64,000 nucleotides of DNA from Halegenticoccus soli. GTDB lineage: Archaea > Halobacteriota > Halobacteria > Halobacteriales > Haloferacaceae. Every line of letters begins with the position of its first letter. The first letter of the stretch is position 1. A model generated the notes under the pieces. That model saw only the letters and a list, made by a program, of their open reading frames with translations, did not search any database and was not told the DNA's origin. Positions 1 to 64,000 of this stretch are shown here, in pieces. The translations under genes and the position numbers were made by a program. The stretch spans positions 372,001 through 436,000 of the forward strand of contig NZ_PEND01000001.1 in assembly GCF_002844195.1 (NCBI RefSeq), read 5' to 3'.

Positions 1-449
1 GTCAGATCGAGGACGTAGGTGAACCGCGGTTTGACGCGCAGGCCTCGCCAGCCCAGCGGGCGCGGGTCGTCGTAGGCGACGCCGGCTATCATCCAGAGGA
101 GCGAGAGGTGCGAGTCGGCCCGGAGCTCCTCCACCGCGCTTCGGACGAACGTTCGATTGACGCGCTCGCGCTTGCGCCGTTTCGGGCTCGCCGGCATCAA
201 CACGGGCCCCAGCCGCTGGATGCCGGACTGCGGCGGCGGCGAAAAGATCGCGCGGCCGACCGACCGCTCCGCGACGAAGGCGGGCAGCGCACCCACGGCC
301 CGATCCCCCTCGTACCCCGCGAGGAGCACGAGTTCGGAATCGGAGTGGCGTTCGATCACTTCGAGGGCTTCCGGCCGGTGGAACACTTCGAACCCGGTAT
401 CGGGGAGCACCTCCGCCCACTCCCCGAGGCCGACGCGCTGTATTCGCAT
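1..449 (-). CDS. GNAT/FemAB-like acetyltransferase, cut by left window edge
   Basis: The first 149 codons of a protein that continues beyond the window. It opens with MRIQRVGLGEW and contains VLLAGYEGDRAVGALPAF and SGIQRLGPVLMP, a layout I associate with haloarchaeal GNAT proteins of the FemAB/BioF2 type, in which the early strand pair and the GLL/GAL-type turn precede the acyl-CoA site. The CoA-binding half is not present in the window, so neither substrate nor catalytic residues can be judged. It is transcribed towards the left edge. The ATG is the only good start before an AT-richer spacer. Acetyltransferase assignment is moderate; the acceptor is unknown. Confidence 0.6.
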   Translation of the reverse strand, partial: MRIQRVGLGEWAEVLPDTGFEVFHRPEALEVIERHSDSELVLLAGYEGDRAVGALPAFVAERSVGRAIFSPPPQSGIQRLGPVLMPASPKRRKRERVNRTFVRSAVEELRADSHLSLLWMIAGVAYDDPRPLGWRGLRVKPRFTYVLDL

Positions 450-514
450 GTCGGAACTCCCGCCGGGCGGATCGTTTGTTATTCGTTCCTTACAGCCGAA
501 ACTGTCGCGCGTCC

Positions 515-1531
515 CTACAGATTCCGGACCGCGTCGACGGCGGCTTCGACGTCCGGCGCGTCGAACCACTCGCTCCCCGTGTAGGCGTTCGCCCCGGCGG
601 CGTACAGGTCCGAGACCGCCGCAATCACGTCGTCGGGGAGCCCCATCGGCTCCGCGTCGCAGCGGTCGCGCCAGTCGGCGACGCCGCGCTCGTCGGCCTC
701 GTCCTTCGCGGCCGCGACGGCCTCGACCCAGTCGGGCTGCTCGCACTTGTAGTACTGCCGGACGACCTCCTTCGAGACCTCCTGGCCGTCGTAGCTGAAG
801 CGGTTCTCGTCGAACGTGCCGAGCACGTCCGCGACCTTGATCGCGCCGTCGTGGTAGAGACACTCGATCTTGCCGTCCTCGTGGACCAGGCCCGCCCGGG
901 CCGCGCGGTCGGTGAGGATGTGGTTCACCGCGAGCGCGAGCTCCTCGAGGCGGTCGATCTCCGCCGGACCGGCGATCTCGTCGGCCTCCTCGCGGGCGAG
1001 GTAGCGGTCCTTCTCTTCGAACTTCGTGGAGAACTCGACGATCGGCTCGGGGAGATCGACCGCCTCCGCGGGCCACTCGTCGAAGCCGAGTCCGAAGTCC
1101 GCGGGGTCGGCGCGCTCTCTGAGGCTCGACCCGACGGGGACGGTGTTGCGGAAGACGATTTCGAGGGGGATCAGGTAGTTGTTCCCCACCGCGTCGTAGA
1201 ACGCGTCGTAGTCGTACCCCGACTCGTACCGCAGGTTCGGCACCTGTACGAGGTCGATCGCCATCTCCCGCGGCGGCTCGGTCGCCTCGCCGAGCTCCTT
1301 CACCTCGCCGTCCTCGACGACCCCGCGGTAGTGGGTCGGGACGTGGTTCACGTCCAGGAGCTCGAAGTTGAACGCGCCCATGGTGCAGAGGCTCGCGCCC
1401 TTGCGGGGAATCGCGTCGGGCATCTTCCCCCAGTCGAACACGGAGTAGTCGTCGGTGAACACGAAGCGCCCGCGGCCGAGCTCCGTCTCGGTCGGCTCCT
1501 CCTCGATCAGGAATTCCTTGACGCTGGTCAT
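515..1531 (-). CDS. purC: Phosphoribosylaminoimidazole-succinocarboxamide (SAICAR) synthase
   Basis: 338 aa. Cytosolic purine-biosynthesis enzyme that joins CAIR and aspartate with ATP to give SAICAR. Recognisable PurC signatures are [15 protein letters not shown] (about residues 25-39), the [15 protein letters not shown] block (about 126-140, the conserved RN..P.GS motif), [13 protein letters not shown] (166-178) and [13 protein letters not shown] (about 232-244). It is roughly 100 residues longer than bacterial PurC, usual for the haloarchaeal form. I chose the ATG at the MTSVKEF start because the upstream in-frame codons are basic and unlike the family, and a TATA-like GATTCATAC lies about 25-30 bases upstream. 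It stands alone, divergent from the hydrolase gene. Confidence 0.95.
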
Positions 1532-1631
1532 ACTGTGAAGCGCGGCGGGACGCGGTATGAATCTTTCACTCCCGTGCGTTGTTCGTGCTCCGAATCCGAA
1601 TACTCTGTGCACGTTCTTGTCCTCTCACGGC

Positions 1632-1658
1632 GGCGTCCGGACGCCGATCGTCCGGACG
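1632..1658. promoter_or_regulatory. Two CGTCCGGACG palindromes between divergent genes
   Basis: The 340-base spacer between purC and the alpha/beta hydrolase holds no gene. It contains a perfect 14-base palindrome GGCGTCCGGACGCC and, 15 bases further on, a second copy of its 10-base core CGTCCGGACG. Repeated palindromes between divergent promoters are typical operator geometry, but in GC-rich DNA such a motif can arise by chance, and no regulator gene lies next to it. Confidence 0.3.
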
Positions 1659-1873
1659 GGTAGCGTCCCGACGGTCGGCGGAGCGCGTTGGCGCGCGGTC
1701 GTCGGTTCGCGTCGTCGCGCCGTCTCGCCGATCGCTGCCACCCCACCCACCGCCTCCGACACGCCGCGTTCCGCCGCCCGAGATTACTTCACCTGGGCCG
1801 CCCATCCTTGCCACATGCTACCCGTCACCCGTCGAGCGTCGATCCCGCGGACCGCCCCGGAGGCGAGGGACCG

Positions 1874-2755
1874 ATGACGACTCCCGAGGAGTGGAGCGAA
1901 ACGCAGAAGTCGACCACGGTCACGGTCGACGGACACGAACTGGAAGTCGCCTACCACGAGTCCGGCCGCGACAACGGCGGGCCGCCGGTGGTGTTCCTCC
2001 ACGGCATCCCCACGTGGTCGTTCCTCTGGCGCGACGTCGTCGGGGCGGTGAACGACGAGCGGCACGTGATCGCGCCCGACCTCCTCGGCTACGGGAACTC
2101 CGAGATGCGGGACGGGTTCGACCGCTCGATCCGCGCCCAGGAGGTGATGCTCAGCGCGCTCCTCGCGGGGCTCGACGCCGAGACGGTCGCCCTCGTCGGC
2201 CACGACATCGGCGGCGGGATCGCGCTGCGGTACGCGTCGCACGAACCGGACGTCGTGACCGACCTCGTGCTCTCGAACGCGGTCTGTTACGACTCCTGGC
2301 CCGTCGAGTTTGTTGCCGGCCTCGGCGTCCCCGGCACCGTCGAGTCGTGGAACGACGCGGAGCTCGAAGGCAAGCTGGAGTTCGTCTTCGAGGACGGCCT
2401 GTACGGCGACGAGCCCCGCGAGGAGTTCGTCGAGGGGATGAAGGAGCCGTGGCGGTCGCCGGAGGGCCGCGTCTCGCTGTCGCGCAACGCTGTGGCGACG
2501 AACACGAACCAGACGCTCGAACTCGACTACGGCGCGATCGCGGCCGACACGCTGCTTCTGTGGGGCGCGGACGACGTCCTCCAGCCGATCTCGTACGCCG
2601 AGCGGCTGGCCGGGGGCGTCGCCGGAGACGCCGAGCTCGTCGGCCTCGACGAGGCGTACCACTGGGTCGTCGAGGACCGCCCCGAGGCGTACCGCGAGCG
2701 CCTGCGGTCGTTCCTGGTCGGCGGCGCGGGGACCGCGGGGGGGAGCGCCCGATGA
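1874..2755 (+). CDS. Alpha/beta-fold hydrolase, haloalkane dehalogenase/epoxide hydrolase type
   Basis: 293 aa. The oxyanion-hole motif HGIPTWSFLWR (from about residue 43) and the nucleophile elbow GHDIGG, with Asp111 as nucleophile instead of Ser, place it with the haloalkane dehalogenase, fluoroacetate dehalogenase and epoxide hydrolase branch. The likely catalytic His lies in EAYHWV near residue 261. The elbow lacks the Trp that usually follows the Asp in haloalkane dehalogenases, so the leaving group cannot be predicted. No signal peptide; cytosolic. Its stop codon overlaps the start of the next gene (ATGA), so the two are almost surely co-transcribed. The ATG is preceded by GGCGAGGGA, a passable ribosome-binding site. 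Confidence 0.85.
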   Translation: MTTPEEWSETQKSTTVTVDGHELEVAYHESGRDNGGPPVVFLHGIPTWSFLWRDVVGAVNDERHVIAPDLLGYGNSEMRDGFDRSIRAQEVMLSALLAGLDAETVALVGHDIGGGIALRYASHEPDVVTDLVLSNAVCYDSWPVEFVAGLGVPGTVESWNDAELEGKLEFVFEDGLYGDEPREEFVEGMKEPWRSPEGRVSLSRNAVATNTNQTLELDYGAIAADTLLLWGADDVLQPISYAERLAGGVAGDAELVGLDEAYHWVVEDRPEAYRERLRSFLVGGAGTAGGSAR

Positions 2756-3729
2756 GCCACGGGCTCCTGCTCCCGGAGGGATCCCGCGAAGCCCCCGTCG
2801 ACATCGCCGCGCGAGCCGAGGCGCTCGGCTACGACGGGCTCTGGCTCGGCGAGCTGTGGGGCGCGGACGCGTTCGTCCAGCTCGCGGCCGTCGCCGACCG
2901 CGTCGAGGAGGCGGCGCTCGGAACGGCCATCGTCAACGTCTACTCCCGCTCCCCGGCGACGCTCGCCGCCGCGGCCGCGACGCTCGATTCGGTCGCCGAC
3001 GGTCCCGTCAGGCTCGGCCTCGGCGCGAGCACGCCGAAGGCGATCGAGGACCTGCACGGCTCCGAGTACGACCGGCCGGTGCGGCGGATCCACGAGGCGG
3101 CGGAGCTCGTCCGGGCCTTCACGGCCGGCGAGGGCCGCGTCGAGTACGACGGCGAGCTGTTCTCGGTCGCCGACTTCCCGGCGCTCGACGCCGACGTTCC
3201 GGTCTACGTCGCCGCGCTCGGCCCGGCGGCCCGCCGCATGACGGGGCGCGTCGCCGACGGCTGGATCCCGCACAACGTTCCGTTTCCGACCCTCGACGCG
3301 GCGTTCGAGACGGTCGCAGACGCCGCCCGGGAGGCCGGACGGGACCCCGGGGACGTCTCCGTCGCGCCCTACGTCCCGTCGGCGGTGAGCGACGACCCCG
3401 AGGAGGCCCGCGCGGCCGTCCGCGGCCACGTCGCCTACTACGTCGGCAGCGGCGAGGGGTACCGCCGCGCGGTCGCGGAGGCGTTCCCCGACGGGGCCGA
3501 CCGCGTTGCGGAGGCGTGGCGGAGCGGCGACCGGGCGGCCGCCCGCGACGCCGTCACCGGCGAGATGGTCGACGCGCTGGGCGTCGCCGGGACGCCCGGG
3601 GAGGCCCGCGAACGGCTCCGGGAGATCGCCGCCCTCGACGCGGTCGACGAGCCGATCGTCGTCGTGCCGATGCAGGCGGGGGACCTGCGCGAGCGGACCG
3701 TGGAGGAACTCGCCCCCGAAAACCTCTAA
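2752..3729 (+). CDS. LLM-class flavin-dependent oxidoreductase, probably F420-dependent
   Basis: 325 aa, luciferase-like monooxygenase TIM-barrel family; most archaeal members use F420. Visible family features are the N-terminal LGYDGLWLGELW, the central LGTAIVNVYSRSPATLAAAAATLD with the small-residue flavin-contact region, LGLGAS near residue 85, and VPVYVAALGPAARRM...ADGWIPHN, the usual closing strand of the barrel. Length matches F420-dependent members such as methylene-tetrahydromethanopterin reductase homologues. It overlaps the hydrolase by four bases, so the pair probably act on related substrates. F420 use is inferred from family and from the cofH/cofG/cofC genes 6-14 kb away; FMN use is the alternative. 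Confidence 0.8.
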   Translation: MSHGLLLPEGSREAPVDIAARAEALGYDGLWLGELWGADAFVQLAAVADRVEEAALGTAIVNVYSRSPATLAAAAATLDSVADGPVRLGLGASTPKAIEDLHGSEYDRPVRRIHEAAELVRAFTAGEGRVEYDGELFSVADFPALDADVPVYVAALGPAARRMTGRVADGWIPHNVPFPTLDAAFETVADAAREAGRDPGDVSVAPYVPSAVSDDPEEARAAVRGHVAYYVGSGEGYRRAVAEAFPDGADRVAEAWRSGDRAAARDAVTGEMVDALGVAGTPGEARERLREIAALDAVDEPIVVVPMQAGDLRERTVEELAPENL

Positions 3730-3781
3730 GGGGAGACGGGTACCAGATGATTGACGCCCCTCCCGGACGATACTCCGGGCG

Positions 3782-5473
3782 ATGAGCGACTCCAGCTACA
3801 CCGGCGCGGACCTGTTCGTCGACGCCCTCGAACGGTACGGCGTCACGCACGTCTTCGGCAACCCGGGGACGACGGAGCTCCCGCTTTTGACCGCGCTCGC
3901 GGACGCCGACCTCGAATACGTCCTCGCCCTCCACGAGGACGTCGCCGTCGGGGCGGCGGCCGGGTACGCGAGCACCCGCCGGTACCACGCCCACGGCGAC
4001 CCGGACGTGCTCCCGGTCGGCGTCGTCAACCTTCACATCGCCCCCGGCCTCGCCCACGGGCTCGGAAACCTCTACGGCGCGAGCGTCGCCGGCGCGCCGC
4101 TGGTCGTCACCGCGGGCAACCACAGCACGGATTTCCGCCACGAGGAGCCGATCCTCTCGGGCGACCTCGTTTCGATGGCCGAGCCGTTCTGCAAGTGGAG
4201 CGACGAGGTGCTCGACGTGCGCGCGCTGCCGACGATGCTCCGCCGCGCGTTCCGCGTCGCGCTCACGCCCCCCACGGGTCCCGTCTTCCTCTCGCTCCCG
4301 CTCGACGTGACGACGGCCGAGACCGACGCCGAGCCGGAACCCCTCGGCCCGATCCCGACCGCGGGACGGGGCGACTCCGAGCAGATCGACCGCGCGGCCG
4401 ACCTGCTCGTCGAGGCGGACGACCCGGTGCTCGTCGTCGGCGACGGCGTCGCCAGATCCGGACGGGACGCCGTCGCCGCGGCCGTCGACCTGGCGGAGGC
4501 GGCGGGGCTGCGCGTCCACGGCGAGATCATGGCCTCGGAGGTGGACTTCCCGACGGACCACGACCAGTGGGTGTCGTACGTCCCGCCGGACGAGGATCTC
4601 GCCGCGACGATCATGGACGCCGACGCGCTGCTCTTCGCCGGCTGTTCGACGAACACGACGCTGACACGCCACGACGACCCGATCGTCCCCCCGGATGCGA
4701 CCCGCATCCACGTCTCCGACGACGCGTGGGAGGTCGGGAAGAACCACCCCGCCGACGCCGCCGTCCTCGGGGATCCCGGCGCGGTGCTGGCCGACCTGGC
4801 GGGGCGCGTCGCCGACCGTCTGCCCGACGCCGAGCGCGAGCGGCGGCTCAAACGGGTGAAGTCGGCCAAGGAGGCCGCCGACGAGCGGCTGGCGGCGGTC
4901 GGAACCGGCGACGAGAACGACCCGCGCGCCTCGAAGGCGGAACTCGTCGACGCGATCCGGTCGGCCGCGCCCGACGCCTACGTCGTCGACGAGGGCGTCA
5001 CCTCGCGCTTCGCGCTCGTGACCCGCTGGCCGATGGAGGCGGAGGGGCTCATCTCGAACAAGGGCGGCGGCCTCGGGTACGGCCTCCCGGCGTCGGTCGG
5101 CGCGGCCATCGCCGAGGGGCAGCGCGACGATCCGCGCGACGTGATCGGGTTCGTCGGCGACGGCTCGTACCTATACTACCCGCACGCCCTCTACACGGCG
5201 GCGCGGTACGACGCCGATCTCACCGTCGTGATTCCGGACAACCGGAACTACCGCATCCTCAAGGACAACACGCTCTCGCTCCTCGGCGGCGACGAGGACG
5301 ACTACGAGTTCGTCGGGATGGACTTCGAGCCGCCCGTCGACGTTCCGGCGAACGCGGAGAGCCACGGCGCGCGGGGCCGGCTGATCGAATCGCCCGAGGA
5401 GATCGAGGGGGCGGTCCGCGAGGCGCTGTCGCGCCCGGGGCCGGACGTGCTCGACGTGCTCGTCCACGACTGA
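3782..5473 (+). CDS. Thiamine-diphosphate-dependent enzyme, benzoylformate decarboxylase/acetolactate synthase-like
   Basis: 563 aa with the three-domain architecture of ThDP decarboxylases. The N-terminal Pyr domain has GVTHVFGNPGTTELPLL and the catalytic Glu52 in LHEDVAVGAAAGYA. The C-terminal PP domain has the cofactor-binding GDGSYLYY followed about 25 residues later by PDNRNY, the GDG-(x)n-N signature that binds magnesium and diphosphate. It matches stand-alone decarboxylases more than acetolactate synthase, because there is no regulatory subunit gene nearby. The 2-oxo acid substrate is not predictable. Spaced 52 bases after the oxidoreductase gene, it may extend that operon. ATG start follows a short spacer. 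Confidence 0.85.
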   Translation: MSDSSYTGADLFVDALERYGVTHVFGNPGTTELPLLTALADADLEYVLALHEDVAVGAAAGYASTRRYHAHGDPDVLPVGVVNLHIAPGLAHGLGNLYGASVAGAPLVVTAGNHSTDFRHEEPILSGDLVSMAEPFCKWSDEVLDVRALPTMLRRAFRVALTPPTGPVFLSLPLDVTTAETDAEPEPLGPIPTAGRGDSEQIDRAADLLVEADDPVLVVGDGVARSGRDAVAAAVDLAEAAGLRVHGEIMASEVDFPTDHDQWVSYVPPDEDLAATIMDADALLFAGCSTNTTLTRHDDPIVPPDATRIHVSDDAWEVGKNHPADAAVLGDPGAVLADLAGRVADRLPDAERERRLKRVKSAKEAADERLAAVGTGDENDPRASKAELVDAIRSAAPDAYVVDEGVTSRFALVTRWPMEAEGLISNKGGGLGYGLPASVGAAIAEGQRDDPRDVIGFVGDGSYLYYPHALYTAARYDADLTVVIPDNRNYRILKDNTLSLLGGDEDDYEFVGMDFEPPVDVPANAESHGARGRLIESPEEIEGAVREALSRPGPDVLDVLVHD

Positions 5474-5583
5474 GCGGGCGTCGCGGCGGGTCGTAGCGGG
5501 TCGCGACGGGTCGTCGCGACCCGCCCGTGACGCCGTCGCCGACGGGGCGGGCGACGCGCCGGGCGTCGCCGGGACGCCCCGCC

Positions 5584-6987
5584 TCAGGGATCCAGCGCGT
5601 ACAGGTAGCCGACGCCGGTACCGACGTACGCCCCGTTCGCCGTCGTCGCCACCGCACCCACCGAATCGTTCGGCTCGAACCGCCAGCGCTCGCTCCCGTC
5701 GGCGCCGAAGGCGACGACCGAGTTCGACCGGCGCCGGACGACGATCGGGACGTCGCCGGCGGCGTACAGCTCGGGTCGCCCGGGTCCGATCGACGCCGAC
5801 CACCGTTCGGTTCCGGTTTCGGCGTCGACGGCGAGCAGCGTTCCGCCGCCGAGGACGTACGCGCTCCGCTCGGTCGCGACGACGTCCCCGCCGTTCGCGG
5901 GGGCGCTCCGCCGCCACCGAACCGTTCCGTCGCTCGGGGCGAGCGAGAGGAGCGTTCCGCGGTCCGTCACCGCGAGGAGCCGACCCCCGGCGAGCGCGCG
6001 GTCGGCGACGCTCGCGCCGCCGCCCGGCGCGTGACGCCACCGCTCGTCGCCCGTCTCGCGGTCGAACGCGACGAGGTCGCCCGGCCGGACGACGAGCAGG
6101 TCGTCGACGACCAGCGGTTCGACCCCGAAGTACTCCGAGGTGTCCTGCTTCGCCCACAGCGCCTCGCCGGACCGCTCTCTGAGCGCGTACAGCCCGCCGG
6201 ATGTGCCGGCGTACAGCGCGCCGTCGGCCACCGTCCCGTCGACGGCGTCCCCGAGCGGCCACCGCCAGCGGACGTTTCCGCCCGCCGAGATCACCCCGTA
6301 CACTTCCTCGTCGGTGCTCTCGTCGTCGTCGGTCCCCCCGACGAACAGCGTCTCGTCCGTCGTCCCGAGCAGCGTCAGCCGCGGGCCCGCCTGCGGGAAC
6401 GACTCCGCCCAGCGCCCCCGCCCGCCGCGGCGTTCGACGGCGAAGACGCGCGGGGCCCCGTCGCCGTTCACGCTCGCGCTCGCGTTCGCGTTCGACCGCG
6501 GGCTCGAATCCGCGCTCGAGTTCGCGCTCCCGTCCCCGTCGCCGTACCCGACGAGAAACACCGCGTCACGGGAGACGACCGGCGACGACGCGGGGGGGAG
6601 TTCCGGATCGAACGTCCACCGTCGGGTCCCCTTCTGCTCGTCGAGCGCGCTGAGGCGCCGGACGCCGGGACCGACATCCGGCGCCGCTTCCCCCGCGCCC
6701 CCCGCAACGTACACCGTCCCGTCGACCGCCGTCGGGGCGTGGGCGACGCGACCGCCGGCGTCGGCGACCCACCGGAGCCGTTCGTGGCTCGCCGGGTCGG
6801 GCTTTCCCGGGTCGGGTCGGGGATCCGGTTCGGCGGTCTCGTTCGGCGTCCGCGTCGGGTCGTCGGGGGGCGACGACCGGGTCGGGGAGGGCTCGGGGTC
6901 GTCCTCCTCGGCGCAGCCGGCGAGCGCGGCGACGGCGAACGCGCTGCCGAGGCGGCCGAGGACGGTCCTGCGGGAGGGGCCGGTCAT
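5584..6987 (-). CDS. Secreted lipoprotein, PQQ-type beta-propeller
   Basis: 467 aa. The N-terminus has a twin-arginine motif (SRRTVLGRL) and a lipobox ending AALAGC, so it is predicted to be Tat-exported and lipid-anchored on the outer face of the membrane. A Pro/Ser/Thr/Asp-rich linker follows (residues about 25-60). The rest is a run of repeats of the type GTVYVA...LSALDEQKGTRRW, with tryptophan-docking WxF/WRW blocks, which form an eight- or seven-bladed quinoprotein-like propeller. No quinone ligands can be assigned, and many haloarchaeal relatives are probably structural or BamB-like. Two decayed relatives of this family occur elsewhere in the window. It is convergent with the preceding gene. 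Confidence 0.85.
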   Translation of the reverse strand: MTGPSRRTVLGRLGSAFAVAALAGCAEEDDPEPSPTRSSPPDDPTRTPNETAEPDPRPDPGKPDPASHERLRWVADAGGRVAHAPTAVDGTVYVAGGAGEAAPDVGPGVRRLSALDEQKGTRRWTFDPELPPASSPVVSRDAVFLVGYGDGDGSANSSADSSPRSNANASASVNGDGAPRVFAVERRGGRGRWAESFPQAGPRLTLLGTTDETLFVGGTDDDESTDEEVYGVISAGGNVRWRWPLGDAVDGTVADGALYAGTSGGLYALRERSGEALWAKQDTSEYFGVEPLVVDDLLVVRPGDLVAFDRETGDERWRHAPGGGASVADRALAGGRLLAVTDRGTLLSLAPSDGTVRWRRSAPANGGDVVATERSAYVLGGGTLLAVDAETGTERWSASIGPGRPELYAAGDVPIVVRRRSNSVVAFGADGSERWRFEPNDSVGAVATTANGAYVGTGVGYLYALDP

Positions 6988-7037
6988 GCGAACCCATCTC
7001 TCCGTCGCCGTAATGGTTTTTGTGGATACCCGACCGG

Positions 7038-8468
7038 TCAGCGGTCGCCGCGGGTGCGCTCCCCGCGGACGCGGCCGCCGCCGACCGTCTCGGGGAAGAT
7101 CTTCCCCGGGTTCAGCGTGTCCGTCGGGTCGAGCGCCCGCTTCACCGCCCGCATCGCCCCGACGGTCGCCTCGCCGTGCTCCGCGACGAGGTACTCGCGC
7201 TTGCCCAGGCCGATCCCGTGTTCGCCGGTCGCGGTCCCGCCGAGGTCGATCGCCCGGCGGACGACCGCCGCGTACGCCTCCTCGCCGCGGGCGACGTGCT
7301 CCGGGTCGTCGGGGTCGACGAGCACGCTGTAGTGGACGTTGCCGTCGCCGGCGTGACCGAAACACGGCACGACGAGATCGCGCTCGGCCGCGAGTTCCTT
7401 CGCGTACCGGACGACGTCGGCGTACCGGCTGATCGGGACGGTCACGTCGCCCGGGTGGAGCGGTTCGAGGTTTGGATCCCACGAGTCGACCGCGTAGGCG
7501 AGGTCCTTGCGCGCCTGCCAGAGATCGTCCATCTCCGCCTCGTCGCGTCCCACGTCGAACCGCTCGACGCCGTGGCTCTCGAAGATCGCCCGGCAGAACG
7601 CCACCTCCTCGTCGACGCCGTGATCGGCGTGGAATTCGAGGAAGACCGTCGGGGCGTCGGGGAGGTCGGTCCCGCTGTAGGCGTTCGCCATCCGCGCCGT
7701 CGTCCGGTCGAGGAGTTCGATCGTGGCCACGTCGACGCCGGAGGTGACCGCGTCGGCGACGGCGGCCGCGGCGTCGTCGAGCGTCGGAAAGACCGCGCGG
7801 CCGGCGCGGACCTGCTCCGGCAGCCCAGCGAGCCGAAGCGTCGCGCGCGTCACCACGGCGAGCGTCCCCTCGCTGCCGATCAGGAGCTCTTTCAGGTTGT
7901 AGCCGCTGGAGGTCTTGACCGCCTTGCTCCCGGCGGTGATCACGGACCCGTCCGCGAGGACGGCCTCCAGCTGGAGCACCCAGTCGGCCACCTCCCCGTA
8001 CTTCACGGTCTTCATCCCGCTCGCGTCCGTGGCGATCATCCCGCCGATCGTCGAGAAGTCGCCCGACGACGGCAGCGGCGGGAAGAACAGCCCGCAGCGG
8101 GCGACCGCCTCGTCCACCGCCGAGCCGACGACGCCGGGTTCCACGTCGACCTGGAGGTCCGCCGGCCGCGCGTCGAGGATCGCGTCCATCCGGGTGGTGT
8201 CGAGGCTGATCCCGCCGCGAACGGGAGTGGCGCTCCCCTCCAGCCCCGTCCCGGCGGCGTAGGGCGTCACCGGAACACCCCGGTCGGTCGCGGCCGCGAG
8301 CACCGCCGACACGTCCGCCGTCGATTCGGGCCAGACGACGGCGTCCGGCCGGACCCGCCGGTCGGCCGGCGTGCCCCAGTCCCCGGCGCGGCTCTCCCGG
8401 TGGGAGTCGCCCGTCGAAACGTCGCCCGCGAGGTCGAGGTCGCGGAGGAACGACACGTCGTGCGCCAT
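7038..8468 (-). CDS. FAD-linked oxidase, GlcD/D-lactate dehydrogenase type
   Basis: 476 aa. Domain 1 (about residues 35-215) is a PCMH-type FAD-binding domain with RPDAVVWPESTADVSAVL, PYAAGTGLEGSATP and GGMIATDASGMKTVKYG, and the GSEGTLAVVTRATLRL strand that closes it. Domain 2 (about 220-455) is FAD-oxidase C, with CFGHAGDGNVHYSV (the substrate/metal-binding HxGDGNxH motif) and ATGEHGIGLGKREYL. This is the glycolate oxidase/D-lactate dehydrogenase family, oxidising a 2-hydroxy acid and passing electrons to a quinone or Fe-S partner. No GlpC-like Fe-S subunit is adjacent, so D-lactate is as likely as glycolate. C-terminal basic/glycine tail is unconserved. Confidence 0.88.
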   Translation of the reverse strand: MAHDVSFLRDLDLAGDVSTGDSHRESRAGDWGTPADRRVRPDAVVWPESTADVSAVLAAATDRGVPVTPYAAGTGLEGSATPVRGGISLDTTRMDAILDARPADLQVDVEPGVVGSAVDEAVARCGLFFPPLPSSGDFSTIGGMIATDASGMKTVKYGEVADWVLQLEAVLADGSVITAGSKAVKTSSGYNLKELLIGSEGTLAVVTRATLRLAGLPEQVRAGRAVFPTLDDAAAAVADAVTSGVDVATIELLDRTTARMANAYSGTDLPDAPTVFLEFHADHGVDEEVAFCRAIFESHGVERFDVGRDEAEMDDLWQARKDLAYAVDSWDPNLEPLHPGDVTVPISRYADVVRYAKELAAERDLVVPCFGHAGDGNVHYSVLVDPDDPEHVARGEEAYAAVVRRAIDLGGTATGEHGIGLGKREYLVAEHGEATVGAMRAVKRALDPTDTLNPGKIFPETVGGGRVRGERTRGDR

Positions 8469-8526
8469 GTGCTAGTGCGTGGCGGACGGCGGTGATAATA
8501 CCTCCCCCTACCGCCGGTACCGTCCC

Positions 8527-8533
8527 CTTTTTT
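8527..8533 (+). promoter_or_regulatory. TATA-like box of cofH
   Basis: TTTTTTA lies 26-32 bases before the cofH ATG in otherwise GC-rich sequence. At normal archaeal spacing transcription would begin at or beside the start codon, giving a leaderless mRNA and supporting that ATG over the GTG 15 bases upstream. Confidence 0.45.
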
Positions 8534-8558
8534 ACCGCCGGGCGTGGGAGATTGGCCC

Positions 8559-10064
8559 ATGACCGACGCCGACGGTTCCGCCTCGCCCTTCGATCTCGAC
8601 GGCAGCGACGCCGCCTCGCCCTCCGATCTCGACGGCAGCGACGCCGCCTCGCCCTCCGATCTCGACGGCGACAGTGCCGGCTCTCTCTCTCCGTTCGACT
8701 CCGACTTCGAGTTCGAGCACGTCCCCGAGACGGACCAGTCGTTCGAGAACGCGCTCGAGAAGGCCAGGGCCGGCGAGCGACTCACGGTGGCGGACGGCGT
8801 CGAGCTCCTGACGACCGGCACCGACGTCGAGGGCGTCGACCCCGTCCGGAAGGAGCAGGTGCTTGAGGCCGCCGACCGCCGCCGCGCCGAGGTCGTCGGC
8901 GAGGAGGTGACGTTCGTGGCCAACCTCAACAACAACGTCACCACCGCCTGCAACACCGGCTGTCTGTTCTGCAACTTCAAGGACACCGCCCACCAGTTCG
9001 AGGCGGGCTACGAGGGCGAACACGGCGGGTTCACCAAGACGCCCGAGGAGTCCCGCGCCGTCGTCGAGGACGCGCTGGAGATGGGGATCTACGAGGTGTG
9101 TTCGGTCTCCGGGCTCCACCCCGCCTTCGCGCTGAACGACGAGCACCACGAGATCCTGCGCGCGAAATCGGACGAGCGGGACCTGAACTACAGGCCGCCC
9201 GAGGCGTACGAGACGGATCCGGGGACCTACGTCGAGCAGATGCGGGCGATGTCGGTCGGCGGCGTCCACCTCCACTCGATGACGCCCGAGGAGGCGTACC
9301 ACGCCCGCCGGGGGACCGACTGGACCTACGAGGAGGTGTACCGCGAGCTGAAGGCGGCCGGCCTCGACAGCGCACCCGGGACAGCCGCCGAGATCCTCGT
9401 CGACGAGGTCCGGGACGTGATCTGCCCCGGCAAGATTGACACGCGGGGCTGGCTCGACGCGATGGAGGGAGCGATGGCCGCCGGCCTCGACGTGACGGCG
9501 ACGATCATGTACGGCCACGTGGAGAACAAGATGCACCGCGTCATGCACCTGAAGGCGATCCGCGACCTCCAGGACCGAACCGGCGGCATCACGGAGTTCG
9601 TCCCGCTGTCGTTCGTCCACGAGAACACGCCGCTGTACGAGCGCGGCGTCGTCTCCGGCGGCGCGACCGACGACGAGGACGAGCTTCTGGTCGCCGTCTC
9701 GCGGCTCTTTCTCGACAACGTCGACAACGTCCAGTCCTCGTGGGTAAAGTACGGGAACGCGAAGGCGCTGAAGCTGCTCAACTGCGGCGCGAACGACTTC
9801 ATGGGGACGATCCTCTCGGAGGAGATCACGAAGCGCGCGGGCGGACGGTACGGCGAGTTCCGGTCGTTCGACGACTACGTGGACATGATCTCCGCCATCG
9901 GCCGCCCGCCGGCCGAACGCTCGACGGACTACCGGACGAAGCGGCGGATCGACCTCGACGGCGGCCCGTACGGCCCGACGCTCGGCCCGCGGGCGGACGG
10001 GACGCCGATGCTCGACTCGCGTCGCGGGGCCGACGGGTCGGAGACGGCGCACGCCGACGACTGA
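8559..10064 (+). CDS. cofH: FO synthase subunit 2 (CofH), radical SAM
   Basis: 501 aa. CofH condenses tyrosine-derived 4-hydroxybenzyl fragment with 5-amino-6-ribitylaminouracil, the first half-reaction towards the deazaflavin FO of coenzyme F420. The radical-SAM cluster motif is CNTGCLFC (Cys131, 135, 138), followed by EVCSVSGLHPAF, SVGGVHLHSMTPEEAYH and ATIMYGHVENKMHR, all typical of CofH. The family core begins near residue 53 (HVPETDQSFENAL); the 50 residues before it are a Ser/Asp-rich extension containing three 11-residue repeats encoded by tandem 33-base units. Its partner cofG lies 4.4 kb away on the other strand. Confidence 0.95.
   Translation: MTDADGSASPFDLDGSDAASPSDLDGSDAASPSDLDGDSAGSLSPFDSDFEFEHVPETDQSFENALEKARAGERLTVADGVELLTTGTDVEGVDPVRKEQVLEAADRRRAEVVGEEVTFVANLNNNVTTACNTGCLFCNFKDTAHQFEAGYEGEHGGFTKTPEESRAVVEDALEMGIYEVCSVSGLHPAFALNDEHHEILRAKSDERDLNYRPPEAYETDPGTYVEQMRAMSVGGVHLHSMTPEEAYHARRGTDWTYEEVYRELKAAGLDSAPGTAAEILVDEVRDVICPGKIDTRGWLDAMEGAMAAGLDVTATIMYGHVENKMHRVMHLKAIRDLQDRTGGITEFVPLSFVHENTPLYERGVVSGGATDDEDELLVAVSRLFLDNVDNVQSSWVKYGNAKALKLLNCGANDFMGTILSEEITKRAGGRYGEFRSFDDYVDMISAIGRPPAERSTDYRTKRRIDLDGGPYGPTLGPRADGTPMLDSRRGADGSETAHADD
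8583..8681 (+). repeat. Three tandem 33-base repeats in the 5' end of cofH
   Basis: Three in-frame copies of a 33-base unit encode SP(F/S)DLDGSDAA, the third diverging to SPSDLDGDSAG. Copies one and two are nearly identical at the nucleotide level. They lie outside the catalytic domain. Confidence 0.85.
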
Positions 10065-10180
10065 CGCGAGGCGGCCTCGTCTCGCTAGCCGACGTTCCGC
10101 CGTCGAGAGTGCGCACGATTCATGTGTCCGGAGGACGGAGGGTCGGGGACGGTATCTCTATTCGGAGGTGAACGAACGTG

Positions 10181-10774
10181 ATGGCACCGACGCACGTCGC
10201 GGTAGGGTTGCTGCTGGCCGCCCCGGTCGCGGCGCACAAACCGGAGTTGGCGCCGCTCGCGGCCGCGGTGGCGGGGAGCGTCTTCCCCGACCTCGACCTG
10301 CTGGTCGGCCGGCACCGCAAGTCGCTGCACTTCCCCGTCTACTCGTGGCTTCTCGCGCTTCCGGCCGTCGCCGCCGCGGCCGCCCTTCGGACGCCGTGGT
10401 CCGTCTCGCTGGGGCTCTTTCTCCTCGCCGCCGCGCTCCATCCCGCTGTCGACCTCCTCGGCGGCAGTTCGGAGCCCGCCCCGTGGGAGTACGCGACCGA
10501 TCGCGGGGTGTACCTCCACCTCGGGGGGCGGTGGCTCGCGCCGAAGCGGTGGGTGCGGTACGACGGCGCTCCCGAGGATCTCGCGCTCGCCGTCTGCTGT
10601 ACCGTCCCCGCGCTCGTCGTCTTCGACGGCCCGGCGCGCGCCGTCGCGCTCGGGAGCCTCGCGGTCGGCGTCGGCTACGCCGCGGCCAGAAAGCGGATCC
10701 CGCAGCTGTCGGGGCGGTTTCCCGGAGCGGTTCTGTGGATCGCCGGGCTGTTTCTGAGTCGACTCCGGCGGTAG
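10181..10774 (+). CDS. Membrane-bound YdjM-type metal-dependent hydrolase (DUF457 family)
   Basis: 197 aa, at least four hydrophobic segments. It begins MAPTHVAVGLLLAAPVAA, where the early His is the usual first metal ligand, then VAGSVFPDLDLLVGRHRKSLHFPVY (PDLD and RxxxHxP motifs) and LHPAVDLLGG. These are the signatures of the LexA-regulated, membrane-bound predicted hydrolase family (YdjM/DUF457); the substrate is unknown for the family. A good GGAGGTGA ribosome-binding site ends 12 bases before this ATG and 9 before the in-frame GTG, so the GTG one codon earlier is also possible. It lies between cofH and the reductase pair, convergent with the latter. Confidence 0.75.
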   Translation: MAPTHVAVGLLLAAPVAAHKPELAPLAAAVAGSVFPDLDLLVGRHRKSLHFPVYSWLLALPAVAAAAALRTPWSVSLGLFLLAAALHPAVDLLGGSSEPAPWEYATDRGVYLHLGGRWLAPKRWVRYDGAPEDLALAVCCTVPALVVFDGPARAVALGSLAVGVGYAAARKRIPQLSGRFPGAVLWIAGLFLSRLRR

Positions 10775-10830
10775 CTCGGCGGGCCGTCGAGTCGAAACGA
10801 CTCGGCCCAGGGGCGTGTCGACCCCGCCGC

Positions 10831-12324
10831 TCAGTGGTCGCTCTCGTGCGGGTTCAGCGGCGTTCCGTACTGTTCGGCGAACTCGGCGTACTCGATGAAC
10901 CGCGGGGCGTCGGGGTCGAACGGCCGCTTCAGCGACTTGAACGCCTTCTTTTTGTCCCAGCTCTGGAGGCCGCCGATGGCGCTCCGGTCTTCGAGGTCGT
11001 GGTAGTCGAGGTCGGGGGCGGTGAGCTCCCAGGCCTTCAGCCCCTTTTCGGTCCGGACGATGACGCTCGAGTACTCGTCGCTGCTGCCGACGGACCCGAC
11101 GGTGATGTCGGAGCAGTAGCCGGTGAAGTCGGCGCACTCGTCGCAGCCCTTCAGGGCGGCCCCGTGGAAGTTCCGGACGTCCTCGGCGAGCAGTTTTTCG
11201 CCATCGCGGCCGTACACCCGCATCTCTCCGTCGAGCACGTCGAGCTTGCCGATCTCCTCCGGGAGGATGCCGCGCTTTTCCGCCAGCTGCTCGCCGATGA
11301 GCCGGTAGTAGTTGAAGTTCTTCGTGCACATCAGCGCGATCGTGTACTCGATGGCGCGGACGCCGGCCTCCTGGGAGCCGTACTCCCAGTCGAAGTCCCG
11401 CAGGGCGCGGATCCCCTCGATCTCGCAGGGCGTCCCGACGACCGCGAGGCTGAGCTCCTCGACCGGTACGTCGGGGAGCTTGTGTGCCCACCGGTCCAGA
11501 TCGAGGTCTCCCAGCGCCATCGTCTGGTTGTAGAAGCTCCCGGCGCTCTCGACGAGCTCCTCCGGCGTCGTCGCCAGGAAGCTCTCGGCCTTCCAGGGCT
11601 CCTCGTCCGACTCGGTCGCGACGAGCGCGCCGTCGATCTCGCCGGCGTCGAGCAGGTGACAGAGGACGCTCGTGACGACCCCGCCGTCCTGGGCGTTCTC
11701 GCGCCACTCCTCGGTGACCTTCGCCGAGAACTCCGTGATGGGGTCGCCCGCCCCGGTCACGTTGTCCTCGCCGCCGGTGATCTTCCACTGCCGCTCGTAC
11801 CGGAGCCCGCCGCGGGGGCAGAAGTCCCAGCAGAGCGAGCAGCCGGTGCACATCTTCACGAGCTCCGGGAGGCCGTCGTCGCCGACGGCGATCGAGTCCG
11901 ACGGGCAGGCGGCGACGCACGTCCCGCACTGGATGCACCGGTCCGCGTCGATGACGGCGGCGTCGAGCTCCATGAACCAGGTCTTGTCGTCCGGCGTCTC
12001 GATGTCGTTCATCTCCCGGCGGATGCCGTACCCCGGCGTGTCGAGGTCGACGCCCTTGGGGGGGCCGACGCGCTCGGTAGGATCTCCCTCCTCCACGTCC
12101 TGGCTCGCCCCCTCGGCCGGCGGGGTGAACGTGATCGGCCCGAGGCTCCCGTCGCGGACGTTGACCGCGCCGCCGCTGCCGTCGGCTGCGACCGGTCGGT
12201 CGCCGCCTCCGCCTTCCGCGCCGCAGGTGCAGCCAGCCCCGCAGCGACCTTCGTCCTCGTCCACGTCCCCGTCACGGTCGCCGAACGCCGGAACGCCGGG
12301 GAGCGGCCCGTCGCGGTCAGTCAT
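10831..12324 (-). CDS. FrhB-type coenzyme F420 dehydrogenase subunit with two [4Fe-4S] motifs
   Basis: 497 aa. Order of parts: a Cys-bearing acidic N-terminus (Cys28, 32, 34), two ferredoxin motifs C-x2-C-x2-C-x3-CP (Cys130/133/136/140 and 159/162/165/169), an FrhB N-terminal domain with VVGTPCEIEGIRAL, and an FrhB C-terminal domain with GCDECADFTGYCSDITVGSVG. FrhB proteins bind FAD and exchange hydride with F420. The same order (two Fe-S motifs, then FrhB) forms the N-terminal half of the methanogen F420-dependent sulfite reductase Fsr. The start overlaps the stop of the upstream siroheme reductase gene by eight bases, so the two products are probably made together. I infer an electron-input subunit for that reductase. 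Confidence 0.88.
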   Translation of the reverse strand: MTDRDGPLPGVPAFGDRDGDVDEDEGRCGAGCTCGAEGGGGDRPVAADGSGGAVNVRDGSLGPITFTPPAEGASQDVEEGDPTERVGPPKGVDLDTPGYGIRREMNDIETPDDKTWFMELDAAVIDADRCIQCGTCVAACPSDSIAVGDDGLPELVKMCTGCSLCWDFCPRGGLRYERQWKITGGEDNVTGAGDPITEFSAKVTEEWRENAQDGGVVTSVLCHLLDAGEIDGALVATESDEEPWKAESFLATTPEELVESAGSFYNQTMALGDLDLDRWAHKLPDVPVEELSLAVVGTPCEIEGIRALRDFDWEYGSQEAGVRAIEYTIALMCTKNFNYYRLIGEQLAEKRGILPEEIGKLDVLDGEMRVYGRDGEKLLAEDVRNFHGAALKGCDECADFTGYCSDITVGSVGSSDEYSSVIVRTEKGLKAWELTAPDLDYHDLEDRSAIGGLQSWDKKKAFKSLKRPFDPDAPRFIEYAEFAEQYGTPLNPHESDH

Positions 12325-14023
12325 CGGCGGCGACACCCCCCGAGACGGGAGCGTCCGCCCGCCGCATGATCTCGCGCAGGCGGTCGTTGTCGACGCGCCG
12401 GCACCACTCGTAGAACCGCTCGCCCTCCTCCCGTTCGTCGGCGTAGGCCGCGAAGAGCCGTTCGAGCGCCGGAATGACGGCCTCGGCCGGCACCGCGGCT
12501 TCCACCCAGTCGAGGAACCGGTTGTCCGAGCCGAGGCTGCCGCCGAGCCCGAAGTCCATCCCCTCGACGATGGCGTCGCCCTCCGCGTTCGTGCTCCGGG
12601 CGTCCTCGGGCAGCTTCACCGTCTCGCCTCTGAACCCGATGTCAGCGATCTGCGGCTGGGCGCAGGAGGCCGAACAGCCGCTCATGTGCATCCGCACGAC
12701 CTCGATCTCGTCGGGCACGTCGATGCGGCGGTCGAGTTCCTCGGCCCAGCGCTTGACGCGCCGCTTCGTCTCGATGATTCCGTAGTTGCAGAACTCGCTC
12801 CCCGTACAGCCGACGGCGCCGCGCGTGAACGGCCCCGGATCGGGGCTGTACTCGCGGGCGAACGGCTCGTCGAGGAGGGCGTCGACGTTCTCCGCGGGGA
12901 CGTGCGTCACGAGGAAGTTCTGATCCGTGGCGAGGCGGATCGTGGAGTCGTCGGTGCCGTACTCCCTCGCGGCGCGGGCGGCCGCGGCGAACTCGTCGCC
13001 GCCCATGCGACCGGCGACGACGTTGAAGCCGACGTACCGGAGCCCCTCCTCGCGCTGGTCGTGCACGCCGACGTGGTCGCCGGTGTACCCCGTGGTCAGG
13101 TCCTCGCCGGCGCTCGGGAGATCGACCGAGCAGCGGTCCCGGACCGCACGCTCGAACGCCTCGGGTCCCATCTGCTGGACGAGGTAACGCATCCGGCAGA
13201 CGCCGCGGTTGTGGCGGTCACCCAGCTCCTTGAACGTCTGGGCGACGGCGCGGCAGAACTCCACGGCGTCCTCCGGCGGGACGAAGGCGTCGAGCGTCGA
13301 GGCCATCCGCGGCCCGTCGGAGAGGCCGCCGCCGACCCGCGCGTGAAAGCCGTAGTAGGGCTCGCCGTCCACGACCTTCCGCGCCGGGACCAGCCCGACG
13401 TCGTTGATCTGCGACTGGGCGCAGTCGCGCCGGCACCCCGTGATCGTCAGCTTGAACTTCCGGGGGAGGTTCGCGTACTCGCGGTTGCCGGTGAAGTAGT
13501 CCGAGACGGCGTCGACGACGGGCTGGGCGTCGAACGCCTCGTGGTCGTCGAGGCCGGCGGCGGGGCAGCCGAGGACGTTCCGCGCGCCGTCGCCGCAGCC
13601 CTGGATCGTCGTGAGGCCGACCTCGTCGTAGCGGTCCCAGATCTCGGGCACGTCCTCGATCTCGATCCAGTGCATCTGGACGTCCTGCCGCGTGGTGATG
13701 TCGAGGAAGGCGTCGCCCCACGTCGGGTTCTGTTCCTCGCCGCCGAACTCCTCGGGGGCCGTCGCGTACTCGTCGGCCACCTCGCCGATCACCTCGGCCT
13801 GATCCGGGGTGAGCCGGCCGCCGGGCACCTTCGTCCGCAGCATGAAGTACCCGCGGTGCGTCCCGTGGGCGTACATCCCGGCCCACTTCAGCCGCTCCCA
13901 CTCGCCGTCGCCCGCACGGGCCTCGATCTCGTCGAAGGTCAGCCCCTCGGCGGCGTACTCGTACACGTCCTCGACGACGTCCAGCGGGTGTTTCTCCCGC
14001 TTCCACCGCTCGACCTTGTTCAT
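12317..14023 (-). CDS. nirA: Siroheme/[4Fe-4S] nitrite- or sulfite-reductase family protein
   Basis: 568 aa, with the duplicated ferrodoxin-like fold of assimilatory nitrite/sulfite reductases. The cluster/siroheme cysteines are Cys406 and Cys412 in GCTGSEFC and Cys450 and Cys454 in SGCSASC. The sequence following Cys412, NYGIIETKRR, resembles ferredoxin-nitrite reductases (CTGSxFC...ETK) more than plant-type sulfite reductases. First-half signatures TTIQGCGDGARNV and TGCRRDCAQ are the degenerate matching sites. The ATG is preceded at proper distance by GGAGGTGG. It is the first gene of a two-gene operon with the FrhB-type protein. Six-electron reduction of nitrite to ammonium is favoured; sulfite is the alternative. 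Confidence 0.9.
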   Translation of the reverse strand: MNKVERWKREKHPLDVVEDVYEYAAEGLTFDEIEARAGDGEWERLKWAGMYAHGTHRGYFMLRTKVPGGRLTPDQAEVIGEVADEYATAPEEFGGEEQNPTWGDAFLDITTRQDVQMHWIEIEDVPEIWDRYDEVGLTTIQGCGDGARNVLGCPAAGLDDHEAFDAQPVVDAVSDYFTGNREYANLPRKFKLTITGCRRDCAQSQINDVGLVPARKVVDGEPYYGFHARVGGGLSDGPRMASTLDAFVPPEDAVEFCRAVAQTFKELGDRHNRGVCRMRYLVQQMGPEAFERAVRDRCSVDLPSAGEDLTTGYTGDHVGVHDQREEGLRYVGFNVVAGRMGGDEFAAAARAAREYGTDDSTIRLATDQNFLVTHVPAENVDALLDEPFAREYSPDPGPFTRGAVGCTGSEFCNYGIIETKRRVKRWAEELDRRIDVPDEIEVVRMHMSGCSASCAQPQIADIGFRGETVKLPEDARSTNAEGDAIVEGMDFGLGGSLGSDNRFLDWVEAAVPAEAVIPALERLFAAYADEREEGERFYEWCRRVDNDRLREIMRRADAPVSGGVAADD

Positions 14024-14074
14024 CGGGGCCACCTCCGCCGGCGACGGGCTCGGGGCGACGGTGTCGCTCCGCTG

Positions 14075-14244
14075 TTCGCGTGAACTACCCCGTGGTGAAC
14101 GTGCATTCGGGAGAACTCGTTTCTGCCGTTATTCACGCGAACCCCCCCGTGGAGAGCGTGAGTTCGAGAGAGCCCGCTCTCTCGTCGTTCACGTGAACCA
14201 CCCGCGGCGGCGAGCGCGAAGTCGGACGCGCGCGACGCTGCCGT
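14075..14244. repeat. Three 56-57-base imperfect repeats upstream of nirA, each with a near-palindrome
   Basis: The 466-base spacer between nirA and cofG has no gene. It carries three imperfect repeats starting at 14075, 14132 and 14188. Each begins with TTC(A/G)CG(T/C)GAA: TTCGCGTGAA, TTCACGCGAA and the perfect palindrome TTCACGTGAA, followed by C-rich and TCGGGAGA-like blocks. A fourth partial site (GTTATTCACGG) lies near 14309. On the strand of nirA, the middle site abuts a TATA-like GAATAAC. This looks like a multi-operator control region, possibly for the nirA operon. Confidence 0.55.
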
Positions 14245-14489
14245 CGGTCGTCCGAACGATCCCCGCCCTGTCGTGTCCTTCGGTAACGATCATCGTGAGT
14301 CGGAGTACCGTTATTCACGGACGACGATGTACGTCGTCGTTAGAGCGACTTCTGCCAGTTCTCCGCGACGGGAGCAGCGGTTTCCGGCGTTCGCGACGCG
14401 CGTATCGGCCCGAGGAATCGAACGCACCGGTCGAGTCTGGCGACTACGCTGCGTTCCCGCCGCCGAGAGGCGCACCCGATACCGGCAAT

Positions 14490-15749
14490 TTATTCCGAGT
14501 CACCGGGCCGACGGCGGCCGAGGACGGCGCGGTACCGGTCGCCCGCCTCGTCGTCCGCCGCGAGCGCCCGCAGGATCCGCTCCGACAGCCACGTTCGATC
14601 CGCATCGCCGACGGCGTCGGACGAGCGACCGCCGTCAGCGCCGGCGGAACCGTCCGCGTCGACGGGACTGGTTGCATCGGTGGACCCGTCCGCGTCGGAT
14701 CGGCGGTCGCCCTCGGCGACGTCGGATCGCCCCTCCCCGCCGAAGCCGGCGGGGAGATAGCGGTCGTACACGGGCAGCCGCTCGTACAGCGGGACGCCGG
14801 CCTCGTCGGCGACGTCCCGCAGTTCCCGCAGCGCGGGCCACTCGTATTCCGGGTTGATGTAGTCGTCCGTCACGGGCGAGACGCCGCCGAGGTCGTCGAC
14901 GCCGCAGTCGAGAAGCTCCCGTGCCGGCGAGAGGTTCGGCGGCACCTGCACGGAGACCTCCCCCGGGAGGCACGCCCGGGCCATCGCCACGACCCGTCGC
15001 ATCGCCTCGACGGGAGGTCGCTCGAAGTCGGAGCGCTCGTTCGGGACCACGTTCTGGACGATCACCTCCTGGACGTGGCCGTGCCGCTCGTGGAGCTCGC
15101 GGATCGCGAGCAGGCTCTCGGCGCGGTCGCGCCAGGTCTCGCCGATGCCCACCAGGATCCCCGTGGTGAAGGGGACGCCCGCGCGGCCGGCCGCCCGGAT
15201 CGTGTTGAGCCGCTGACCGGGCGTCTTCCGACGGATACCCGAGTGGGCCTGCACGTCCGCGGTCGTCTCCAGCATCACGCCCATGCTGGCGTTCACCTCC
15301 GAGAGGCGCTCGAACTCGGGTTCCGTCAGGTCGCCGGGGTTGCTGTGCGGCAGCAGCCCCTCGTCGAGCGCCAGCTCGCACATCTCGTAGAGGTAGTCGA
15401 CGATGGAGTCGTGGCCCCAGGCGTCGAGTCGCTCGTGAATCTCCTCGTACCGGGCGTCGGGCTTGTCGCCGAAGGTGAAGAGCGCCTCCGTGCAGCCGGC
15501 GTCCGCGCCCGTCCGCAGCGTCTCGCGCGCCCCCTCCGGCGACATGAGCGTCGCCTGGCCCGGGACGTCGTAGTAGGTGCAGTACGTGCAGGTGTACCGG
15601 CAGGCGGTGGTCAGCGGGAGGAAGACGTTCCGCGAGAAGGTGAGCGCCGGCGCGGGGTCGACGTCGTCGGGCGTCACCGACAGCAGGCGCTCGACCTCGC
15701 GCTCGTCGATCCGGACGTCGATGTCGTACTCGTCCGCCCCCGGGAACAT
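14490..15749 (-). CDS. cofG: FO synthase subunit 1 (CofG), radical SAM
   Basis: 419 aa. CofG completes the deazaflavin ring of FO from the CofH product. The radical-SAM motif is CRYTCTYC (Cys50, 54, 57), preceded by SRNVFLPLTTA, with later family blocks TFGDKPDARYEEIH, LLPHSNPGDL, GILVGIGET and VSPVTDDYINPEYEWP. Near the C-terminus, between YLPAGFG and TWLSERIL, is an insert of about 50 residues rich in Asp, Ser and Gly not expected in the family. I start at MFPGADEYDID; the nine upstream in-frame codons look unlike the family. It is divergent from the ferritin-like gene and on the same strand as cofC. Confidence 0.95.
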   Translation of the reverse strand: MFPGADEYDIDVRIDEREVERLLSVTPDDVDPAPALTFSRNVFLPLTTACRYTCTYCTYYDVPGQATLMSPEGARETLRTGADAGCTEALFTFGDKPDARYEEIHERLDAWGHDSIVDYLYEMCELALDEGLLPHSNPGDLTEPEFERLSEVNASMGVMLETTADVQAHSGIRRKTPGQRLNTIRAAGRAGVPFTTGILVGIGETWRDRAESLLAIRELHERHGHVQEVIVQNVVPNERSDFERPPVEAMRRVVAMARACLPGEVSVQVPPNLSPARELLDCGVDDLGGVSPVTDDYINPEYEWPALRELRDVADEAGVPLYERLPVYDRYLPAGFGGEGRSDVAEGDRRSDADGSTDATSPVDADGSAGADGGRSSDAVGDADRTWLSERILRALAADDEAGDRYRAVLGRRRPGDSE

Positions 15750-15973
15750 GGGCACAGTTCGCCCCCGGAGCGACAAAAACGTAGTACTTCCGTCGGAACG
15801 TTTCGCGCGGGTCGAAAACTCGTTACCGCTGACATCGGTCGAAACGTCCGGATTCCGTACATTTTAACCGACGAAAGGGGGCGAAATTTGAACGAATTTG
15901 GGTGAGAATCCGGAAAACCTACTTCCGACGTTTGCACGTCGTTCCGATCGTGCCCACGCGGCACGGTGAAAGC

Positions 15974-16723
15974 ATGACCGACGACACCCCCCTCGACGAC
16001 GCGCGGCCCGACAGCATCGAAAACGTACCCCGGACGGCGCGGAGCCACCTGACCTCCCGGCGCGGCTTTCTCGCCGGCGCGGCGGCGATCGGCGGCGGAT
16101 CGCTCGTCGCGTCGACCGGCGGATTCGCGGGCGTCGCGACCGCTGACGGCCACGGCGGGGACGGCTCCGACGACGGCGGGAGCGGCTCCGACGACGGGAC
16201 GTCCGACGTCGACATCCTGAACTACGCGCTGACGCTCGAACACCTCGAAGCGGCCTTCTACGAGATGGGGCTGTCCGACTTCTCGGACGACGAGTTCGCG
16301 TCCGCCGAGCTCGTCTGCGGTCGGTTCAGCGAGGAGACGCGCCGGGAGCTCCCCGAGTACCTGCGGGTCGCCGGCGAGCACGAGGCGGTCCACGTCGAGC
16401 AGCTGACCGCGGTGATCGAGGAGCTCGGCGGCGAGCCCGTCGGGGCGGCCGAGTACGACTTCGGCTACGAGACCCCCAGCGAGTTCCTCGAAATCGCGTC
16501 GGCGCTCGAAAACACCGGCGTCGCCGCGTACGCGGGGGCCGCGCCGATGATCCAGAACGACGAGATCCTCTCCGCGGCGCTGTCGATCCACAGCGTCGAG
16601 GCGCGACACGCCGGGACGGCGAACTTCTTCATCGGCGAGCTGCCGTTCCCCGACGCGTTCGACGAGCCGAAGGGGATGGACGAGGTCCTGGAGATCGCCG
16701 GACAGTTCATCGTCTCGGAGTAG
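15974..16723 (+). CDS. Tat-exported ferritin-like domain protein
   Basis: 249 aa. A twin-arginine signal (SRRGFLAGAAAIGGGSLVA, about residues 27-45) is followed by a Gly/Ser/Asp linker of about 25 residues and a four-helix ferritin-like domain. Glu/His pairs consistent with a di-metal site occur in LEHLEAAFYE, GEHEAVHVEQL and IHSVEARHA. This matches the exported ferritin-like family seen in many bacteria and haloarchaea; the role (metal storage, oxidant protection) is not established. The ATG gives the standard Tat n-region; the earlier in-frame codons are basic and non-conserved. Followed by a T-tract. Confidence 0.8.
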   Translation: MTDDTPLDDARPDSIENVPRTARSHLTSRRGFLAGAAAIGGGSLVASTGGFAGVATADGHGGDGSDDGGSGSDDGTSDVDILNYALTLEHLEAAFYEMGLSDFSDDEFASAELVCGRFSEETRRELPEYLRVAGEHEAVHVEQLTAVIEELGGEPVGAAEYDFGYETPSEFLEIASALENTGVAAYAGAAPMIQNDEILSAALSIHSVEARHAGTANFFIGELPFPDAFDEPKGMDEVLEIAGQFIVSE

Positions 16724-16798
16724 GTTCCGTTCGCTCCCCTCCCCTCGACCCTGCCCCGCCTCGGCCCTCGACGCCCGGAACGATACCCTTTTTTCGAA

Positions 16799-16804
16799 CC
16801 GCCG
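16799..16804 (+). terminator. T6 tract after the ferritin-like gene
   Basis: Six T residues in GC-rich DNA about 75 bases past the stop codon, on the coding strand of that gene. Archaeal termination depends mainly on such T-tracts. The gene on the other strand ends 60 bases away, so this lies in a convergent spacer. Confidence 0.45.
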
Positions 16805-16863
16805 GCCAGCCGGTCCGACGGTCGTCGGCCGACGGCCGACCGCTCGAACGGACGACGATCGCG

Positions 16864-17487
16864 CTACGGTACCCGCCGGACCCCGACCCGGCCCTCGCGC
16901 ACGTCGAGTTCGAACCCGGCGTCTTCGAGCCAGTCGCGCGCCGCGCCGTCGCCGTGGACGAGAAGCTCCGCGAGGTCCTCCGGCTCGTCGACGTCCGTCG
17001 AGAGGCGCATCGAGTCAACCTCCCGGACGGTCGCGCCGATCTCGCGGGCGATCCGGCGGTGGTCGAGGTACGACGCGCCGTGGTAGTCGACGCGGAACGC
17101 GGGGTGCCGCACGACGAGCGCGTTCGTCCCGCCGCCGCGGCCGGACGCGATGACCACGTCGCCCGGCGTCGAACAGAGGCGCTCGACGCTTTCGGGGGTT
17201 GCGAGCGCGAGGTCGCTCATCAGGACGGCCGCGGGGCCCTCGGCGGCCGCGAGCGCCGCGTTCACCGCCTCCGAGAGCGGCCGCTCGTCGACCGCGACGG
17301 GCGCGACGGCCGCGTCGACCGCCACCGGCGCGGTCGCGAGCACCTCCGGATCGTGGCCCGCGCCGACCGCCGCGGCGAGCACGTCCCGCAGCATGGCCTC
17401 CGCGAACGCGGTCCGCTCGTCGGCCGAGAGGACGCCCGCGAGGCGCGTCTTCGGCCGCTCGGCCGCGAACGGGACGACGATTCGCAT
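16864..17487 (-). CDS. cofC: 2-phospho-L-lactate guanylyltransferase (CofC)
   Basis: 207 aa nucleotidyltransferase of the MobA-like fold. It opens MRIVVPFAAERPKTRLAGVLS, where the RPKTRLA segment is the CofC version of the KxRL phosphate-binding loop, continues with AAVLMSDLALATPESVERL (the DxxL metal/nucleotide segment) and VIASGRGGGTNALVVR, and ends with YDxDEP-like STDVDEPEDLAELL. CofC uses GTP to activate 2-phospholactate or phosphoenolpyruvate for attachment to FO in F420 synthesis. It stands 1.1 kb from cofG on the same strand, which supports the F420 assignment. Starts at the only good ATG. Confidence 0.93.
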   Translation of the reverse strand: MRIVVPFAAERPKTRLAGVLSADERTAFAEAMLRDVLAAAVGAGHDPEVLATAPVAVDAAVAPVAVDERPLSEAVNAALAAAEGPAAVLMSDLALATPESVERLCSTPGDVVIASGRGGGTNALVVRHPAFRVDYHGASYLDHRRIAREIGATVREVDSMRLSTDVDEPEDLAELLVHGDGAARDWLEDAGFELDVREGRVGVRRVP

Positions 17488-17535
17488 ACCGGCGCTACGA
17501 GGGCAACGGGGAAAAGCGGTGAGGAGTCGGCGTCG

Positions 17536-18330
17536 TCACCCGAGTTTGTCGTACCCGTCCCGCCGGGAGCGCCACCAGAACGCGCCGCCGACGAGGGCCG
17601 CGAGCCCGAAGAGCCCGCCCGCGCCGTACACGAGCAGCCGCCTCGTCTCGCTGGACTGTTTCGCCTCGTTCGCCGCCGACTCGGCCTCGCTTGCGAGGTT
17701 CGACGCGTGGTCGAAGTTGTTCCCGCTCTCGTAGGCGTCGATCGCGTTTCTGAGCGCGCTCTCGGCCTCGCTCGTGTCGGCGTCGGCCGCTTCGATCGCG
17801 GCCCGCGCGGCGTCGATCGCCGCGCGCGCGCTCCGGCTGTCGTCGGTGTAGTGGTGCGCGCGCCACGCGCCGATCTCGTTGCTCGACCCGCCGTCGCGCG
17901 TCTGGGTCAGCCGCATCAACAGGAACGACTGTTCCGGCTCGTAGCTGTAGTTCGCCACCTCGGGGACGGTGCCGGTCACCTTCACGCGGACCTCGCTCAC
18001 GTCCGTGTCCGCGCTGATCGACGCGCCGGTGAAGTTCGCGCCGTCGATCGACTGCTGACCGGTCTTCGAGCCGGTCTGGTCGTAGTACGTCAGCGTCCAG
18101 GTCACGTCGGTCAGGTTCGTCTCGCCCGCGAGCTCCCACGCTTCGAGATCGGGGTTCCGGTACAGCTCGGACAGCGTCACCGTCGCGCTGACCTTCTCGC
18201 CGACCTTCCCCTCCTCGGGGACGCTCCGCTCGTCGACCGACACCGCGGCCGCGGGGGTCGCGAGCGCAGACACGAGCAGGAGGCCCGCGAGGAGCAGGCT
18301 AGAACAGCGACTCCAGTTCGTCTTCGTCAT
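17536..18330 (-). CDS. Secreted, C-terminally membrane-anchored protein next to cetZ
   Basis: 264 aa, not recognised. An N-terminal signal peptide (LLLAGLLLVSALATPAAA) is followed by a beta-rich outer domain containing WTLTYYDQTGSKTG, then an Ala/Glu/Asp-rich probable helical stretch (about residues 165-225) and one transmembrane segment (LLVYGAGGLFGLAALVGGAFWW) with a short basic cytoplasmic tail. This would put most of the protein outside the cell. The ATG lies 32 bases inside the 3' end of cetZ, so both are probably on one transcript; this start provides the n-region of the signal peptide. A role linked to cell shape or surface is speculative. Confidence 0.7.
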   Translation of the reverse strand: MTKTNWSRCSSLLLAGLLLVSALATPAAAVSVDERSVPEEGKVGEKVSATVTLSELYRNPDLEAWELAGETNLTDVTWTLTYYDQTGSKTGQQSIDGANFTGASISADTDVSEVRVKVTGTVPEVANYSYEPEQSFLLMRLTQTRDGGSSNEIGAWRAHHYTDDSRSARAAIDAARAAIEAADADTSEAESALRNAIDAYESGNNFDHASNLASEAESAANEAKQSSETRRLLVYGAGGLFGLAALVGGAFWWRSRRDGYDKLG

Positions 18331-19480
18331 CGTTGATGAGGTTGTCGAGGTTCGTCTCGCTCTCCCGCCTGATCTCGTCGATGTTGTCCTGCGCCTCGAT
18401 GGCGACCTGCTGGAGCTCCTTGATCCGCGGGACGTTCGTGACGCCGGACAGCAGGATGACGCTCGCGACGAAGCCGCTGCCGGAGACCGGGTAGTCGCCG
18501 CCGCGGACCTCCATGCTGCCCGTCTGCTCTTCGAGCCACTTGCGGCCGCGCTCGATGCCCTTCCGGTTCAGATGCTGCGGCGGGCCGGCCATGACCAGCA
18601 GGGCTCGCTCCGTCCCGTCGATCTCGCAGGGGAGCGTCAGCCGCCCCAGCGCAGCCTTCCGGACGAGGCTCGTGATCCGATTCGTCGTGTGGGCGGTGTC
18701 GAGGCCGTCGTCGTCGTCCGAGCCGCCGGTCAGACGCGAGAGCAGTCCCCCGGACTTCTTCTCTTCGACCCGCTCGGAGGCGTACCCGACGGTCGAGACG
18801 CCGCCGCCGCTGAGCGTGTTGATGATCTCGCTGGAGTCGACGACGCTTTCTGCGACCTCCTGGCCGTCCGTGACCTTGCCCGCGCCGAAGAGGATGCCGA
18901 ACCGCTTTACGATCTCCTCGTTGATCTCGTCGTACCCACCCTGAACGGATTCGCCGGTCTTCCGCCAGGCGTCGTTGTCGAACACGAGGAGGTTGTCCAC
19001 CTCCCGGACGAACGTCTGGAACGACCGCGCGGCGTTGAGCGTGTAGATGCCGCCCTCGTCGCCGCCCGGGAGGATGCCCAGCCCGTACACCGGCTCGGTG
19101 TAGATGCGCTTGAGGTGCTTTGCGAGCACTGGCGCGCCGCCGCTGCCGGAGCCGCCGCCGAGTCCCGCGACGACGAGGAACGCGTCGATCTCGTGGACCG
19201 GTATCGCGTCGATCGCGCCCTGCACCTCGTCTATGTCCTCCTCCGCGACCTCCGCGCCGAGTTCGTTGTCCGCGCCGACGCCGTGGCCCTTGACGCGCGA
19301 CTGCCCGATGAGCACGCGCTGGTCGGTCGGGATGTTTTCGAGGCCCATCAGGTCGGCCTTCGCGGTGTTGACCGCGACCGCCGCCCTGACGATGTCGCTC
19401 CCCGTCCGCCGGTCGTACGCGACGAACGTATCGACTATCTTATCCCCCGCCTGACCGAATCCGATCATTGCCAGTTTCAT
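18299..19480 (-). CDS. cetZ: CetZ tubulin/FtsZ-superfamily cytoskeletal GTPase
   Basis: 393 aa. The nucleotide-binding tubulin signature is GGGSGSGGAP (residues 108-117); the N-terminus MKLAMIGFGQAGDKIVD and the second conserved block LPGGDEGGIYTLNAARS are characteristic of haloarchaeal CetZ proteins, which control cell shape and motility instead of Z-ring division. The C-terminus ends with an acidic tail (DDEDELESLF), as in CetZ1. The ATG follows a GTGAGGGG ribosome-binding site, and a TATA-like CTTATATTT lies 44-52 bases upstream. Downstream it overlaps a secreted anchored protein. Which CetZ paralogue it is cannot be decided without comparison. Confidence 0.93.
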   Translation of the reverse strand: MKLAMIGFGQAGDKIVDTFVAYDRRTGSDIVRAAVAVNTAKADLMGLENIPTDQRVLIGQSRVKGHGVGADNELGAEVAEEDIDEVQGAIDAIPVHEIDAFLVVAGLGGGSGSGGAPVLAKHLKRIYTEPVYGLGILPGGDEGGIYTLNAARSFQTFVREVDNLLVFDNDAWRKTGESVQGGYDEINEEIVKRFGILFGAGKVTDGQEVAESVVDSSEIINTLSGGGVSTVGYASERVEEKKSGGLLSRLTGGSDDDDGLDTAHTTNRITSLVRKAALGRLTLPCEIDGTERALLVMAGPPQHLNRKGIERGRKWLEEQTGSMEVRGGDYPVSGSGFVASVILLSGVTNVPRIKELQQVAIEAQDNIDEIRRESETNLDNLINDDEDELESLF

Positions 19481-19523
19481 TGTTCCATTCCCCTCACCAT
19501 TGCGTGAAACCCATGGCGAAAAC

Positions 19524-19532
19524 AAATATAAG
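19524..19532 (-). promoter_or_regulatory. TATA-like box of cetZ
   Basis: On the cetZ strand the sequence reads CTTATATTT. The predicted transcript start near 19503 would give a leader of about 22 bases that contains GTGAGGGG. Further upstream the spacer holds another AT-rich block (GATATATAAACC near 19610-19620), which may be an additional promoter or upstream element. Confidence 0.5.
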
Positions 19533-19718
19533 TTTTGTGATGACAGCGAACCGTACTTTCCCGATCGCGGACCGAAGAACCGAGAGACGGCGCGGTGAGA
19601 GCGGAAACGGTTTATATATCTTACCGCCCGATTTCCGCCGGGAACTACTGATGCTTATATGGCATGATCGAAAACCCTCCTGTGACAGATCACCGTTCGA
19701 TAGCCCGGAACGGGGGGA

Positions 19719-20606
19719 TTATTTCTCACCGAGATACTCTCGCAACGTTTTCATCTCCCGCTCGCTCACCCCGAACGTATCAACGTCGTTGTGGTTCGTC
19801 GTGTTGTCGAACTTGAGTGACCGGTACTGGTCCGACCCCATCGGCGATCCGGGGACGCGATCGGCGACGGTCAACCCGATCCCAGCGAGGCTCATCGGGA
19901 CCGGAACGACGTTCACGGACCGCCCCTCGGCCTCGTGGATCTGCCGGGCGACCTCCGCGAGCGTCAACCTCTCCGGCCCGCCGATCTCGTACACTTGGCC
20001 GACGTGCCGGTCGTCCTCCAGCGCGTCCGCCAGGATCGGCGCGAGGTCGCCGATCCAGATCGGCTGAAAGCGGGTTTTGCCGCCGCCCGGAAGCGGGGTG
20101 ACGTACGGCGGGGCGAGCTTTCTCGTGAAGGGAACGAACTCGCCGCCGTCGCCGAAGACCACCGACGGACGGAAGACGATCCAGTCGAGCGCCGACTCCT
20201 TCACGACCTTCTCGGCCTGCCCTTTCGCCTTGATGTACGCCGTCGGCCCGTTGGGATCTGCGCCGAGCGCGCTCATCTGGAAGAACGTCCGGACCGCGTT
20301 CTCCTCCGCCGCCCGGACCGCGTTCTCGGTCCCGCCGAGGTGCACGTCGAAGTGCGTCCGGTCGCCCCCTTTCGGCTTGAAAAGCGGCGACAGCGAGACG
20401 AGGTTGACGACCGCGTCCTGCCCCTCGAAGGCGCCCGCGATGGAGCCGTAGTCCGTCACGTCGCCCGACACCGTTTCGACCCCCTCCGGCACGCCGTCCT
20501 CGTTCGGGTGGCGCGAGAGCACCGTCACGTCGTGGCCGTGCGCGAGAAGCTCCTCACAGAGCGCCGTGCCGATGAACCCGCTCCCGCCGACGACAAGGAC
20601 TTTCAT
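19719..20606 (-). CDS. NAD(P)-binding epimerase/reductase, NDUFA9 type (extended/atypical SDR)
   Basis: 295 aa. The Rossmann motif GGSGFIG (residues 7-13 region of MKVLVVGGSGFIG) starts the protein, followed by SGDVTDYGSIAGAF and VVNLVSL, MSALGADPNGPTAYIKAKGQAE (the YxxxK equivalent is Y-I-K-A-K) and WIVFRPSVVFGDGGEF. The order and spacing match the complex I NDUFA9-like group, used in archaea mostly as isoprenoid or sugar reductases of unknown substrate. The C-terminus MKTLREYLGEK is typical of haloarchaeal members. It is divergent from thymidylate kinase. The ATG follows a very AT-rich GATATATTTC stretch. Confidence 0.85.
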   Translation of the reverse strand: MKVLVVGGSGFIGTALCEELLAHGHDVTVLSRHPNEDGVPEGVETVSGDVTDYGSIAGAFEGQDAVVNLVSLSPLFKPKGGDRTHFDVHLGGTENAVRAAEENAVRTFFQMSALGADPNGPTAYIKAKGQAEKVVKESALDWIVFRPSVVFGDGGEFVPFTRKLAPPYVTPLPGGGKTRFQPIWIGDLAPILADALEDDRHVGQVYEIGGPERLTLAEVARQIHEAEGRSVNVVPVPMSLAGIGLTVADRVPGSPMGSDQYRSLKFDNTTNHNDVDTFGVSEREMKTLREYLGEK

Positions 20607-20732
20607 GCGATATATTTCTCGTCGAAACGACATAAAACTAGGCGAGCCGGCCGTTTCGTGGCGTTCTCCGACGGCGGTTTGCGGGCGGCCCGATGGACGA
20701 ACGCTTAAGCGACGCCGCCGACTTCCCCCGGT

Positions 20733-21323
20733 ATGCTCATCACGCTGGAGGGGCTCGACGGCAGCGGGAAGACCACGGCGTGGGAGGCGCTTCGGGACGC
20801 CTACCCCGACGCCGTCTTCACCCGCGAGCCCACCGACTCGTGGTACGGGGAGGCCGTCTACCGCTCCATCGGCGACGACGACGCCGATCCGCTCGCCGAG
20901 CTGTTCCTCTACACGGCCGACCACGCCGACCACCTCTCGCGGGTGATCCGCCCCGCGCTCGCCGAGGGGAAACTCGTCGTCTCCGACCGGTACTCCGACT
21001 CGCGCTACGCCTACCAGGCCGCAACGCTCTCCGGGACGGATCTGGTCCGCCCCCTCGAATACATCCGCGGCATCCACGAGGCGTTCTCGCGCGCCCCGGA
21101 CGCGACGATCTACCTCGACGTCGACCCCGAAACCGCGGCGGCGCGCAGCGGCGCGTCGAACAAGTTCGAGCAGGCGGGCTACCTCGCCGAGGTGCGGGCG
21201 AACTACGAGCGGCTCATCGACCTCGAACCGGAGCGGTTCGTGCGCGTCGACGCGGCGCGACCGCCGGAGGACGTGCTGGAGGCGGTCGAGCGGACGGTCG
21301 AGCGACTCCTCGACGAGCGGTAG
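20733..21323 (+). CDS. tmk: Thymidylate kinase
   Basis: 196 aa. P-loop GLDGSGKTT (from residue 7), the DR motif in [14 protein letters not shown] that binds dTMP, and the lid/arginine region [14 protein letters not shown] define dTMP kinase, which makes dTDP from dTMP and ATP. Slightly shorter than bacterial Tmk (about 210). Single gene, divergent from the NDUFA9-type reductase and separated by 86 bases from the symporter operon, which has its own TATA box. The start is fixed by the family N-terminus [10 protein letters not shown]. Confidence 0.93.
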
Positions 21324-21365
21324 TCGGCCGGTCCCACTTCGTTCTGCAGGACGTATCAGATGCAG

Positions 21366-21372
21366 TATATAC
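21366..21372 (+). promoter_or_regulatory. TATA-like box of the symporter operon
   Basis: TATATAC within an AT-rich GTATATACACAACCG. Transcription would start near 21393, giving a leader of about 17 bases carrying GGGAGA before the first ATG of the operon. Confidence 0.45.
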
Positions 21373-21409
21373 ACAACCGTTATACAGTAATGCGCTGTCG
21401 TGGGAGACG

Positions 21410-21889
21410 ATGCCGCGCAACACAGTGATGGGCGCACTCGCCGCCCTCTCCGTCGGACTGTTGGCGACCGCCGCGGTCGGGATGTACCGCGCCTTCTCGT
21501 ATCTGGCGGCGCTCCTCATCGTCGGCGTCATCGGGGCGGCGTCCGTCGAACGGACGTCGTCGGAGCTCGATCTCTCGCCGTACAACGGACTCGTCGCCGG
21601 ACTGACCCTCACGTTCGTCGTCGGGTTGTCCGGGATCTGGCTGCTCTGGAACCCGACCACCGCCGAGTACACGTACGTCCTCGGCCTGCCGGTCTCGACG
21701 CTCCTGTACGTCGTGTTCATCTGGATCATCCCGGTGCTCGCGTCGTTCTACTACGCGTTCGTCTTCTCGTCGATCGGCGGCGACGACGTGATAGAGCAGA
21801 TCACCGACGAGGCGGCGCGGGCCCAGCGGGACGCCGATCTGCCGCTCGCTCCGCAGGGCGTCGAGAGCGACGGGGGGCGCGAGCGATGA
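21410..21889 (+). CDS. Small multi-spanning membrane protein, first gene of symporter operon
   Basis: 159 aa, not assigned to a named family. About four hydrophobic segments are visible: near residues 5-30, 32-45, 62-85 (LTLTFVVGLSGIWLLW) and 95-125 (LGLPVSTLLYVVFIWIIPVLASFYY). The C-terminal 30 residues are soluble and charged (EQITDEAARAQRD). Its stop overlaps the start of a sodium/solute symporter gene (ATGA). Small membrane partner proteins are common next to SSS transporters, so an accessory subunit is a reasonable guess. The chosen ATG follows the TATA box at leader-forming distance. Confidence 0.75.
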   Translation: MPRNTVMGALAALSVGLLATAAVGMYRAFSYLAALLIVGVIGAASVERTSSELDLSPYNGLVAGLTLTFVVGLSGIWLLWNPTTAEYTYVLGLPVSTLLYVVFIWIIPVLASFYYAFVFSSIGGDDVIEQITDEAARAQRDADLPLAPQGVESDGGRER

Positions 21890-23457
21890 CCGCCGCGGTC
21901 CCACTGCAGGCGATCCCCATCGCGGACAGCCCCTACGTCATCGTGTTCGGCAGCCTGTACCTGCTTCTCGTGCTCGCTATCGGAGCCTGGGGCTACATGC
22001 AGACCGAGAGCACGAGCGACTTTCTCATCACGGGCAAGAGCATCGGCACGTGGGTGCTGGCGCTCACTGCCTTCTCCGTCATCCAGTCGGGGTTCGGCTT
22101 CGTCGGCGGCCCGGAGCTCGTCTACTCGTTCGGCACGACCTCCCTCTGGATCTTCTTCACCGCCCCGCTCGGGTTCCTCGTCGCGTGGGCGCTGCTCGCA
22201 AAGCGGATGCGGATCCTCGCCGACATCCGCGACGTGCTCACGCTCCCCGACGGGATGTACGTCCGCTACGAGAGCCAGTGGGTCCGCGGGCTGACCGCGG
22301 TCGCGGTCGTCGTCGGCGTGATCGCCTACCTCGCCACGAACCTCGCGGCGCTGCAGTACGTGATGCGCGCCATCTTCGGCATCCCGGTGACCTGGGGGCT
22401 GCTCGTCGGCGCGCTCATCCTGCTCCTGTACAGCATGCTCGGCGGGATGATCGCCGGCGTCTGGACCGACTTCGTGCAGGCGCTGACGATGATCGTCGGG
22501 TCGGTGCTCGTGTTCGCCTTCGCCCTCTCGTTCGGCGGCGGCATGGAGAACATCTCCCGGAACCTCGCGACCGCCGACCCCGCGCTGATCTCGCCGTTCG
22601 GCGCGCTGGGGACGCCCGAGCAGGCCGTCTTCGTCGCCCTGGGCTGGTGGATCCTCTTTTCGATCGGCTCGGCCGGCCAGCCGCACCTCATCACGAAGTT
22701 CTACATGAGCCGGAACCTGAAGATCCTCCGCTGGGGCGCGCCCATCGCCGCCTGCACCTACGCGGTATCGAGCCTGCTCGCCTTCTCGACGGGCCTGTCG
22801 ATGCGCGCGATGGTCGAGGCGGGCGAGGTCGCGGCGCCGCAGAACGCCTCGGTCGTCGGACCGGTGTTCGTCCTGGAGTACACGCCGGGCGTCGTCGCCG
22901 GGCTCATCCTCGCGGCGCTCCTGGCGGCGATCATGAGCACGAGCGACTCCTTTTTGAACATCGGCGCGGCCGCGGTCTCCCGGGACATCCCGCGGGCGCT
23001 CGGCCGACCGATCGAGGACGACCGGACCGAACTCCGGGTCACGCAGGTCGCCCTCGCGGGGATGACGGTGCTCTCGGTGCTCGTCGTCGCCGCCTCGGAC
23101 ACGCTCGTCGGCATCCTCGGGACGATCGGCTGGGGCTTCTTCGCGGCGGCGTTCTTCGCCGTCGCCGCGCTCGGCCTCAACTGGAAGGCGGCGACGAAGG
23201 AGGGCGCGATCGCCGCGATCGTCGGGGGGCTCGCCGTCAACCTGTTCTACAGCGCCCTCCCGCGGGTGGCCGACGCCCTCGGCATGGTCGCGCTCCGCGA
23301 CGCGGTGCTCGGGCTGTACCCCTTCCCCGAGTCGTTCCCGGTCGGCACCGTCGCGCTCCTGGTCGCGATCGCCCTGTTCGTCGGCGTCTCGCTGCTCACG
23401 GGCGCGCGGGCGCGGAACGCCGTGCCGGCGGACATCGCTGCCCTCATCGAGCGATGA
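21886..23457 (+). CDS. Sodium/solute symporter, SSS family
   Basis: 523 aa with about 13 membrane segments. Family landmarks are SDFLITGKSIGTWVLALTAFS (TM1, with the conserved G-x-S-x-G type substrate/Na region), the GPELVYSFGTTSLWIFF segment, MLGGMIAGVWTDFVQ (the conserved T/S-D-x-x-Q after TM5), and AALLAAIMSTSDSFLNIGAAAVSRDI (TM8, the Na2-site Ser-Ser/Thr cluster). It should import an organic solute with Na+; proline, pantothenate, acetate or other monocarboxylates are all found in the family. It overlaps its neighbours on both sides by four bases. An acyl-CoA synthetase follows downstream, which makes a carboxylate substrate plausible. Confidence 0.9.
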   Translation: MTAAVPLQAIPIADSPYVIVFGSLYLLLVLAIGAWGYMQTESTSDFLITGKSIGTWVLALTAFSVIQSGFGFVGGPELVYSFGTTSLWIFFTAPLGFLVAWALLAKRMRILADIRDVLTLPDGMYVRYESQWVRGLTAVAVVVGVIAYLATNLAALQYVMRAIFGIPVTWGLLVGALILLLYSMLGGMIAGVWTDFVQALTMIVGSVLVFAFALSFGGGMENISRNLATADPALISPFGALGTPEQAVFVALGWWILFSIGSAGQPHLITKFYMSRNLKILRWGAPIAACTYAVSSLLAFSTGLSMRAMVEAGEVAAPQNASVVGPVFVLEYTPGVVAGLILAALLAAIMSTSDSFLNIGAAAVSRDIPRALGRPIEDDRTELRVTQVALAGMTVLSVLVVAASDTLVGILGTIGWGFFAAAFFAVAALGLNWKAATKEGAIAAIVGGLAVNLFYSALPRVADALGMVALRDAVLGLYPFPESFPVGTVALLVAIALFVGVSLLTGARARNAVPADIAALIER

Positions 23458-23909
23458 CGACCGACGAGCGGGTGCTCGGTCAGTTCACCGAGTGGCTCAG
23501 GCGCCGCCCGAACTCCTTCGAGTTCTGGGAGGTCGTCGTCACCGACCGCCGGCTCCTGCGCTGTTTCGTCGGCGAATCGTTCAAGGCGCAGCTCCTCCGG
23601 GCGGACGTCGCCGAGGGGAAGCGCCGTCGGCTCGACGATCTGCCGCCGGAGGAGCTCCTCGACCGGCACGAGCGCAACGTCGCCGTCCCGCTCGACGCGC
23701 TCCGGTCGGTGCGGCTCGAACGCGGCTCGCGGCTCCGCCGCGCGTCGCTCTCGTTCGAGTGGGACGCGGACGGCGAGAGAGAGCGGCTCGTCCTCTACAA
23801 CACGAAGGGCGGCGACGAACAGGCGGACCTCGTTCGAGCGCTCGCGTCGGACGAGCGACTGGCCGGCGTCGAGGTCGAGGTGGTCCGTCCGCGGTTTAGA
23901 ATCTTCTGA
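23454..23909 (+). CDS. Conserved-type soluble protein of unknown function, last gene of symporter operon
   Basis: 151 aa, no family recognised. It is soluble and charged, with a WEVVVTDRRLLRCFVGESF block and two later strands (ASLSFEWDADGERERLVLYN), resembling a PH-like or bPH barrel in its alternation of strands, though I cannot confirm this. The ATG overlaps the symporter stop codon (ATGA), so it is translated with the transporter and may modulate it. Stops 47 bases before the acyl-CoA synthetase. Confidence 0.7.
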   Translation: MTTDERVLGQFTEWLRRRPNSFEFWEVVVTDRRLLRCFVGESFKAQLLRADVAEGKRRRLDDLPPEELLDRHERNVAVPLDALRSVRLERGSRLRRASLSFEWDADGERERLVLYNTKGGDEQADLVRALASDERLAGVEVEVVRPRFRIF

Positions 23910-23923
23910 GGGACGCCCCCGTA

Positions 23924-23933
23924 TTTATATATC
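23924..23933 (+). promoter_or_regulatory. TATA-like box of the acyl-CoA synthetase gene
   Basis: TTTATATATC is a strong haloarchaeal box A, 23-32 bases before the ATG, so the mRNA is probably leaderless or nearly so. It shows that the synthetase is transcribed independently of the symporter operon. Confidence 0.65.
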
Positions 23934-23955
23934 GCACCCCCGGCGATGTGAACAC

Positions 23956-25644
23956 ATGACGTGGTACGTGACGCTCGACGACTCCTCCTACGAGGCGGCG
24001 AGAGAGGGCTTCTCGTGGGACGTCCCCGACGGGTACAACGCCGCCAGCGACCTGCTCGGCAAGCACGCGCCCGACGGCGTCGCGCTCTACCAGGCGTATC
24101 CCGACGGGCGGCGGGAGATCTTCTCCTTCGGCGACCTCGACCGGCGATCGAACCGGCTGGCGAACGCGCTCGCCGAGCGCGGCGTGGGCCGGGGGGACCG
24201 GGTCGCCGTCGTCGTGCCGCAGAAGCCGGCGAACGCCCTGACCCACCTCGCGTGCTGGAAGCTCGGCGCGGTGTCGCTCCCCCTGTCGACGCTGTTCGGC
24301 GACGAGTCGCTGCGGTACCGGCTCAGAGACAGCGCCGCGCGCGTCGCGGTCGCAGACGAGAGCGTCGCCGGGACGCTCGCGTCGGTCGCGCCCGACTGCC
24401 CGGACCTCGAACACGCGCTCGTCGTCGACGCGGCGGCCGATCCCGACGAGGAGGCCGACCCGGACGACGGGACCGCGTGGGCGCGATACCGGGACGTGCT
24501 CGCCGACGGCGGGGAGTCGTTCGACGCCGTCGAGACGGACGCCGACACGCCCGCGATCGTCATGTACACGAGCGGGAGCACCGGGCCGCCGAAGGGGGTT
24601 CTCCACGGCCACGGCGTCTGGGTCGGCCACTGCCCGGCGTTCTCGATGTACTTCGAGGGCGACGTGCGCGGCGACTCGGTCTTCTGGACGCCGGCCGACT
24701 GGGCGTGGATCGGCGCGCTCGGCGACCTCGTCTTCCCCGCGTGGCACTACGGCCGCCCCGTCGTCGGCTACCCGATGGGGAAGTTCGACCCCGAGGCCGC
24801 GTTCGCCCTCGCGGAGGAGTTCGACGTGACCCACGCGTTCGTCCCCCCGACGGCGATCCGGATGATGATGAACGTCGCCGCGCCGGACGACCGGTACGAC
24901 CTCTCGCTCCGGGCGATCTGCTCGGGCGGCGAGCCGCTCACGCCGGAGATCCTCCAGTGGGCCGACGCCGAACTCGCGGGCACGGTCGTGAACGAGCTGT
25001 ACGGCCAGACCGAGGCGAACCTGCTCGTCGCGAACAGCCGGCGGTGGTTCGCCGCCCGACCGGGGAGCATGGGAAAGCCGGTGCCGGGCCACGACGTCGC
25101 GGTCGTCGACCCGGAGACGGGCGAGGAGCGGCCGACCGGCGAGATCGGCGAGATCGCGGTCCGGCGAGAGGGGGACCCGGTCGTGTTCCGGGAGTACCTC
25201 GACCGGCCGGAGAAGACCGCCGAATCGACCGTCGACGGCTGGCACCTCACCGGCGACCTCGCGGTCGAGGACGAGGACGGCTACTTCTGGTTCAAATCGC
25301 GCGACGACGACCTCATCATCACCAGCGGCTACCGCGTGGGACCGGGCGAGATAGAGCGCGTCCTCCTGGAGCACGAGGCCGTCGAGCAGGTCGGCGTCGT
25401 CGGCGTCCCCGACGAGACGCGGGGCGAGATCGTGAAGGCGTTCGTCCAGCCCGCGGACGGGCCGGTCGCCCAACCCGCCGCCGAGTCGTTCGATCCCGAC
25501 GCGCTCCGCGAGGAGCTTCGGGATCTCGTGCGTGACCGGCTGGCCAAGTACGAGTACCCGCGAAAGATCGAGTTCGTCGACGAGCTTCCGCAGACGACCA
25601 CGGGGAAGATACAGCGGCGGAAGCTCAGGGAGCGCGAATCGTAG
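23956..25644 (+). CDS. AMP-forming acyl-CoA synthetase, medium/short-chain type
   Basis: 562 aa, ANL superfamily. AMP-binding motif YTSGSTGPPKG (near residue 200), the A5 motif NELYGQTEANLL, A7 WHLTGDLAVEDEDGYFWF, A8 hinge DDDLIITSGYRVGPGEIE, and the C-terminal catalytic lysine in TTTGKIQRRKL. The ACSM-like organisation (WTPADWAWIGAL region) favours acetate to medium-chain fatty acids. Activates the acid to acyl-AMP and then acyl-CoA in the cytosol. It follows the symporter operon with its own strong TATA box, so transport and activation of one carboxylate is possible. Confidence 0.93.
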   Translation: MTWYVTLDDSSYEAAREGFSWDVPDGYNAASDLLGKHAPDGVALYQAYPDGRREIFSFGDLDRRSNRLANALAERGVGRGDRVAVVVPQKPANALTHLACWKLGAVSLPLSTLFGDESLRYRLRDSAARVAVADESVAGTLASVAPDCPDLEHALVVDAAADPDEEADPDDGTAWARYRDVLADGGESFDAVETDADTPAIVMYTSGSTGPPKGVLHGHGVWVGHCPAFSMYFEGDVRGDSVFWTPADWAWIGALGDLVFPAWHYGRPVVGYPMGKFDPEAAFALAEEFDVTHAFVPPTAIRMMMNVAAPDDRYDLSLRAICSGGEPLTPEILQWADAELAGTVVNELYGQTEANLLVANSRRWFAARPGSMGKPVPGHDVAVVDPETGEERPTGEIGEIAVRREGDPVVFREYLDRPEKTAESTVDGWHLTGDLAVEDEDGYFWFKSRDDDLIITSGYRVGPGEIERVLLEHEAVEQVGVVGVPDETRGEIVKAFVQPADGPVAQPAAESFDPDALREELRDLVRDRLAKYEYPRKIEFVDELPQTTTGKIQRRKLRERES

Positions 25645-25685
25645 CCGCGCACCGTCTCGAACGCGCCGCGGTCCGACCCGGCCGA

Positions 25686-25945
25686 GACAACGCACTTACG
25701 TCGATCGCGTCAACCGTCCGCTCGATCCTCTCCACCGGACGGTCGCTTCTCGCCGCCGCGGCGGCCTACGAACGATCGCCCGGAGACGCGCCCGGATCCG
25801 TCGCGGGTTTCGATCCGGCGTCCGGCGGGGAGCGCTGGCGGGTCGGCCTCGATCGACGCCCGACTTCGCCGGCGCTCGTCGACGGGACGATCTTCGTCGG
25901 AACCGACGGGGAACGGTACTCGCGCTTCGGTAATCCGGCGATTCG
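25686..25945 (+). pseudogene. Remnant of a PQQ-type beta-propeller gene
   Basis: Reading GAC AAC GCA ... one frame gives LLAAAAAYERSPGDAPG, then VAGFDPASGGERWRVG and SPALVDGTIFVGTDGERYS, which is clearly one to one-and-a-half blades of a PQQ/quinoprotein-like propeller. There is no start codon, no signal peptide and no further blades; the frame runs straight into the 3' end of the convergent membrane protein gene. It is a truncated relic of the family represented intact at 5.6-7.0 kb. Confidence 0.7.
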
Positions 25946-25946
25946 A

Positions 25947-26267
25947 TCAGGTGCGCGTGTCCGGCAGCTCGTACTCGTCCGGCGACGGCACGTACAGCAC
26001 GTCGATGGTGAATCCGAGCGCCAGCGGCAACCCGATCATGATCCCGAGCGCCGCCGCGGGGCTCCCCAGGTTCACCCCGATGTTCAGCGCCCCGGAGAAG
26101 ACGAGCGTCGTCACGAAGAGCACCACGGGGATGAGAAACAGCGAGTAGACGACCGCCCCGATCTGGGTCTTCAGCCGGATGCGGAAGTAGCGCGTCATCA
26201 CCGCCGCGATGAGCGTGTGGATCGCGAGCACCGCCCCGAGGAGGACGAGGTTGAGCAGGGTCGCCAT
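25947..26267 (-). CDS. Small membrane protein, three hydrophobic segments
   Basis: 106 aa, unrecognised but with haloarchaeal codon use. Hydrophobic spans are near residues 5-25 (LLNLVLLGAVLAIHTLIAAV), 37-62 (IGAVVYSLFLIPVVLFVTTLVF) and 70-92 (AAALGIMIGLPLALGFTIDVLY); between the first two is a basic loop (RYFRIRLKTQ). The C-terminus is acidic and soluble. It looks like a member of the many DUF-type small membrane proteins of halophilic archaea. Convergent with the propeller relic. Confidence 0.7.
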   Translation of the reverse strand: MATLLNLVLLGAVLAIHTLIAAVMTRYFRIRLKTQIGAVVYSLFLIPVVLFVTTLVFSGALNIGVNLGSPAAALGIMIGLPLALGFTIDVLYVPSPDEYELPDTRT

Positions 26268-26324
26268 GCCCGGACTACGGGCGGATCCGACTTCGGGCTG
26301 TCGGATGCGGCGTCGGCCTCCCCC

Positions 26325-26537
26325 TCAGTCGTCGCAGGGGACGGCCCGGTTCGCCTCGGCGGTGATCTCCACCCGCCGTCCCGCGATCTCGCCCGCGTAG
26401 CCCGGCAGGATCACCCCGCGGTCGAGGTAAAGCTGCCAGGCGACGTCGGCCTCGTCAGACATCCGCGGTCGCACCCCCGTCTCGATGCTCTTCGATACTC
26501 GCTTCGCCGTCGCGCGCGTCGTTCGCTTCTCGGACAC
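26325..26537 (-). CDS. Small hypothetical protein
   Basis: 70 aa from a GTG, or 45 aa from the internal ATG at MSDEADVAWQLYLD. Only the second half has the GC-rich third positions of a real gene, so the shorter form is more likely. No domain recognised. Upstream, a 30-codon frame starting at 26547 (MRDSVREAND) ends across the internal ATG with an ATGTCTGA overlap, which could mean translational coupling or nothing. Low confidence. Confidence 0.3.
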   Translation of the reverse strand: MSEKRTTRATAKRVSKSIETGVRPRMSDEADVAWQLYLDRGVILPGYAGEIAGRRVEITAEANRAVPCDD

Positions 26538-26712
26538 TGTCTCTCATTTGTGAACGTCACTCGATAACGAAATACCGAATCGTAATTACTATGCTTCGAT
26601 TTACGGGAAGAAATGGGTGCCTACCGCACGGAATCGAGGGTTTCGAGCCCCTCGGGGTCCGTCGCGCGGGGTCGCTCCCCACCGACGCGCACCGACCGCC
26701 GAACCGGCGTCG

Positions 26713-26946
26713 TCAGCCGTCCATCGAGATGTACGTCTTCGTGTCGACCACGCCCTGCAGCCCCTGCACCCGGCTCGACGAGGTCTTCAGGATGTCGTAC
26801 ACCTCCTCGGCGTCGACCTCGGCGATGATGTCGTACGTCCCCGCGACGATGTGGGCCTCGGCGACGGAGCCGAGATCGCGGATGGCGTCGACCAGCCGCT
26901 CGGACTCCCCAGCCGCCGTCTTGATCATGATGAAGGCGTGAACCAT
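26713..26946 (-). CDS. Stand-alone Lrp/AsnC ligand-binding (RAM) domain protein
   Basis: 77 aa consisting only of the Lrp/AsnC C-terminal sensor domain (MVHAFIMIKTAAGESERLV...AHIVAGTYDIIAEVDAE...GVVDTKTYISMDG), with no helix-turn-helix. Such proteins form ligand-binding oligomers. It is divergent from a TrkA gene, and a clear paralogue lies on that gene's other side: both end in the same T(K/Q)TYISMD motif and share AHIVAG/THIVAG. I infer a role in sensing for the same potassium-transport system. ATG start; the upstream spacer is AT-rich. Confidence 0.88.
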   Translation of the reverse strand: MVHAFIMIKTAAGESERLVDAIRDLGSVAEAHIVAGTYDIIAEVDAEEVYDILKTSSSRVQGLQGVVDTKTYISMDG

Positions 26947-27052
26947 GACCTGTGGTACACATCTGCACGGCAAAAACCTTCCTCCGGCTCGGGGGTGAGC
27001 GCCGACGGCGATCGGGGCAAGGTTATTCACCTCCCCTCTCGTACGGAGCCCC

Positions 27053-27739
27053 ATGCGGTTCGTTATCATTGGCGCAGGACGGGTCGGTCTCCGAACGGCG
27101 CGCGTTCTGCGCGAGGAAGGCCACGAGGTGACGCTCGTCGAGCGCGACAGGGACCGCGCCGATCGGGCCCGCACGAACGGTTTCGAGGTCGTCGAGGGCG
27201 ACGGCTCCCGGGAGGAGGTACTGACGGAAGCAGACGTGGAGGGGGCCGACGCGCTGGGCGCGCTCACGAGCGACCTGAACGCGAACTTCGCCGCCTGCAT
27301 GATCGGGAAGCACTACGGCTGCCGGACGGTCATGCGCATCGACGAGGACTACCGGGAGGAGATCTACCAGAAGTACGCCGACGAGGTCGACGAGATCGTC
27401 TACCCCGAGCGGCTCGGGGCCATCGGCGCGAAGAACGCGCTGCTCGGCGGTTCGGTCCGGGCGATAGCCGACATCGCGCAGAACCTGCAGGTGATCCTCT
27501 TTACGATCACGGAACAGTCGCCGATGCGCGGGTACACGATCAGCGAGGTGGCCCTTCCGGCGCGGGCGCGCATCCTCGCGTTCGGCAAGCGGGATCGACC
27601 GATGGGGATTCCGCTCCCGGACGACTCGCTGGAGACGGGCGACCGACTCGCCGTCCTCGCCGACTTCGACGTGCTCGACGACGTGCGCCAGCTGCTCGTC
27701 GGCGAGGGAACCGCGACCGCGGCCGTGGGGGGTGACTGA
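27053..27739 (+). CDS. trkA: TrkA-type potassium uptake/channel regulatory protein (RCK)
   Basis: 228 aa. TrkA-N (RCK-N) Rossmann domain from residue 1 with GAGRVG and the acidic VERDRDRADR nucleotide-binding end of beta-2, then TrkA-C (RCK-C) domain from about residue 140 (SPMRGYTISEVALPARARILAF...LETGDRLAVLADFDVL). It should bind NAD(H) or another nucleotide and gate a Trk/Ktr-type potassium transporter. No transporter subunit is adjacent; instead it is bracketed by two paralogous Lrp-type sensor-domain genes, the downstream one overlapping its stop codon. Confidence 0.9.
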   Translation: MRFVIIGAGRVGLRTARVLREEGHEVTLVERDRDRADRARTNGFEVVEGDGSREEVLTEADVEGADALGALTSDLNANFAACMIGKHYGCRTVMRIDEDYREEIYQKYADEVDEIVYPERLGAIGAKNALLGGSVRAIADIAQNLQVILFTITEQSPMRGYTISEVALPARARILAFGKRDRPMGIPLPDDSLETGDRLAVLADFDVLDDVRQLLVGEGTATAAVGGD

Positions 27740-27971
27740 CGTGGTGACCGCCTACGTGATGGTGAAGGCGAACACCAGCGAGGCCGACCGGCTCAAATCG
27801 GAAATCTCCGCGATCGACGGCGTCGTAAGCACGCACATCGTCGCCGGTGACGTGGACTTCATCGCCAAGGTCGACGTCGAGACGCCCGCCCACGTCAAGG
27901 ACGTCGTCGCCACCCACATCCAGTCTCTCGACGGGATCGAGGACACCCAGACGTACATCTCGATGGACTGA
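27732..27971 (+). CDS. Stand-alone Lrp/AsnC ligand-binding (RAM) domain protein, overlapping trkA
   Basis: 79 aa from a GTG that overlaps the trkA stop by eight bases; GTG codons at 27741 and 27744 are alternatives giving VVTAYVMVKAN or MTAYVMVKAN. The product is a single RAM domain (AYVMVKANTSEADRLKSEI...STHIVAGDVDFIAKVD...IEDTQTYISMD), paralogous to the one divergent from trkA. Translational overlap with trkA strongly suggests a shared function. No DNA-binding part. Confidence 0.88.
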   Translation: MTDVVTAYVMVKANTSEADRLKSEISAIDGVVSTHIVAGDVDFIAKVDVETPAHVKDVVATHIQSLDGIEDTQTYISMD

Positions 27972-28021
27972 GACGCGCCGCGGGACGCCTTTTGTCCCTG
28001 CGTCCCTCCGCGCCGTCCCGC

Positions 28022-28519
28022 CTACCGGTTTTCGCTCCCGCCCGACTCCTCGGCCCGCGAGAGGATCGTCGTCACCGGCTCGGTGTAGTCGTACCCCGGG
28101 ATGATCCCCTGGACGAACGTCCCCTCGACGTAGTCGATGAGCGCGCCCGCGTCGTCGGCGCCGCGCCGCTCGTCCAGCTCGGAAAAGGAGAACTCGACGA
28201 CGGCCCGCCTGTCCTCGACGTACACCGCCGGGTCGAGGTCGCGCTCGCGCGAGGTGACGCCGCCGACGTCCTCCACCCGGAGCGCGAACGTCTCGTACCA
28301 CCCCTCCTCGACCACGTCGGCGACGCGGCCGGTCGTCACCTCGTCGAGCATGGGTACCTGGACCGTCACGCGGTACTCGAAGCGCCCGTCGCCCGCGGGC
28401 ACGACTCGGACGACCCCCTCGAACGGCGTCGTCACCGACTCGAAGGCGTCGTCGTCGATCTGCTCGAAGGCCTCGTGGTCGCGGAACGCGCGGCGGACGC
28501 GACCGGGGAGTTCGGTCAT
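28022..28519 (-). CDS. Conserved haloarchaeal protein (DUF5813-like)
   Basis: 165 aa. The whole protein resembles what I recall as the DUF5813 family of haloarchaea: start MTELPGRVRRAFRDHEAFE, a beta-rich middle (FEGVVRVVPAGDGRFEYRVTVQVPMLDEV) and an acidic AVVEFSFSELD block followed by VEGTFVQGIIPGYDYTEPV. No catalytic residues can be named and the function is unknown. Soluble. Divergent from the winged-helix gene with a short shared promoter region containing CAAAAAC. Confidence 0.7.
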   Translation of the reverse strand: MTELPGRVRRAFRDHEAFEQIDDDAFESVTTPFEGVVRVVPAGDGRFEYRVTVQVPMLDEVTTGRVADVVEEGWYETFALRVEDVGGVTSRERDLDPAVYVEDRRAVVEFSFSELDERRGADDAGALIDYVEGTFVQGIIPGYDYTEPVTTILSRAEESGGSENR

Positions 28520-28615
28520 ACGGGTGGGTGAGGCGGCGGCCGGGCAAAAACTCGTTGCGTCGGAGCCGTCGGAAACACGGAAGCCATTTACGCGTGCCAT
28601 CGGTTGGTCAGCGGG

Positions 28616-28903
28616 ATGACGCAGACCGAGGCCGACAATCCCGTCGAACGGCTCGTCGAACTGCTCGATGACCGGTTGAAACAGTCGGAGTGGGACATCC
28701 TCGCGGCGCTCGCCGAGGCGGACGGCCCGCTGACCGTCGGCGAACTGGTCGACGAGACGGGGTACACCGAGCGAACGGTGAAAAAGCGCGTCGAAACCCT
28801 GGAAGCGCAGCTTCACGGCGGAACGCTGCTCCGACGCGACGGCGACGGCAACCCCGTGCTTCACCCCCAGTTCGCCCGGGCGGTCCGAGCACACGTCGAC
28901 TGA
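28616..28903 (+). CDS. Winged helix-turn-helix transcription factor
   Basis: 95 aa, a single winged-helix DNA-binding domain. The helix-turn-helix is in SEWDILAALAEADGPLTVGELVDETGYTERTVKKR (read as positions about 23-57), followed by a wing with LLRRDGDGNPVLHPQF. Residues resemble MarR/ArsR-type regulators without a sensor domain. I chose the ATG at MTQTEAD, as the four codons before it lack a promoter. The target is unknown; the divergent DUF5813-like gene or the candidate RNA downstream are possible. Confidence 0.75.
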   Translation: MTQTEADNPVERLVELLDDRLKQSEWDILAALAEADGPLTVGELVDETGYTERTVKKRVETLEAQLHGGTLLRRDGDGNPVLHPQFARAVRAHVD

Positions 28904-28941
28904 GCCGTCGATCTCCCCACCGTTCTGCCGTGTACGCCACG

Positions 28942-28947
28942 TTTAAG
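28942..28947 (+). promoter_or_regulatory. TATA-like box of candidate structured RNA
   Basis: TTTAAG in GC-rich DNA; at the normal 26-28-base distance, transcription would start at about 28970, exactly at the foot of the first hairpin of the candidate RNA. Confidence 0.4.
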
Positions 28948-28969
28948 TGTCCGTGGTCGGTGGTGTTAG

Positions 28970-29070
28970 GTGACGCTTCGCTTTGGAGGGCCGAAGCGTC
29001 AGCGGGGACCAATTCAGGGCGGCAAGCGCGTCGCGCGCCGTTCTATTGCGCCCGACGCGCTTACCCCTTT
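28970..29070 (+). ncRNA. Candidate structured small RNA, two perfect hairpins and a T-tract
   Basis: No protein-coding frame covers this stretch. It holds a perfect 10-base-pair stem (28971-28980 with 28992-29001: TGACGCTTCG/CGAAGCGTCA, 11-base loop), a second perfect 10-base-pair stem (29024-29033 with 29053-29062: AAGCGCGTCG/CGACGCGCTT) that extends inward by four more pairs, GGGG/CCCC closing pairs around it, and a CCCCTTTT end. With a TATA-like box placed so that the transcript begins at the first stem, this reads as an independent RNA of about 100 bases. It does not match tRNA, 5S, SRP or RNase P RNA, nor C/D boxes. A transposon relic is the alternative. Confidence 0.4.
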
Positions 29071-29111
29071 TGCGAACCGAATCTTCGACGGCCAGCGCCG
29101 CCGTCGCGCGG

Positions 29112-29333
29112 TCAGTCGTCGCGGTCCGGCTCGCGCCCGTCGCTCGGCGGATTGCGCACGAGCGCGTCGAACAGCGCCACGCTCGCCGCGAGGGATCCCG
29201 CGCCGCCGGCGACCGCCAACGGAACCGCCGACAGAGCCCCGACGAGGCCGCCGGTGAGGAGCGAGACGCCCACGAAGAGGAGAATGAGGTCAGAGCGGGT
29301 CGGCGCGGCCGGAGGGAGAATGCTCGTCGCCAT
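29112..29333 (-). CDS. Small membrane protein, two transmembrane segments
   Basis: 73 aa. Two hydrophobic spans (about residues 15-35, LILLFVGVSLLTGGLVGAL, and 38-60, LAVAGGAGSLAASVALFDALV) form a hairpin, with an acidic C-terminal tail (GREPDRDD). No family named. Third-position GC and the clean ATG support a real gene. Divergent from the next small gene across an AT-rich spacer with two ATTAC boxes. Confidence 0.6.
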   Translation of the reverse strand: MATSILPPAAPTRSDLILLFVGVSLLTGGLVGALSAVPLAVAGGAGSLAASVALFDALVRNPPSDGREPDRDD

Positions 29334-29456
29334 CGTAATTACATCTAATTACCGCCGGACTTGTGTACCTTTTGTCCAGATAGAGAGAATATCCCCTTCG
29401 CCGTTCATTTTCGGCCGGAAGGTTGTTCCGGGTTCGAACCGAAATCGGAGACGCAC

Positions 29457-29678
29457 ATGCTGGGTCCGTTAGCGGTCGGCAAGAAGGCCGCAAAGTACGG
29501 CTACAGACGGTTCGGCGTTCCCGGCGCGGTACTCGCCGGCATCGGCACGGCGGCGGGGTACGTCGCCGTGCGGAAGAAGCTCAAATCAATGCTCGGCGGG
29601 AGCGACGACGAGTCGGCCGGAATCGCCGACGAGATGAGCGACGACGAGTCGGCCGCGGACGACAGAGACGAGGAGTAA
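29457..29678 (+). CDS. Small haloarchaeal protein with one amphipathic/membrane helix
   Basis: 73 aa. Starts MLGPLAVGKKAAKYGYRRFG, then a glycine-rich hydrophobic stretch (PGAVLAGIGTAAGYVAV) and a basic RKKLKS, ending with an Asp/Glu/Ser-rich tail containing two SDDESA repeats. The basic/hydrophobic N-terminus resembles a recurring small haloarchaeal protein type, function unknown. The upstream in-frame codons (to 29361) are poorer in GC at third positions, so I start at this ATG. Confidence 0.6.
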   Translation: MLGPLAVGKKAAKYGYRRFGVPGAVLAGIGTAAGYVAVRKKLKSMLGGSDDESAGIADEMSDDESAADDRDEE

Positions 29679-29801
29679 TCGGTCGGTTCACCGTCGTCGC
29701 CGCGTCGCGAGCGCCCGCGGAATCGGATCGACTTTTCGACCCGGCGGCTCGCTTCGACCCCCGGCGCTCCGGCGGACGTCGCCGGAACCGGCGACCGCCC
29801 G

Positions 29802-30101
29802 TCACTGATGCACCGACTCAGTGAGCGAAGCGAAGGCGGCCGGGTCGTCCCAGAGTTCGCCGAGGGTCGCCGCCGCCAGGTACCGGGTAGGGGCGGCGAC
29901 CCACTCCGTCGTCACCGGATCGTCGGGGTCGGGGGCCGCCACGTCGAACCACCAGGCGATGTAGCGGCCGTCTCTCAGCTTCGCCGTCGGGTACATGTGG
30001 CCGTTCACCGCGACGTCGATCCGCGACTTCGGCTCGACCTGCGGCGCCTCCTCGGAGTCGTCCGCGACGAGGAGTTCGATCCGAATCGACTGTTCACTCA
30101 T
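29802..30101 (-). CDS. Hypothetical soluble protein
   Basis: 99 aa, unrecognised. It has an N-terminal strand (SIRIELLVADDSEEAP), a KSRIDVAVNGHMYPTAKLRDGRYIAWWFDV middle and a helical C-terminus, ending VHQ. Codon use is normal. The ATG at MSEQSIRIEL is preferred over an earlier in-frame start because the extra 28 residues are Arg-rich and unlike coding sequence. Confidence 0.6.
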   Translation of the reverse strand: MSEQSIRIELLVADDSEEAPQVEPKSRIDVAVNGHMYPTAKLRDGRYIAWWFDVAAPDPDDPVTTEWVAAPTRYLAAATLGELWDDPAAFASLTESVHQ

Positions 30102-30485
30102 CGCGCCGCCCTTCCTCGGCCGCACGTCGGTCGCGGTGCGTTCCGAACGAGCCTTCCATACCCGGACGTCGATCCCTTCGGGCAAAAAGATGAGTCAGGC
30201 GTGCGTCAGACATCGGCGGCGTCCCGGAGGGCCGCACTCCCGCTTCGCCTCCGCCGATAACGGCGTCTCGGGACGCTGCGTCGTTCACCCGCGTCCATCG
30301 CGCGTTCGTCCGACTGCCGCGCGACCGACGGTGAACTACCCGTGAATTAACCGATCGGTCGACCAAAGAGCTATGAACGCCTCCGAGGTACCCTGGCAGT
30401 GGATATGACAGGCGAGTTCCTTCTAACGCGACGGTGCGGACGCGGCGGGGTCGACCGAAGACGGAGAACTGTGGGGGGGTGACGG

Positions 30486-30695
30486 ATGGACGAGTACTAC
30501 TACGTCCCGACCGACACGGACGGCAACTACATCTGCGCCCGGCTGGCGGTGTCTCAAGGGCGGCTCTGTCGCAAGCGGGTCTCTACGCCCGGCGGCGCCT
30601 GTAAAATGCACGGATCGAAGCCTCTGGAGCCCGAACTTCTCAGTCGAGCGCAGCGCGGCAAATCCGGGCTCGAGCTCTTCGAGAACCGGCGGTAG
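30486..30695 (+). CDS. Small putative zinc-binding protein (Cys-Cys-Cys-His)
   Basis: 69 aa. It has potential zinc ligands in the order ICARLAVSQGRLC, then GGACKMHG, that is C-x10-C-x10-C-x2-H. The last part resembles the GxCxxHGG fingers of small phage and plasmid proteins. A GGGGGGTGA ribosome-binding site precedes the ATG. The 380 bases upstream contain no other convincing gene, only a perfect ACCGATCGGT palindrome (30350-30359) beside an AATTAA promoter-like block, and an 11-codon frame at 30373. Function unknown. Confidence 0.55.
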   Translation: MDEYYYVPTDTDGNYICARLAVSQGRLCRKRVSTPGGACKMHGSKPLEPELLSRAQRGKSGLELFENRR

Positions 30696-30759
30696 CCGGC
30701 TACCGATTCCGGAACGCGCGCTCCCGGCGGATCAGCCCCCGACCGCCGTCGGCGGCGCG

Positions 30760-31035
30760 TCACAGAGACTGTTCTTCCCACTCGCGGCGCTCCCGCAGGC
30801 GCTTTCGTCCGCGGTCGGTGATCGCGTAGTAGTTCGTCCGGCGGTCGATCGTCCCCTTCTCGACGTACTCCCGGTCCACGAGCGTGTCGAGGTTCGGGTA
30901 CAGCCGCCCGTGGTTGATCTCGCTCCCGAGTTCCCGTTCGAGGTCCTCTTTGACGTCCTGCCCGGAGGGAGTGTCGTGGCCCGCGATGACCACGAGGAGG
31001 TCGCGCTGGAAGCCGCTCAGTTCGAAGAGGCTCAT
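30760..31035 (-). CDS. PadR-family transcriptional regulator
   Basis: 91 aa, a PadR winged helix. Signatures: LSGFQRDLLVVIAGHDTPSGQDV, LERELGSEINHGRLYPNLDTLVDREYVEKG (helix 3 and recognition helix) and the wing RRTNYYAITDRGRKRL. In haloarchaea many such one-domain PadR proteins exist and repress drug-efflux or stress genes, but no candidate target adjoins. Transcribed from an AT-rich upstream segment (GTATAGTTATC). Confidence 0.9.
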   Translation of the reverse strand: MSLFELSGFQRDLLVVIAGHDTPSGQDVKEDLERELGSEINHGRLYPNLDTLVDREYVEKGTIDRRTNYYAITDRGRKRLRERREWEEQSL

Positions 31036-31215
31036 GCGAACGTCTACCCATCACCACCGTATAGTTATCAGCAGGTTACAACGATCGCAGAGCGCTAGTG
31101 CGAACCTACCGCGCCGTTCGGGTGCGGTTTCGGCGGTGCCCCCGCCCGGTCCGGACTGCTTCGAACCCCTTCGAACGACTGACACGGCGCTCACGTCCGT
31201 TCGCGGCGAGACGAG

Positions 31216-31236
31216 TGCGAGGGGTGGGATTCGAAC
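31216..31236 (-). repeat. Duplicate of the tRNA-Leu 3' end (att-like)
   Basis: Twenty of 21 bases match the last 21 bases of the adjacent tRNA-Leu gene (T-arm second half and acceptor strand), in the same orientation, 133 bases on its 3' side. The rest of the tRNA is absent. Such 3'-end copies are left when integrases recombine at tRNA genes. A third, inverted scrap (GTTCGAATCCATCC) lies near 31298. Confidence 0.5.
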
Positions 31237-31348
31237 TACGCGGAGACGGTCCGGGTCGCTCACGTTCGTTCGCTTCCCGGGCTGCGACTCCTCTCGTTCG
31301 AATCCATCCGGAGCGATACGCGGTCCTCACTGGCGTTCGGACACGCGA

Positions 31349-31433
31349 TGCGAGGGATGGGATTCGAACCCATGGACCCCTACGGGAGCGGGTCTTAAGC
31401 CCGCCGCTTTTGGCCTGGCTCAGCCACCCTCGC
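31349..31433 (-). tRNA. tRNA-Leu, anticodon UAA
   Basis: Read on the minus strand: acceptor GCGAGGG pairs with CCCTCGC, class II structure with D arm GCTGAGCCAGGC, anticodon stem GCGGG/CCCGC around CTTAAGA (anticodon TAA, so leucine UUA codons), a variable arm CCCGTAGGGG and T arm ATGGGTTCGAATCCCAT. Length of 85 with discriminator A fits archaeal tRNA-Leu. CCA is not encoded. No intron. Confidence 0.95.
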
Positions 31434-31491
31434 CCGACGGCCCTTCACGCGTCTGCCGCAAGTCGTTTTCGATCGTCGGCTCCGCCGGCGT

Positions 31492-31833
31492 TCACCAGTC
31501 GACGCTCAGCGTGCCGTCGCCGTGGGGGTTCGGCGCGATCTCCTCGTCCGTCCGGCGGTCGATCACGTGGATGACGCCCTCGCCCTTCTTCGCGGGGCAC
31601 ACCTCGGCGGCGCGGACGTTCTCCTCCAGTTCGTCCTCGCCGACGAAGTACGACTTCGCCCGCGCGAGGCCGCTCGTGAGGTCCATCTCCCAGTTGTCCG
31701 CCACCTCGGCGCACCGGCCCGCGCCGAAGCACTTGTTCGCCTCGAAGATGATCTTGTACGGCTTCTCCTCGACCGGCGGTCCGTCGTCTCCCCCGAACTC
31801 GCTTGGCTTCCTGACGCCGTCGTCGCTCATCAC
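31492..31833 (-). CDS. fdx: Single-cluster ferredoxin
   Basis: 113 aa. Cysteine pattern NKCFGAGRC (C-x5-C) with a distant VCPAKKG is that of bacterial-type single [3Fe-4S]/[4Fe-4S] ferredoxins that serve oxidoreductases, not the plant-type [2Fe-2S] ferredoxin abundant in haloarchaea. An acidic N-terminal extension of about 25 residues precedes the fold. A second ATG one codon on is equally good. It is the only ferredoxin in the window and lies beside an SDR and the siroheme decarboxylase; its partner is unknown. Confidence 0.85.
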   Translation of the reverse strand: MMSDDGVRKPSEFGGDDGPPVEEKPYKIIFEANKCFGAGRCAEVADNWEMDLTSGLARAKSYFVGEDELEENVRAAEVCPAKKGEGVIHVIDRRTDEEIAPNPHGDGTLSVDW

Positions 31834-31869
31834 CGGTGTTTCGGGAGTGAGGGGACTTTCGTCTGTCGG

Positions 31870-32592
31870 TCACGGGGCGTCCGGTCCCGCGCGCGGCACC
31901 CGCCAGTCGACGTCGACGAGGCCTCGGACGTCACCGCGGACGCCCCGGCGGCTCACGACTTCGAACGTCCGGTTCTCCGCGTCGGGCGTGAACAGCGACG
32001 CGACCGCGAGCCGCGCGACGTCCGCGCGCGGGATCGATCCGGAGACGGTGTCGCCGCCCTCGCCGACGAGAACGTCCCCCGTCGCGGGCGCGTTCGTCAG
32101 CCGGCCGGGGCGGAGGATCGTGTACGCGAGTCCGGAGTCGCGGATTGCGGCTTCCGCGCTCTCCTTCGCCCGGAGCGATCCCCGGAGGACGAGCCGCGCG
32201 GGGAGCGGCATCCGAGTTCGGGAGTTGCCGACGCCGATCGCGCTCTCGTAGACGAACCGCGAAGCGCCGAGGGCGACGGCGGCCGCGAGGAGGTTCTTCG
32301 TCCCGGTCCGGTCGACGAGTTCGCCGCCGAGCGCGTGTTTCGGACTGAGACCGGTGCCGACGGCGCAGAGGATCGCGTCGCAGCCGTCGACCGCCCGGAC
32401 CGCGTCCGCCGGATCGAGGAGGTCGCCCACGGCGACCTCGTCGACGCCCCGGCGTTCGAGCGCGGCTCGGTTCGACGCGTCTCGCGTCGTCGCGCGCACC
32501 GTCAGGTCGGCGTTCCGGAGCCGCGTGAGTATCTCCCGGCCCGTGCGTCCGGTCGCCCCCGCGACGAGCACGCGATTCGAATCGGTCGACAT
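31870..32592 (-). CDS. NAD(P)-binding SDR-like protein (NmrA/YwnB type)
   Basis: 240 aa. Rossmann motif GATGRTG near the N-terminus (RVLVAGATGRTGREIL), with ATTRDASNRAAL, VAVGDLLDPADAVRAV, ILCAVGTGLS and the C-terminal YTILRPGRLTN typical of atypical SDRs lacking a full YxxxK site (here FVYESAIGVGN). Such proteins act as NADP-binding sensors or reductases. Start chosen at MSTDSNRVL. Same orientation as the ferredoxin gene, 36 bases away, and may share its transcript. Confidence 0.8.
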   Translation of the reverse strand: MSTDSNRVLVAGATGRTGREILTRLRNADLTVRATTRDASNRAALERRGVDEVAVGDLLDPADAVRAVDGCDAILCAVGTGLSPKHALGGELVDRTGTKNLLAAAVALGASRFVYESAIGVGNSRTRMPLPARLVLRGSLRAKESAEAAIRDSGLAYTILRPGRLTNAPATGDVLVGEGGDTVSGSIPRADVARLAVASLFTPDAENRTFEVVSRRGVRGDVRGLVDVDWRVPRAGPDAP

Positions 32593-32918
32593 AGCGTGAC
32601 TCCCACGCCGATCCTGAAAAACGTCGGCTTCGAGCCCCCGTCCGTTCGTCGCGGTTCGCGGTACCGCGGAAGAGCGAGCGCCCACCCAGTCGGAGCCAGT
32701 CGATTCCTCGATCGGCGGACGAGCGACTGCGACTCCCGGGCGACACCGAAGTGCCACGCCCTCCCCAGCCGATTGCGTTCCTCGTTCGCTTCGCGCCGCT
32801 CGCTCCGGTACTCTCCCTCGCGCGCAGCGGTCGACCTCGACGGGCCGACAGCGAACGCCAGCGGAGACGCGACGGAGTAAGGAGAAAAGATGGGTGAGCA
32901 AAAACCGGCGGCGGTCGC

Positions 32919-34049
32919 TCAGTCGTCGCGGCCGGTGATGAGTTCCTCGTACCGCGCGCCGGTCTGTTTCAGCGTCTCGGTCGAGTAGAGCCGCTCGTGG
33001 GGTAACGGGAGATGCTCGGCGGCGAGTTCGTCGACCTTCGCGTCGACCGCCGCGGCCTCGCGGCCGTGGATCATGGTGAAGAGGTTGTACGGCCACCCCT
33101 GCTCGGGTCGGCGCGGCCGGTGGTAACAGAGCGTCACGTAGGGGAGCGCGCCGACGGCGGTGCCGCGGCGGTCGAGTTCCCCGTCCGGCACGTCCCAGAC
33201 GACCATGCAGTTGTTGTGAAAGCCCGTGACGACGTGATTGACGACGCAGCCGACGCGCTTGATGCAGCCCACTTCGAGCAGGCGTCGGACGGCGGTGAGC
33301 ACGTCGTCGACGTCGGCGTCGATCTCGTCGGCGACGTCGCGGTACGGGGTCGCGGACAGCGGGAATCCGTCCTGGATCGCGATGAGGAGGGCCGCTTCGA
33401 GGCGGGTGAGGTCCCCGGTCGCCTCCTCGCTGATCCGCGTCGCGTTCACCGCCGTCTCGGCGTTCGATCGCCGGGAGTCCCCGCTCGCGCCGCCGGTCGC
33501 GCTCCCCGGCGAGCCGTTCGGCGCGGAGCCCAGCGCCGTCGTACTCTCCCTGGCGAACCGGTCCGAGTTGACGACCGGGAACTCCAGATTGATGTAGTAG
33601 TCGGTCAGCATCGGGAGGTTCAGCACCTCGCAGCCGGTTCGCTCCTCGATCTCGGCGAGAATCCGGTCGCGCGTCCCCCGCGAGCCGGCGGTGACGACGA
33701 ACCACATGTTCCACTCGTGGGCGCGCCGGTAGTTGTGGTTGACCTGCCGGTACCCGTTGACGACGTCGGCGATCTCGTCGAACCGGTCCTCCGGCGCTCG
33801 CACCGCCGCGAGGGTCGAGCTGCCGATGACGGGGGGGTTGAGAACCGCGCCGAAGCGCCGGAAGACGCCCCGTTCGCGGAGGCGCTTCACGCGCGCGAGC
33901 GCCTCCGCTTCGTCGATCCCCAGCTCCGCGCCCACCCGCCGGAACGGTCGCTCGACGACCGGGAAGCCGCTCTGATAGCCGTCGACGAGCGCGGCGTCCA
34001 CGTCGTCGAGCCCGGTCCGCCAGTCGCGGTCCGCGTCCAGGCCGCTCAT
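32919..34049 (-). CDS. nirDL: Siroheme decarboxylase, AhbA/AhbB (NirDL-type) fusion
   Basis: 376 aa made of two Lrp/AsnC-like halves joined by a Ser/Gly/Asn-rich linker (about residues 170-210). Each half has a winged-helix start (ALVDGYQSGFPVVERPF; ALLIAIQDGFPLSATPY) and the siroheme-decarboxylase signature: HNYRRAHEWNMWFV in the first and CYHRPRRPEQGWPYNLFTMIHG (read as two pieces) in the second. In the alternative (siroheme) heme pathway, AhbA and AhbB together convert siroheme to didecarboxysiroheme; haloarchaea use this route. Annotated elsewhere often merely as an AsnC regulator. The 326 bases downstream are empty of features. Confidence 0.87.
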   Translation of the reverse strand: MSGLDADRDWRTGLDDVDAALVDGYQSGFPVVERPFRRVGAELGIDEAEALARVKRLRERGVFRRFGAVLNPPVIGSSTLAAVRAPEDRFDEIADVVNGYRQVNHNYRRAHEWNMWFVVTAGSRGTRDRILAEIEERTGCEVLNLPMLTDYYINLEFPVVNSDRFARESTTALGSAPNGSPGSATGGASGDSRRSNAETAVNATRISEEATGDLTRLEAALLIAIQDGFPLSATPYRDVADEIDADVDDVLTAVRRLLEVGCIKRVGCVVNHVVTGFHNNCMVVWDVPDGELDRRGTAVGALPYVTLCYHRPRRPEQGWPYNLFTMIHGREAAAVDAKVDELAAEHLPLPHERLYSTETLKQTGARYEELITGRDD

Positions 34050-34154
34050 CGGTTCCGCTAGGGGGCAGGGTCACTACGCTTTGTCGGTTCGCGCCGCCGC
34101 GCGGGAGACCGCTCAAACGGGACGCTTTTGGCCGGTCCCTCCCAACGTGCGCCC

Positions 34155-35222
34155 ATGGCGAACACCGGCGACGAATTCGGCGAGTGGCCGCTCAAGCGGC
34201 TCATGACCGAGGTCTGCGGCTCCGGCCCGAAATCGGCCGACGACATGAGCTACGACCAGGCGGCGGAGGCGATCCGCCGTATCTTCGCGGGCGAGCCCGA
34301 CCCGACCACGCTCGGGGCGTTCTGGCTGGCGAACCGCTGGAAGCGCAACACGCCCGAGGAGCTGGCGGCGTACACGGACGAGATGTGCGAGCGGGTGGCG
34401 TACGCCGAGCCGGCGGCGGACCCGGTCGACTGCGGATCGAACTACGACGGGAAGCTCCGGACGGCGCTCCTCGGCGTCGGCGCGGGGATCGTCGCCGCGG
34501 CGGCCGGCACCCCGGTCGTCGCCCACAGCGGCGACCGCGTCCCCACCCAGAAGGGGTGCGCCTACAAGCACGTCCTCGACGAACTCGGCGTGCGAACCGA
34601 ACTGAGCCCGGACGAAAGCGCCGACATGGTCGACGAGACCGGATTCGGCTTCTACTACCAGCCGGCGTTCAACCCGGCCGTCCACGACCTGCTCGACCGC
34701 CGGGACCGGATGGGCGTCCGGACGTTCGTCAACACGATCGAGACGCTCGCCAATCCGGCGAACGCCGACGTCCACCTCGGCTCCTTCTACCACCTCGCCT
34801 TCGCCAAGAAGGTGACGGACACGTTCGAGCGCTCGGAGCGCCACGACCTCCGCCGCGTCATCATGTTCCAGGGGATGGAGGGCTACGACGACATCCGCCC
34901 CGGCTACACGAAAGTCGCGGAGTGGACCGAGGGGGCGTTCACGGACTACGAGATCGAGACGCCGAACTACGGGATGGACTTCGAGAACGAGGACCTCGAA
35001 GTCCCCCGGGACGACGTGGCCGGCGCGTCCGCCCGGATCACGGAGGACGTCCTCTCGGGCGAGCGCGAGGATCACTTCGCCGACGCCGTCGCGCTCAACG
35101 CCGCGTTCCGAATCTACGCCCGCGAGGACGCCGAGGACCTCGAAGCCGGCCTGGAGATGGCGCGCGCCGCCGTCGCCGACGGCAGCGCCGAGGCGACGCT
35201 CGAAGCGCTGCGGGCGTTCTGA
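34155..35222 (+). CDS. TrpD2/YbiB-like phosphoribosyltransferase-fold protein
   Basis: 355 aa. N-terminal helical domain (PLKRLMTEVCGSGPKSADDMSYDQAAEAIRRI) and the anthranilate-phosphoribosyltransferase core with VVAHSGDRVPTQKGCAY, KHVLDELGV and GFGFYYQPAFNPAV. It lacks the GTGGD glycine-rich PRPP loop of true TrpD (here DCGSNYDGKLR), which is the hallmark of the TrpD2/YbiB group, some of which bind nucleic acid. No other tryptophan gene is nearby. Start set at MANTGDEF; a TATA-like TTTTGG lies close upstream. Confidence 0.75.
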   Translation: MANTGDEFGEWPLKRLMTEVCGSGPKSADDMSYDQAAEAIRRIFAGEPDPTTLGAFWLANRWKRNTPEELAAYTDEMCERVAYAEPAADPVDCGSNYDGKLRTALLGVGAGIVAAAAGTPVVAHSGDRVPTQKGCAYKHVLDELGVRTELSPDESADMVDETGFGFYYQPAFNPAVHDLLDRRDRMGVRTFVNTIETLANPANADVHLGSFYHLAFAKKVTDTFERSERHDLRRVIMFQGMEGYDDIRPGYTKVAEWTEGAFTDYEIETPNYGMDFENEDLEVPRDDVAGASARITEDVLSGEREDHFADAVALNAAFRIYAREDAEDLEAGLEMARAAVADGSAEATLEALRAF

Positions 35223-35317
35223 GCCCGACACGACGGGCGTCGCCGTCGCGGGGAGCGCCGCCGCCCGCGCGGCGCGAACCGAAACAGTGAATCCGCCGCT
35301 CGCGACGATTGAACCCG

Positions 35318-35566
35318 ATGGCGACGAGTTCGAAGCCCGGAGTCGTCGAGATGGCGACGGCGCACCCGATCCGCACCGGTATCTACTCGATCCTCCCGCC
35401 GCTCACCGCGCTCGCGATACTCGCGATCAGCTTCTTTCACGGGGCGTCGCTGTGGTTTCCGGGGGCGTTCGCGACCGGCATGGTCGCCTTCACGGCGGTC
35501 GTCACCCGGCACCACCTGGCCGTCTTTCGCATCGCTCGGCTCGAGGAGGGGTCGCGCCGGGGCTGA
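35318..35566 (+). CDS. Small membrane protein, two transmembrane segments
   Basis: 82 aa, unrecognised. A soluble N-terminus (MATSSKPGVVEMATAHPIR) is followed by two hydrophobic helices (YSILPPLTALAILAISFFHG and FPGAFATGMVAFTAVVT) and a basic C-terminus. An in-frame TTG nine bases earlier is possible. Codon use is normal. It sits between the TrpD2-like gene and the SPW protein. Confidence 0.55.
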   Translation: MATSSKPGVVEMATAHPIRTGIYSILPPLTALAILAISFFHGASLWFPGAFATGMVAFTAVVTRHHLAVFRIARLEEGSRRG

Positions 35567-35653
35567 TTCTCGGCGGTCGATCCGCCGCGGCGATCGCCCG
35601 CGATTCACATTCAAGTAGTTCCGGCGACTAGCTACACCGGGGGAGTGATGTAA

Positions 35654-36025
35654 ATGAATGGCACCAAGTGGACCACGGCAGCGGCGGCACTGCTCGGCCT
35701 GTGGGTGATCGCCTCGCCGTTCGTGTACGGCGCCGGCCAGGCGATGACGTGGAGCGCCGTCGTCGTCGGCGCGCTCGTCGCCCTCATCGCGGGGTACAAC
35801 TTCTACCGCCGGACCGAGGACGAGCGGCTGATGGTCGGCGGCGCGGCGCTCACCGCGCTGCTGGGGCTGTGGCTGCTCGCCTCGCCGTTCGTCTTCGAGA
35901 CGGCGACGGGCACGGGCATGTTCTGGAGCAGCGTCGTCGTCGGCATCGTCATCGCCGCGCTCGGCGCGTACAACGCGTACGTCGGCCGGCGTCGTCGCGG
36001 GGCGGCCGCAGGCCGCCCGGCGTGA
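35654..36025 (+). CDS. SPW-repeat membrane protein
   Basis: 123 aa with four transmembrane helices arranged as two copies of an SPW-type unit: LLGLWVIASPFVYG (about residues 14-27) and LLGLWLLASPFVFE (about 76-89), each followed by a second helix (WSAVVVGALVALIAGYN; WSSVVVGIVIAALGAYN). The family is defined by this repeated W-x5-P motif; its function is unknown. GGGGGAGTGATG gives a good ribosome-binding site. Followed by a convincing terminator. Confidence 0.85.
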   Translation: MNGTKWTTAAAALLGLWVIASPFVYGAGQAMTWSAVVVGALVALIAGYNFYRRTEDERLMVGGAALTALLGLWLLASPFVFETATGTGMFWSSVVVGIVIAALGAYNAYVGRRRRGAAAGRPA

Positions 36026-36051
36026 ACAGTCCGTCTGAACAGCCTTCGAAC

Positions 36052-36101
36052 GGACCGGCCAGACCGGTCCGGGATCGATCCGACGGGTTTCGTTTTTTTT
36101 T
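36052..36101 (+). terminator. Hairpin plus T9 terminator after the SPW gene
   Basis: A 7-base-pair stem GGACCGG/CCGGTCC (36052-36058 with 36064-36070, loop CCAGA) is followed 22 bases later by nine consecutive T residues (36093-36101), the longest T-run in the neighbourhood. The T-run alone fits archaeal termination. Confidence 0.6.
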
Positions 36102-36235
36102 CGGGACTTCGATCGCGTTCGCGCGCCGTCGAACGACCGGACCCCGTCTCGGGCGCTCTCGGTCTGAGGGCGGTCGCGACGGTGCCGTCACCGGATCGCG
36201 CACGTCGCGGCCGTTTTGGGACGCTCGTCTACTGT

Positions 36236-37195
36236 CTACTCCAGCGGTTCCGCCACGCCGACAAGCGTCCGACCGACCGTCACCGTCGCCTCGCGGGCGA
36301 CCGAGTAGAGGATCCCGTCGCGGTCGACCTCGACCGCCTGGAGCGTCTCGTAGGTCGTCGGGTCGTACACGCGGCCCAGGCGGTCGCCGGCTTCGACCTC
36401 GCGGCCGAGTTCGGCGCCGTCGCCGGGGACGAAGAGCCCGGAGTCGGCGGCCGTGACGCGACCGAGGTGGTTCCGCGCGATCGTCCGCGCCGGCGGCACC
36501 TCCGGCTCCCCGGGAAGCATGCCGAGGTGCCGGAGGACGTTCAGGAGCCCCCGGACGCCGGTTTCGATCGCCGGCTCGACGAGCTGTTTGTTGTGCGCCA
36601 GCTCGGGCGTGATAGAGGGGATTCCCTCGCGCGTCGCCGCGACGCGGAGCTTTCCGCCGAAGTCGCGCTGGGCCCACTCGGCGTCGGCGTCCTCGCCGGC
36701 GGCCTCCGCGAGCAGGAGCTCCGTCCCGAACGCCTCCGCGAGTTCGCGCGACCGCTCGTCGCCCCGGAGGTAGACCGCGTGCGTGAGCATCTCCGGACTG
36801 CCGGTGTGCAGGTCGACGATGGCGTCGGCGTCGCCCGCGTACTCCCAGAGCCGCGCGGCCATCCGCTCGTGGAGCGTCCCGTCGGGGTCGCCCGGCCACA
36901 CCCGGTTCATGTTCGGGTTGACCGAGTCGAGCGACTCGGGCGTCGTGTACGAGACGCGGTCGAACGTGAGCGGATCCGCGACGGGGACGGCCACGAGCGT
37001 TCCGGCGAGCGCTTCGCCGTCGAGCCGGTCGTGGAGGCGGCGGAGCGCCTCCGTGCCGTTGATCTCCCGGCCGTGCTGTGCGGCCTGGACGTACACCGTC
37101 GGCCCCGGCCGGCCGCCGCCGTACCTGTGGACGGTCGTCTCGACGGGGACGCCCGATGGGAGACGCGCGAGCGTCACCCGCTCTGCCGTGTGCAT
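36236..37195 (-). CDS. Succinylglutamate desuccinylase/aspartoacylase-family zinc hydrolase
   Basis: 319 aa, M14-like zinc amidohydrolase. Zinc ligands are in QAAQHGREINGTEAL (HxxE) and DLHTGS (His about 70 residues on), and the Arg substrate clamp in NPNMNRVWPGD; the catalytic Glu is probably in ITPELAHN. The C-terminal 80 residues form the beta-barrel domain (VTAADSGLFVPGDGAELGREVEAGDRL, split here). These enzymes deacylate N-acyl amino acids or ectoine precursors; the substrate is open. Haloarchaeal copies are common. Starts at the only suitable ATG. Confidence 0.85.
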   Translation of the reverse strand: MHTAERVTLARLPSGVPVETTVHRYGGGRPGPTVYVQAAQHGREINGTEALRRLHDRLDGEALAGTLVAVPVADPLTFDRVSYTTPESLDSVNPNMNRVWPGDPDGTLHERMAARLWEYAGDADAIVDLHTGSPEMLTHAVYLRGDERSRELAEAFGTELLLAEAAGEDADAEWAQRDFGGKLRVAATREGIPSITPELAHNKQLVEPAIETGVRGLLNVLRHLGMLPGEPEVPPARTIARNHLGRVTAADSGLFVPGDGAELGREVEAGDRLGRVYDPTTYETLQAVEVDRDGILYSVAREATVTVGRTLVGVAEPLE

Positions 37196-37297
37196 GGTTT
37201 CCCCTGGTCCTCCGGGGTCAAGTAGCTGTGGCGACCGGGCGGTCGAATGTGGGCTGTGGCGACCGACGCCCGAACGCGGACTCGCCCCCCGAGCGCT

Positions 37298-37534
37298 CTA
37301 CGGGAGATCGGCGAGCCTGACCTCGTCCTCGGTCACCCTGGAAACGTGCTCGTGCTCCATCGTCGAGGTCAGCGTGTCGTCGACCCCCAGCGCCTCCTTC
37401 AGCTCCCCCGGCATGTCGGGGTCGGCCCGCACGTGCGCCCTGCCGCCCTCGACGTCGCTCACGGAGCCGACGCGCCGTCCGTCGGACGAGACGACCGGTT
37501 TGCCGAGGTCGTCCTCGGTGAAGTCGTGCGCCAT
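37298..37534 (-). CDS. PRC-barrel domain protein
   Basis: 78 aa, a single PRC-barrel. MAHDFTEDDLGKPVVSSDG is the typical first strand, GRRVGSVSDVEGGRAHVRADP the second hairpin, and VRLADLP the last strand. In archaea PRC-barrel proteins are linked to RNA metabolism and cell division (CdpB-type), but this short stand-alone version could be of another group. Immediately 48 bases upstream of the aldo/keto reductase on the same strand. Confidence 0.85.
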   Translation of the reverse strand: MAHDFTEDDLGKPVVSSDGRRVGSVSDVEGGRAHVRADPDMPGELKEALGVDDTLTSTMEHEHVSRVTEDEVRLADLP

Positions 37535-37582
37535 GACGGGTCACGGTTCGCGCCGGATCGGGTTGTAGCTGACGGCTGGCCT

Positions 37583-38404
37583 TCAGAACCCGAGGAGCGA
37601 ACGGACCCGGTCCGTCAGCCCGCCGCGGGCGTCGAAGATCCGCTCCATCTCGTCGTCCGAGAGTTCGAAGTCGAAGATCTCGACGTTCTCCAGCTGGTGT
37701 TCCCGCGAGGACGCCTTCGGGATGGCCGAGACGTGGTCCTGCTGGATCAGCCACCGGAGCGCGACCTGCGCCGGCGTCTTGCCGTGTCGCTCGCCGAGAT
37801 CGGCGAGCGCGTCGTCGCCGGCGAGGTCGCCGACGTCGAGGGGGCTGTAGGCGGTCAGCATCACGTCGTTCTCGATGCAGAATGCGAGCAGCTCGTCCTG
37901 CGACCTGTACGGGTGGTACTCGACCTGATTCGTCAGGATCGGAGCTTCGGACGCCTCCATCGCCTCCGCCAGCTCGCTCACCGAGAAGTTGCTGACGCCG
38001 ACGTTCCGCACCTCGCCGCGCTCTCTGAGTTCGTTCATCGCGCCGAGCGTCTCCTCGACGGGGACGTAGTCCCGCGGCGCGTGGATCAGGAGGAGGTCCA
38101 CGTAGTCGGCGTCGAGCCGCTCCAGGCTGCCGTGAAACGAGTCGAGCACGTCGTCGCGCGCGAGGTTGCTCGGGTGCAGCTTCGTGGTGAGAAAGACGTC
38201 CTCCCTGGGGTAGTCCGACTCCCGGATCGCCCGCCCGACGGCCTCCTCGTTGTCGTACATCTGCGCGGTGTCGACGTGGCGGTAGCCGACGTCGAGGGCG
38301 CTGGCGACCGCCTCCACGCACTCCTCGCCGGTCATCCGCGCGGTGCCGAACCCGATCGCCGGAACGTCCACGCCGCGGACGGTGACGTACTCCGTGTCGA
38401 CCAT
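37583..38404 (-). CDS. Aldo/keto reductase
   Basis: 273 aa (beta/alpha)8 AKR. Catalytic tetrad: Asp and Tyr in VDTAQMYDN, Lys in TTKLHPSN and His in LLIHAPRD; NADPH-binding segment IPKASSREHQLENV near the C-terminus. Family signature GYRHVDTAQMYDNEEAVG is complete. Reduces an aldehyde or ketone with NADPH in the cytosol; substrate not predictable. A second AKR of the same subgroup is encoded at 62.6 kb. Starts at MVDTEYVTVRG. Confidence 0.93.
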   Translation of the reverse strand: MVDTEYVTVRGVDVPAIGFGTARMTGEECVEAVASALDVGYRHVDTAQMYDNEEAVGRAIRESDYPREDVFLTTKLHPSNLARDDVLDSFHGSLERLDADYVDLLLIHAPRDYVPVEETLGAMNELRERGEVRNVGVSNFSVSELAEAMEASEAPILTNQVEYHPYRSQDELLAFCIENDVMLTAYSPLDVGDLAGDDALADLGERHGKTPAQVALRWLIQQDHVSAIPKASSREHQLENVEIFDFELSDDEMERIFDARGGLTDRVRSLLGF

Positions 38405-38551
38405 ACCTCCGGGTACGGGCGGACGGGTAATGAGCGTCGGGCCGGCGGTTGAACGTTGCGGCCGGCGCGGTCGTCGACCTCGGCAGCGACCGTCGGCGAC
38501 CCGGAGCATCCGTCGGATTATCGCACTCGGCGGATCAGCGCGCCCGACGGA

Positions 38552-39505
38552 TCACGCCACGAGCGCCTGCCAGGTGTCGGGGCCGACGATGCCGTCCACC
38601 GCGAGCCCGCGCGACGACTGGAAGGACTCCACCGCCGATTCGGTACCCGACCCGAAGACGCCGTCGACGGCGATGTCGTAGCCGTGGGCGTAGCGGAGCT
38701 GATCCTGGACCGCGGTCACGGCCGAGCTCTGATCGCCGTAGCTCACCGTGACGATCAGCGCCTCCCAGGTGTTGGGACCGACGATGCCGTCGACGGCGAG
38801 GCCACTTGCGGACTGGAAAGATTCGACCGTGCTCTCGGTCTCCGAGCCGTAGATGCCGTCGACGCTGAGGCCGTAGCTGCGCGCGCGCAGGAGGTACTGG
38901 ATCGTGTACACGTCGCGGCCGCTGTCGCCGCGCTCGTACACCGGCCACCCGCTCGGCGACGACCCGCCGAGTTCGTCGTCGAGGGAGTTCATCACGTCGC
39001 GGATTCCGTACTTCCAGTTGTCGTCCGTCGCGTAGTGGACGTTCATCCCGCGGAGCGTCGGACCGTAGGAGGTGTAGTACGTCCCGCCCGGCGTCAGGTA
39101 GTTCTCCCTGATCCGCGGCATGACGTACTCGATGCACGCCTCCATCGAGCTGAACTCGGTGGCGCAGCCGCTCGGACAGCTGTCGTACGCCGTCCACCCG
39201 TAGATGTTGTTCTTCTCCCGGGTGATGCTGCTCGTCCCCCAGGCGGACTCCCACGCGGCGTGGGCGGCCATGTAGACGGCGTTTATCCCCTGCTCGTTCC
39301 CGACGCGCACCCACGTGTCCCCGAGACCGATGAGCGGGCTGTCCGACCGGACGCCCCTGATCGCGTCGTCGAGCTGCGAGCCGGTGATGGCGAGGGTGTT
39401 CGTCAGGTCGCTGTCGACGGTGTACCGACCCGCGGCGGCGGTCCCCGCGACCGCGGTCAGTCCCGCGGTCCCCGCGAACTTCAGTGCGTCTCTTCTGGAA
39501 GGCAT
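38552..39505 (-). CDS. Secreted glucosaminidase-like protein with two peptidoglycan-binding domains
   Basis: 317 aa. Order: Tat signal (SRRDALKFAGTAGLTAVAG), a lysozyme-like glucosaminidase domain (about residues 30-180) with the catalytic Glu86 in AAWESAWGTS followed by NNIYGW, then two PG_binding_1 domains (about 186-250 and 255-317), each ending VDGIVGP(N/D)TW(E/Q)AL. Three cysteines lie in the catalytic domain. This is the architecture of bacterial wall hydrolases, yet haloarchaea have no peptidoglycan, so the target is presumably foreign. An AT-rich promoter gives a leaderless start at this ATG. Confidence 0.88.
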   Translation of the reverse strand: MPSRRDALKFAGTAGLTAVAGTAAAGRYTVDSDLTNTLAITGSQLDDAIRGVRSDSPLIGLGDTWVRVGNEQGINAVYMAAHAAWESAWGTSSITREKNNIYGWTAYDSCPSGCATEFSSMEACIEYVMPRIRENYLTPGGTYYTSYGPTLRGMNVHYATDDNWKYGIRDVMNSLDDELGGSSPSGWPVYERGDSGRDVYTIQYLLRARSYGLSVDGIYGSETESTVESFQSASGLAVDGIVGPNTWEALIVTVSYGDQSSAVTAVQDQLRYAHGYDIAVDGVFGSGTESAVESFQSSRGLAVDGIVGPDTWQALVA

Positions 39506-39525
39506 CGACCATTCATCACGTGTTT

Positions 39526-39540
39526 ACTAATTAAAATTAA
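39526..39540 (-). promoter_or_regulatory. AT-rich promoter of the peptidoglycan-hydrolase-like gene
   Basis: A 15-base run without G or C except one, reading TTAATTTTAATTAGT on the gene strand, 21-35 bases before the ATG. It stands out sharply from the GC-rich surroundings and would give a leaderless transcript. Confidence 0.45.
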
Positions 39541-39666
39541 CTATTTTTCATATGTTGTCGAACGTCGATCACGGTGCGCGAACGAGTTCCGCCGCCGACG
39601 CGTCCCACCCGCCGGCCCGGCCCGCCGCATCACCAGGGTTTTCACTCCCGCCGACGAGGACCGCGT

Positions 39667-40182
39667 ATGAGCAACCCGACAGCGACGATCCACACGAACC
39701 GCGGCGACATCACCGTCGAGCTCTTCGAGGAGCGCGCCCCGCGGACCGTGGAGAACTTCATCGGCCTCGCCACCGGTGAAAAAGAGTGGGAGGACCCGCA
39801 GACGGGCGAGACGAGGCGGGGTGAGCCGCTGTACGAGGACGTGATCTTCCACCGCGTGATCGACGGCTTCATGATCCAGGGCGGGGACCCGACCGGGACC
39901 GGTCGCGGCGGCCCGGGCTACCAGTTCGACGACGAGTTCCACGACGAACTCACCCACGACGGCCCCGGCGTGCTCTCGATGGCGAACGCCGGCCCGAACA
40001 CGAACGGCTCGCAGTTTTTCATCACGCTCGACGCGACGCCGCACCTCGACGGCCGCCACTCCGTCTTCGGGAAGGTCACCGACGGAATGGACGTGGTCCG
40101 CGAGATCGGCGACGTCCCGACCGACCGCAACGACCGGCCGCGCGAGGACGTCGTCATCGAGTCCGTGACCGTCGAGCGGTAG
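39667..40182 (+). CDS. ppiB: Cyclophilin-type peptidyl-prolyl cis-trans isomerase
   Basis: 171 aa. Cyclophilin core: [20 protein letters not shown] (active-site Arg, Phe, Met, Gln), [21 protein letters not shown] (the SMAN/GSQFFI block) and [11 protein letters not shown]. Cytosolic folding catalyst. The loop [13 protein letters not shown] is a normal length variant. Start fixed at [10 protein letters not shown]. Divergent from the peptidoglycan-hydrolase-like gene. Confidence 0.95.
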
Positions 40183-40324
40183 CGCGAACCGCGTTTTCAC
40201 CTCCTCGCCGCGTCGACCGACGAACCCCCGGCCCGGCGAGCGTCCGCTTTCGCTGTTTGCGCGTCGATAAAAGGGTTGCCGGTAACATTTACGTCCTCCC
40301 GTGCCCGACATTCACACGCACAGC

Positions 40325-40675
40325 ATGTTCGAGCAGTTCTCAAGCGGCTACTACCTCGGGGAAATGTACGTCGAGCCGCGCGACGGCGACCGCGGGTTCG
40401 GCGCCATTCAGCGGGCGGACCACGAGCGGATGAACGAGCAGCTCTACGCGACCGGCGAGGGCGTGGAGCGACTCGACGCGCCGCTCGTGATGAAACTCGA
40501 CGGGCTGCACTTCCCCGTGCTCGGGGACGACGACGTCCCGACCGGGACGCTCACGGTCCCCTGGGAGCTCACGGACGACTCGCTTCCGGTCCGGCGCGAG
40601 GTGTTCCTCGCGAAGGCTGACCGCGCCGACGAACTCCTCCGGTACGCGGGGTACGAGCCGTCGACCGGCGTCTGA
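40325..40675 (+). CDS. Conserved haloarchaeal protein (DUF5802-like)
   Basis: 116 aa from MFEQFSSGYYLGEMYVEP, the start I recall for the haloarchaeal DUF5802 family; a GTG 24 bases earlier is possible because a GATAAAAG box lies 30 bases before it. The rest (AIQRADHERMNEQLYATG, DAPLVMKLDGLHFPVLGDDDVPTGTL in two parts) is soluble and strand-rich with a helical C-terminus. Function unknown. It precedes the Vms1-like gene by 50 bases on the same strand. Confidence 0.75.
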   Translation: MFEQFSSGYYLGEMYVEPRDGDRGFGAIQRADHERMNEQLYATGEGVERLDAPLVMKLDGLHFPVLGDDDVPTGTLTVPWELTDDSLPVRREVFLAKADRADELLRYAGYEPSTGV

Positions 40676-40725
40676 GGCCGGAGCCGACCCCCAACCTAGA
40701 AGTCCCCAGCCCGCGCCTCTCGACC

Positions 40726-41619
40726 ATGCTCGACGAGTTGCTCGGCCGGGCCGAACTCAAAGCGCGCATCGAGGAGCTGGAGGAGGAGAAACGCCACCTC
40801 GAACGGCGCGCCGAGGCCGAGGAGGAGCGCCGAGCCGACGCCGTCAGCGCCCGACAGGACGCCGAGGAGCGGGTCAACCGGCTGGAGGACCGAATCGCGG
40901 AGCTCGAGGACCGGGTCGAGCGCCTCGGCGGCGACGAGCCCGACCTCGACTTCCGCGGCGTCGAACCGCTCCGCGGCGCGCGCCTCGACGAGGTGCGCGC
41001 CCGCCTGCGGAGCGTGGAAACCGAGCCGGAGGGCGCGCTGACGGCGGCGATCGACGGCGATTTCGACCTGCCTGACGCCGTCCGCGACGTTCTGGGCGAC
41101 CGCGCGGCGCTCGCCTCCCGCGCGGCCCCGTGCGTCGTCTGCGCCGACGACGCCGGACTCGTGAGCGCGGCGCTCGCCCCGCCGCACCCCCCGGAGCCGT
41201 TCTGCGAGTGGGGCGACGGGTTCGCCCTCGACGACGCGTGGTTCCGGCCGACCGGCGAGTTCGCCTTCGCGCTCGTCCGCTCGGACCTGTTCGCGCTCGG
41301 GACGTACGACGGCGGCGACCGGAAGACGACCGAGGGGTTCGAGAGCGACGTGATGAACCGCCACTCGAAGGGCGGCTTCTCGCAGGCGCGGTTCGAGCGC
41401 CGCCGCGACCAGCAGATCGACGACCACCTCGACAGGTGCCGGGAGGTGATCGAGGAGCGCGACCCCGACCGGCTCGTCCTCGTCGGCGAGCGGAGCGTCC
41501 TCCACGAGCTCCGGGACCTCGCCGACCGCGTCGCGCCGTCGGACGCCGGGGGCGACCCGGACGACGCCCTCGCCGACGCGTTCCGCGAGTTCTGGACGAC
41601 CCGGCTGTACCGGATCTAG
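40726..41619 (+). CDS. Vms1/VLRF1-like peptidyl-tRNA hydrolase family protein
   Basis: 297 aa. An N-terminal coiled coil (about residues 5-68, heptads of Leu/Glu/Arg) precedes a release-factor-like VLRF1 domain. The key motif is HSKGGFSQARFERRR, in which Gln220 corresponds to the catalytic glutamine of eukaryotic Vms1 and of archaeal aRF1-like proteins (GSQ/GGQ-type loop). Such proteins cut nascent chains from tRNA on stalled 60S/50S subunits, so this is a candidate ribosome-rescue enzyme. CVVCADD near residue 136 may bind metal. The zinc-finger and ankyrin parts of the yeast protein are absent. Confidence 0.8.
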   Translation: MLDELLGRAELKARIEELEEEKRHLERRAEAEEERRADAVSARQDAEERVNRLEDRIAELEDRVERLGGDEPDLDFRGVEPLRGARLDEVRARLRSVETEPEGALTAAIDGDFDLPDAVRDVLGDRAALASRAAPCVVCADDAGLVSAALAPPHPPEPFCEWGDGFALDDAWFRPTGEFAFALVRSDLFALGTYDGGDRKTTEGFESDVMNRHSKGGFSQARFERRRDQQIDDHLDRCREVIEERDPDRLVLVGERSVLHELRDLADRVAPSDAGGDPDDALADAFREFWTTRLYRI

Positions 41620-41753
41620 GTCCCCTCCGTCCCTTCGAAGTATTCCGCGATCGACTCGGCGATGCGGTCCAGGTCCGCCGGCGAGAGGTGCGGGTGGACC
41701 GGGAGCGAGAGCACCCGCTCCGGGAGCGTCAGTTCCGCCCGCGGTGGACACTC
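41616..41753 (-). pseudogene. C-terminal remnant of a DegT/DnrJ/EryC1 aminotransferase
   Basis: The minus strand reads ERVLSLPVHPHLSPADLDRI then IAEYFEGTEGT and a stop, the characteristic C-terminus of the sugar aminotransferase family (LPxHPxL). Only about 45 codons survive, without a start; upstream the frame dissolves into three 14-16-base direct repeats (CCCGGTGTGACC..., 41755-41798). Its stop codon abuts the stop of the convergent Vms1-like gene. Confidence 0.65.
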
Positions 41754-41823
41754 ACCCGGTGTGACCCCTGCCCGGTGTACTCTGCCCGGCGTAACCCGCC
41801 CCGCCGCGCGCGACCGGTCCCTC

Positions 41824-41830
41824 TTTTATG
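41824..41830 (+). promoter_or_regulatory. TATA-like box of the DUF1611 gene
   Basis: TTTTATG in GC-rich DNA, about 28 bases before the ATG at MTADTDG. It predicts a leaderless transcript and decides that start over the in-frame ATG nine codons earlier, which overlaps the box itself. Confidence 0.55.
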
Positions 41831-41854
41831 CTGTCGGTGACGAACTCCACGCAC

Positions 41855-42898
41855 ATGACGGCAGACACCGACGGATCGCGGCGCATCGCGATCCTGGCCC
41901 ACGAGAAGTTCCCCCACGAGGCGAAAACCGCGACCGGGGTCATCCGGTACGGCTCGGACGAGGTCGTCGCCGTCCTCGACCGCGACCGCGCGGGCGACCG
42001 CGTCTCGGAGCACCTCCCGGACGCGCCGGACGCCCCCGTCGTTGAGTCGATGGCGGACGCGCCCGACTGCGACGCCCTCTTGATCGGCATCGCGCCCATC
42101 GGCGGCGGCTTCGACGACTCCTGGCGGCCGGACGTGCGAACGGCGCTCGAACGCGGCTGCGACGTGGTCGCCGGCCTCCACTACTTCCTCACGGAGGACG
42201 AGGAGTTCGTCGCGCTCGCAGAGGAGCACGGCGCTGAGCTCCACGACGTTCGCAAGCCCCGCGACGATCTCACGGTCAGCCGGGGGATCGCCGACGAGGT
42301 GGACGCCGAGATCGTGCTCACGGTCGGCACCGACTGCTCCGTCGGGAAGATGACGGTCTCGCTCGAACTCGCCCGCGCGGCGGCGGATCGAGGCGTCGAC
42401 GCCGAGTTCGTACCCACGGGGCAGACCGGCATCATGATCTCCGGGTGGGGCAACCCCATCGACCGCGTGGTGAGCGACTTCACCGCCGGCGCGGTCGAGG
42501 AGATGATCCTGGAGAAGGGCGACGAGCGCGACGTGCTGTTCGTCGAGGGGCAGGGCTCTATCGTCCACCCCGCCTACTCGGCGGTCACCTGCGGCATCCT
42601 CCACGGCGCGATGCCCGACAAGCTCGTCCTCTGTCACGAGGCCGGCCGGGAAGTCATCCACGGCTACGAGGACACCGCGCTCCCGCCGATCCCGGACTAC
42701 GTCGACCTCTACGAGGACCTCGCCGCGCCGGTCCACGAGACCGAGGTGGCCGCGGGCGCGCTGAACACCGTCGGCGTCGACGACGACAAGGCGGCCAGGG
42801 CCGCCGTGGACGCCTACGCCGACGACCTCGGCGCGCCCGCGACCGATCCGGTCCGCTTCGGCCCCGACGAGATCCTGGCGGCGCTCGATCTCGAATGA
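41855..42898 (+). CDS. dgcN: DUF1611 protein, D-glutamate N-acyltransferase (DgcN) candidate
   Basis: 347 aa. DUF1611 has an N-terminal Rossmann-like domain (about 1-150) and a P-loop domain with GTDCSVGKMT (residues 158-167). The loop FVPTGQTGIMISGWGNPIDRV, split as QTGIMISGWG and the later LFVEGQGSIVHPAYS, is typical of the family. Members have been shown to N-acylate D-glutamate in a two-step D-Glu degradation route with an enolase-superfamily racemase. The next gene, overlapping by four bases, is exactly such an enzyme, so the pair is a probable D-Glu or dipeptide catabolic operon. Length matches. Confidence 0.8.
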   Translation: MTADTDGSRRIAILAHEKFPHEAKTATGVIRYGSDEVVAVLDRDRAGDRVSEHLPDAPDAPVVESMADAPDCDALLIGIAPIGGGFDDSWRPDVRTALERGCDVVAGLHYFLTEDEEFVALAEEHGAELHDVRKPRDDLTVSRGIADEVDAEIVLTVGTDCSVGKMTVSLELARAAADRGVDAEFVPTGQTGIMISGWGNPIDRVVSDFTAGAVEEMILEKGDERDVLFVEGQGSIVHPAYSAVTCGILHGAMPDKLVLCHEAGREVIHGYEDTALPPIPDYVDLYEDLAAPVHETEVAAGALNTVGVDDDKAARAAVDAYADDLGAPATDPVRFGPDEILAALDLE

Positions 42899-43938
42899 GC
42901 CTCGAAACCGAGTTCGAGCGGGTGTCGCTCCCGCTCGCGGACGCGTTCACGATCTCGCGCGGGACGCAGGAGGTCGCCGAGAACGTCGTCGTCCGGGTCA
43001 CCGACGGCGGCGGGATGACGGGCGTCGGCGCGGCCGCCCCGTCGAGCCACTACGGGGAGACCGCCGACACGGTCGAGGCGGTCCTGCCGTCGCTGCTGTC
43101 GGTCGTCGAGGAGGTCGGCGACCCGCACGCGCTCGCCCGCGTCGAGCGCCGGCTCCGGGAGACCGTCGCGGACAACCCCGCGGCCCGGACCGCGGTGAGC
43201 GTCGCGCTGCACGATCTCGCGGCCAAGCGCCTCGGCGTCCCGCTGTACCGCCTCTGGGGGCTCGACCCCGCCGAGGGCCCGCGCACCTCGTTCACGATCG
43301 GCCTGGACGCGACCGAGCGCGTCCGCGAGAAGACCGCCGAGGCCGTCGAGGCGGGCTACCCGATCCTGAAGATCAAGCTCGGCACCGACCGCGACGAGGA
43401 ACTCATCGCCGCGGTGCGGGAGGAGGCACCCGACGCGACGATCCGCGTGGACGCGAACGAGGCCTGGACGCCGCGCGAGGCCGTTCGCATGTGCGAGACG
43501 CTCGCGGAGTACGGCGTGGAGTTCGTCGAACAGCCCGTCCCGGCCGAGGATCCGGCGGGACTGAAGTTCGTCTACGAGCGGAGCGCCCTCCCGATCGCGG
43601 CCGACGAGTCGTGCGTCGCCCTGCCGGACGTGCCGGCGGTCGCCGACCGCGCGGACGTCGTGAACCTGAAGCTGATGAAGTGCGGCGGCCTCCGGGAGGC
43701 GACGCGGATGATCCACGCCGCCCGGGCCCACGGCCTCGAAGTCATGCTCGGCTGCATGGTCGAGACGAACGCCGCCATCGCCGCCGCGTGCCACCTCGCT
43801 CCGCTTCTCGACTACGCCGACCTCGACGGCTCGCTGCTGCTCGCGGAGGACCCCTACGCCGGCGTCGACCTCGACGGCGGCGAGATCCGACTCGCCGACC
43901 TCGACCGCAGCGGCACGGGCGCACACCGCCTCGACTGA
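42895..43938 (+). CDS. dgcA: Enolase-superfamily dipeptide epimerase / N-acyl-amino-acid racemase
   Basis: 347 aa. Mandelate racemase/muconate lactonising fold: capping domain, then barrel with KxK (Lys159, Lys161), metal ligands Asp186 (RVDANEAW), Glu212 (VEQPVP) and Asp237 (AADES), and the second base Lys259 in NLKLMKCGG. The barrel end has DLD (Asp309, Asp311), the DxD motif that dipeptide epimerases use to bind the substrate ammonium group. Two catalytic lysines allow 1,1-proton transfer. Either L-Ala-D/L-Glu epimerisation or racemisation of N-acyl-D-Glu fits; the coupled DUF1611 gene favours the latter. Confidence 0.85.
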   Translation: MSLETEFERVSLPLADAFTISRGTQEVAENVVVRVTDGGGMTGVGAAAPSSHYGETADTVEAVLPSLLSVVEEVGDPHALARVERRLRETVADNPAARTAVSVALHDLAAKRLGVPLYRLWGLDPAEGPRTSFTIGLDATERVREKTAEAVEAGYPILKIKLGTDRDEELIAAVREEAPDATIRVDANEAWTPREAVRMCETLAEYGVEFVEQPVPAEDPAGLKFVYERSALPIAADESCVALPDVPAVADRADVVNLKLMKCGGLREATRMIHAARAHGLEVMLGCMVETNAAIAAACHLAPLLDYADLDGSLLLAEDPYAGVDLDGGEIRLADLDRSGTGAHRLD

Positions 43939-43982
43939 TCCGGCGCGTCGCCGTCGTCCGGACGGTCGTACCGACCCCGCCC

Positions 43983-45512
43983 TCAGAGCCACTCGGCGAA
44001 CGACGCCGTCGCCTCCGACCGCCGGACGTACTCGCGCTGCGCGTCGGTGATCGCCTCCGGGAGCGACGCGCCGCCCTCGACGGCTTCCCGGACGCGCGCC
44101 CGCTTCCACGCGCTCGGCGTCGTCCGGGCGTCGCGCCTGGCTTCGATGGGGGCGAGGTACTCCTCGATCGTCCCCCCGGCGACGCCGAACGCGGTGAGCC
44201 CGCGCCGGGCGAACCGGAACACCTCGTCGTGGACGACGGCCGGGTCGTGCGTTCGGTCCCCCTCGGCGGTCACCCACGCCAGCTCGGCGTCCGGGCCGTC
44301 GTCGACGGCGTTGTAAAAGGACTCCTCGGCGTCGGCCCACGCGAGCGACTTGATCGGGTGGTCCGCCTCGACGAGTCCGCGCAGGAGCCCGACGGTGAGC
44401 GCCTGCAGCCCGACCGTGTCTCGGACCGTCGGCTGGGCCGGCAGCGGGCGGTACTCGATGCGGACGGACGCCTCGTCGTTCCGGCCTCCCGCGCCGGGCG
44501 GCGCGGGCGTCCGCCCCCCGATCACGGTCCGAACCCACCGCCAGTACGTCCCGCGCTTGTGTTCGAGTTCGGGGTACGGCTCGGGGTACGCCGACTCCTC
44601 GTCGGGGTCGCTCAGAAACGGCGCGACCGTCTCGTCGTCGACGAGTCGCCTCACGGCGTCCTCGACGGAGTCGATGTCGCGCGGGACGCACACTTTCCGA
44701 CGCACGCCGACGTTGATCGACTGCTCGAAGACGGGGACGCGGAGCTCGTGCGGCGTCGCGTCCAACACCCGATCCGGGTCGGCGTCGCCGTACAGGTCCG
44801 CGGGGAGGAACGGCGAGTTCGCCGCCAGCGCGAGCACCGGGCCGAGCGTCCGGACGGCGCAGTTGAAGTAGCGCGGGAACGCCGCCGTCGACGGCACCTG
44901 GAGGTGCGGCTGCATCGACGCCGTGAGGGACTCGACGAGGATCGACGGGAACGTCCGCTCGACGCCCGGCACGGACAGCGGAATCTCGCCGCCGGCGCGG
45001 CGGAGCGTGTCGTTGTCCAGCGCGCAGTACCGCGGGTCCGACCGCATGTTCGCGGCCACGACGACCCCGCCGCGCTCGGCGCGCTCGCCGAGGTACGCCT
45101 CGGTCCCCTCCGGCGGCGGGATCGTCCACATCCCGTCGAGGACGGGACGCAGCCCCGCACCGCCGAGGACCTCGCGGGCGCGCTCGACCCGCGTCCGGAG
45201 TCGATTCGCCTGCCGGTCGAACCCCGAGCCGTCCAGCACGTCCGGGGTCGTGTTGAACTCGACGTTGTGCACGCCGAGCTCCTTCTCGCAGCCCGCTTCG
45301 TCGAACGCGCTCGCCGGAACCCGTCGGAGCCGTCCGCCGTCGTCGACGACGTACGATTCGAGTTCGAGCCCGACGGCGAAGGTCGCGTTTTCGAGCAGGC
45401 CCGACCGGTAGTCTTCGAGCAGTCGCTCGGCCTGCCGCTCGACTCGCCGCTCGAACTCCGCCCGCGTGGCCGGCGAGAGCGAGTCGCGGACGCGCTCGAC
45501 GAGTTCGTCCAT
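43983..45512 (-). CDS. Glutamate-cysteine ligase-like (GCS2 family) protein, long form
   Basis: 509 aa, longer than typical YbdK/GshA carboxylate-amine ligases (about 360-380). GCS2 signatures: FAVGLELESYVVDD, ELGVHNVEFNTTPDVL (acidic metal-binding region), MQPHLQVPS, LALAANSPFL and VRIEYRPLPAQPT. Haloarchaea make gamma-glutamylcysteine as their main thiol; this could be the ligase or a paralogue with another acceptor. The last 90 residues are extra. It faces the D-Glu operon tail to tail, which may be coincidence. Confidence 0.78.
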   Translation of the reverse strand: MDELVERVRDSLSPATRAEFERRVERQAERLLEDYRSGLLENATFAVGLELESYVVDDGGRLRRVPASAFDEAGCEKELGVHNVEFNTTPDVLDGSGFDRQANRLRTRVERAREVLGGAGLRPVLDGMWTIPPPEGTEAYLGERAERGGVVVAANMRSDPRYCALDNDTLRRAGGEIPLSVPGVERTFPSILVESLTASMQPHLQVPSTAAFPRYFNCAVRTLGPVLALAANSPFLPADLYGDADPDRVLDATPHELRVPVFEQSINVGVRRKVCVPRDIDSVEDAVRRLVDDETVAPFLSDPDEESAYPEPYPELEHKRGTYWRWVRTVIGGRTPAPPGAGGRNDEASVRIEYRPLPAQPTVRDTVGLQALTVGLLRGLVEADHPIKSLAWADAEESFYNAVDDGPDAELAWVTAEGDRTHDPAVVHDEVFRFARRGLTAFGVAGGTIEEYLAPIEARRDARTTPSAWKRARVREAVEGGASLPEAITDAQREYVRRSEATASFAEWL

Positions 45513-45575
45513 GGGACGGGGGTTGCCGTTCGAAGGGGTTAGTCGTTCCGTCGGTCGCGGTCCGGACGGACGACG

Positions 45576-46616
45576 CTACTTCCAGTCGACGTCGTCCGAC
45601 CTCGCCGTCTGCCGGAGGATGAACGGGCCGATCGCGAGCGTCCGCTTGGCGACGGTCGCGATGCGGAGGATGTACGAGAGCAGCAGCACGAACGGCGTGA
45701 GCGACACCGTCGCCGCGGCGCTGACGAGCAAGACGAGGTTGCCGATGCCGAACGTGCTGCCGGTAATCGCGTCCGGCGTCACGTACAGCATCATCACCAT
45801 CGCGACGACGAGCGCCGGGATCGACGAGTACAGCATCACCCGCGAGAGGTTGACGAGCTCCCACTGGAAGTACAGCGTCTTGAAGTGTTCGCGCGCGGGG
45901 CCGAAGAACTCGAGCACGTTGATGAGGTCGGCGAGCGCCTCGTCGGTGGCGTCGTCGAGCGAGTCGGCGTGCTCGCTCTTGAGCCGCCGCGCCTCGTAGA
46001 TCTTCCACGAGTAGTTGAAATCGAGGGCGGTGGAAATCACGCCGAACGTCCCGAACTGCGAGCCGCTGAGCCGATCGCCGACCTCCCGCGCGTTCTCCGT
46101 GAGGCTGTCCACGTAATCCTCGACGCGGTCGCGGAGCTTCTCGTCCTCGTTCCCCTCGACTTCCTCGCCGAGCCGATTGGCGTGCGTCTGGACGGCGTCG
46201 ACCAGCGCCGCGAGGAACGACGCGGGGTCCGGCGGGCTCGTCTCCGTGCCGAGCCACGGCTCCACGTCCTCGCGGAAGTCGACGGCGCCCCGCATGCGCT
46301 CGCGCTGGTCTCCGAGCGGTCCGAGCTCCTGGGAGAGCACGAGCTGGTTGATGGTGACGACGAGCGTGACGCCGGTGACGATGGCGTTGATACCCGGCGA
46401 GAAGAGCCACCAGAGGCCGTTGTGGCTCGCCACGACGGCCCGCATCGGGGCGAGGTCGAGCAGGCTGGCCGCGACCAGGGAGAGGAACACTCCGAGCAGG
46501 AGCGCCCCGGCGACGATCCACCTGTTCGCGTCCATCAGGAGCCAGAATTTCCACCGACTCTGTGCGGCGCGACCCCGCATCGTGTCGCTCGGCGAGCCGT
46601 CGTCAGCGTCTTCCAT
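45576..46616 (-). CDS. Four-helix membrane protein downstream of pspA
   Basis: 346 aa, family unknown. TM1 (about residues 35-58, WIVAGALLLGVFLSLVAASL) and TM2 (75-95, INAIVTGVTLVVTINQLVL) are followed by a 150-residue soluble charged region, then TM3 (VMLYSSIPALVVAMVMMLY) and TM4 (LVLLVSAAATVSLTPFVLLL) and a basic tail. It lies directly downstream of pspA on the same strand (72 bases), so the two may form a membrane-stress unit. The ATG at MEDADDG is preferred because preceding codons overlap the spacer. Confidence 0.75.
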   Translation of the reverse strand: MEDADDGSPSDTMRGRAAQSRWKFWLLMDANRWIVAGALLLGVFLSLVAASLLDLAPMRAVVASHNGLWWLFSPGINAIVTGVTLVVTINQLVLSQELGPLGDQRERMRGAVDFREDVEPWLGTETSPPDPASFLAALVDAVQTHANRLGEEVEGNEDEKLRDRVEDYVDSLTENAREVGDRLSGSQFGTFGVISTALDFNYSWKIYEARRLKSEHADSLDDATDEALADLINVLEFFGPAREHFKTLYFQWELVNLSRVMLYSSIPALVVAMVMMLYVTPDAITGSTFGIGNLVLLVSAAATVSLTPFVLLLSYILRIATVAKRTLAIGPFILRQTARSDDVDWK

Positions 46617-46688
46617 ACGTCCGATACGGTCGCCGGCCCACAAATCGTTCGTGGCGGACTCGTCGACCCCCCGACGGGGCCGGCCCGC

Positions 46689-47501
46689 TCACTCGGAGCG
46701 GGACTCTTCCTCCCTGAGCTCTTCCAGCTCCGATTCGACCTCCTCGTCGCTCACGTCGGTTTCGGTCTCCGGTTCGGATTCGCCCTCGGCCGACTCCGGC
46801 TCGCCTTTCCCCATCTCGGCCTTCAGCGTCTCCAGTTCGGTGTCGACCTCGCTCGAACTCCGGGCGGCTTCGAGCTCCCGGTCGATCTCGTCCTTGTCCG
46901 AGAGGGCGTCCTCGAACGCGCCCGTCGTCTCCAGTTCGTCCATCGCGGCCGAGCGCGCTTCCATCTCGTCGGTCCGCTCCTCGGCGCGCTCGATGGCGCG
47001 ACCGACGTCCTCCATCTCGTCGCCGACGCCGGTCATCGCCTCGGAGACCCGGCTCGACGCCTCGGCGGCCTCGTAGCGGGCCTTCATCGTCTCCTTCCGG
47101 GTGCGGAACTCCTCGATGCGGCTCTGTAGCTCGTTCTTCTTCTCGACGAGGTCGTCCTGGGTCGACTGGAGGTTGGCGATCTGCCCTTCGAGTTCCTCGA
47201 TCTGGTTCATCTTCGACTGCTTTTTCTCCAGCGCCCGCCGAGCGAGGTCGTCGCGGTCCTGGCTGACCGCCTCGCGGGCCTGCTCGTTGTGCTTCTCGAC
47301 GTTCTCCTCCAGGCGTCGCTTTTGGATCTCCAGCCGCTTTTTCTGCGTCGTCAGGTCGGCGATGCCCTGCTTGACCTGCTGGAGCTCGTCCCGCATCTGC
47401 TCGTAGGAGTAATCGAGCGTCTCGGTCGGGTCCTCCGCCCGGTTGAGGATAGCGTTGATCTTCGACCGGATGACGTACGACGCGCGCGAGAGTATTCCCA
47501 T
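46689..47501 (-). CDS. pspA: PspA/IM30 (ESCRT-III-like) membrane-remodelling protein
   Basis: 270 aa, almost entirely helical. N-terminal MGILSRASYVIRSKINAILNRAEDP is the membrane-binding amphipathic helix and conserved PspA opening; the following YSYEQMRDEL and QGIADLTTQKKRLE continue the long alpha1-alpha2 hairpin, and MTGVGDEMEDVGRAIERAEE forms the later helices. The C-terminal 45 residues are a Glu/Ser-rich acidic tail. The family protects membrane integrity and forms rods or rings. TATA-like sequence for the divergent hydrolase lies in the 50-base spacer. Confidence 0.92.
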   Translation of the reverse strand: MGILSRASYVIRSKINAILNRAEDPTETLDYSYEQMRDELQQVKQGIADLTTQKKRLEIQKRRLEENVEKHNEQAREAVSQDRDDLARRALEKKQSKMNQIEELEGQIANLQSTQDDLVEKKNELQSRIEEFRTRKETMKARYEAAEASSRVSEAMTGVGDEMEDVGRAIERAEERTDEMEARSAAMDELETTGAFEDALSDKDEIDRELEAARSSSEVDTELETLKAEMGKGEPESAEGESEPETETDVSDEEVESELEELREEESRSE

Positions 47502-47524
47502 ATCTCCCTCTTATGGACCTCGGG

Positions 47525-47531
47525 CTTAAAA
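47525..47531 (+). promoter_or_regulatory. TATA-like box of the alpha/beta hydrolase gene
   Basis: CTTAAAA 24-30 bases before the ATG at MVDDTVL. It sets a leaderless start there and argues against the in-frame ATG 14 codons earlier, which would overlap the box. Confidence 0.5.
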
Positions 47532-47554
47532 CCTCATGCGGACAAGAGGTCGGC

Positions 47555-48235
47555 ATGGTCGACGACACCGTTTTGATCCCCGGCGGGCGGGACGTGCGGG
47601 CGACGCTCGATCGCGCGACCGGCGGCTCGGTCGAGGACGACGAGGGACCCGAGGGCAGGACGGGCGGCGAGGCCGACGACGCCGGCGGTCCCGCCGCCGA
47701 CGGAGCCGACGCGGCCGTGGTCGCATGCCCGCCGCACCCGCAGCACCGCGGCCACCGCGGCGACGACCGGCTCGTCGCCGTCAGCGACGCGCTCACAGAG
47801 CGCGGGATCGACTGCCTCCGGTTCGACTACGGCCCGTGGGACGAGGGCTACGGCGAGCGCGAGGACGCCCGAAACGCGCTCCGCTGGGCGGCAGATCGGT
47901 ACGAGCGCGTCGGGCTCTTCGGCTTCAGCTTCGGGGCCGCGATCGCCCTCCTGACCGCCGCCGGCCGCGACGACCTCGCGGCCGTGAGCGCGCTCGCGCC
48001 CGCGGCGCGCCTCGCGGCCGACCTGGACGCCGCGGCCGCCGTCGACGAGGTCGCCGCGCCCCTCCAGGTCGTCTACGGCGTCCGCGACGACACCGTCGAC
48101 TGGGGACCGGTGGTCGATCGCGCGCGCGAACGCGAGGCCGAGGTCATCGAACTGAGCGCGGATCACTTCTTCGTCGGCCAGGGGCGGAACGTGGGCGAGG
48201 CGGCGGCCTCGTTCTTCGAGCCGCACCTGGGCTGA
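47555..48235 (+). CDS. Alpha/beta-hydrolase (dienelactone-hydrolase/acylpeptidase-like)
   Basis: 226 aa. Nucleophile elbow GFSFGAA (Ser about residue 125) after the strand RVGLFGFSF, an early VVACPPHPQHRGHRGDD (HG-type oxyanion region), acid in YGVRDDTVDW and catalytic His in SADHFFVGQG. Residues 25-55 are a Gly/Asp/Ala linker. These small hydrolases are usually esterases of unknown substrate. The gene's last 14 bases are duplicated right after the stop codon. Confidence 0.8.
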   Translation: MVDDTVLIPGGRDVRATLDRATGGSVEDDEGPEGRTGGEADDAGGPAADGADAAVVACPPHPQHRGHRGDDRLVAVSDALTERGIDCLRFDYGPWDEGYGEREDARNALRWAADRYERVGLFGFSFGAAIALLTAAGRDDLAAVSALAPAARLAADLDAAAAVDEVAAPLQVVYGVRDDTVDWGPVVDRAREREAEVIELSADHFFVGQGRNVGEAAASFFEPHLG

Positions 48236-48285
48236 CGCACACCTGGGCTGACGTACCGACGTACCGACGTGCCGACGTGCCGTCG
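48224..48285 (+). repeat. Short tandem duplications at the end of the hydrolase gene
   Basis: CACCTGGGCTGACG occurs twice, 16 bases apart (48224-48237 spanning the stop codon, and 48240-48253), then four octamers follow without gap: TACCGACG, TACCGACG, TGCCGACG, TGCCGTCG. This looks like replication slippage. Confidence 0.8.
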
Positions 48286-48437
48286 TTCCGCAGAAACTAC
48301 CGATACCGGCGCGCGCTGTCGCGGCCTCCGTGCCGCGACGGATGGCGCGCGAGGGAACGCGAGCGCGTCGGTGCGAGCGCCCGGTTGGGGAGGCGTGAGG
48401 CTTCGGCGGGCGAGCTGTCGGGCGGGACTGAAAGGGG

Positions 48438-48526
48438 GCGCGCTCTCGGGGAGGCACGGGGACGCAAGCACCGCAACGAGCGGAGCGAGTGAGGAGCGCA
48501 GCGAGCCGCGCGACCCGAGAGCGCGC
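48438..48526. repeat. Inverted repeat in a gene-free spacer
   Basis: The 430-base spacer between the hydrolase and transcription factor S contains no plausible gene. A perfect 13-base inverted repeat (GCGCGCTCTCGGG at 48438-48450, its complement at 48514-48526) frames 63 bases of purine-rich GAGCGxAGxGAG repeats. Just before it is GGGCGGGACTGAAAGGGGGC. The arrangement could be a MITE-like element or a large RNA hairpin. Confidence 0.45.
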
Positions 48527-48667
48527 GGGCTTTCGAGGCGTTTTCCGTCCGTACCCCGTTACGCTACGGACGATCGTCTCGGCCCGAGTACGTCGGTTCA
48601 AAACCCGATGCCCTCCTGGTAATCCCTCATACGCAACCAACTCTTGATCGGCCGCCGACTCATCCGA

Positions 48668-48991
48668 CTAATTGTACTCCCGCCACCGGTACCCGCACTC
48701 CTTGCACTTGAAAAAGCGCGTCGGCGGCTCGTCCGCGGAGGCGGTCTGCTTGATCGTGTACCACGCCGCGCCGTGGCCGCACTTGTCGCACGTCACGTCG
48801 TTCGCGGTCGGCTTGCCCTCGAAGTCGGCCCCCTCCTCGGTTTCGATCACGTCGTCGTCGGTCTGCTCCTCCGTCGAGACGAACTTCGCGGCGAGGTCCT
48901 CGTCGCGGTCCGCCGTCGCGCCGCAGTTGCGACAGACCATCTCTCCGTCCCGATTGACCATCATCGAGCCGCACTCGTCGCAGAATTGCAT
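48668..48991 (-). CDS. tfs: Transcription factor S (TFIIS-like RNA cleavage factor)
   Basis: 107 aa with two zinc ribbons. N-terminal ribbon FCDECGSMMV...MVCRNCG, C-terminal ribbon TCDKCGHGAAWYTIKQ...FFKCKECGYRWREY. The catalytic acidic pair is in TASADEPPT, equivalent to the DE of RSADE in other archaeal TFS; the preceding Arg is replaced by Ala-Ser context (TA instead of TR), a small variation. It stimulates transcript cleavage by arrested RNA polymerase. Full family length. Confidence 0.93.
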   Translation of the reverse strand: MQFCDECGSMMVNRDGEMVCRNCGATADRDEDLAAKFVSTEEQTDDDVIETEEGADFEGKPTANDVTCDKCGHGAAWYTIKQTASADEPPTRFFKCKECGYRWREYN

Positions 48992-49052
48992 GTCCGAACC
49001 GTTCTCGCCCCGGACACAAATGTCGCTCGGGTCGGCCGACGCGCCGGTCGAA

Positions 49053-49634
49053 TCAACCCCCCTTCGGACCGCCGTCACCGCCGATGTCGCCGTCACCGTC
49101 GCCACCGCCGTCGTCGGCGACATCGCCGACGTCGCCGACGTCGCCGTCGACCATCGGGCACCCGCGCACCCGGAACCGGTCGAGGTCGACGACCTCGACG
49201 ATCTCCGTCCCCTCGCGCGCACACGTCGCCCGCGGCGGCGCGGCGAAGTGCCGACAGCGCTGGCAGTACTCCCGCTTCGGGACGACGCGTTCGGGTCGAA
49301 GGTCGCCGACCCGCCCGCCGGACGGCTCCCGATCCGTCCGCTCCGCGCCGGGATCGTTCGATCCGTCGCCGCCGCCGGACGCGAGGGCCGTCCACGCCCG
49401 CTCGTCGGCGATTTCGCCGTCTTCCCGGCTCGCTTCGGCGACGAGATCTCCGAGGGATCGGTCCGTCGGGCCGGACTCGCTCGCGTGGAGTTCCCTCGCC
49501 CCGTCCCGCTCACCCGCCTCGACCCGTTCGAAGAGGCTCTCGTCCGCGTCCGACGACCGCTCGCGCCGGGCTCTGAACTCCCGCGCGAGACCGTCCAGCG
49601 GAGCTGACTCCTCGTTCGAACCGGACTCACTCAT
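49053..49634 (-). CDS. Cys4 zinc-binding protein with Gly/Asp repeat tail
   Basis: 193 aa, unrecognised family. A disordered Glu/Arg/Ser-rich N-terminal two thirds leads to a compact segment with YCQRCRHFAAPP, ATCAREG and RVRGCPMV, four cysteines that could hold zinc. The last 30 residues are repeats of DVGDVGD and GGDGDGD, encoded by tandem GTCGCC units. It overlaps the stop of the coiled-coil/zinc-ribbon gene by eight bases, so the two are one operon and perhaps one complex. Confidence 0.65.
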   Translation of the reverse strand: MSESGSNEESAPLDGLAREFRARRERSSDADESLFERVEAGERDGARELHASESGPTDRSLGDLVAEASREDGEIADERAWTALASGGGDGSNDPGAERTDREPSGGRVGDLRPERVVPKREYCQRCRHFAAPPRATCAREGTEIVEVVDLDRFRVRGCPMVDGDVGDVGDVADDGGGDGDGDIGGDGGPKGG

Positions 49635-50475
49635 CGTCGTCGGCGACCCCCCTCGGCGCTCCCCGCCCGCGGTCACTCCGTTCCCGGGACGATCGATCGG
49701 GATCGGCGTCCGTACCGCACCGTCCGTCGAGCGCGGGCGGATCGCCGACCGTCAGCGCGGCCGAGCCGAAAAACCCCCGCGGGGGCTCGACGTCCGCGAA
49801 TCCGCGCTCGCAGTGGGGGCACCGCGGCTCCGAGAGGAGGCCGACGTGAACCGTCTCGCCGCACGCCCCGCACTTCGCGGCGTCGACGCCGCACCCGTTC
49901 GCCGCCTCCCGCAACGCCGCGGTCGCGCGACGGCGCGACGCCTCGGCTTCGAGCGCCGCGGCCCGGGACTGGAGGTCGACGACGGCGCGGGCGAGGCGGC
50001 CCGCTTTCTCGTCCAGCTCGTCGCTCTCGTCGCGGAGGCCTTCGAGCACCTCCTCGTAGTTCTCGAAGCCGCGATCCAGTCTGTCGTCGAGCGCGTCGGC
50101 GCGCTCGCGCGCCTCGGCCGCCGTCTCGGCGGCACGACCGACCTGCTCGCGCAGCGCCGGGTGCTCGTGCCCTTCTGGCGCTTTCCCGTCGGTCTCGCGC
50201 TTGACCCGGACGAGCCGCTCGCGCAGGTCCGCGACCTTGCCGTCGAGGTCCGACTCGACGGCCTCGACGCGGGCCGAGAGCGCGTCCACGTCCGCCCTGA
50301 TCGCCTCGCGCTCCCGCTCGGACCGCGCGAGCGCGTCGCTCCCCTCCTCGATGAGGCGGAACGCGACGACGGCCCGGGTGAGCAGCTCGTTCCGGCCGAC
50401 GCCGAGTTCCGCCGCCTTCGCGTCGAGCCACTCCCGGAGTTCCGCCGGAAGCGCCTCCGACTGCTCCCCCGCCAT
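49627..50475 (-). CDS. Coiled-coil protein with N-terminal helical motif and C-terminal zinc ribbon
   Basis: 282 aa. The start ELREWLDAKAAELGVGRNELLTRAVVAFRL resembles a ribbon-helix-helix or small helical dimerisation unit (read as residues about 12-42). Residues 45-180 form a long coiled coil rich in Asp, Glu, Arg and Leu. CGVDAAKCGACGETVHVG and PRCPHCERGF provide a zinc ribbon (CxxC...CxxC) near residue 195-225. The C-terminus is disordered. Function unknown; possibly DNA- or RNA-associated. Translationally coupled to the Cys4 gene. Confidence 0.7.
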   Translation of the reverse strand: MAGEQSEALPAELREWLDAKAAELGVGRNELLTRAVVAFRLIEEGSDALARSEREREAIRADVDALSARVEAVESDLDGKVADLRERLVRVKRETDGKAPEGHEHPALREQVGRAAETAAEARERADALDDRLDRGFENYEEVLEGLRDESDELDEKAGRLARAVVDLQSRAAALEAEASRRRATAALREAANGCGVDAAKCGACGETVHVGLLSEPRCPHCERGFADVEPPRGFFGSAALTVGDPPALDGRCGTDADPDRSSRERSDRGRGAPRGVADDDE

Positions 50476-50611
50476 CTGTCAGAGGATTTTTTCGTGTCGC
50501 CTTAAGTATTTGTGAGCGCGGCCGTCGACCGCGCCCGCTCCGGCAGGCGGCGGTCCCAGTTCGCTCGGACGTGGCTCGAACCGGAGAACCCGGCGTCGGT
50601 CGGGACGATCG

Positions 50612-51448
50612 TCACCGGATCTTTCTCACGTCGCTCACGTCGAAGCCGCCCTCGTGGATCTCGGTCTCGAAGCGGACGATGTTCTCGGATTCGAGCCGCG
50701 AGAGCGCCCCCCGGAACTCCTTCACGACCATCGTCCGGGCGCGCCGGGAGCCGCCCGTCTCCCACTCGAACAGGAGCGTTCCGCTCGCGGCCTCCATGAG
50801 GTGGCCCAGTTCGGTCGACGTCAGCGTCTCCCGGCTCACGAGAAGGAGGATCAGCCCCTTCCACCCGTGAGAGGCCTTCTCCAGCCCCTTCAGCACCATC
50901 GCGATGTCCGTCCACGACGTGTCGTCGCTGATCGCCCCCACGAGGTCGGTGATCGAGTCGACGAGGACGAGGTTGCCGGGCGCGTGCTCGCTGAGGTAGT
51001 CGCCGAGGGCGTTGAGCACGTCGGTCCGCTCGTGGCGCCTGCCGAGATCAGAGAGCGACGACGCCTCCCCGGCGTACCAGTCGCGCGGTACCGGGGTGAG
51101 CTGGAAGTACTCCGGGGAGAAGTCGCGGAACCGGATCTCCTCGACGGCCGCCCGGACGAGGGCTTCGTCCATCGTGTGAGCCATCTCCCGGGCGAGGTAC
51201 TCCTCGTCGGCGGTGAACGAGAGGTAGTGGACCTCGGGGGGGACGCTCGCCCCCTCCGCAAGCGACCCGTAGTGGAGATCGAACTCCTCCGGCGCGGCGC
51301 GGGCGAGCGCGTTTATCGCCGCGCTGGTGTGGAGAAACTCCCGCGCGCCGGCCCCGGATTCGCCGACGAGGAGGACGACGCTCCCCGGCGGCGCGCCGCC
51401 GCCGATGATCGAGTCCAGCCGCGAGACGCCGAGGGGGATGGTGTCCAT
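50612..51448 (-). CDS. RecA/KaiC-superfamily protein lacking the Walker A lysine
   Basis: 278 aa. It has the KaiC/RAD55 opening PLGVSRLDSIIGGGAPPGSVVLLVGE, but the P-loop reads GESGAGARE (residues 29-37), with Ala-Arg where GK(S/T) is required. Walker B-like NLVLVDSITDLVG is preserved, as is the later GLILLLVSRETL. Proteins of this shape in haloarchaea are described as HTR-like or RAD55-family and may bind but not hydrolyse nucleotide. The C-terminus RFETEIHEGGFDVSDVRKI is typical. Single gene; role unknown. Confidence 0.75.
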   Translation of the reverse strand: MDTIPLGVSRLDSIIGGGAPPGSVVLLVGESGAGAREFLHTSAAINALARAAPEEFDLHYGSLAEGASVPPEVHYLSFTADEEYLAREMAHTMDEALVRAAVEEIRFRDFSPEYFQLTPVPRDWYAGEASSLSDLGRRHERTDVLNALGDYLSEHAPGNLVLVDSITDLVGAISDDTSWTDIAMVLKGLEKASHGWKGLILLLVSRETLTSTELGHLMEAASGTLLFEWETGGSRRARTMVVKEFRGALSRLESENIVRFETEIHEGGFDVSDVRKIR

Positions 51449-51542
51449 GCACCCCGTGTTCGGGGAGGGTCCTTATCCGTTACGCCGCTCGGGGATCGGG
51501 CGGCTGAGCGACCTTTCCCGGCGATAGCCGGTCTGCGTCGCG

Positions 51543-52577
51543 CTACGTCGGGCCGTTTTCCCCGTCGCGGTCCTCGCGGTCCTCGCCGCCCTTACCGCCC
51601 TTACCGCCCTTGCCGCCCTCGACGACCGCCCCTCGGTTGCGGCCCCGAACGACTGCCACCTCGCCGTCGACGCCGGCGTCGTCGAGCGCCTCCTCGCCGG
51701 CCGCACGCGCCTCGTCGGCGTGGTCCGCGTCGGTGACGCCGAACACGGCCGGCCCCCAGGAGGATTGGCCGACCCCGTACACCGCGGGCGAGGCGGCGAG
51801 CGCCGCCACCAGTTCGCCCACCGGCGGCCGGTAGACGCCGCCCTGTTCGTCGGCGTACCACGCGCCGTTCAACCGCCCGATCTCCTCGACCGCCTCGCCG
51901 AAGGGCTCCGCCGCGCCCTCGGCGACCGCCGGGAGGAGCCGCCGGGCGACCACGCCCGCGACGCGGTCGGCGATGGCGGGATCGGCGCGCTCGACGACGG
52001 CGCGCATGCTCGCGTCCTCCGCGTCGCCGTTTCGGCCCGGATCCGCGTCGGGGACCACGAGCAGAAACCGCCAGTGGTCGGGGATCTCGTGTCGGGCGGC
52101 GACGGCGGGAACCGTCCAGTCGCCGTCCGCGGGCCGAGCGGTGGTAAAGCGCGCGGTCGGGTGGCCGGCGTCGAGGACGAACCCCCCGGACTCGAACGCG
52201 GCGACGCCGACGCCGGAGCGGCCGCCGCGGCCGAGCGCGGGCGCGCGGTCCCGGACGCCGGGGTCGCGGCCGTGCGCCCGCGCGACCGCCGAGAGCGTGG
52301 CGAGCGCGAGCTGCGTCCCGCTGCCGAGGCCGGCGTGGCGGGGGAGCGCGCGCTCCACCGAGACGGTGGCCCCGGGCAGATCGAGCAGCGAGACGGCGCG
52401 CTCCGCGTACAGGCGCGCGGTCGGGTCCGCGCAGTCGACCCCGTCGGCCGGCTCGGCCCGGACCGCGACCCGCGGCTCCTCGATGGCGGCGCCGATCGCG
52501 CCGTACAGGCGCTCGTGCGAGAGGCTAAGGTTCCCGAAGCCGAAGTGGAGGCGCGCCCCGGCGGAGACTCGGACCAT
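51543..52577 (-). CDS. Beta-ribofuranosylaminobenzene 5'-phosphate synthase family (GHMP) protein
   Basis: 344 aa. The GHMP fold is evident in ARLHFGFGNLS at the start, the ATP-loop-like LPRHAGLGSGTQLALATLSAVA and FESGGFVLDAG. This subgroup in methanogens makes the first intermediate of methanopterin from PRPP and 4-hydroxybenzoate; haloarchaea are not known to make methanopterin, so the role here is unclear. The C-terminus adds a GGKGGKGGKGG run encoded by 9-base repeats (51590-51615) and an acidic tail. MVRVSAGARL is the family start. Confidence 0.8.
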   Translation of the reverse strand: MVRVSAGARLHFGFGNLSLSHERLYGAIGAAIEEPRVAVRAEPADGVDCADPTARLYAERAVSLLDLPGATVSVERALPRHAGLGSGTQLALATLSAVARAHGRDPGVRDRAPALGRGGRSGVGVAAFESGGFVLDAGHPTARFTTARPADGDWTVPAVAARHEIPDHWRFLLVVPDADPGRNGDAEDASMRAVVERADPAIADRVAGVVARRLLPAVAEGAAEPFGEAVEEIGRLNGAWYADEQGGVYRPPVGELVAALAASPAVYGVGQSSWGPAVFGVTDADHADEARAAGEEALDDAGVDGEVAVVRGRNRGAVVEGGKGGKGGKGGEDREDRDGENGPT

Positions 52578-52839
52578 GCACCGACGTTCGGAGGGCCGCC
52601 GTATCCCGGTTTCGGCGGTGGCAACGCCGAACGGTGAACGGGCGAGCCCGGCCGAATCTGTCGAATAACTCGTTTAGCACAAAGTATTTACCTTATTCGC
52701 GAATATATTTTAAACGTAACATGTGGTTTCGGAAACGCACGCTCGGGCGATCGGAGCCGCAACGGTCGTCGGGACGCGGACCGTCCTCGGCCGTCGAGGA
52801 GTGGCAGCCGGGTCACCGGAGGCGGCGCCGTTCGCTTCG

Positions 52840-53142
52840 ATGACGGTCGATCTCGCGGCCGCCGAACCGCTAATCGCGCTGTCGTCGACCGCCGCGTCTC
52901 GCGCGGCGATCGATTCCGGCCTTCCGGTGTCCGATCCGGCGTTTCTCCTGTCGGGGGAGTGGTGGGACGCGGGGGCCGGAGACCTCCTAAAGCGCGCTTT
53001 CGCGGTCGTGATCTGGTTCCTGATCTTCCCGGTCGTCTGGAAGATCGGAACCCTGTGGGAGGACTATTCGGACGCGTTCGGCCGCTCGGCGACCCGGGAG
53101 ATCGAATCCGAGCCCGTGTCCGACTCCGATCCGGAGGAGTGA
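52840..53142 (+). CDS. Small single-pass membrane protein
   Basis: 100 aa if read from MTVDLAAAEPL. One clear hydrophobic helix (LLKRAFAVVIWFLIFPVVWKIGTLW) is followed by a charged C-terminus with SEPVSDSDPEE. A strong AT-rich promoter block (AATATATTTTAAAC) ends at 52714, 125 bases upstream; a 40-codon frame (52721-52843) lies between, overlapping this ATG by ATGA, so it may be a coupled leader gene, or the membrane protein may start at a GTG at 52723. The start is therefore uncertain. Confidence 0.45.
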   Translation: MTVDLAAAEPLIALSSTAASRAAIDSGLPVSDPAFLLSGEWWDAGAGDLLKRAFAVVIWFLIFPVVWKIGTLWEDYSDAFGRSATREIESEPVSDSDPEE

Positions 53143-53173
53143 TCCGCTCCCCGACCCGGTACGGGGCCCGCCC

Positions 53174-53491
53174 TCAAGACGGCAGCGGACAGAGACTCGC
53201 GGTGAAGACGGCGACCTCGTCGGTGTCGTTGCGCGCTCCGTGCGTGACGCCGCGCTCGTGGAGCACGACGCCCGGCGCGTCGATCTCCTCCTCCTCGTCA
53301 CCCTGGACGACGGTGACCGTCCCCCGGAGGACGTGAAAGACGTTCGTGCTCGCGTCGTGTTCGTGCGGGTCGAGCGCCGCGCCGGGGCCGAGCGCGAACG
53401 CCTTCACCAGCACGTCGTCCGTGACGACCAGCTCGGCGGTGGCGACCTCGCCCGGCTCCGGCGAGAGCGCTTTCAGTCGGTCGAGCGACAT
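53174..53491 (-). CDS. Cupin-domain protein
   Basis: 105 aa. Cupin motif 1 DPHEHDASTNVFHVLRG (metal ligands His, His, and the Asn/Thr position of Glu) and motif 2 LHERGVTHGARN are both present; a short loop separates them. Single-domain cupins of this size bind a metal and act as isomerases, sensors or dioxygenases; no prediction is possible. Start at MSLDRLKAL. Confidence 0.85.
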   Translation of the reverse strand: MSLDRLKALSPEPGEVATAELVVTDDVLVKAFALGPGAALDPHEHDASTNVFHVLRGTVTVVQGDEEEEIDAPGVVLHERGVTHGARNDTDEVAVFTASLCPLPS

Positions 53492-53525
53492 GGGTGGACC
53501 GAGGCGGCCGCTCGGCTTAACAGTG

Positions 53526-53692
53526 GTGCCCCGTCGATAGGATAGGTAGTGTTCAGATACGCGGTTGCCGCGAGGAGTTCCACCAGGGGCCACCAGAAAG
53601 CTCTCGCCCTTTCAATCCACCAGGATCACGGCTGATCGCCCCCGCCGAACCGCCGACGGTAACTTCCGTCTCTGAACAGTGCCCCGTCGATA
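53526..53692. mobile_element. MITE-like relic with inverted ends and flanking direct repeats
   Basis: A 129-base segment (53550-53678) begins TGTTCAGA and ends TCTGAACA, with further imperfect matching inward (ACG..GTTG.CG against ACG..GTTACCG). It is bounded by a direct repeat GTGCCCCGTCGATA (53526-53539 and 53679-53692). There is no frame inside. The structure fits a small non-autonomous transposon remnant in the 340-base gap between the cupin and the acidic secreted protein. Confidence 0.4.
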
Positions 53693-53834
53693 CGTGCGGC
53701 AAAAGCGATTCCGTCGCCGGATTCCCGCCGCATCGATCGCTCGTCGACCGCTCGTCGGTTCTTCGGCGAACGACGGGGACGACGGGGGCGGCGGGTCGGG
53801 TGTCAGAACTGCACGTCGATCCAGCCCGCCCGGG

Positions 53835-54689
53835 TCAGCGGCCGACGCCGACGTTCACCGACGCGCCCGCGCCGGCGGTCGCGGTCGCCCCGTCGTCGTC
53901 ATCGTCTTCCTCCCCTTCTTCGTCCTCGTCGTCTCCCTTCCGGTCGTCCTCGTCTCCCTTCCGGTCGTCGCGCTCCCGGTCGTCACCGTCGCGGTCGGCG
54001 CGGTCGTGGTGATCCCGTCCGCGCTCGTCGGCGTTCTCGCGCGCCTGCTTCGCCCGCTCGCGCGCGTCGTCGGCGCGGTCGCGGCCCTCCGATCCGTCGT
54101 CGGCGTCGTCCCCGCCTTCGTCGTCGGCGCGGTCGTCCCCCCCGGCGACGGCACTCACGGCCCAGCCGAGGTTCCCGTCGAGGAACCCGGCGAAGTACGT
54201 GCGGATGAGGTCGTGGATCCGCTCGACGTGGGGCGGAACGCGGTCGGGCAGCTCCTCCGGCGGACCGGCGCGGTCGCCGTCCTCGGCGTCGAACTCGGTC
54301 GATTCGAGCGTCAGCTCGCCCGAGTCGAGGGCGTACTCCAGTTCGCCCTCGAACCCGTCGCCGCGGAGGGACACCTCGAGTTCCTCGTCCGCGTCGGTCT
54401 GGAACGTCAGCGTCCCGTTCGCGCCCGTGGTGCCGACGAGCGTCCCGTTCTCGTAGACGCTCACGTTCGCCTCCGCGGCACCGTCCCGCGTCACGGTCAC
54501 CGTCACCGTCCCGTTGTCGTACGTCGCGTCGGCGTCGAGCGACGCCTCGGCGCTTCCGTCCGCGTCCGCCTCCGCGGTTGCGGTCGCCGTTGCCGTCGTC
54601 GCGGTCGTGTTCGAAGCCGCCGCGGCTCCGATCCCGGCGGTCACCAGCAGCGTCGCCAGCGCGATTGCGAGTAGTTTGGTCGGTCGCAT
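53835..54689 (-). CDS. Secreted, very acidic low-complexity protein
   Basis: 284 aa. Signal peptide LLAIALATLLVTAGIGAAAA, an Ala/Thr-rich spacer, a carboxypeptidase-regulatory-like strand domain (YDNGTVTVTVTRDGAAEANVSVYENG... in pieces, residues about 60-125; pattern GTxxVxVYENGTLVGTT), a helical segment (PPHVERIHDLIRTYFAGFL) and then about 90 residues of Asp, Glu, Arg and Gly repeats (DDRKGDEDDRKGDDED). Not recognised beyond that; a surface-exposed protein is likely. Ends with an Ala/Gly segment. Convergence with the MITE-like relic leaves no terminator in view. Confidence 0.65.
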   Translation of the reverse strand: MRPTKLLAIALATLLVTAGIGAAAASNTTATTATATATAEADADGSAEASLDADATYDNGTVTVTVTRDGAAEANVSVYENGTLVGTTGANGTLTFQTDADEELEVSLRGDGFEGELEYALDSGELTLESTEFDAEDGDRAGPPEELPDRVPPHVERIHDLIRTYFAGFLDGNLGWAVSAVAGGDDRADDEGGDDADDGSEGRDRADDARERAKQARENADERGRDHHDRADRDGDDRERDDRKGDEDDRKGDDEDEEGEEDDDDDGATATAGAGASVNVGVGR

Positions 54690-54921
54690 TGCGGCCTCCC
54701 GTTGCCCGGTGGCCCTCATTAACGGTGGTCACGCTGAAACCCGATTCTCCGCGTTTCGAGCGCTCTCTCCCCGAATTAAGCCGGATTAAATCGGGCTTAA
54801 CGGTTCGTTTTCCGGGCGACCGCTCGTCGCCCGGCGCGGAAGCCTGCCGGCGGTCGCCCGCGCGAGCGACCCTGAGTTCTCAACCCGCGAGCTTAGGACG
54901 CGCCGCCGCCGAGCACGACGT

Positions 54922-55275
54922 ATGAAGTGCGAGGAGGGGACCCCCGAGGGGTGGCACGAGGTGGCGGACCCCGATGCGCGCGTCGAACGGCACGACCCCG
55001 AGTCCGTGCGCCTGTTCGTCCACGGCGAGCAGGACCTCAGCGTCCAGGTCGGCGCGCTCGACCTGCGCTCGCCCGACGAGGCGGACCGGACGTACCGCTT
55101 ATCGGTCGTCCGCGACCGCGAGGCGGGGCGCAGAAAGACGACGGAGTTCGCCGGCCTCGCGGATCGGCGGGCGGCGCTCGCGGCCGCCTGCCGGTTCATG
55201 AGCGCGTACAGCGCGTCGGAAGATCCGTCGGTCGAAGCGGTCGAGAGCGCGATGGCGGCCGTCGAGCGGGAGTAG
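54922..55275 (+). CDS. Conserved-type small soluble protein
   Basis: 117 aa, no family recognised. N-terminal strand pair (MKCEEGTPEGWHEVADPDARVERHD), a VRLFVHGEQDLSVQVGALDLRS middle, an RTYRLSVVRDREAG strand, and a C-terminal helix (AALAAACRFMSAYSA). It is convergent with the guaA operon. Good codon use and a single ATG make it a real gene. Confidence 0.65.
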   Translation: MKCEEGTPEGWHEVADPDARVERHDPESVRLFVHGEQDLSVQVGALDLRSPDEADRTYRLSVVRDREAGRRKTTEFAGLADRRAALAAACRFMSAYSASEDPSVEAVESAMAAVERE

Positions 55276-55287
55276 CCGACCCGAAAA

Positions 55288-55617
55288 TCAGGCGAGCTCC
55301 TCGGCGACCACGTCGGGGCCGAGCAGGGCGGGATCGACCGCGAGGTCCGCCTGCCCGCGCGCGAACTCGGGCAGCGACTCGCGCGCGTAGATCACGACCT
55401 TCACGTGCGGGTTGCGCTCCTTCGCGACCGATATCGCCGTCGCGTCGGAGACGTCAGTCAGCACGAGCAGGTCGGCGTCCGCCAACCCCGCCTCGTCCAT
55501 GGACGCGCGCGTCGCGAGTCCGTCGATCCGAACGGTTTCGACGCCCTGTGCGGCGAGCGCGTCCCCGATGTGCTCTTCGTCCGCGCCGGCGATGAGTGCC
55601 TTTCTCGTCACGGTCAC
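55288..55617 (-). CDS. Rossmann-like small protein, last gene of the pyrG-guaA operon
   Basis: 109 aa. [25 protein letters not shown] shows a strand-glycine loop-helix start (in pieces [12 protein letters not shown]), then [31 protein letters not shown] and [17 protein letters not shown], a flavodoxin-like alternation without a nucleotide motif. In other haloarchaea small proteins of this kind accompany pyrG. It starts at GTG, overlapping the stop of guaA (GTGA). Function unknown. Confidence 0.7.
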
Positions 55618-56531
55618 TCGTACTCGATGGTCGCCGGGGGCTTATGCGTCACGTCGTAGACGACGCGGGCGACGTTCTCGTTCGTCCCGGTGATGCGGCT
55701 CTGGATGCGCTGGAGCGTCTCCCAGTCGATCTCCTGGGCGCGGGCGGTCATGCCGTCGCGCGATTCGACCGATCGGACCGCGACGATCCAGCCGTGGACG
55801 CGGTTGTCGCCCTTGACGCCGGTTCCCTTGCCGACGACGGCGGCGAACGCCTGCCACGGGTCGTACTCCTCCAGCTCCTCTTCGACGACGTGGCACGCCT
55901 CGCGGGCGACCTCGACCTTCTCGCGGGTGATCTCGCCCACGACGCGGACCGCGAGCCCCGGCCCGGGGAACGGCATGCGCTCCGAGATGACCCTCTCCAG
56001 GCCGAGTTCGCGGGCGACCTCGCGGACCTCGTCCTTGTACAGGTCGCGGACCGGCTCGACGATGCCCTCGAAGTCGACCACGTCCGGCAGGCCGCCGACG
56101 TTGTGGTGGGACTTGATGCCGCCCTCGCTCTCGATGCGGTCGGGGTAGATCGTCCCCTGCACGAGGTAGTCGGCCGCCGTCTCCGTGGCCTCGCGCTCGA
56201 ACTCGCGGATGAACTGCTCGCCGATCACCTCGCGCTTCTCCTCCGGGTCCGTCACCCCGGCGAGCGCGTCGAGGAACCGCTCCTCGGCGTCGACGACGCG
56301 CAGGCTCTCCATGAACGAGAAGGTCTCGCGGATCTCGTCGGTCTCGCCCTTGCGCATCAGGCCGGTGTCGACGTAGACGGGCGTGAGCTGTTCGCCGATC
56401 GCGCGGTAGGCGAGCGTGGCCGCGACGGACGAGTCGACGCCGCCGGAGAGGGCGATGACGGCGTGGGCGTCCCCGACCTGTTCCCGGATCTCCGCCGTCG
56501 CCTCCTCGATGAAGCGCTCCGCGTCGACCAT
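55614..56531 (-). CDS. guaA: GMP synthase, ATP-pyrophosphatase subunit (GuaAB)
   Basis: 305 aa. PP-loop [15 protein letters not shown] near residue 30, [10 protein letters not shown], the [14 protein letters not shown] block (XMP binding) and the C-terminal dimerisation domain ending [11 protein letters not shown]. As usual in archaea, the glutaminase half is a separate gene and not in this window. It amidates XMP to GMP. The ATG overlaps the stop of pyrG (TGATGG arrangement), so CTP and GMP synthesis are translationally coupled. Confidence 0.95.
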
Positions 56532-58192
56532 CAGGCCTCCACCTCGCGTTCCTCCGGGCGACCGTCGGTTTCCGTCCGCTCGAGCACCGCGTCGACGAGG
56601 CCGACGAACGGCGGGCTCGCGCGGTCCGGCCGGGAGCGGTACTCGGGGTGGAACTGGGTTCCGAGGAAGTACGGGTGGTCGTCGAGTTCGAGGACCTCCA
56701 TGCGGTTGCCGGCGCGCCCGGAGAACGTGAGGTTCTCCGACTCCAGCCGGTCGATGTACTCGGGGTTCACCTCGTAGCGGTGGCGGTGGCGCTCGACGCA
56801 GGAGTCGCCGCCGTAGACGCGGGCGGCGAGCGATCCCGGCTCGATCTCCGTCTCGTGGGCGCCGAGGCGCATCGTCCCGCCGAGATCCTGCAGGTCGTAC
56901 TGCTCGGGCAGGAGGTCGATGACCGGGTGGGGCGCGTCGGGATCGATCTCGGTGGAGTGTGCGCCCTCCAGCCCGAGGACGTTCCGCGCGTGCTCGACGA
57001 CCGCGAGCTGGAAGCCGAGGCAGAGCCCGAGGAACGGGACGCCGTGTTCGCGCGCGTAGCGGACGGCCTCGATCTTCCCCCTCGTGCCGCGGGAGCCGAA
57101 GCCGCCGGGGACGACGATCCCGTCGGCGTCCCGGAGCCGCTCCGCGTGGTGGTCGTGCATCTCGTCCGAGTCGACCCAGAGCACGTTGACGTCGACGCCG
57201 CGCTCGATGCCGGCGTGCTTCAGCGCCTCGTGGATCGACATGTACGCGTCCTCCAGCGCGTACTTGCCGACGAGGGCGATGTCGACCGAGCCGGTTCGGT
57301 CGCGGGTGACGAGCTCGCGCCAGCGGCTGTCGCGCTCCACCTTCGGGAGCGCCTCGTCGGCGAGGTTCAGCCGCTCCATCACGTACTCGTCGAGCCCCTC
57401 CTCTTCGACCATGAGCGGCACGTGGTAGATGTCCGGCACGTCCGGGTTCGAGAAGACGGCCTCGGTCGGCACGTCGCAGAAGAGGGCGATCTTCTCTTTG
57501 GTCTCCGGGTCGAGCTCGTCCTCGCAGCGGCCGACCAGGACGTCCGGCTGGAGGCCGATCGAGCGTAGCTCCTTCACGCTGTGCTGAGTGGGCTTCGTCT
57601 TCTGTTCGCCGTTCTTCGAGTAGGGGACGAGCGTCACGTGGGCGAAGAGGATGTCGTCGTCCTCCTCCTCGTGGGCGAACTGCCGGAGCGCCTCCAGGAA
57701 CGGCATCGACTCGATGTCGCCGACGGTGCCGCCGACCTCGACGATGCAGACGTCGGTCCCCTCGGCGGCCTCGCGGATGCGCCGCTTGATGTCGTCCGTG
57801 ACGTGGGGGATGATCTGCACCGTCTTGCCGAGGTAGTCCCCGGCGCGCTCCTTTTCGATGACGTGCTGGTAGGTCTTGCCCGTGGTGATGTTGTGGTCGG
57901 AGGTCATGTCGACCCCGAGGAACCGCTCGTAGTTCCCCAGGTCGAGGTCGACCTCGCCGCCGTCCTTCAGCACGTACACCTCGCCGTGCTGGTACGGGTT
58001 CATCGTCCCGGCGTCGACGTTCAGGTACGGGTCGATCTTGACCGCCGTCACGTCGAAGCCGGCGTTCGCCAGCAGTCGCCCGGTGCTCGCGGCGGTGATC
58101 CCCTTTCCGAGCCCGGACATGACACCCCCGGTTACGAAAATGAACTTCCTCCCCTTGTCGGGGTCGTATCCCGTGTCGGGTTCCGTCGGCAT
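56531..58192 (-). CDS. pyrG: CTP synthase
   Basis: 553 aa. Synthetase domain: [17 protein letters not shown] (P-loop), [24 protein letters not shown] in two blocks, [12 protein letters not shown]. Glutaminase domain: [12 protein letters not shown], nucleophile Cys in [14 protein letters not shown], and catalytic His/Glu in FHPEYRS near the C-terminus. It aminates UTP with glutamine nitrogen. First gene of an operon with guaA and a small Rossmann protein. The 370-base spacer upstream has a GGCTTATT box and two GGTGTCCG repeats but no gene. Confidence 0.96.
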
Positions 58193-58562
58193 ACCGAGTG
58201 TGCGCCACGGCGATTGAAAACCGTTTCGAAGCGGCGCACGAACGCATCAGCGAGCGAAACTCCCCGCCGTCGGGAGGGATCTTCCGGCCGTAACGCGGCG
58301 CCGTCCGCGCTCCGGGAGGAGTCACGGATCGCCGCCGAGATCGATCGGACAGACGGCGACGACGGGGTCGCGGCGCGGTCGAGGGGAAACGTCGGCTTAT
58401 TCCGACGGTCCGCGCATAAGGTGTCCGGAACTGACCGAAACGGTGTCCGTCGTTGAAGTGAGTCGGCGGCGCGGTTGGGGACGGAGCCCTCAGTCCGCCG
58501 ACGTCCGTTTCGACGGTCGAAGCGGAGCCGGCGCGGAGTGACGCAGGCCAGGAGAGACACGC

Positions 58563-59030
58563 ATGAACCGGACGCTAATCGCCCTCGCCGTCGTCGCTGT
58601 CGTCGCGGGTCTGTTCGTCGCCGCCCCCACGGTCGCACAGGACGACAGCGACGGCGAGACACGGATCGTACAGCACCAGGAGAGTTCGCAGCACGCCGAC
58701 GCGGAGAGCACACAGCGCGTGCACGTCGAGACACACGGCACTGTCGAGGAGACGCACAGCACTCGCGTCGAGACGAGTTCCGACGGCCACACGTCCGTCG
58801 TCACGACGAACGGCTCGGGCGAGGGTGCGACGTGTCAGTCGTCGGTGACTCGCTCGGCCCAGCACACCACCCACGACGGGAACGGCTCGGTGACGGTCGT
58901 GAGCGAAACCGACCGGACGACGGGTCAGTGCGGCGAGCTGACCGAGGAAGGAGGGATGGACCTCTCGGACGCGATGGACGAGCAGTTCTTCTCGGGCCTC
59001 CGAGTCGTCGAGCACGAGCGCGAGAACTGA
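58563..59030 (+). CDS. Secreted protein of unknown function
   Basis: 155 aa. Signal peptide [22 protein letters not shown] followed by a His/Thr/Glu/Ser-rich domain with repeated [17 protein letters not shown]-type strands and two cysteines (Cys near residue 92 and 124) that could form a disulfide. The C-terminus is acidic and helical. No family recognised. It is the last clear gene before a gene-poor 1.5 kb. Confidence 0.6.
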
Positions 59031-59084
59031 CGCCGATCTCCGATGCCGCGCGCCCCGCTCTCGCCGCCTCGAACGCGCCTCCCC

Positions 59085-59199
59085 TCGTTCACCGTCCACA
59101 CTCCTCCTCGTTCACCGTCCACACTCCCCCTCTTTCGCCGTCCACGTTTCCGCCCGTTTACCGCTCACGGTTTTCCCCGTTCACCGTTCTCCTTCCCGT
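59085..59199. repeat. Five tandem 23-base repeats
   Basis: Units start at 59085, 59108, 59131, 59154 and 59177, each near (T/C)CGTTCACCGTCCACACTCC; the first two are almost identical and the later three diverge. The exact 23-base period over five units and the lack of a plausible frame point to a non-coding minisatellite. Confidence 0.75.
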
Positions 59200-60543
59200 T
59201 CCTCCTGGCGCGTCTCCGCCGCGTTTTCCGTTGACGCTCTCCGTCCGAGTCTCGGCGGGAGAACCGCCTCTCGCGCGCTTCGTCGCCCGGTCCCGTCGTC
59301 GACGACGCCTGCCCCGTCGGCGTCGATACGCCTCGCGGGCTCGGAACGGTTCGGTAGAAAACGCCCCGCCGTTCGGAGACGGACCGGGGGGCGAATCACT
59401 GCGGTCGGGAGCGTCGACCGGTCGTCGGCGATACGAAATCGAGTTCACGCGCCGACCGCGGCTTCCAGAGCCGAACGCTGATCGAGAGTGCGAGCGCATA
59501 CCCCCGTCTTCCGGCGGAGGTCGAGCGACGCTCGGGCTCGGTTCCCGCCGGAATCGGTTCGTCGTGGCCCTCCGTAGCACAGCGTGCGACGGACTCGGTG
59601 CGATGCCGTCCCCGAACCACAAGGGGTGGCGGACAACCGCGTTGTCCGCACGGCGATGACACGGATTCTATTCCGATGGGATCTCTTTGGTCGGGCCACA
59701 GCCCTCCGTGGGAGGAAACGAGAGTTCCCCCGGTGTCTCGCGAGAGCTTCGCTCTCGCGGACTCGTCGGAATATACAGCCTTCCGACATGTCGACGGTTC
59801 CCTCCGAGTGCGGGTCGGAACCTCGGAGGCAACGACAGCCGACACCCGGTGTTCGGATTCGACGTCGGTCACGGCGTGGAGGAGGGCAAGCCTGGCGCAC
59901 GATCTCTTGGACCGTGAAATCCGCGCTCTCTTCGCGTTCGAGCGGACGCTATGCGTCGTTTTCTCGCCACTCGATCCGAAGCCGTGCGCCGAGGGCAGGC
60001 GGATCGACACGTCCGGTGCGACTGAACCGACGGGGGGGCCACTGAGCCGATTAGGGCGACGTTACGAACTGTTTCACGCCGTAAGCGGCGGCTACTCGGA
60101 CGGAAAACGGGGGAGTTCCGGGCGACTGATCGACCGCAGAAAATCGCCCGTCTCGCCCGGCGAAGCGCGAAACAAGCCCCGCTTACCCTTTCCCCGCGCT
60201 CGGAACGTGGGCAAATCGGACCTGGTGTCCGCCTGCCGTGATTTCGCGTTGGCCTCGTAGCGGCGACTGTCCGTCGAAACGGTCGATCTCCGCGTCCCCC
60301 CCCCCCAGCGTTCGCGATCGGAGGACATACCACCGTGAATGGTGATGAAACCGTGACCGTTTCGGGGAAAAGCGTCGCTTCGGACGGTAACCCCCTCTAT
60401 CACTGTTACAACCGTGGTCGGGATTGAATACGGACACTGTGGACGACATCGACTGGGCAGCGAACGCCCGGGTAGAGTCAGCCCGTCACGGCCGACGACG
60501 CTCGAACCGGGCCTTCGTCCGGGCGTTCCTGCTCGTGATACCC
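59200..60543. other. Gene-poor stretch with several hairpins
   Basis: No frame here has convincing codon use, domains or a promoter. What it holds is stem-loops: GCGGACAAC/GTTGTCCGC (59631-59651), CGCGAGAGC/GCTCTCGCG (59739-59759), GTCGGAA/TTCCGAC (59765-59787) and, at 59796-59829, two crossing pairings (GGTTCC with GGAACC, CCTCCGAG with CTCGGAGG). Base composition is lower in GC than the flanking genes. The last 120 bases lead into the Gln/Asn-rich gene. Confidence 0.5.
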
Positions 60544-60906
60544 ATGAAAAAGGCACTACGCATCCTGATGGCCCTCGTGGTCGTCGGCACCGTCTTCAGC
60601 GCCGGTCTCGCGGGAACCGTCGCCGCGGACCACAGCGACTGGAAAGACAAGATGAAGGACAAGGCGAAGGACAAGACCACGATCAAGCAGAACCAGGAGA
60701 ACTACCAGAACGCCGAGGCGAGCGTCGACCAGGACCAGGACGTCGACCAGTCTAACGAGAACACGCAGGTTGGCGCGTCCGTGGGCGTGTTCAACAAGGG
60801 CGACCAGTCGGTCAGCCAGAGCAGCGAACAGGTGAACTACAACAACCAGGAAGGCTACGCCTCCGCGTCGAACTACGCCGAGCAGAACCAGGAAGCCGAC
60901 GCCTGA
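60544..60906 (+). CDS. Secreted Gln/Asn/Ser-rich protein, amyloid-like composition
   Basis: 120 aa. Signal peptide (RILMALVVVGTVFSAGLAG, cut near AAD) and a short basic segment (WKDKMKDKAKDK), then about 65 residues dominated by Gln, Asn, Ser, Glu and Gly with a loose period: NQENYQNAEASVDQDQ, DQSNENTQVGASVG, GDQSVSQSSEQVNYNNQEG. This recalls the S-x5-Q-x-G-x2-N-x5-Q repeats of curlins, though the match is partial. Start chosen at the signal-peptide ATG. A T6 tract follows 30 bases after the stop. Confidence 0.65.
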   Translation: MKKALRILMALVVVGTVFSAGLAGTVAADHSDWKDKMKDKAKDKTTIKQNQENYQNAEASVDQDQDVDQSNENTQVGASVGVFNKGDQSVSQSSEQVNYNNQEGYASASNYAEQNQEADA

Positions 60907-60937
60907 TCTGAAGGCATCGACCTCTCCTGACCGTTCC

Positions 60938-60943
60938 TTTTTT
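60938..60943 (+). terminator. T6 tract after the Gln/Asn-rich gene
   Basis: TTCCTTTTTTATCG lies about 30 bases beyond the stop codon on the gene's own strand, in GC-rich surroundings; suitable for archaeal T-tract termination. Confidence 0.5.
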
Positions 60944-61083
60944 ATCGCCGTCCGCGAACCGGCGAGCGGCGCTGCGCGGACGACCGTCCGTCAGATCGCG
61001 GCGTCGACTGGACGACGAGAACGGTACGATCCGAACCCGGAGCGAGCGGTAACTACTACCATCGTCGTGCCGTACGGCCGACC

Positions 61084-61863
61084 GTGGCGCTGACGCACGA
61101 CTACCACGTCCACTCGACCTACTCGGACGGCAGCTTTCTCCCGGGGATGGTCCGCGCGGCCGCCGACGCGGGGCTCGACGGCGTCGGCTTCGCCGATCAC
61201 TGCAACGTTTCCGACCGCGAAGCGATGCGTCGGGCGAAGTACCGGCTGGGGTTCAACCTCGATCTGACCTACGAGCGCCGCCGGGAGGCGATCCGGACGC
61301 TCCGCGAGCAGTTCGACCTCCGGATCTTCGACGCTGTCGAGATGGACTACGACCCCGCCGACGAGGCCGAGATCCGCTCGTTCCTCGATCGGGCGGGCTT
61401 CGACTACGCCGTCGGCAGCGTCCACGCGGTCGAGGGCGTGAACGTCCACACGGAGTCGTACTTCGAGGGGAAGTCGACGGCCGAACGGCGCGCGGCGGTC
61501 GACGACTACTACGAGAAGCTGATCGCGCTCGTGGACTCCGAGCTGTTCGAGATCGCGGCCCACGTCGACCTCGTCGAGCGGAATCCGGCCCTCCGCGACC
61601 TCACGACCCCCGAACACCACGAGCGCGTCGCAGACGCGTTCGAACGCTCGTCGACGGTCCCCGAGGTGAACGCCGGTCGCGTCCTCCGCGAGTACGGCGA
61701 GTTCCACCCCGCGCCGTCCTTCCTCGAGACGCTCTTCGACCGCGGCGTCTCCTTCGCCGTCGGCTCGGACTCCCACCGCCCCGCCGACATCCGCGACCGA
61801 GCGCCGCTCATCGAGGATTTCCTGACCGAACGCGGCATCGAACCCGTTCGGCTCTTCGACTGA
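61084..61863 (+). CDS. PHP-domain phosphoesterase, histidinol-phosphatase type
   Basis: 259 aa from a GTG start. The PHP metal site is seen in DYHVHSTYSDG (HxH), GFADHCNVSD (Asp-His), VEMDYDP (Glu) with GSVHAVEG (His), IAAHVDLVER (His) and FAVGSDSHRP (Asp-His). The order and spacing match HisK-like histidinol phosphatases of the PHP family; the YFEGK segment is typical. It is not in a histidine operon, so another phosphomonoester is possible. Cytosolic. Confidence 0.85.
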   Translation: MALTHDYHVHSTYSDGSFLPGMVRAAADAGLDGVGFADHCNVSDREAMRRAKYRLGFNLDLTYERRREAIRTLREQFDLRIFDAVEMDYDPADEAEIRSFLDRAGFDYAVGSVHAVEGVNVHTESYFEGKSTAERRAAVDDYYEKLIALVDSELFEIAAHVDLVERNPALRDLTTPEHHERVADAFERSSTVPEVNAGRVLREYGEFHPAPSFLETLFDRGVSFAVGSDSHRPADIRDRAPLIEDFLTERGIEPVRLFD

Positions 61864-61901
61864 CGCCGAGCGGACGACACGGTCCGGGTTCGCACCCCGC
61901 G

Positions 61902-62327
61902 CTACCGTTCGTCTCGCCGCTCGACCCCGTCGACGCCGAGTACCAGATCCGGACCGAAGGTCGATGCCGGAGTCCCGTATCCCGCCTTCGCGCCGCCGTC
62001 GAGCGTCCGCTCCGCGACGAGCAGCGCGGTCTCGACGGCGAGCGCGTAGGGGTGCGGCGTCGCCCGGATTTGGGGCGAAGCGACCGCCGGGGGCGGCGAC
62101 GTCGAACCCGACGCCCGGCAGCAGGGTCACGTCCGCGTCCGCCGCCGCGGCGTCGCGGCGTCCTCGGCGCCGAACGTCCGCGCGTCCAGACCGAGTTCGC
62201 CGGCCTGGTCCGAGACGGCCTCCGCGTCGCGCCCGGCGAGAATCGGATCCACCCCCCGACGCGCGTCCTCGCGGGCGATCAACGACCCGGTGTAGCCGTA
62301 CGATCCGTAGATCAGCAGGTCGGGCAT
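61902..62327 (-). pseudogene. Decayed saccharopine dehydrogenase-like reductase gene
   Basis: The N-terminal Rossmann start is intact (MPDLLIYGSYGYTGSLIA, then DPILAGRDAEAV), followed in another frame by TLLPGVGFDVAAPGG, and in a third by YALAVETALLVAERTLDGG and GYGTPASTFGPDLVLGVDGV up to a stop. These three pieces belong to one family (trans-acting enoyl reductase/saccharopine dehydrogenase NADP-binding, normally about 350-400 aa). At least two frameshifts and a central deletion of several hundred bases have destroyed it. Confidence 0.75.
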
Positions 62328-62558
62328 GAGCGTCACCTGACCGGCCGGCGGATAAACCCTGTCGTCCCGCCGATTGTCACGCTCGGGAGGACCGTCGCGT
62401 TCGCCTCGTCGGTCGCCCCGTCGGTCGTTTCGTCCGTCCGCCCAAACGGCCGGTCGCCCGGACGACCGACCGCCCGGTTCGCCGTTCCTCCCGTCGCCGG
62501 TGTCGGTCCGCCCTGCCGGGACCCGAGCCTTTCAGGTGCCAGCGTCCCCCCGTCCGGT

Positions 62559-63365
62559 ATGGACGCCGAACTTCCGAGACTCGGCCTCGGCACGTACGAG
62601 AACACCGATCCCGAGCGGTGCGCGAAGAGCGTCGAGGTGGCCGTCGACGTGGGTTACCGCCACGTCGACACGGCGCAGATGTACGACAACGAGGCGCACG
62701 TCGGCGACGGCATCGAGCGCGCGGCCGTCGACCGCGAGGACCTGTTCGTCGCCACGAAGCTCGACACCGACAACCTCGGCTACGACGACGTGATCGAGAC
62801 CACGAAGGAGAGCTGTGACCGCCTCGGTGTCGACGCCGTCGACCTCATGTACGTCCACTGGCCGCTCGACAGCTACGACCCCGAGGAGACGCTGCCGGCG
62901 CTGGACGAGCTGGTCGACGACGGGATCGTGCGGAACGTGGGCCTGAGCAACTTCCTGCCGGAGCAGCTCGACGAGGCGCGCTCCGTCCTCGACGCGCCGC
63001 TCTTCGCCCACCAGGTCGAGATGCACCCGCTGCTCCAGCAGGGGGAACTACACGCGTACGCGCGCGAGCACGACCACTGGCTCGTCGCCTACTGCCCCAT
63101 CGCGCGGAACCAGGTCGCGGACGTGCCCGAACTGCAGGAGATCGCCGAGCGCCACGAGACGACCCCGGCGGTGGTCTCGCTCGCGTGGCTCCTGCAGAAG
63201 GACAACGTCGCGCCCATTCCGAAGGCGTCGAGCGAGGCGCACATCCGGGAGAACTACGAGGCACTGGAGCTGGAGCTCTCCGACGACGAGGCGGCGGCGA
63301 TCGACGGGATCGACCGCGAGGAGCGGATCGTCGACTTCGAGGAGGCTCCCTGGAATCGGGCGTAG
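62559..63365 (+). CDS. Aldo/keto reductase
   Basis: 268 aa. Tetrad residues lie in HVDTAQMYDNEAHVGDG (Asp, Tyr), ATKLDTDN (Lys) and MYVHWPLD (His); the NADPH segment is IPKASSEAHIRENY. It is a diverged paralogue of the AKR at 37.6-38.4 kb, sharing GYRHVDTAQMYDN and the IPKASS motif. The substrate is unknown. I start at MDAELPRLGLG because the long upstream in-frame extension is Arg/Pro-rich shadow sequence. Confidence 0.93.
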   Translation: MDAELPRLGLGTYENTDPERCAKSVEVAVDVGYRHVDTAQMYDNEAHVGDGIERAAVDREDLFVATKLDTDNLGYDDVIETTKESCDRLGVDAVDLMYVHWPLDSYDPEETLPALDELVDDGIVRNVGLSNFLPEQLDEARSVLDAPLFAHQVEMHPLLQQGELHAYAREHDHWLVAYCPIARNQVADVPELQEIAERHETTPAVVSLAWLLQKDNVAPIPKASSEAHIRENYEALELELSDDEAAAIDGIDREERIVDFEEAPWNRA

Positions 63366-63479
63366 ACCCTTCGAGGGACGACGAGTCGTTCGGCGATACG
63401 ACCGCTCAGGAACTCGTTCGGCGGTACGAACGACCGCTCAGGAGAGGACGCACAAGTCCTTGTCGGGCCGACTCACGAC

Positions 63480-63948
63480 CTATAGACCGCCGTCCGAGAC
63501 GGCCATCGGCTGCGAGAGCGCCGTCTCCACCGGGTAGCTGTGGCGGACTTCCCCCGTTTCGACGTCGAGCGCGTCGATTCGCTCCTTCCGCTCGTTTTCG
63601 ACGTACGCGGTCGTCCCGGCGACGCCGAGTAGGGACGTCGCCTGCCCGGTGCTGTGCTCCCAGACGACATCCCCGGTTTCGAGGGACACGCCCACCGGTG
63701 GACCGTCCCTGCAAGGAGACGACGGCGGTGGTCGGTCCGAGAGTCGGCGGTGAAACTTTCACGCCATCTCTCCCGTGTCTCGCCCGACCGCGTAGAGCCG
63801 ACCGCGAGGGCTCCCGGCGGTAGTTACGTGTACGTGGGTATCGTCGGCCGAAATCCCACTGACGCACGTGTCCGCCTCCTCGATGTGGTCGAATTTCCAG
63901 GGCGGCACACGTGCCCGCAGCGGCCCTCAGGAGGGATCTGCGGTTCAT
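63480..63948 (-). pseudogene. Frameshifted PQQ-type beta-propeller gene
   Basis: A Tat-like start MNRRSLLRAAAGTCAA is followed in a different frame by WKFDHIEEADTC, VSGISADDTHVHVTTAGSPR and GRLYAVGRDTGEMA ending in a stop (TGA where TGG would continue a blade), then in a further frame by VSLETGDVVWEHSTG and DALDVETGEVRHSYPVE. These are two or three propeller blades. The gene is shortened and broken; it is a second relic of the family found intact near 6 kb. Confidence 0.75.
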
Positions 63949-64000
63949 GAGTCGATAACCATAATATGACGCGATAGGAACACATCTGCGCATCGGTAAC

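Follow-up and report, generated by a model that had tools for sequence, protein, structure and literature searches.

The haloarchaeal nirA-frhB gene pair as a putative heteromeric F420H2-dependent assimilatory-type sulfite reductase

The closest described counterpart of the locus analysed here was named 'aFsr' by Susanti and Mukhopadhyay in 2012, who proposed from genomes that a haloarchaeal gene pair encodes a putative F420H2-dependent assimilatory sulfite reductase (PMC3448663). The aFsr-beta subunit was named again in PMC9295563; a literature search for aFsr returned only these two papers, and no experiment was found. Fsr of group I (Methanocaldococcus jannaschii and relatives, EC 1.8.98.3) has the same FrhB-plus-ferredoxin input module on a siroheme reductase, and Fsr I reduces both sulfite and nitrite (PMC10202398). 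Fsr of group II, the FNiR of ANME-2c, shares the F420H2 input and the siroheme output, and shows that nitrite is a possible substrate: with F420H2, FsrII reduces nitrite but not sulfite (PMC9295563). Haloarchaeal NasD, a ferredoxin-type assimilatory nitrite reductase, has the same NirA fold and cluster ligands as the NirA of the pair, but lies in a nasA-transporter cluster, carries a Lys-x-Asn motif and is not paired with an FrhB. The NirA of Mycobacterium tuberculosis (1zj8) likewise has the NirA-family fold (TM 0.82), yet is a stand-alone, ferredoxin-type enzyme for which an FrhB partner is not described; nirA by name, it is reported to have been characterised as a sulfite reductase. Reviews call the role of F420 in haloarchaea undetermined or enigmatic (PMC8305020, PMC8498797), and NP_4006A, a Natronomonas FrhB homologue 27% identical to Fsr, is given as an annotation problem still to be solved (PMC8305020). 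Its locus tag is near that of NP4004A, the 'sulfite reductase' which, together with a sulfurtransferase, was proposed to convert thiosulfate to sulfite and on to sulfide in Natronomonas (PMC3402447).

The window, a 64,000-nucleotide stretch of the Halegenticoccus soli genome, contains a pair of this kind:

12317..14023, minus strand: nirA (aFsr-alpha), siroheme-[4Fe-4S] reductase subunit of 568 amino acids (P0002); Pfam, AlphaFold model
10831..12324, minus strand: frhB (aFsr-beta), F420H2-oxidase-type subunit of 497 amino acids (P0001) with a FAD loop and three [4Fe-4S] motifs; Pfam, nearest PDB sequences and folds
12317..12324, minus strand: eight-base overlap between the nirA stop and the frhB ATG

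The overlap reported by the sequence-only reading is borne out, with the frhB start taken as the ATG at 12324; a GTG farther upstream, at 12336, is an alternative. Since nirA and frhB are separate genes in different frames, the two modules do not share one polypeptide as they do in Fsr of group I or II. The locus agrees with the 2012 aFsr proposal in its two adjacent subunits, proposed donor and substrate, and organism group, and there is no difference in kind between them; the claim that this coupling was undescribed for haloarchaea did not hold, the same pair and mechanism having been proposed as aFsr (PMC3448663). Features that go beyond the text of that paper are the link to cof genes, the constant 8- or 11-base overlap, the apparent replacement of Sir, a rhodanese-fused clade that has an FrhB of its own, the Chloroflexota pairs and the cysteine tail of FrhB.

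In the NirA subunit Pfam finds two NIR_SIR stretches and three NIR_SIR_ferr stretches above the curated cut-offs, and the subunit is a two-half siroheme protein of the aSir/NirA type, as in aFsr. Three features of its active site bear on the argument:

12788..12808, minus strand: C406-X5-C412, two of the four catalytic ligands to the [4Fe-4S]-siroheme, invariant in the alignment
12662..12676, minus strand: C450-X3-C454, the remaining half of these ligands, invariant in the alignment
13451..13459, minus strand: K189-x-K191, sulfite-reductase-type substrate lysines, from the alignment of paired NirA, Sir and NasD

All four siroheme/[4Fe-4S] cysteines that had been read from the sequence are thus present, in a CX5C...CX3C pattern that is invariant across 68 aligned homologues. 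Group I Fsr is a single chain with one Dsr-like half and an inserted ferredoxin domain; the haloarchaeal protein has the aSir-type double half in a chain of its own, without the insert, and Pfam found no Fer4 domain in it. Group II Fsr differs in the same direction, as a single chain with a Dsr-type reductase. The AlphaFold model of NirA (pLDDT 87, pTM 0.89) gave plant NiR and M. tuberculosis NirA as its top PDB fold matches (TM 0.80-0.82), and matched Fsr only partially (TM 0.36). The N-terminal half contains four further cysteines, C143, C153, C197 and C201, which Sir and the bacterial pairs retain along with clade A; in NasD the first of the four positions is Gly.

The second gene encodes the two [4Fe-4S] motifs and the FrhB N and C domains attributed to it in the sequence-only reading:

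11815..11958, minus strand: 2x[4Fe-4S] ferredoxin domain, presumed electron exit to NirA; Pfam Fer4_21 and others, all eight Cys conserved
11512..11730, minus strand: FrhB_FdhB_N domain with QDGG FAD loop; Pfam, motif reading
11023..11448, minus strand: FrhB_FdhB_C domain with cluster ligands C300, C333, C394 and C397; Pfam, invariant in 28 sequences
12223..12243, minus strand: C28-x3-C32-x-C34 triplet in the disordered N-terminal tail; motif survey of 77 loci

By residue, the 4Fe-4S dicluster (123-170) precedes FrhB_N (199-271) and FrhB_C (293-434), all over the Pfam cut-offs, which is the order proposed for aFsr. Both CX2CX2CX3C motifs are present, and the pair's motif B is complete, whereas that of group I Fsr is short of one Cys (PMC9295563) and that of group II is degenerate. 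The QDGG loop at 212 corresponds to the FAD pyrophosphate loop of FrhB (PMC3930138). The third cluster is non-canonical, PC300-X32-C333-X60-C394-X2-C397, and its counterpart in Fsr is PCX40CX54CX2C (PMC10229431); the protein thus combines the FAD loop with the PC...C...CX2C cluster of the FrhB family. Searched by sequence and by fold, it comes closest to the F420-linked CODH component, Fsr, Frh and F420-linked Fmd, while ferredoxin-linked HCAR appeared in the fold search only, ranked lower, at about 18% identity. The AlphaFold model behind the fold search (mean pLDDT 60) is poor over the tail and the ferredoxin domain and weak outside the FrhB core, and was used for fold class only. In haloarchaea the disordered tail of about 90-180 residues precedes the ferredoxin domain, and a motif of the C-x3/4-C-x-C type (often CxCxxxCxC) was found in the tail at 69 of 77 loci; the Chloroflexota FrhB proteins are without such a Cys-bearing tail.

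In the window the nirA-frhB pair is embedded in an F420-biosynthesis cluster:

14490..15776, minus strand: cofG (FO synthase subunit 1), directly upstream of nirA; NCBIfam CofG over cut-off
16864..17487, minus strand: cofC (guanylyltransferase of F420 synthesis); TIGR03552 over cut-off
8544..10064, plus strand: cofH (FO synthase subunit 2); NF005609 CofH over cut-off
10178..10774, plus strand: YdjM-like membrane protein between cofH and frhB; PF04307 just over cut-off

A ferritin-like gene separates cofG from cofC, and the YdjM-like gene is retained in most cof-linked loci. The gene order, with cofG at the same place, is shared by seven fetched loci (Halegenticoccus, Halogranum, Salinigranum, three Halarchaeum records and one MAG), and a Halospeciosus locus retains cofH by the pair. 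The pair lies between cofG and cofH here and in about six genera. Most other haloarchaeal pair loci have no cof gene within 10 kb, and most pair loci lie near genes read from their sequences as prefoldin, SRP and eIF6 genes. Haloferax volcanii cofH, cofG and cofC are HVO_2198, 2201 and 2202 (PMC8305020), tags that put its cof genes near one another, without the pair; a control search of this species gave no FrhB match. The source genome encodes CofD, as well as NpdG over its cut-off, and a second FrhB was not found in it. CofD was present in 38 of 38 sampled pair genomes, but it is near-universal in haloarchaea, so this count is the expected one and we rejected CofD as a discriminator, keeping it for consistency only.

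FrhB of this type was found in 118 of 391 sampled Halobacteria genomes, at 67-82% identity, and orthologous NirA matches occurred in the same genomes, at adjacent coordinates wherever these were compared. At 79 of 80 fetched loci, one Chloroflexi contig included, nirA lies directly upstream of frhB (the exception is L101), and the overlap measures 8 or 11 bases at about 75 of 77 loci. The pair is a conserved unit with a near-constant overlap. With E-values of 2e-54 for NIR_SIR and 2e-30 for FrhB_C, and an overlap that recurs in this way, the locus observation is far beyond chance. The fixed overlap suggests translational coupling and a fixed stoichiometry. Within the clade, NirA and FrhB protein distances correlate (rho 0.50, reached by 0 of 2000 permutations), a correlation that shared descent alone can yield. 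Two Chloroflexota genomes (L119, L174) carry a related pair, which the NirA tree places together with the haloarchaeal clade (97% SH-aLRT); CofD is present in one of these genomes, and in the other an F420-type LLM gene lies 5 kb away from the pair. Taken together, the anatomy of the two proteins, their conserved pairing, the cof setting and the nearest relatives give good support to the proposal, made in the sequence-only reading, of a split, FrhB-coupled siroheme reductase that putatively uses F420H2.

A second form of the pair, clade B, has a double rhodanese fused to the N-terminus of NirA and its own FrhB (38-49% identical) immediately after. Rhodanese-NirA fusions in Halobacteria were reported earlier (PMC11237513), and we found no mention of their FrhB partner. 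If the rhodanese liberates sulfite from thiosulfate, its fusion to a siroheme reductase would favour sulfite chemistry for the family. Some pair loci lie near genes that, by names taken from sequence reading, are ThiM-like, ThiE-like or sulfurtransferase genes, and sulfurtransferase-like genes stand 7-12 kb from the pair at 19 clade A loci, mostly in Natrialbaceae. PAPS_reduct was uninformative as a marker of sulfate assimilation, being found in 14 of 14 controls.

The substrate was addressed by comparison with the paralogues, the source genome having three NirA-type genes. One of them adjoins haloarchaeal NasA (NasA_Halo, 1199 bits at a cut-off of 1000) and an MFS transporter, and was identified as NasD because of these neighbours:

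C1:116734-118527: NasD (L008), beside NasA_Halo

The other paralogue (L009) stands alone and is labelled Sir for its presumed function. The nitrite preference that the sequence-only reading had drawn from the CTGSEFC...ETK site is not borne out: the motif runs through the entire NirA family, including Sir, NasD and plant NiR, and was rejected as a nitrite marker. The second substrate position is Lys in 45 of 45 paired NirA proteins (27 of clade A, 15 of clade B and 3 bacterial) and in 12 of 12 Sir, and Asn, giving Lys-x-Asn, in 11 of 11 NasD and in none of the 45 paired proteins; plant NiR has Asn at the same position, and the N226K mutant of tobacco NiR is PDB 3vlx. The NirA of the pair in the window (K191) lacks the Asn of NasD, and it also lacks the nasA and transporter neighbours.

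The distribution of the paralogues, with presence thresholds for Sir and NasD set by eye at E-value gaps, points the same way. Putative Sir occurs in 60 of 118 pair genomes versus 209 of 273 others (Fisher p 9e-7) and, within one family (f4), in 22 of 67 versus 21 of 22 (p 1e-7), both by tests that ignore phylogeny; in one genus (g28) the counts are 1 of 18 and 3 of 3. NasD is retained in 87 of the 118 pair genomes. Sir is missing from 58 of them, 39 of which have NasD and 19 neither. Because Sir is rarer in pair genomes while NasD is kept, the pair seems to stand in for Sir, not for NasD, and so tends to replace the paralogue with which it shares Lys-x-Lys.

These results bear directly on the possibility that the pair is an F420H2-dependent nitrite reductase, a split analogue of ANME-2c FsrII. 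By profile and fold NirA is nearest to ferredoxin-nitrite reductases, which counts against the sulfite reading; FsrII proves that F420H2-dependent nitrite reduction occurs (PMC9295563), and Natrinema J7-2, which has two nirA-type genes and lacks nas genes, is able to grow on nitrite (PMC3402447). The four basic residues are also found in the nitrite-reducing enzymes Fsr I and FsrII, so that the Lys-Lys site may be compatible with nitrite (PMC9295563, PMC10202398). Against this stand the Lys-x-Lys site of paired NirA, a distinct nasD gene that the genome carries in its nas cluster, the 39 pair genomes that have NasD and lack Sir, and the rhodanese fusion of clade B. A link to nitrate assimilation was rejected, no nas gene being among the recurrent neighbours of the pair. 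On balance we consider an F420H2-dependent nitrite reductase improbable.

We regard as just as improbable that the pair is a broad-range F420H2 scavenger of sulfite, nitrite and hydroxylamine that serves mainly in detoxification. Siroheme reductases with the same basic site do reduce several oxyanions, as Fsr I does (PMC10202398), and the retention of Sir in 60 of 118 pair genomes means that the pair is not always the sole reductase; however, the 58 genomes without Sir, and the 19 without Sir and NasD, fit a main assimilatory role, and no stress-type neighbours were found at pair loci. About as improbable is a NirA fed by ordinary ferredoxin beside an FrhB that is a ferredoxin-linked or unrelated oxidoreductase like plant HCAR, since, although HCAR of the FrhB family is ferredoxin-dependent, some FrhB relatives lack nirA (L101) or lie beside a FAD_binding_2 flavoprotein (L127), and stand-alone Sir and NasD evidently function without FrhB, the overlap is fixed, the pairing near-constant, the pair set in a cof cluster, and HCAR ranks below F420 enzymes among the relatives of FrhB.

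We therefore think it probable that nirA and frhB encode the subunits of a putative heteromeric F420H2-dependent assimilatory-type sulfite reductase (aFsr), where we infer that the two proteins form a complex, that F420H2 is the donor and that sulfite is the main substrate. In such an enzyme NpdG would reduce F420 using NADPH, and the FAD of FrhB would accept a hydride from F420H2. The FrhB cluster and, after it, the two clusters of the ferredoxin domain would relay electrons to the [4Fe-4S]-siroheme of NirA, where sulfite, its source being sulfate or, by way of a sulfurtransferase, thiosulfate, would undergo six-electron reduction to sulfide. The sulfide may feed cysteine and Fe-S synthesis, or the reaction may serve sulfite detoxification.

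A bolder extension of the aFsr reading is conceivable, but we hold it as doubtful: that powering sulfite reduction is the main job of F420 in many haloarchaea, about half of the carriers of the pair having no other sulfite reductase, that the double rhodanese-NirA of clade B and its FrhB form a one-complex thiosulfate-to-sulfide machine, and that with its conserved Cys triplet the FrhB tail adds a metal or sulfur-carrier site not present in Fsr. The default name of the NirA protein, ferredoxin-nitrite reductase, is likely a misannotation, with most of the evidence pointing to F420H2 and sulfite. A conserved FrhB-NirA pair that is embedded among cof genes in several genera and seems to replace a stand-alone paralogue in others would offer a concrete answer to what F420 does in haloarchaea.

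Each subunit of the pair carries a cysteine motif in its N-terminal portion:

12223-12243, minus strand: Cys triplet of the FrhB subunit, lying in its disordered tail at the N-terminus and kept in 69 of 77 related loci
13421-13435 and 13565-13597, minus strand: second Cys quartet (C143, C153, C197, C201) in the N-terminal half of NirA

When the haloarchaeal FrhB tails were compared, the triplet read CGAGCTC in the window protein and CSPNTCTC and CGCGDSCGC in other loci; the Chloroflexota FrhB lacks this N-terminal motif. The triplet is a possible candidate for an additional metal or sulfur-carrier site. The NirA quartet is absent from plant nitrite reductase, and in the nitrate-cluster paralogue NasD its first Cys is replaced by Gly (11 of 11 sequences). 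The quartet may be the trace of a second Fe-S site or of a vestigial one.

Beyond Halobacteria, NirA-FrhB pairs were found at L119, L174 and L175. Two of these are Chloroflexota; the third, recovered in the same phylum-level search, is divergent. An F420-type LLM gene lies near the L174 pair, as do genes resembling hemB, hemC and hemD.

Around nirA and the F420-biosynthesis (cof) genes, the window also contains:

14074-14203: imperfect tandem repeat (57-bp unit, 2.3 copies) upstream of nirA, on the cofG side
15902-16723, plus strand: gene for a Ferritin_2-like protein that bears a Tat-like signal, between cofG and cofC on the opposite strand
18299-19525, minus strand: tubulin-like gene, CetZ-type by sequence reading, adjoining the cof cluster

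The palindrome GTTCACGTGAAC recurs inside the repeat, and the neighbourhood of the tubulin-like gene was found again in nine related loci.

A second clade (L120-L126, L128-L132, L134, L135, L139) encodes a double rhodanese-NirA fusion directly followed by its own FrhB gene, a candidate thiosulfate-to-sulfide system. Three further loci hold an FrhB relative without nirA (L127, 7804-10877; L133, 8056-9339; L101, 9941-11356); the one at L127 adjoins a FAD_binding_2 flavoprotein gene, and the other two have no evident partner. The FrhB module may serve acceptors other than NirA.
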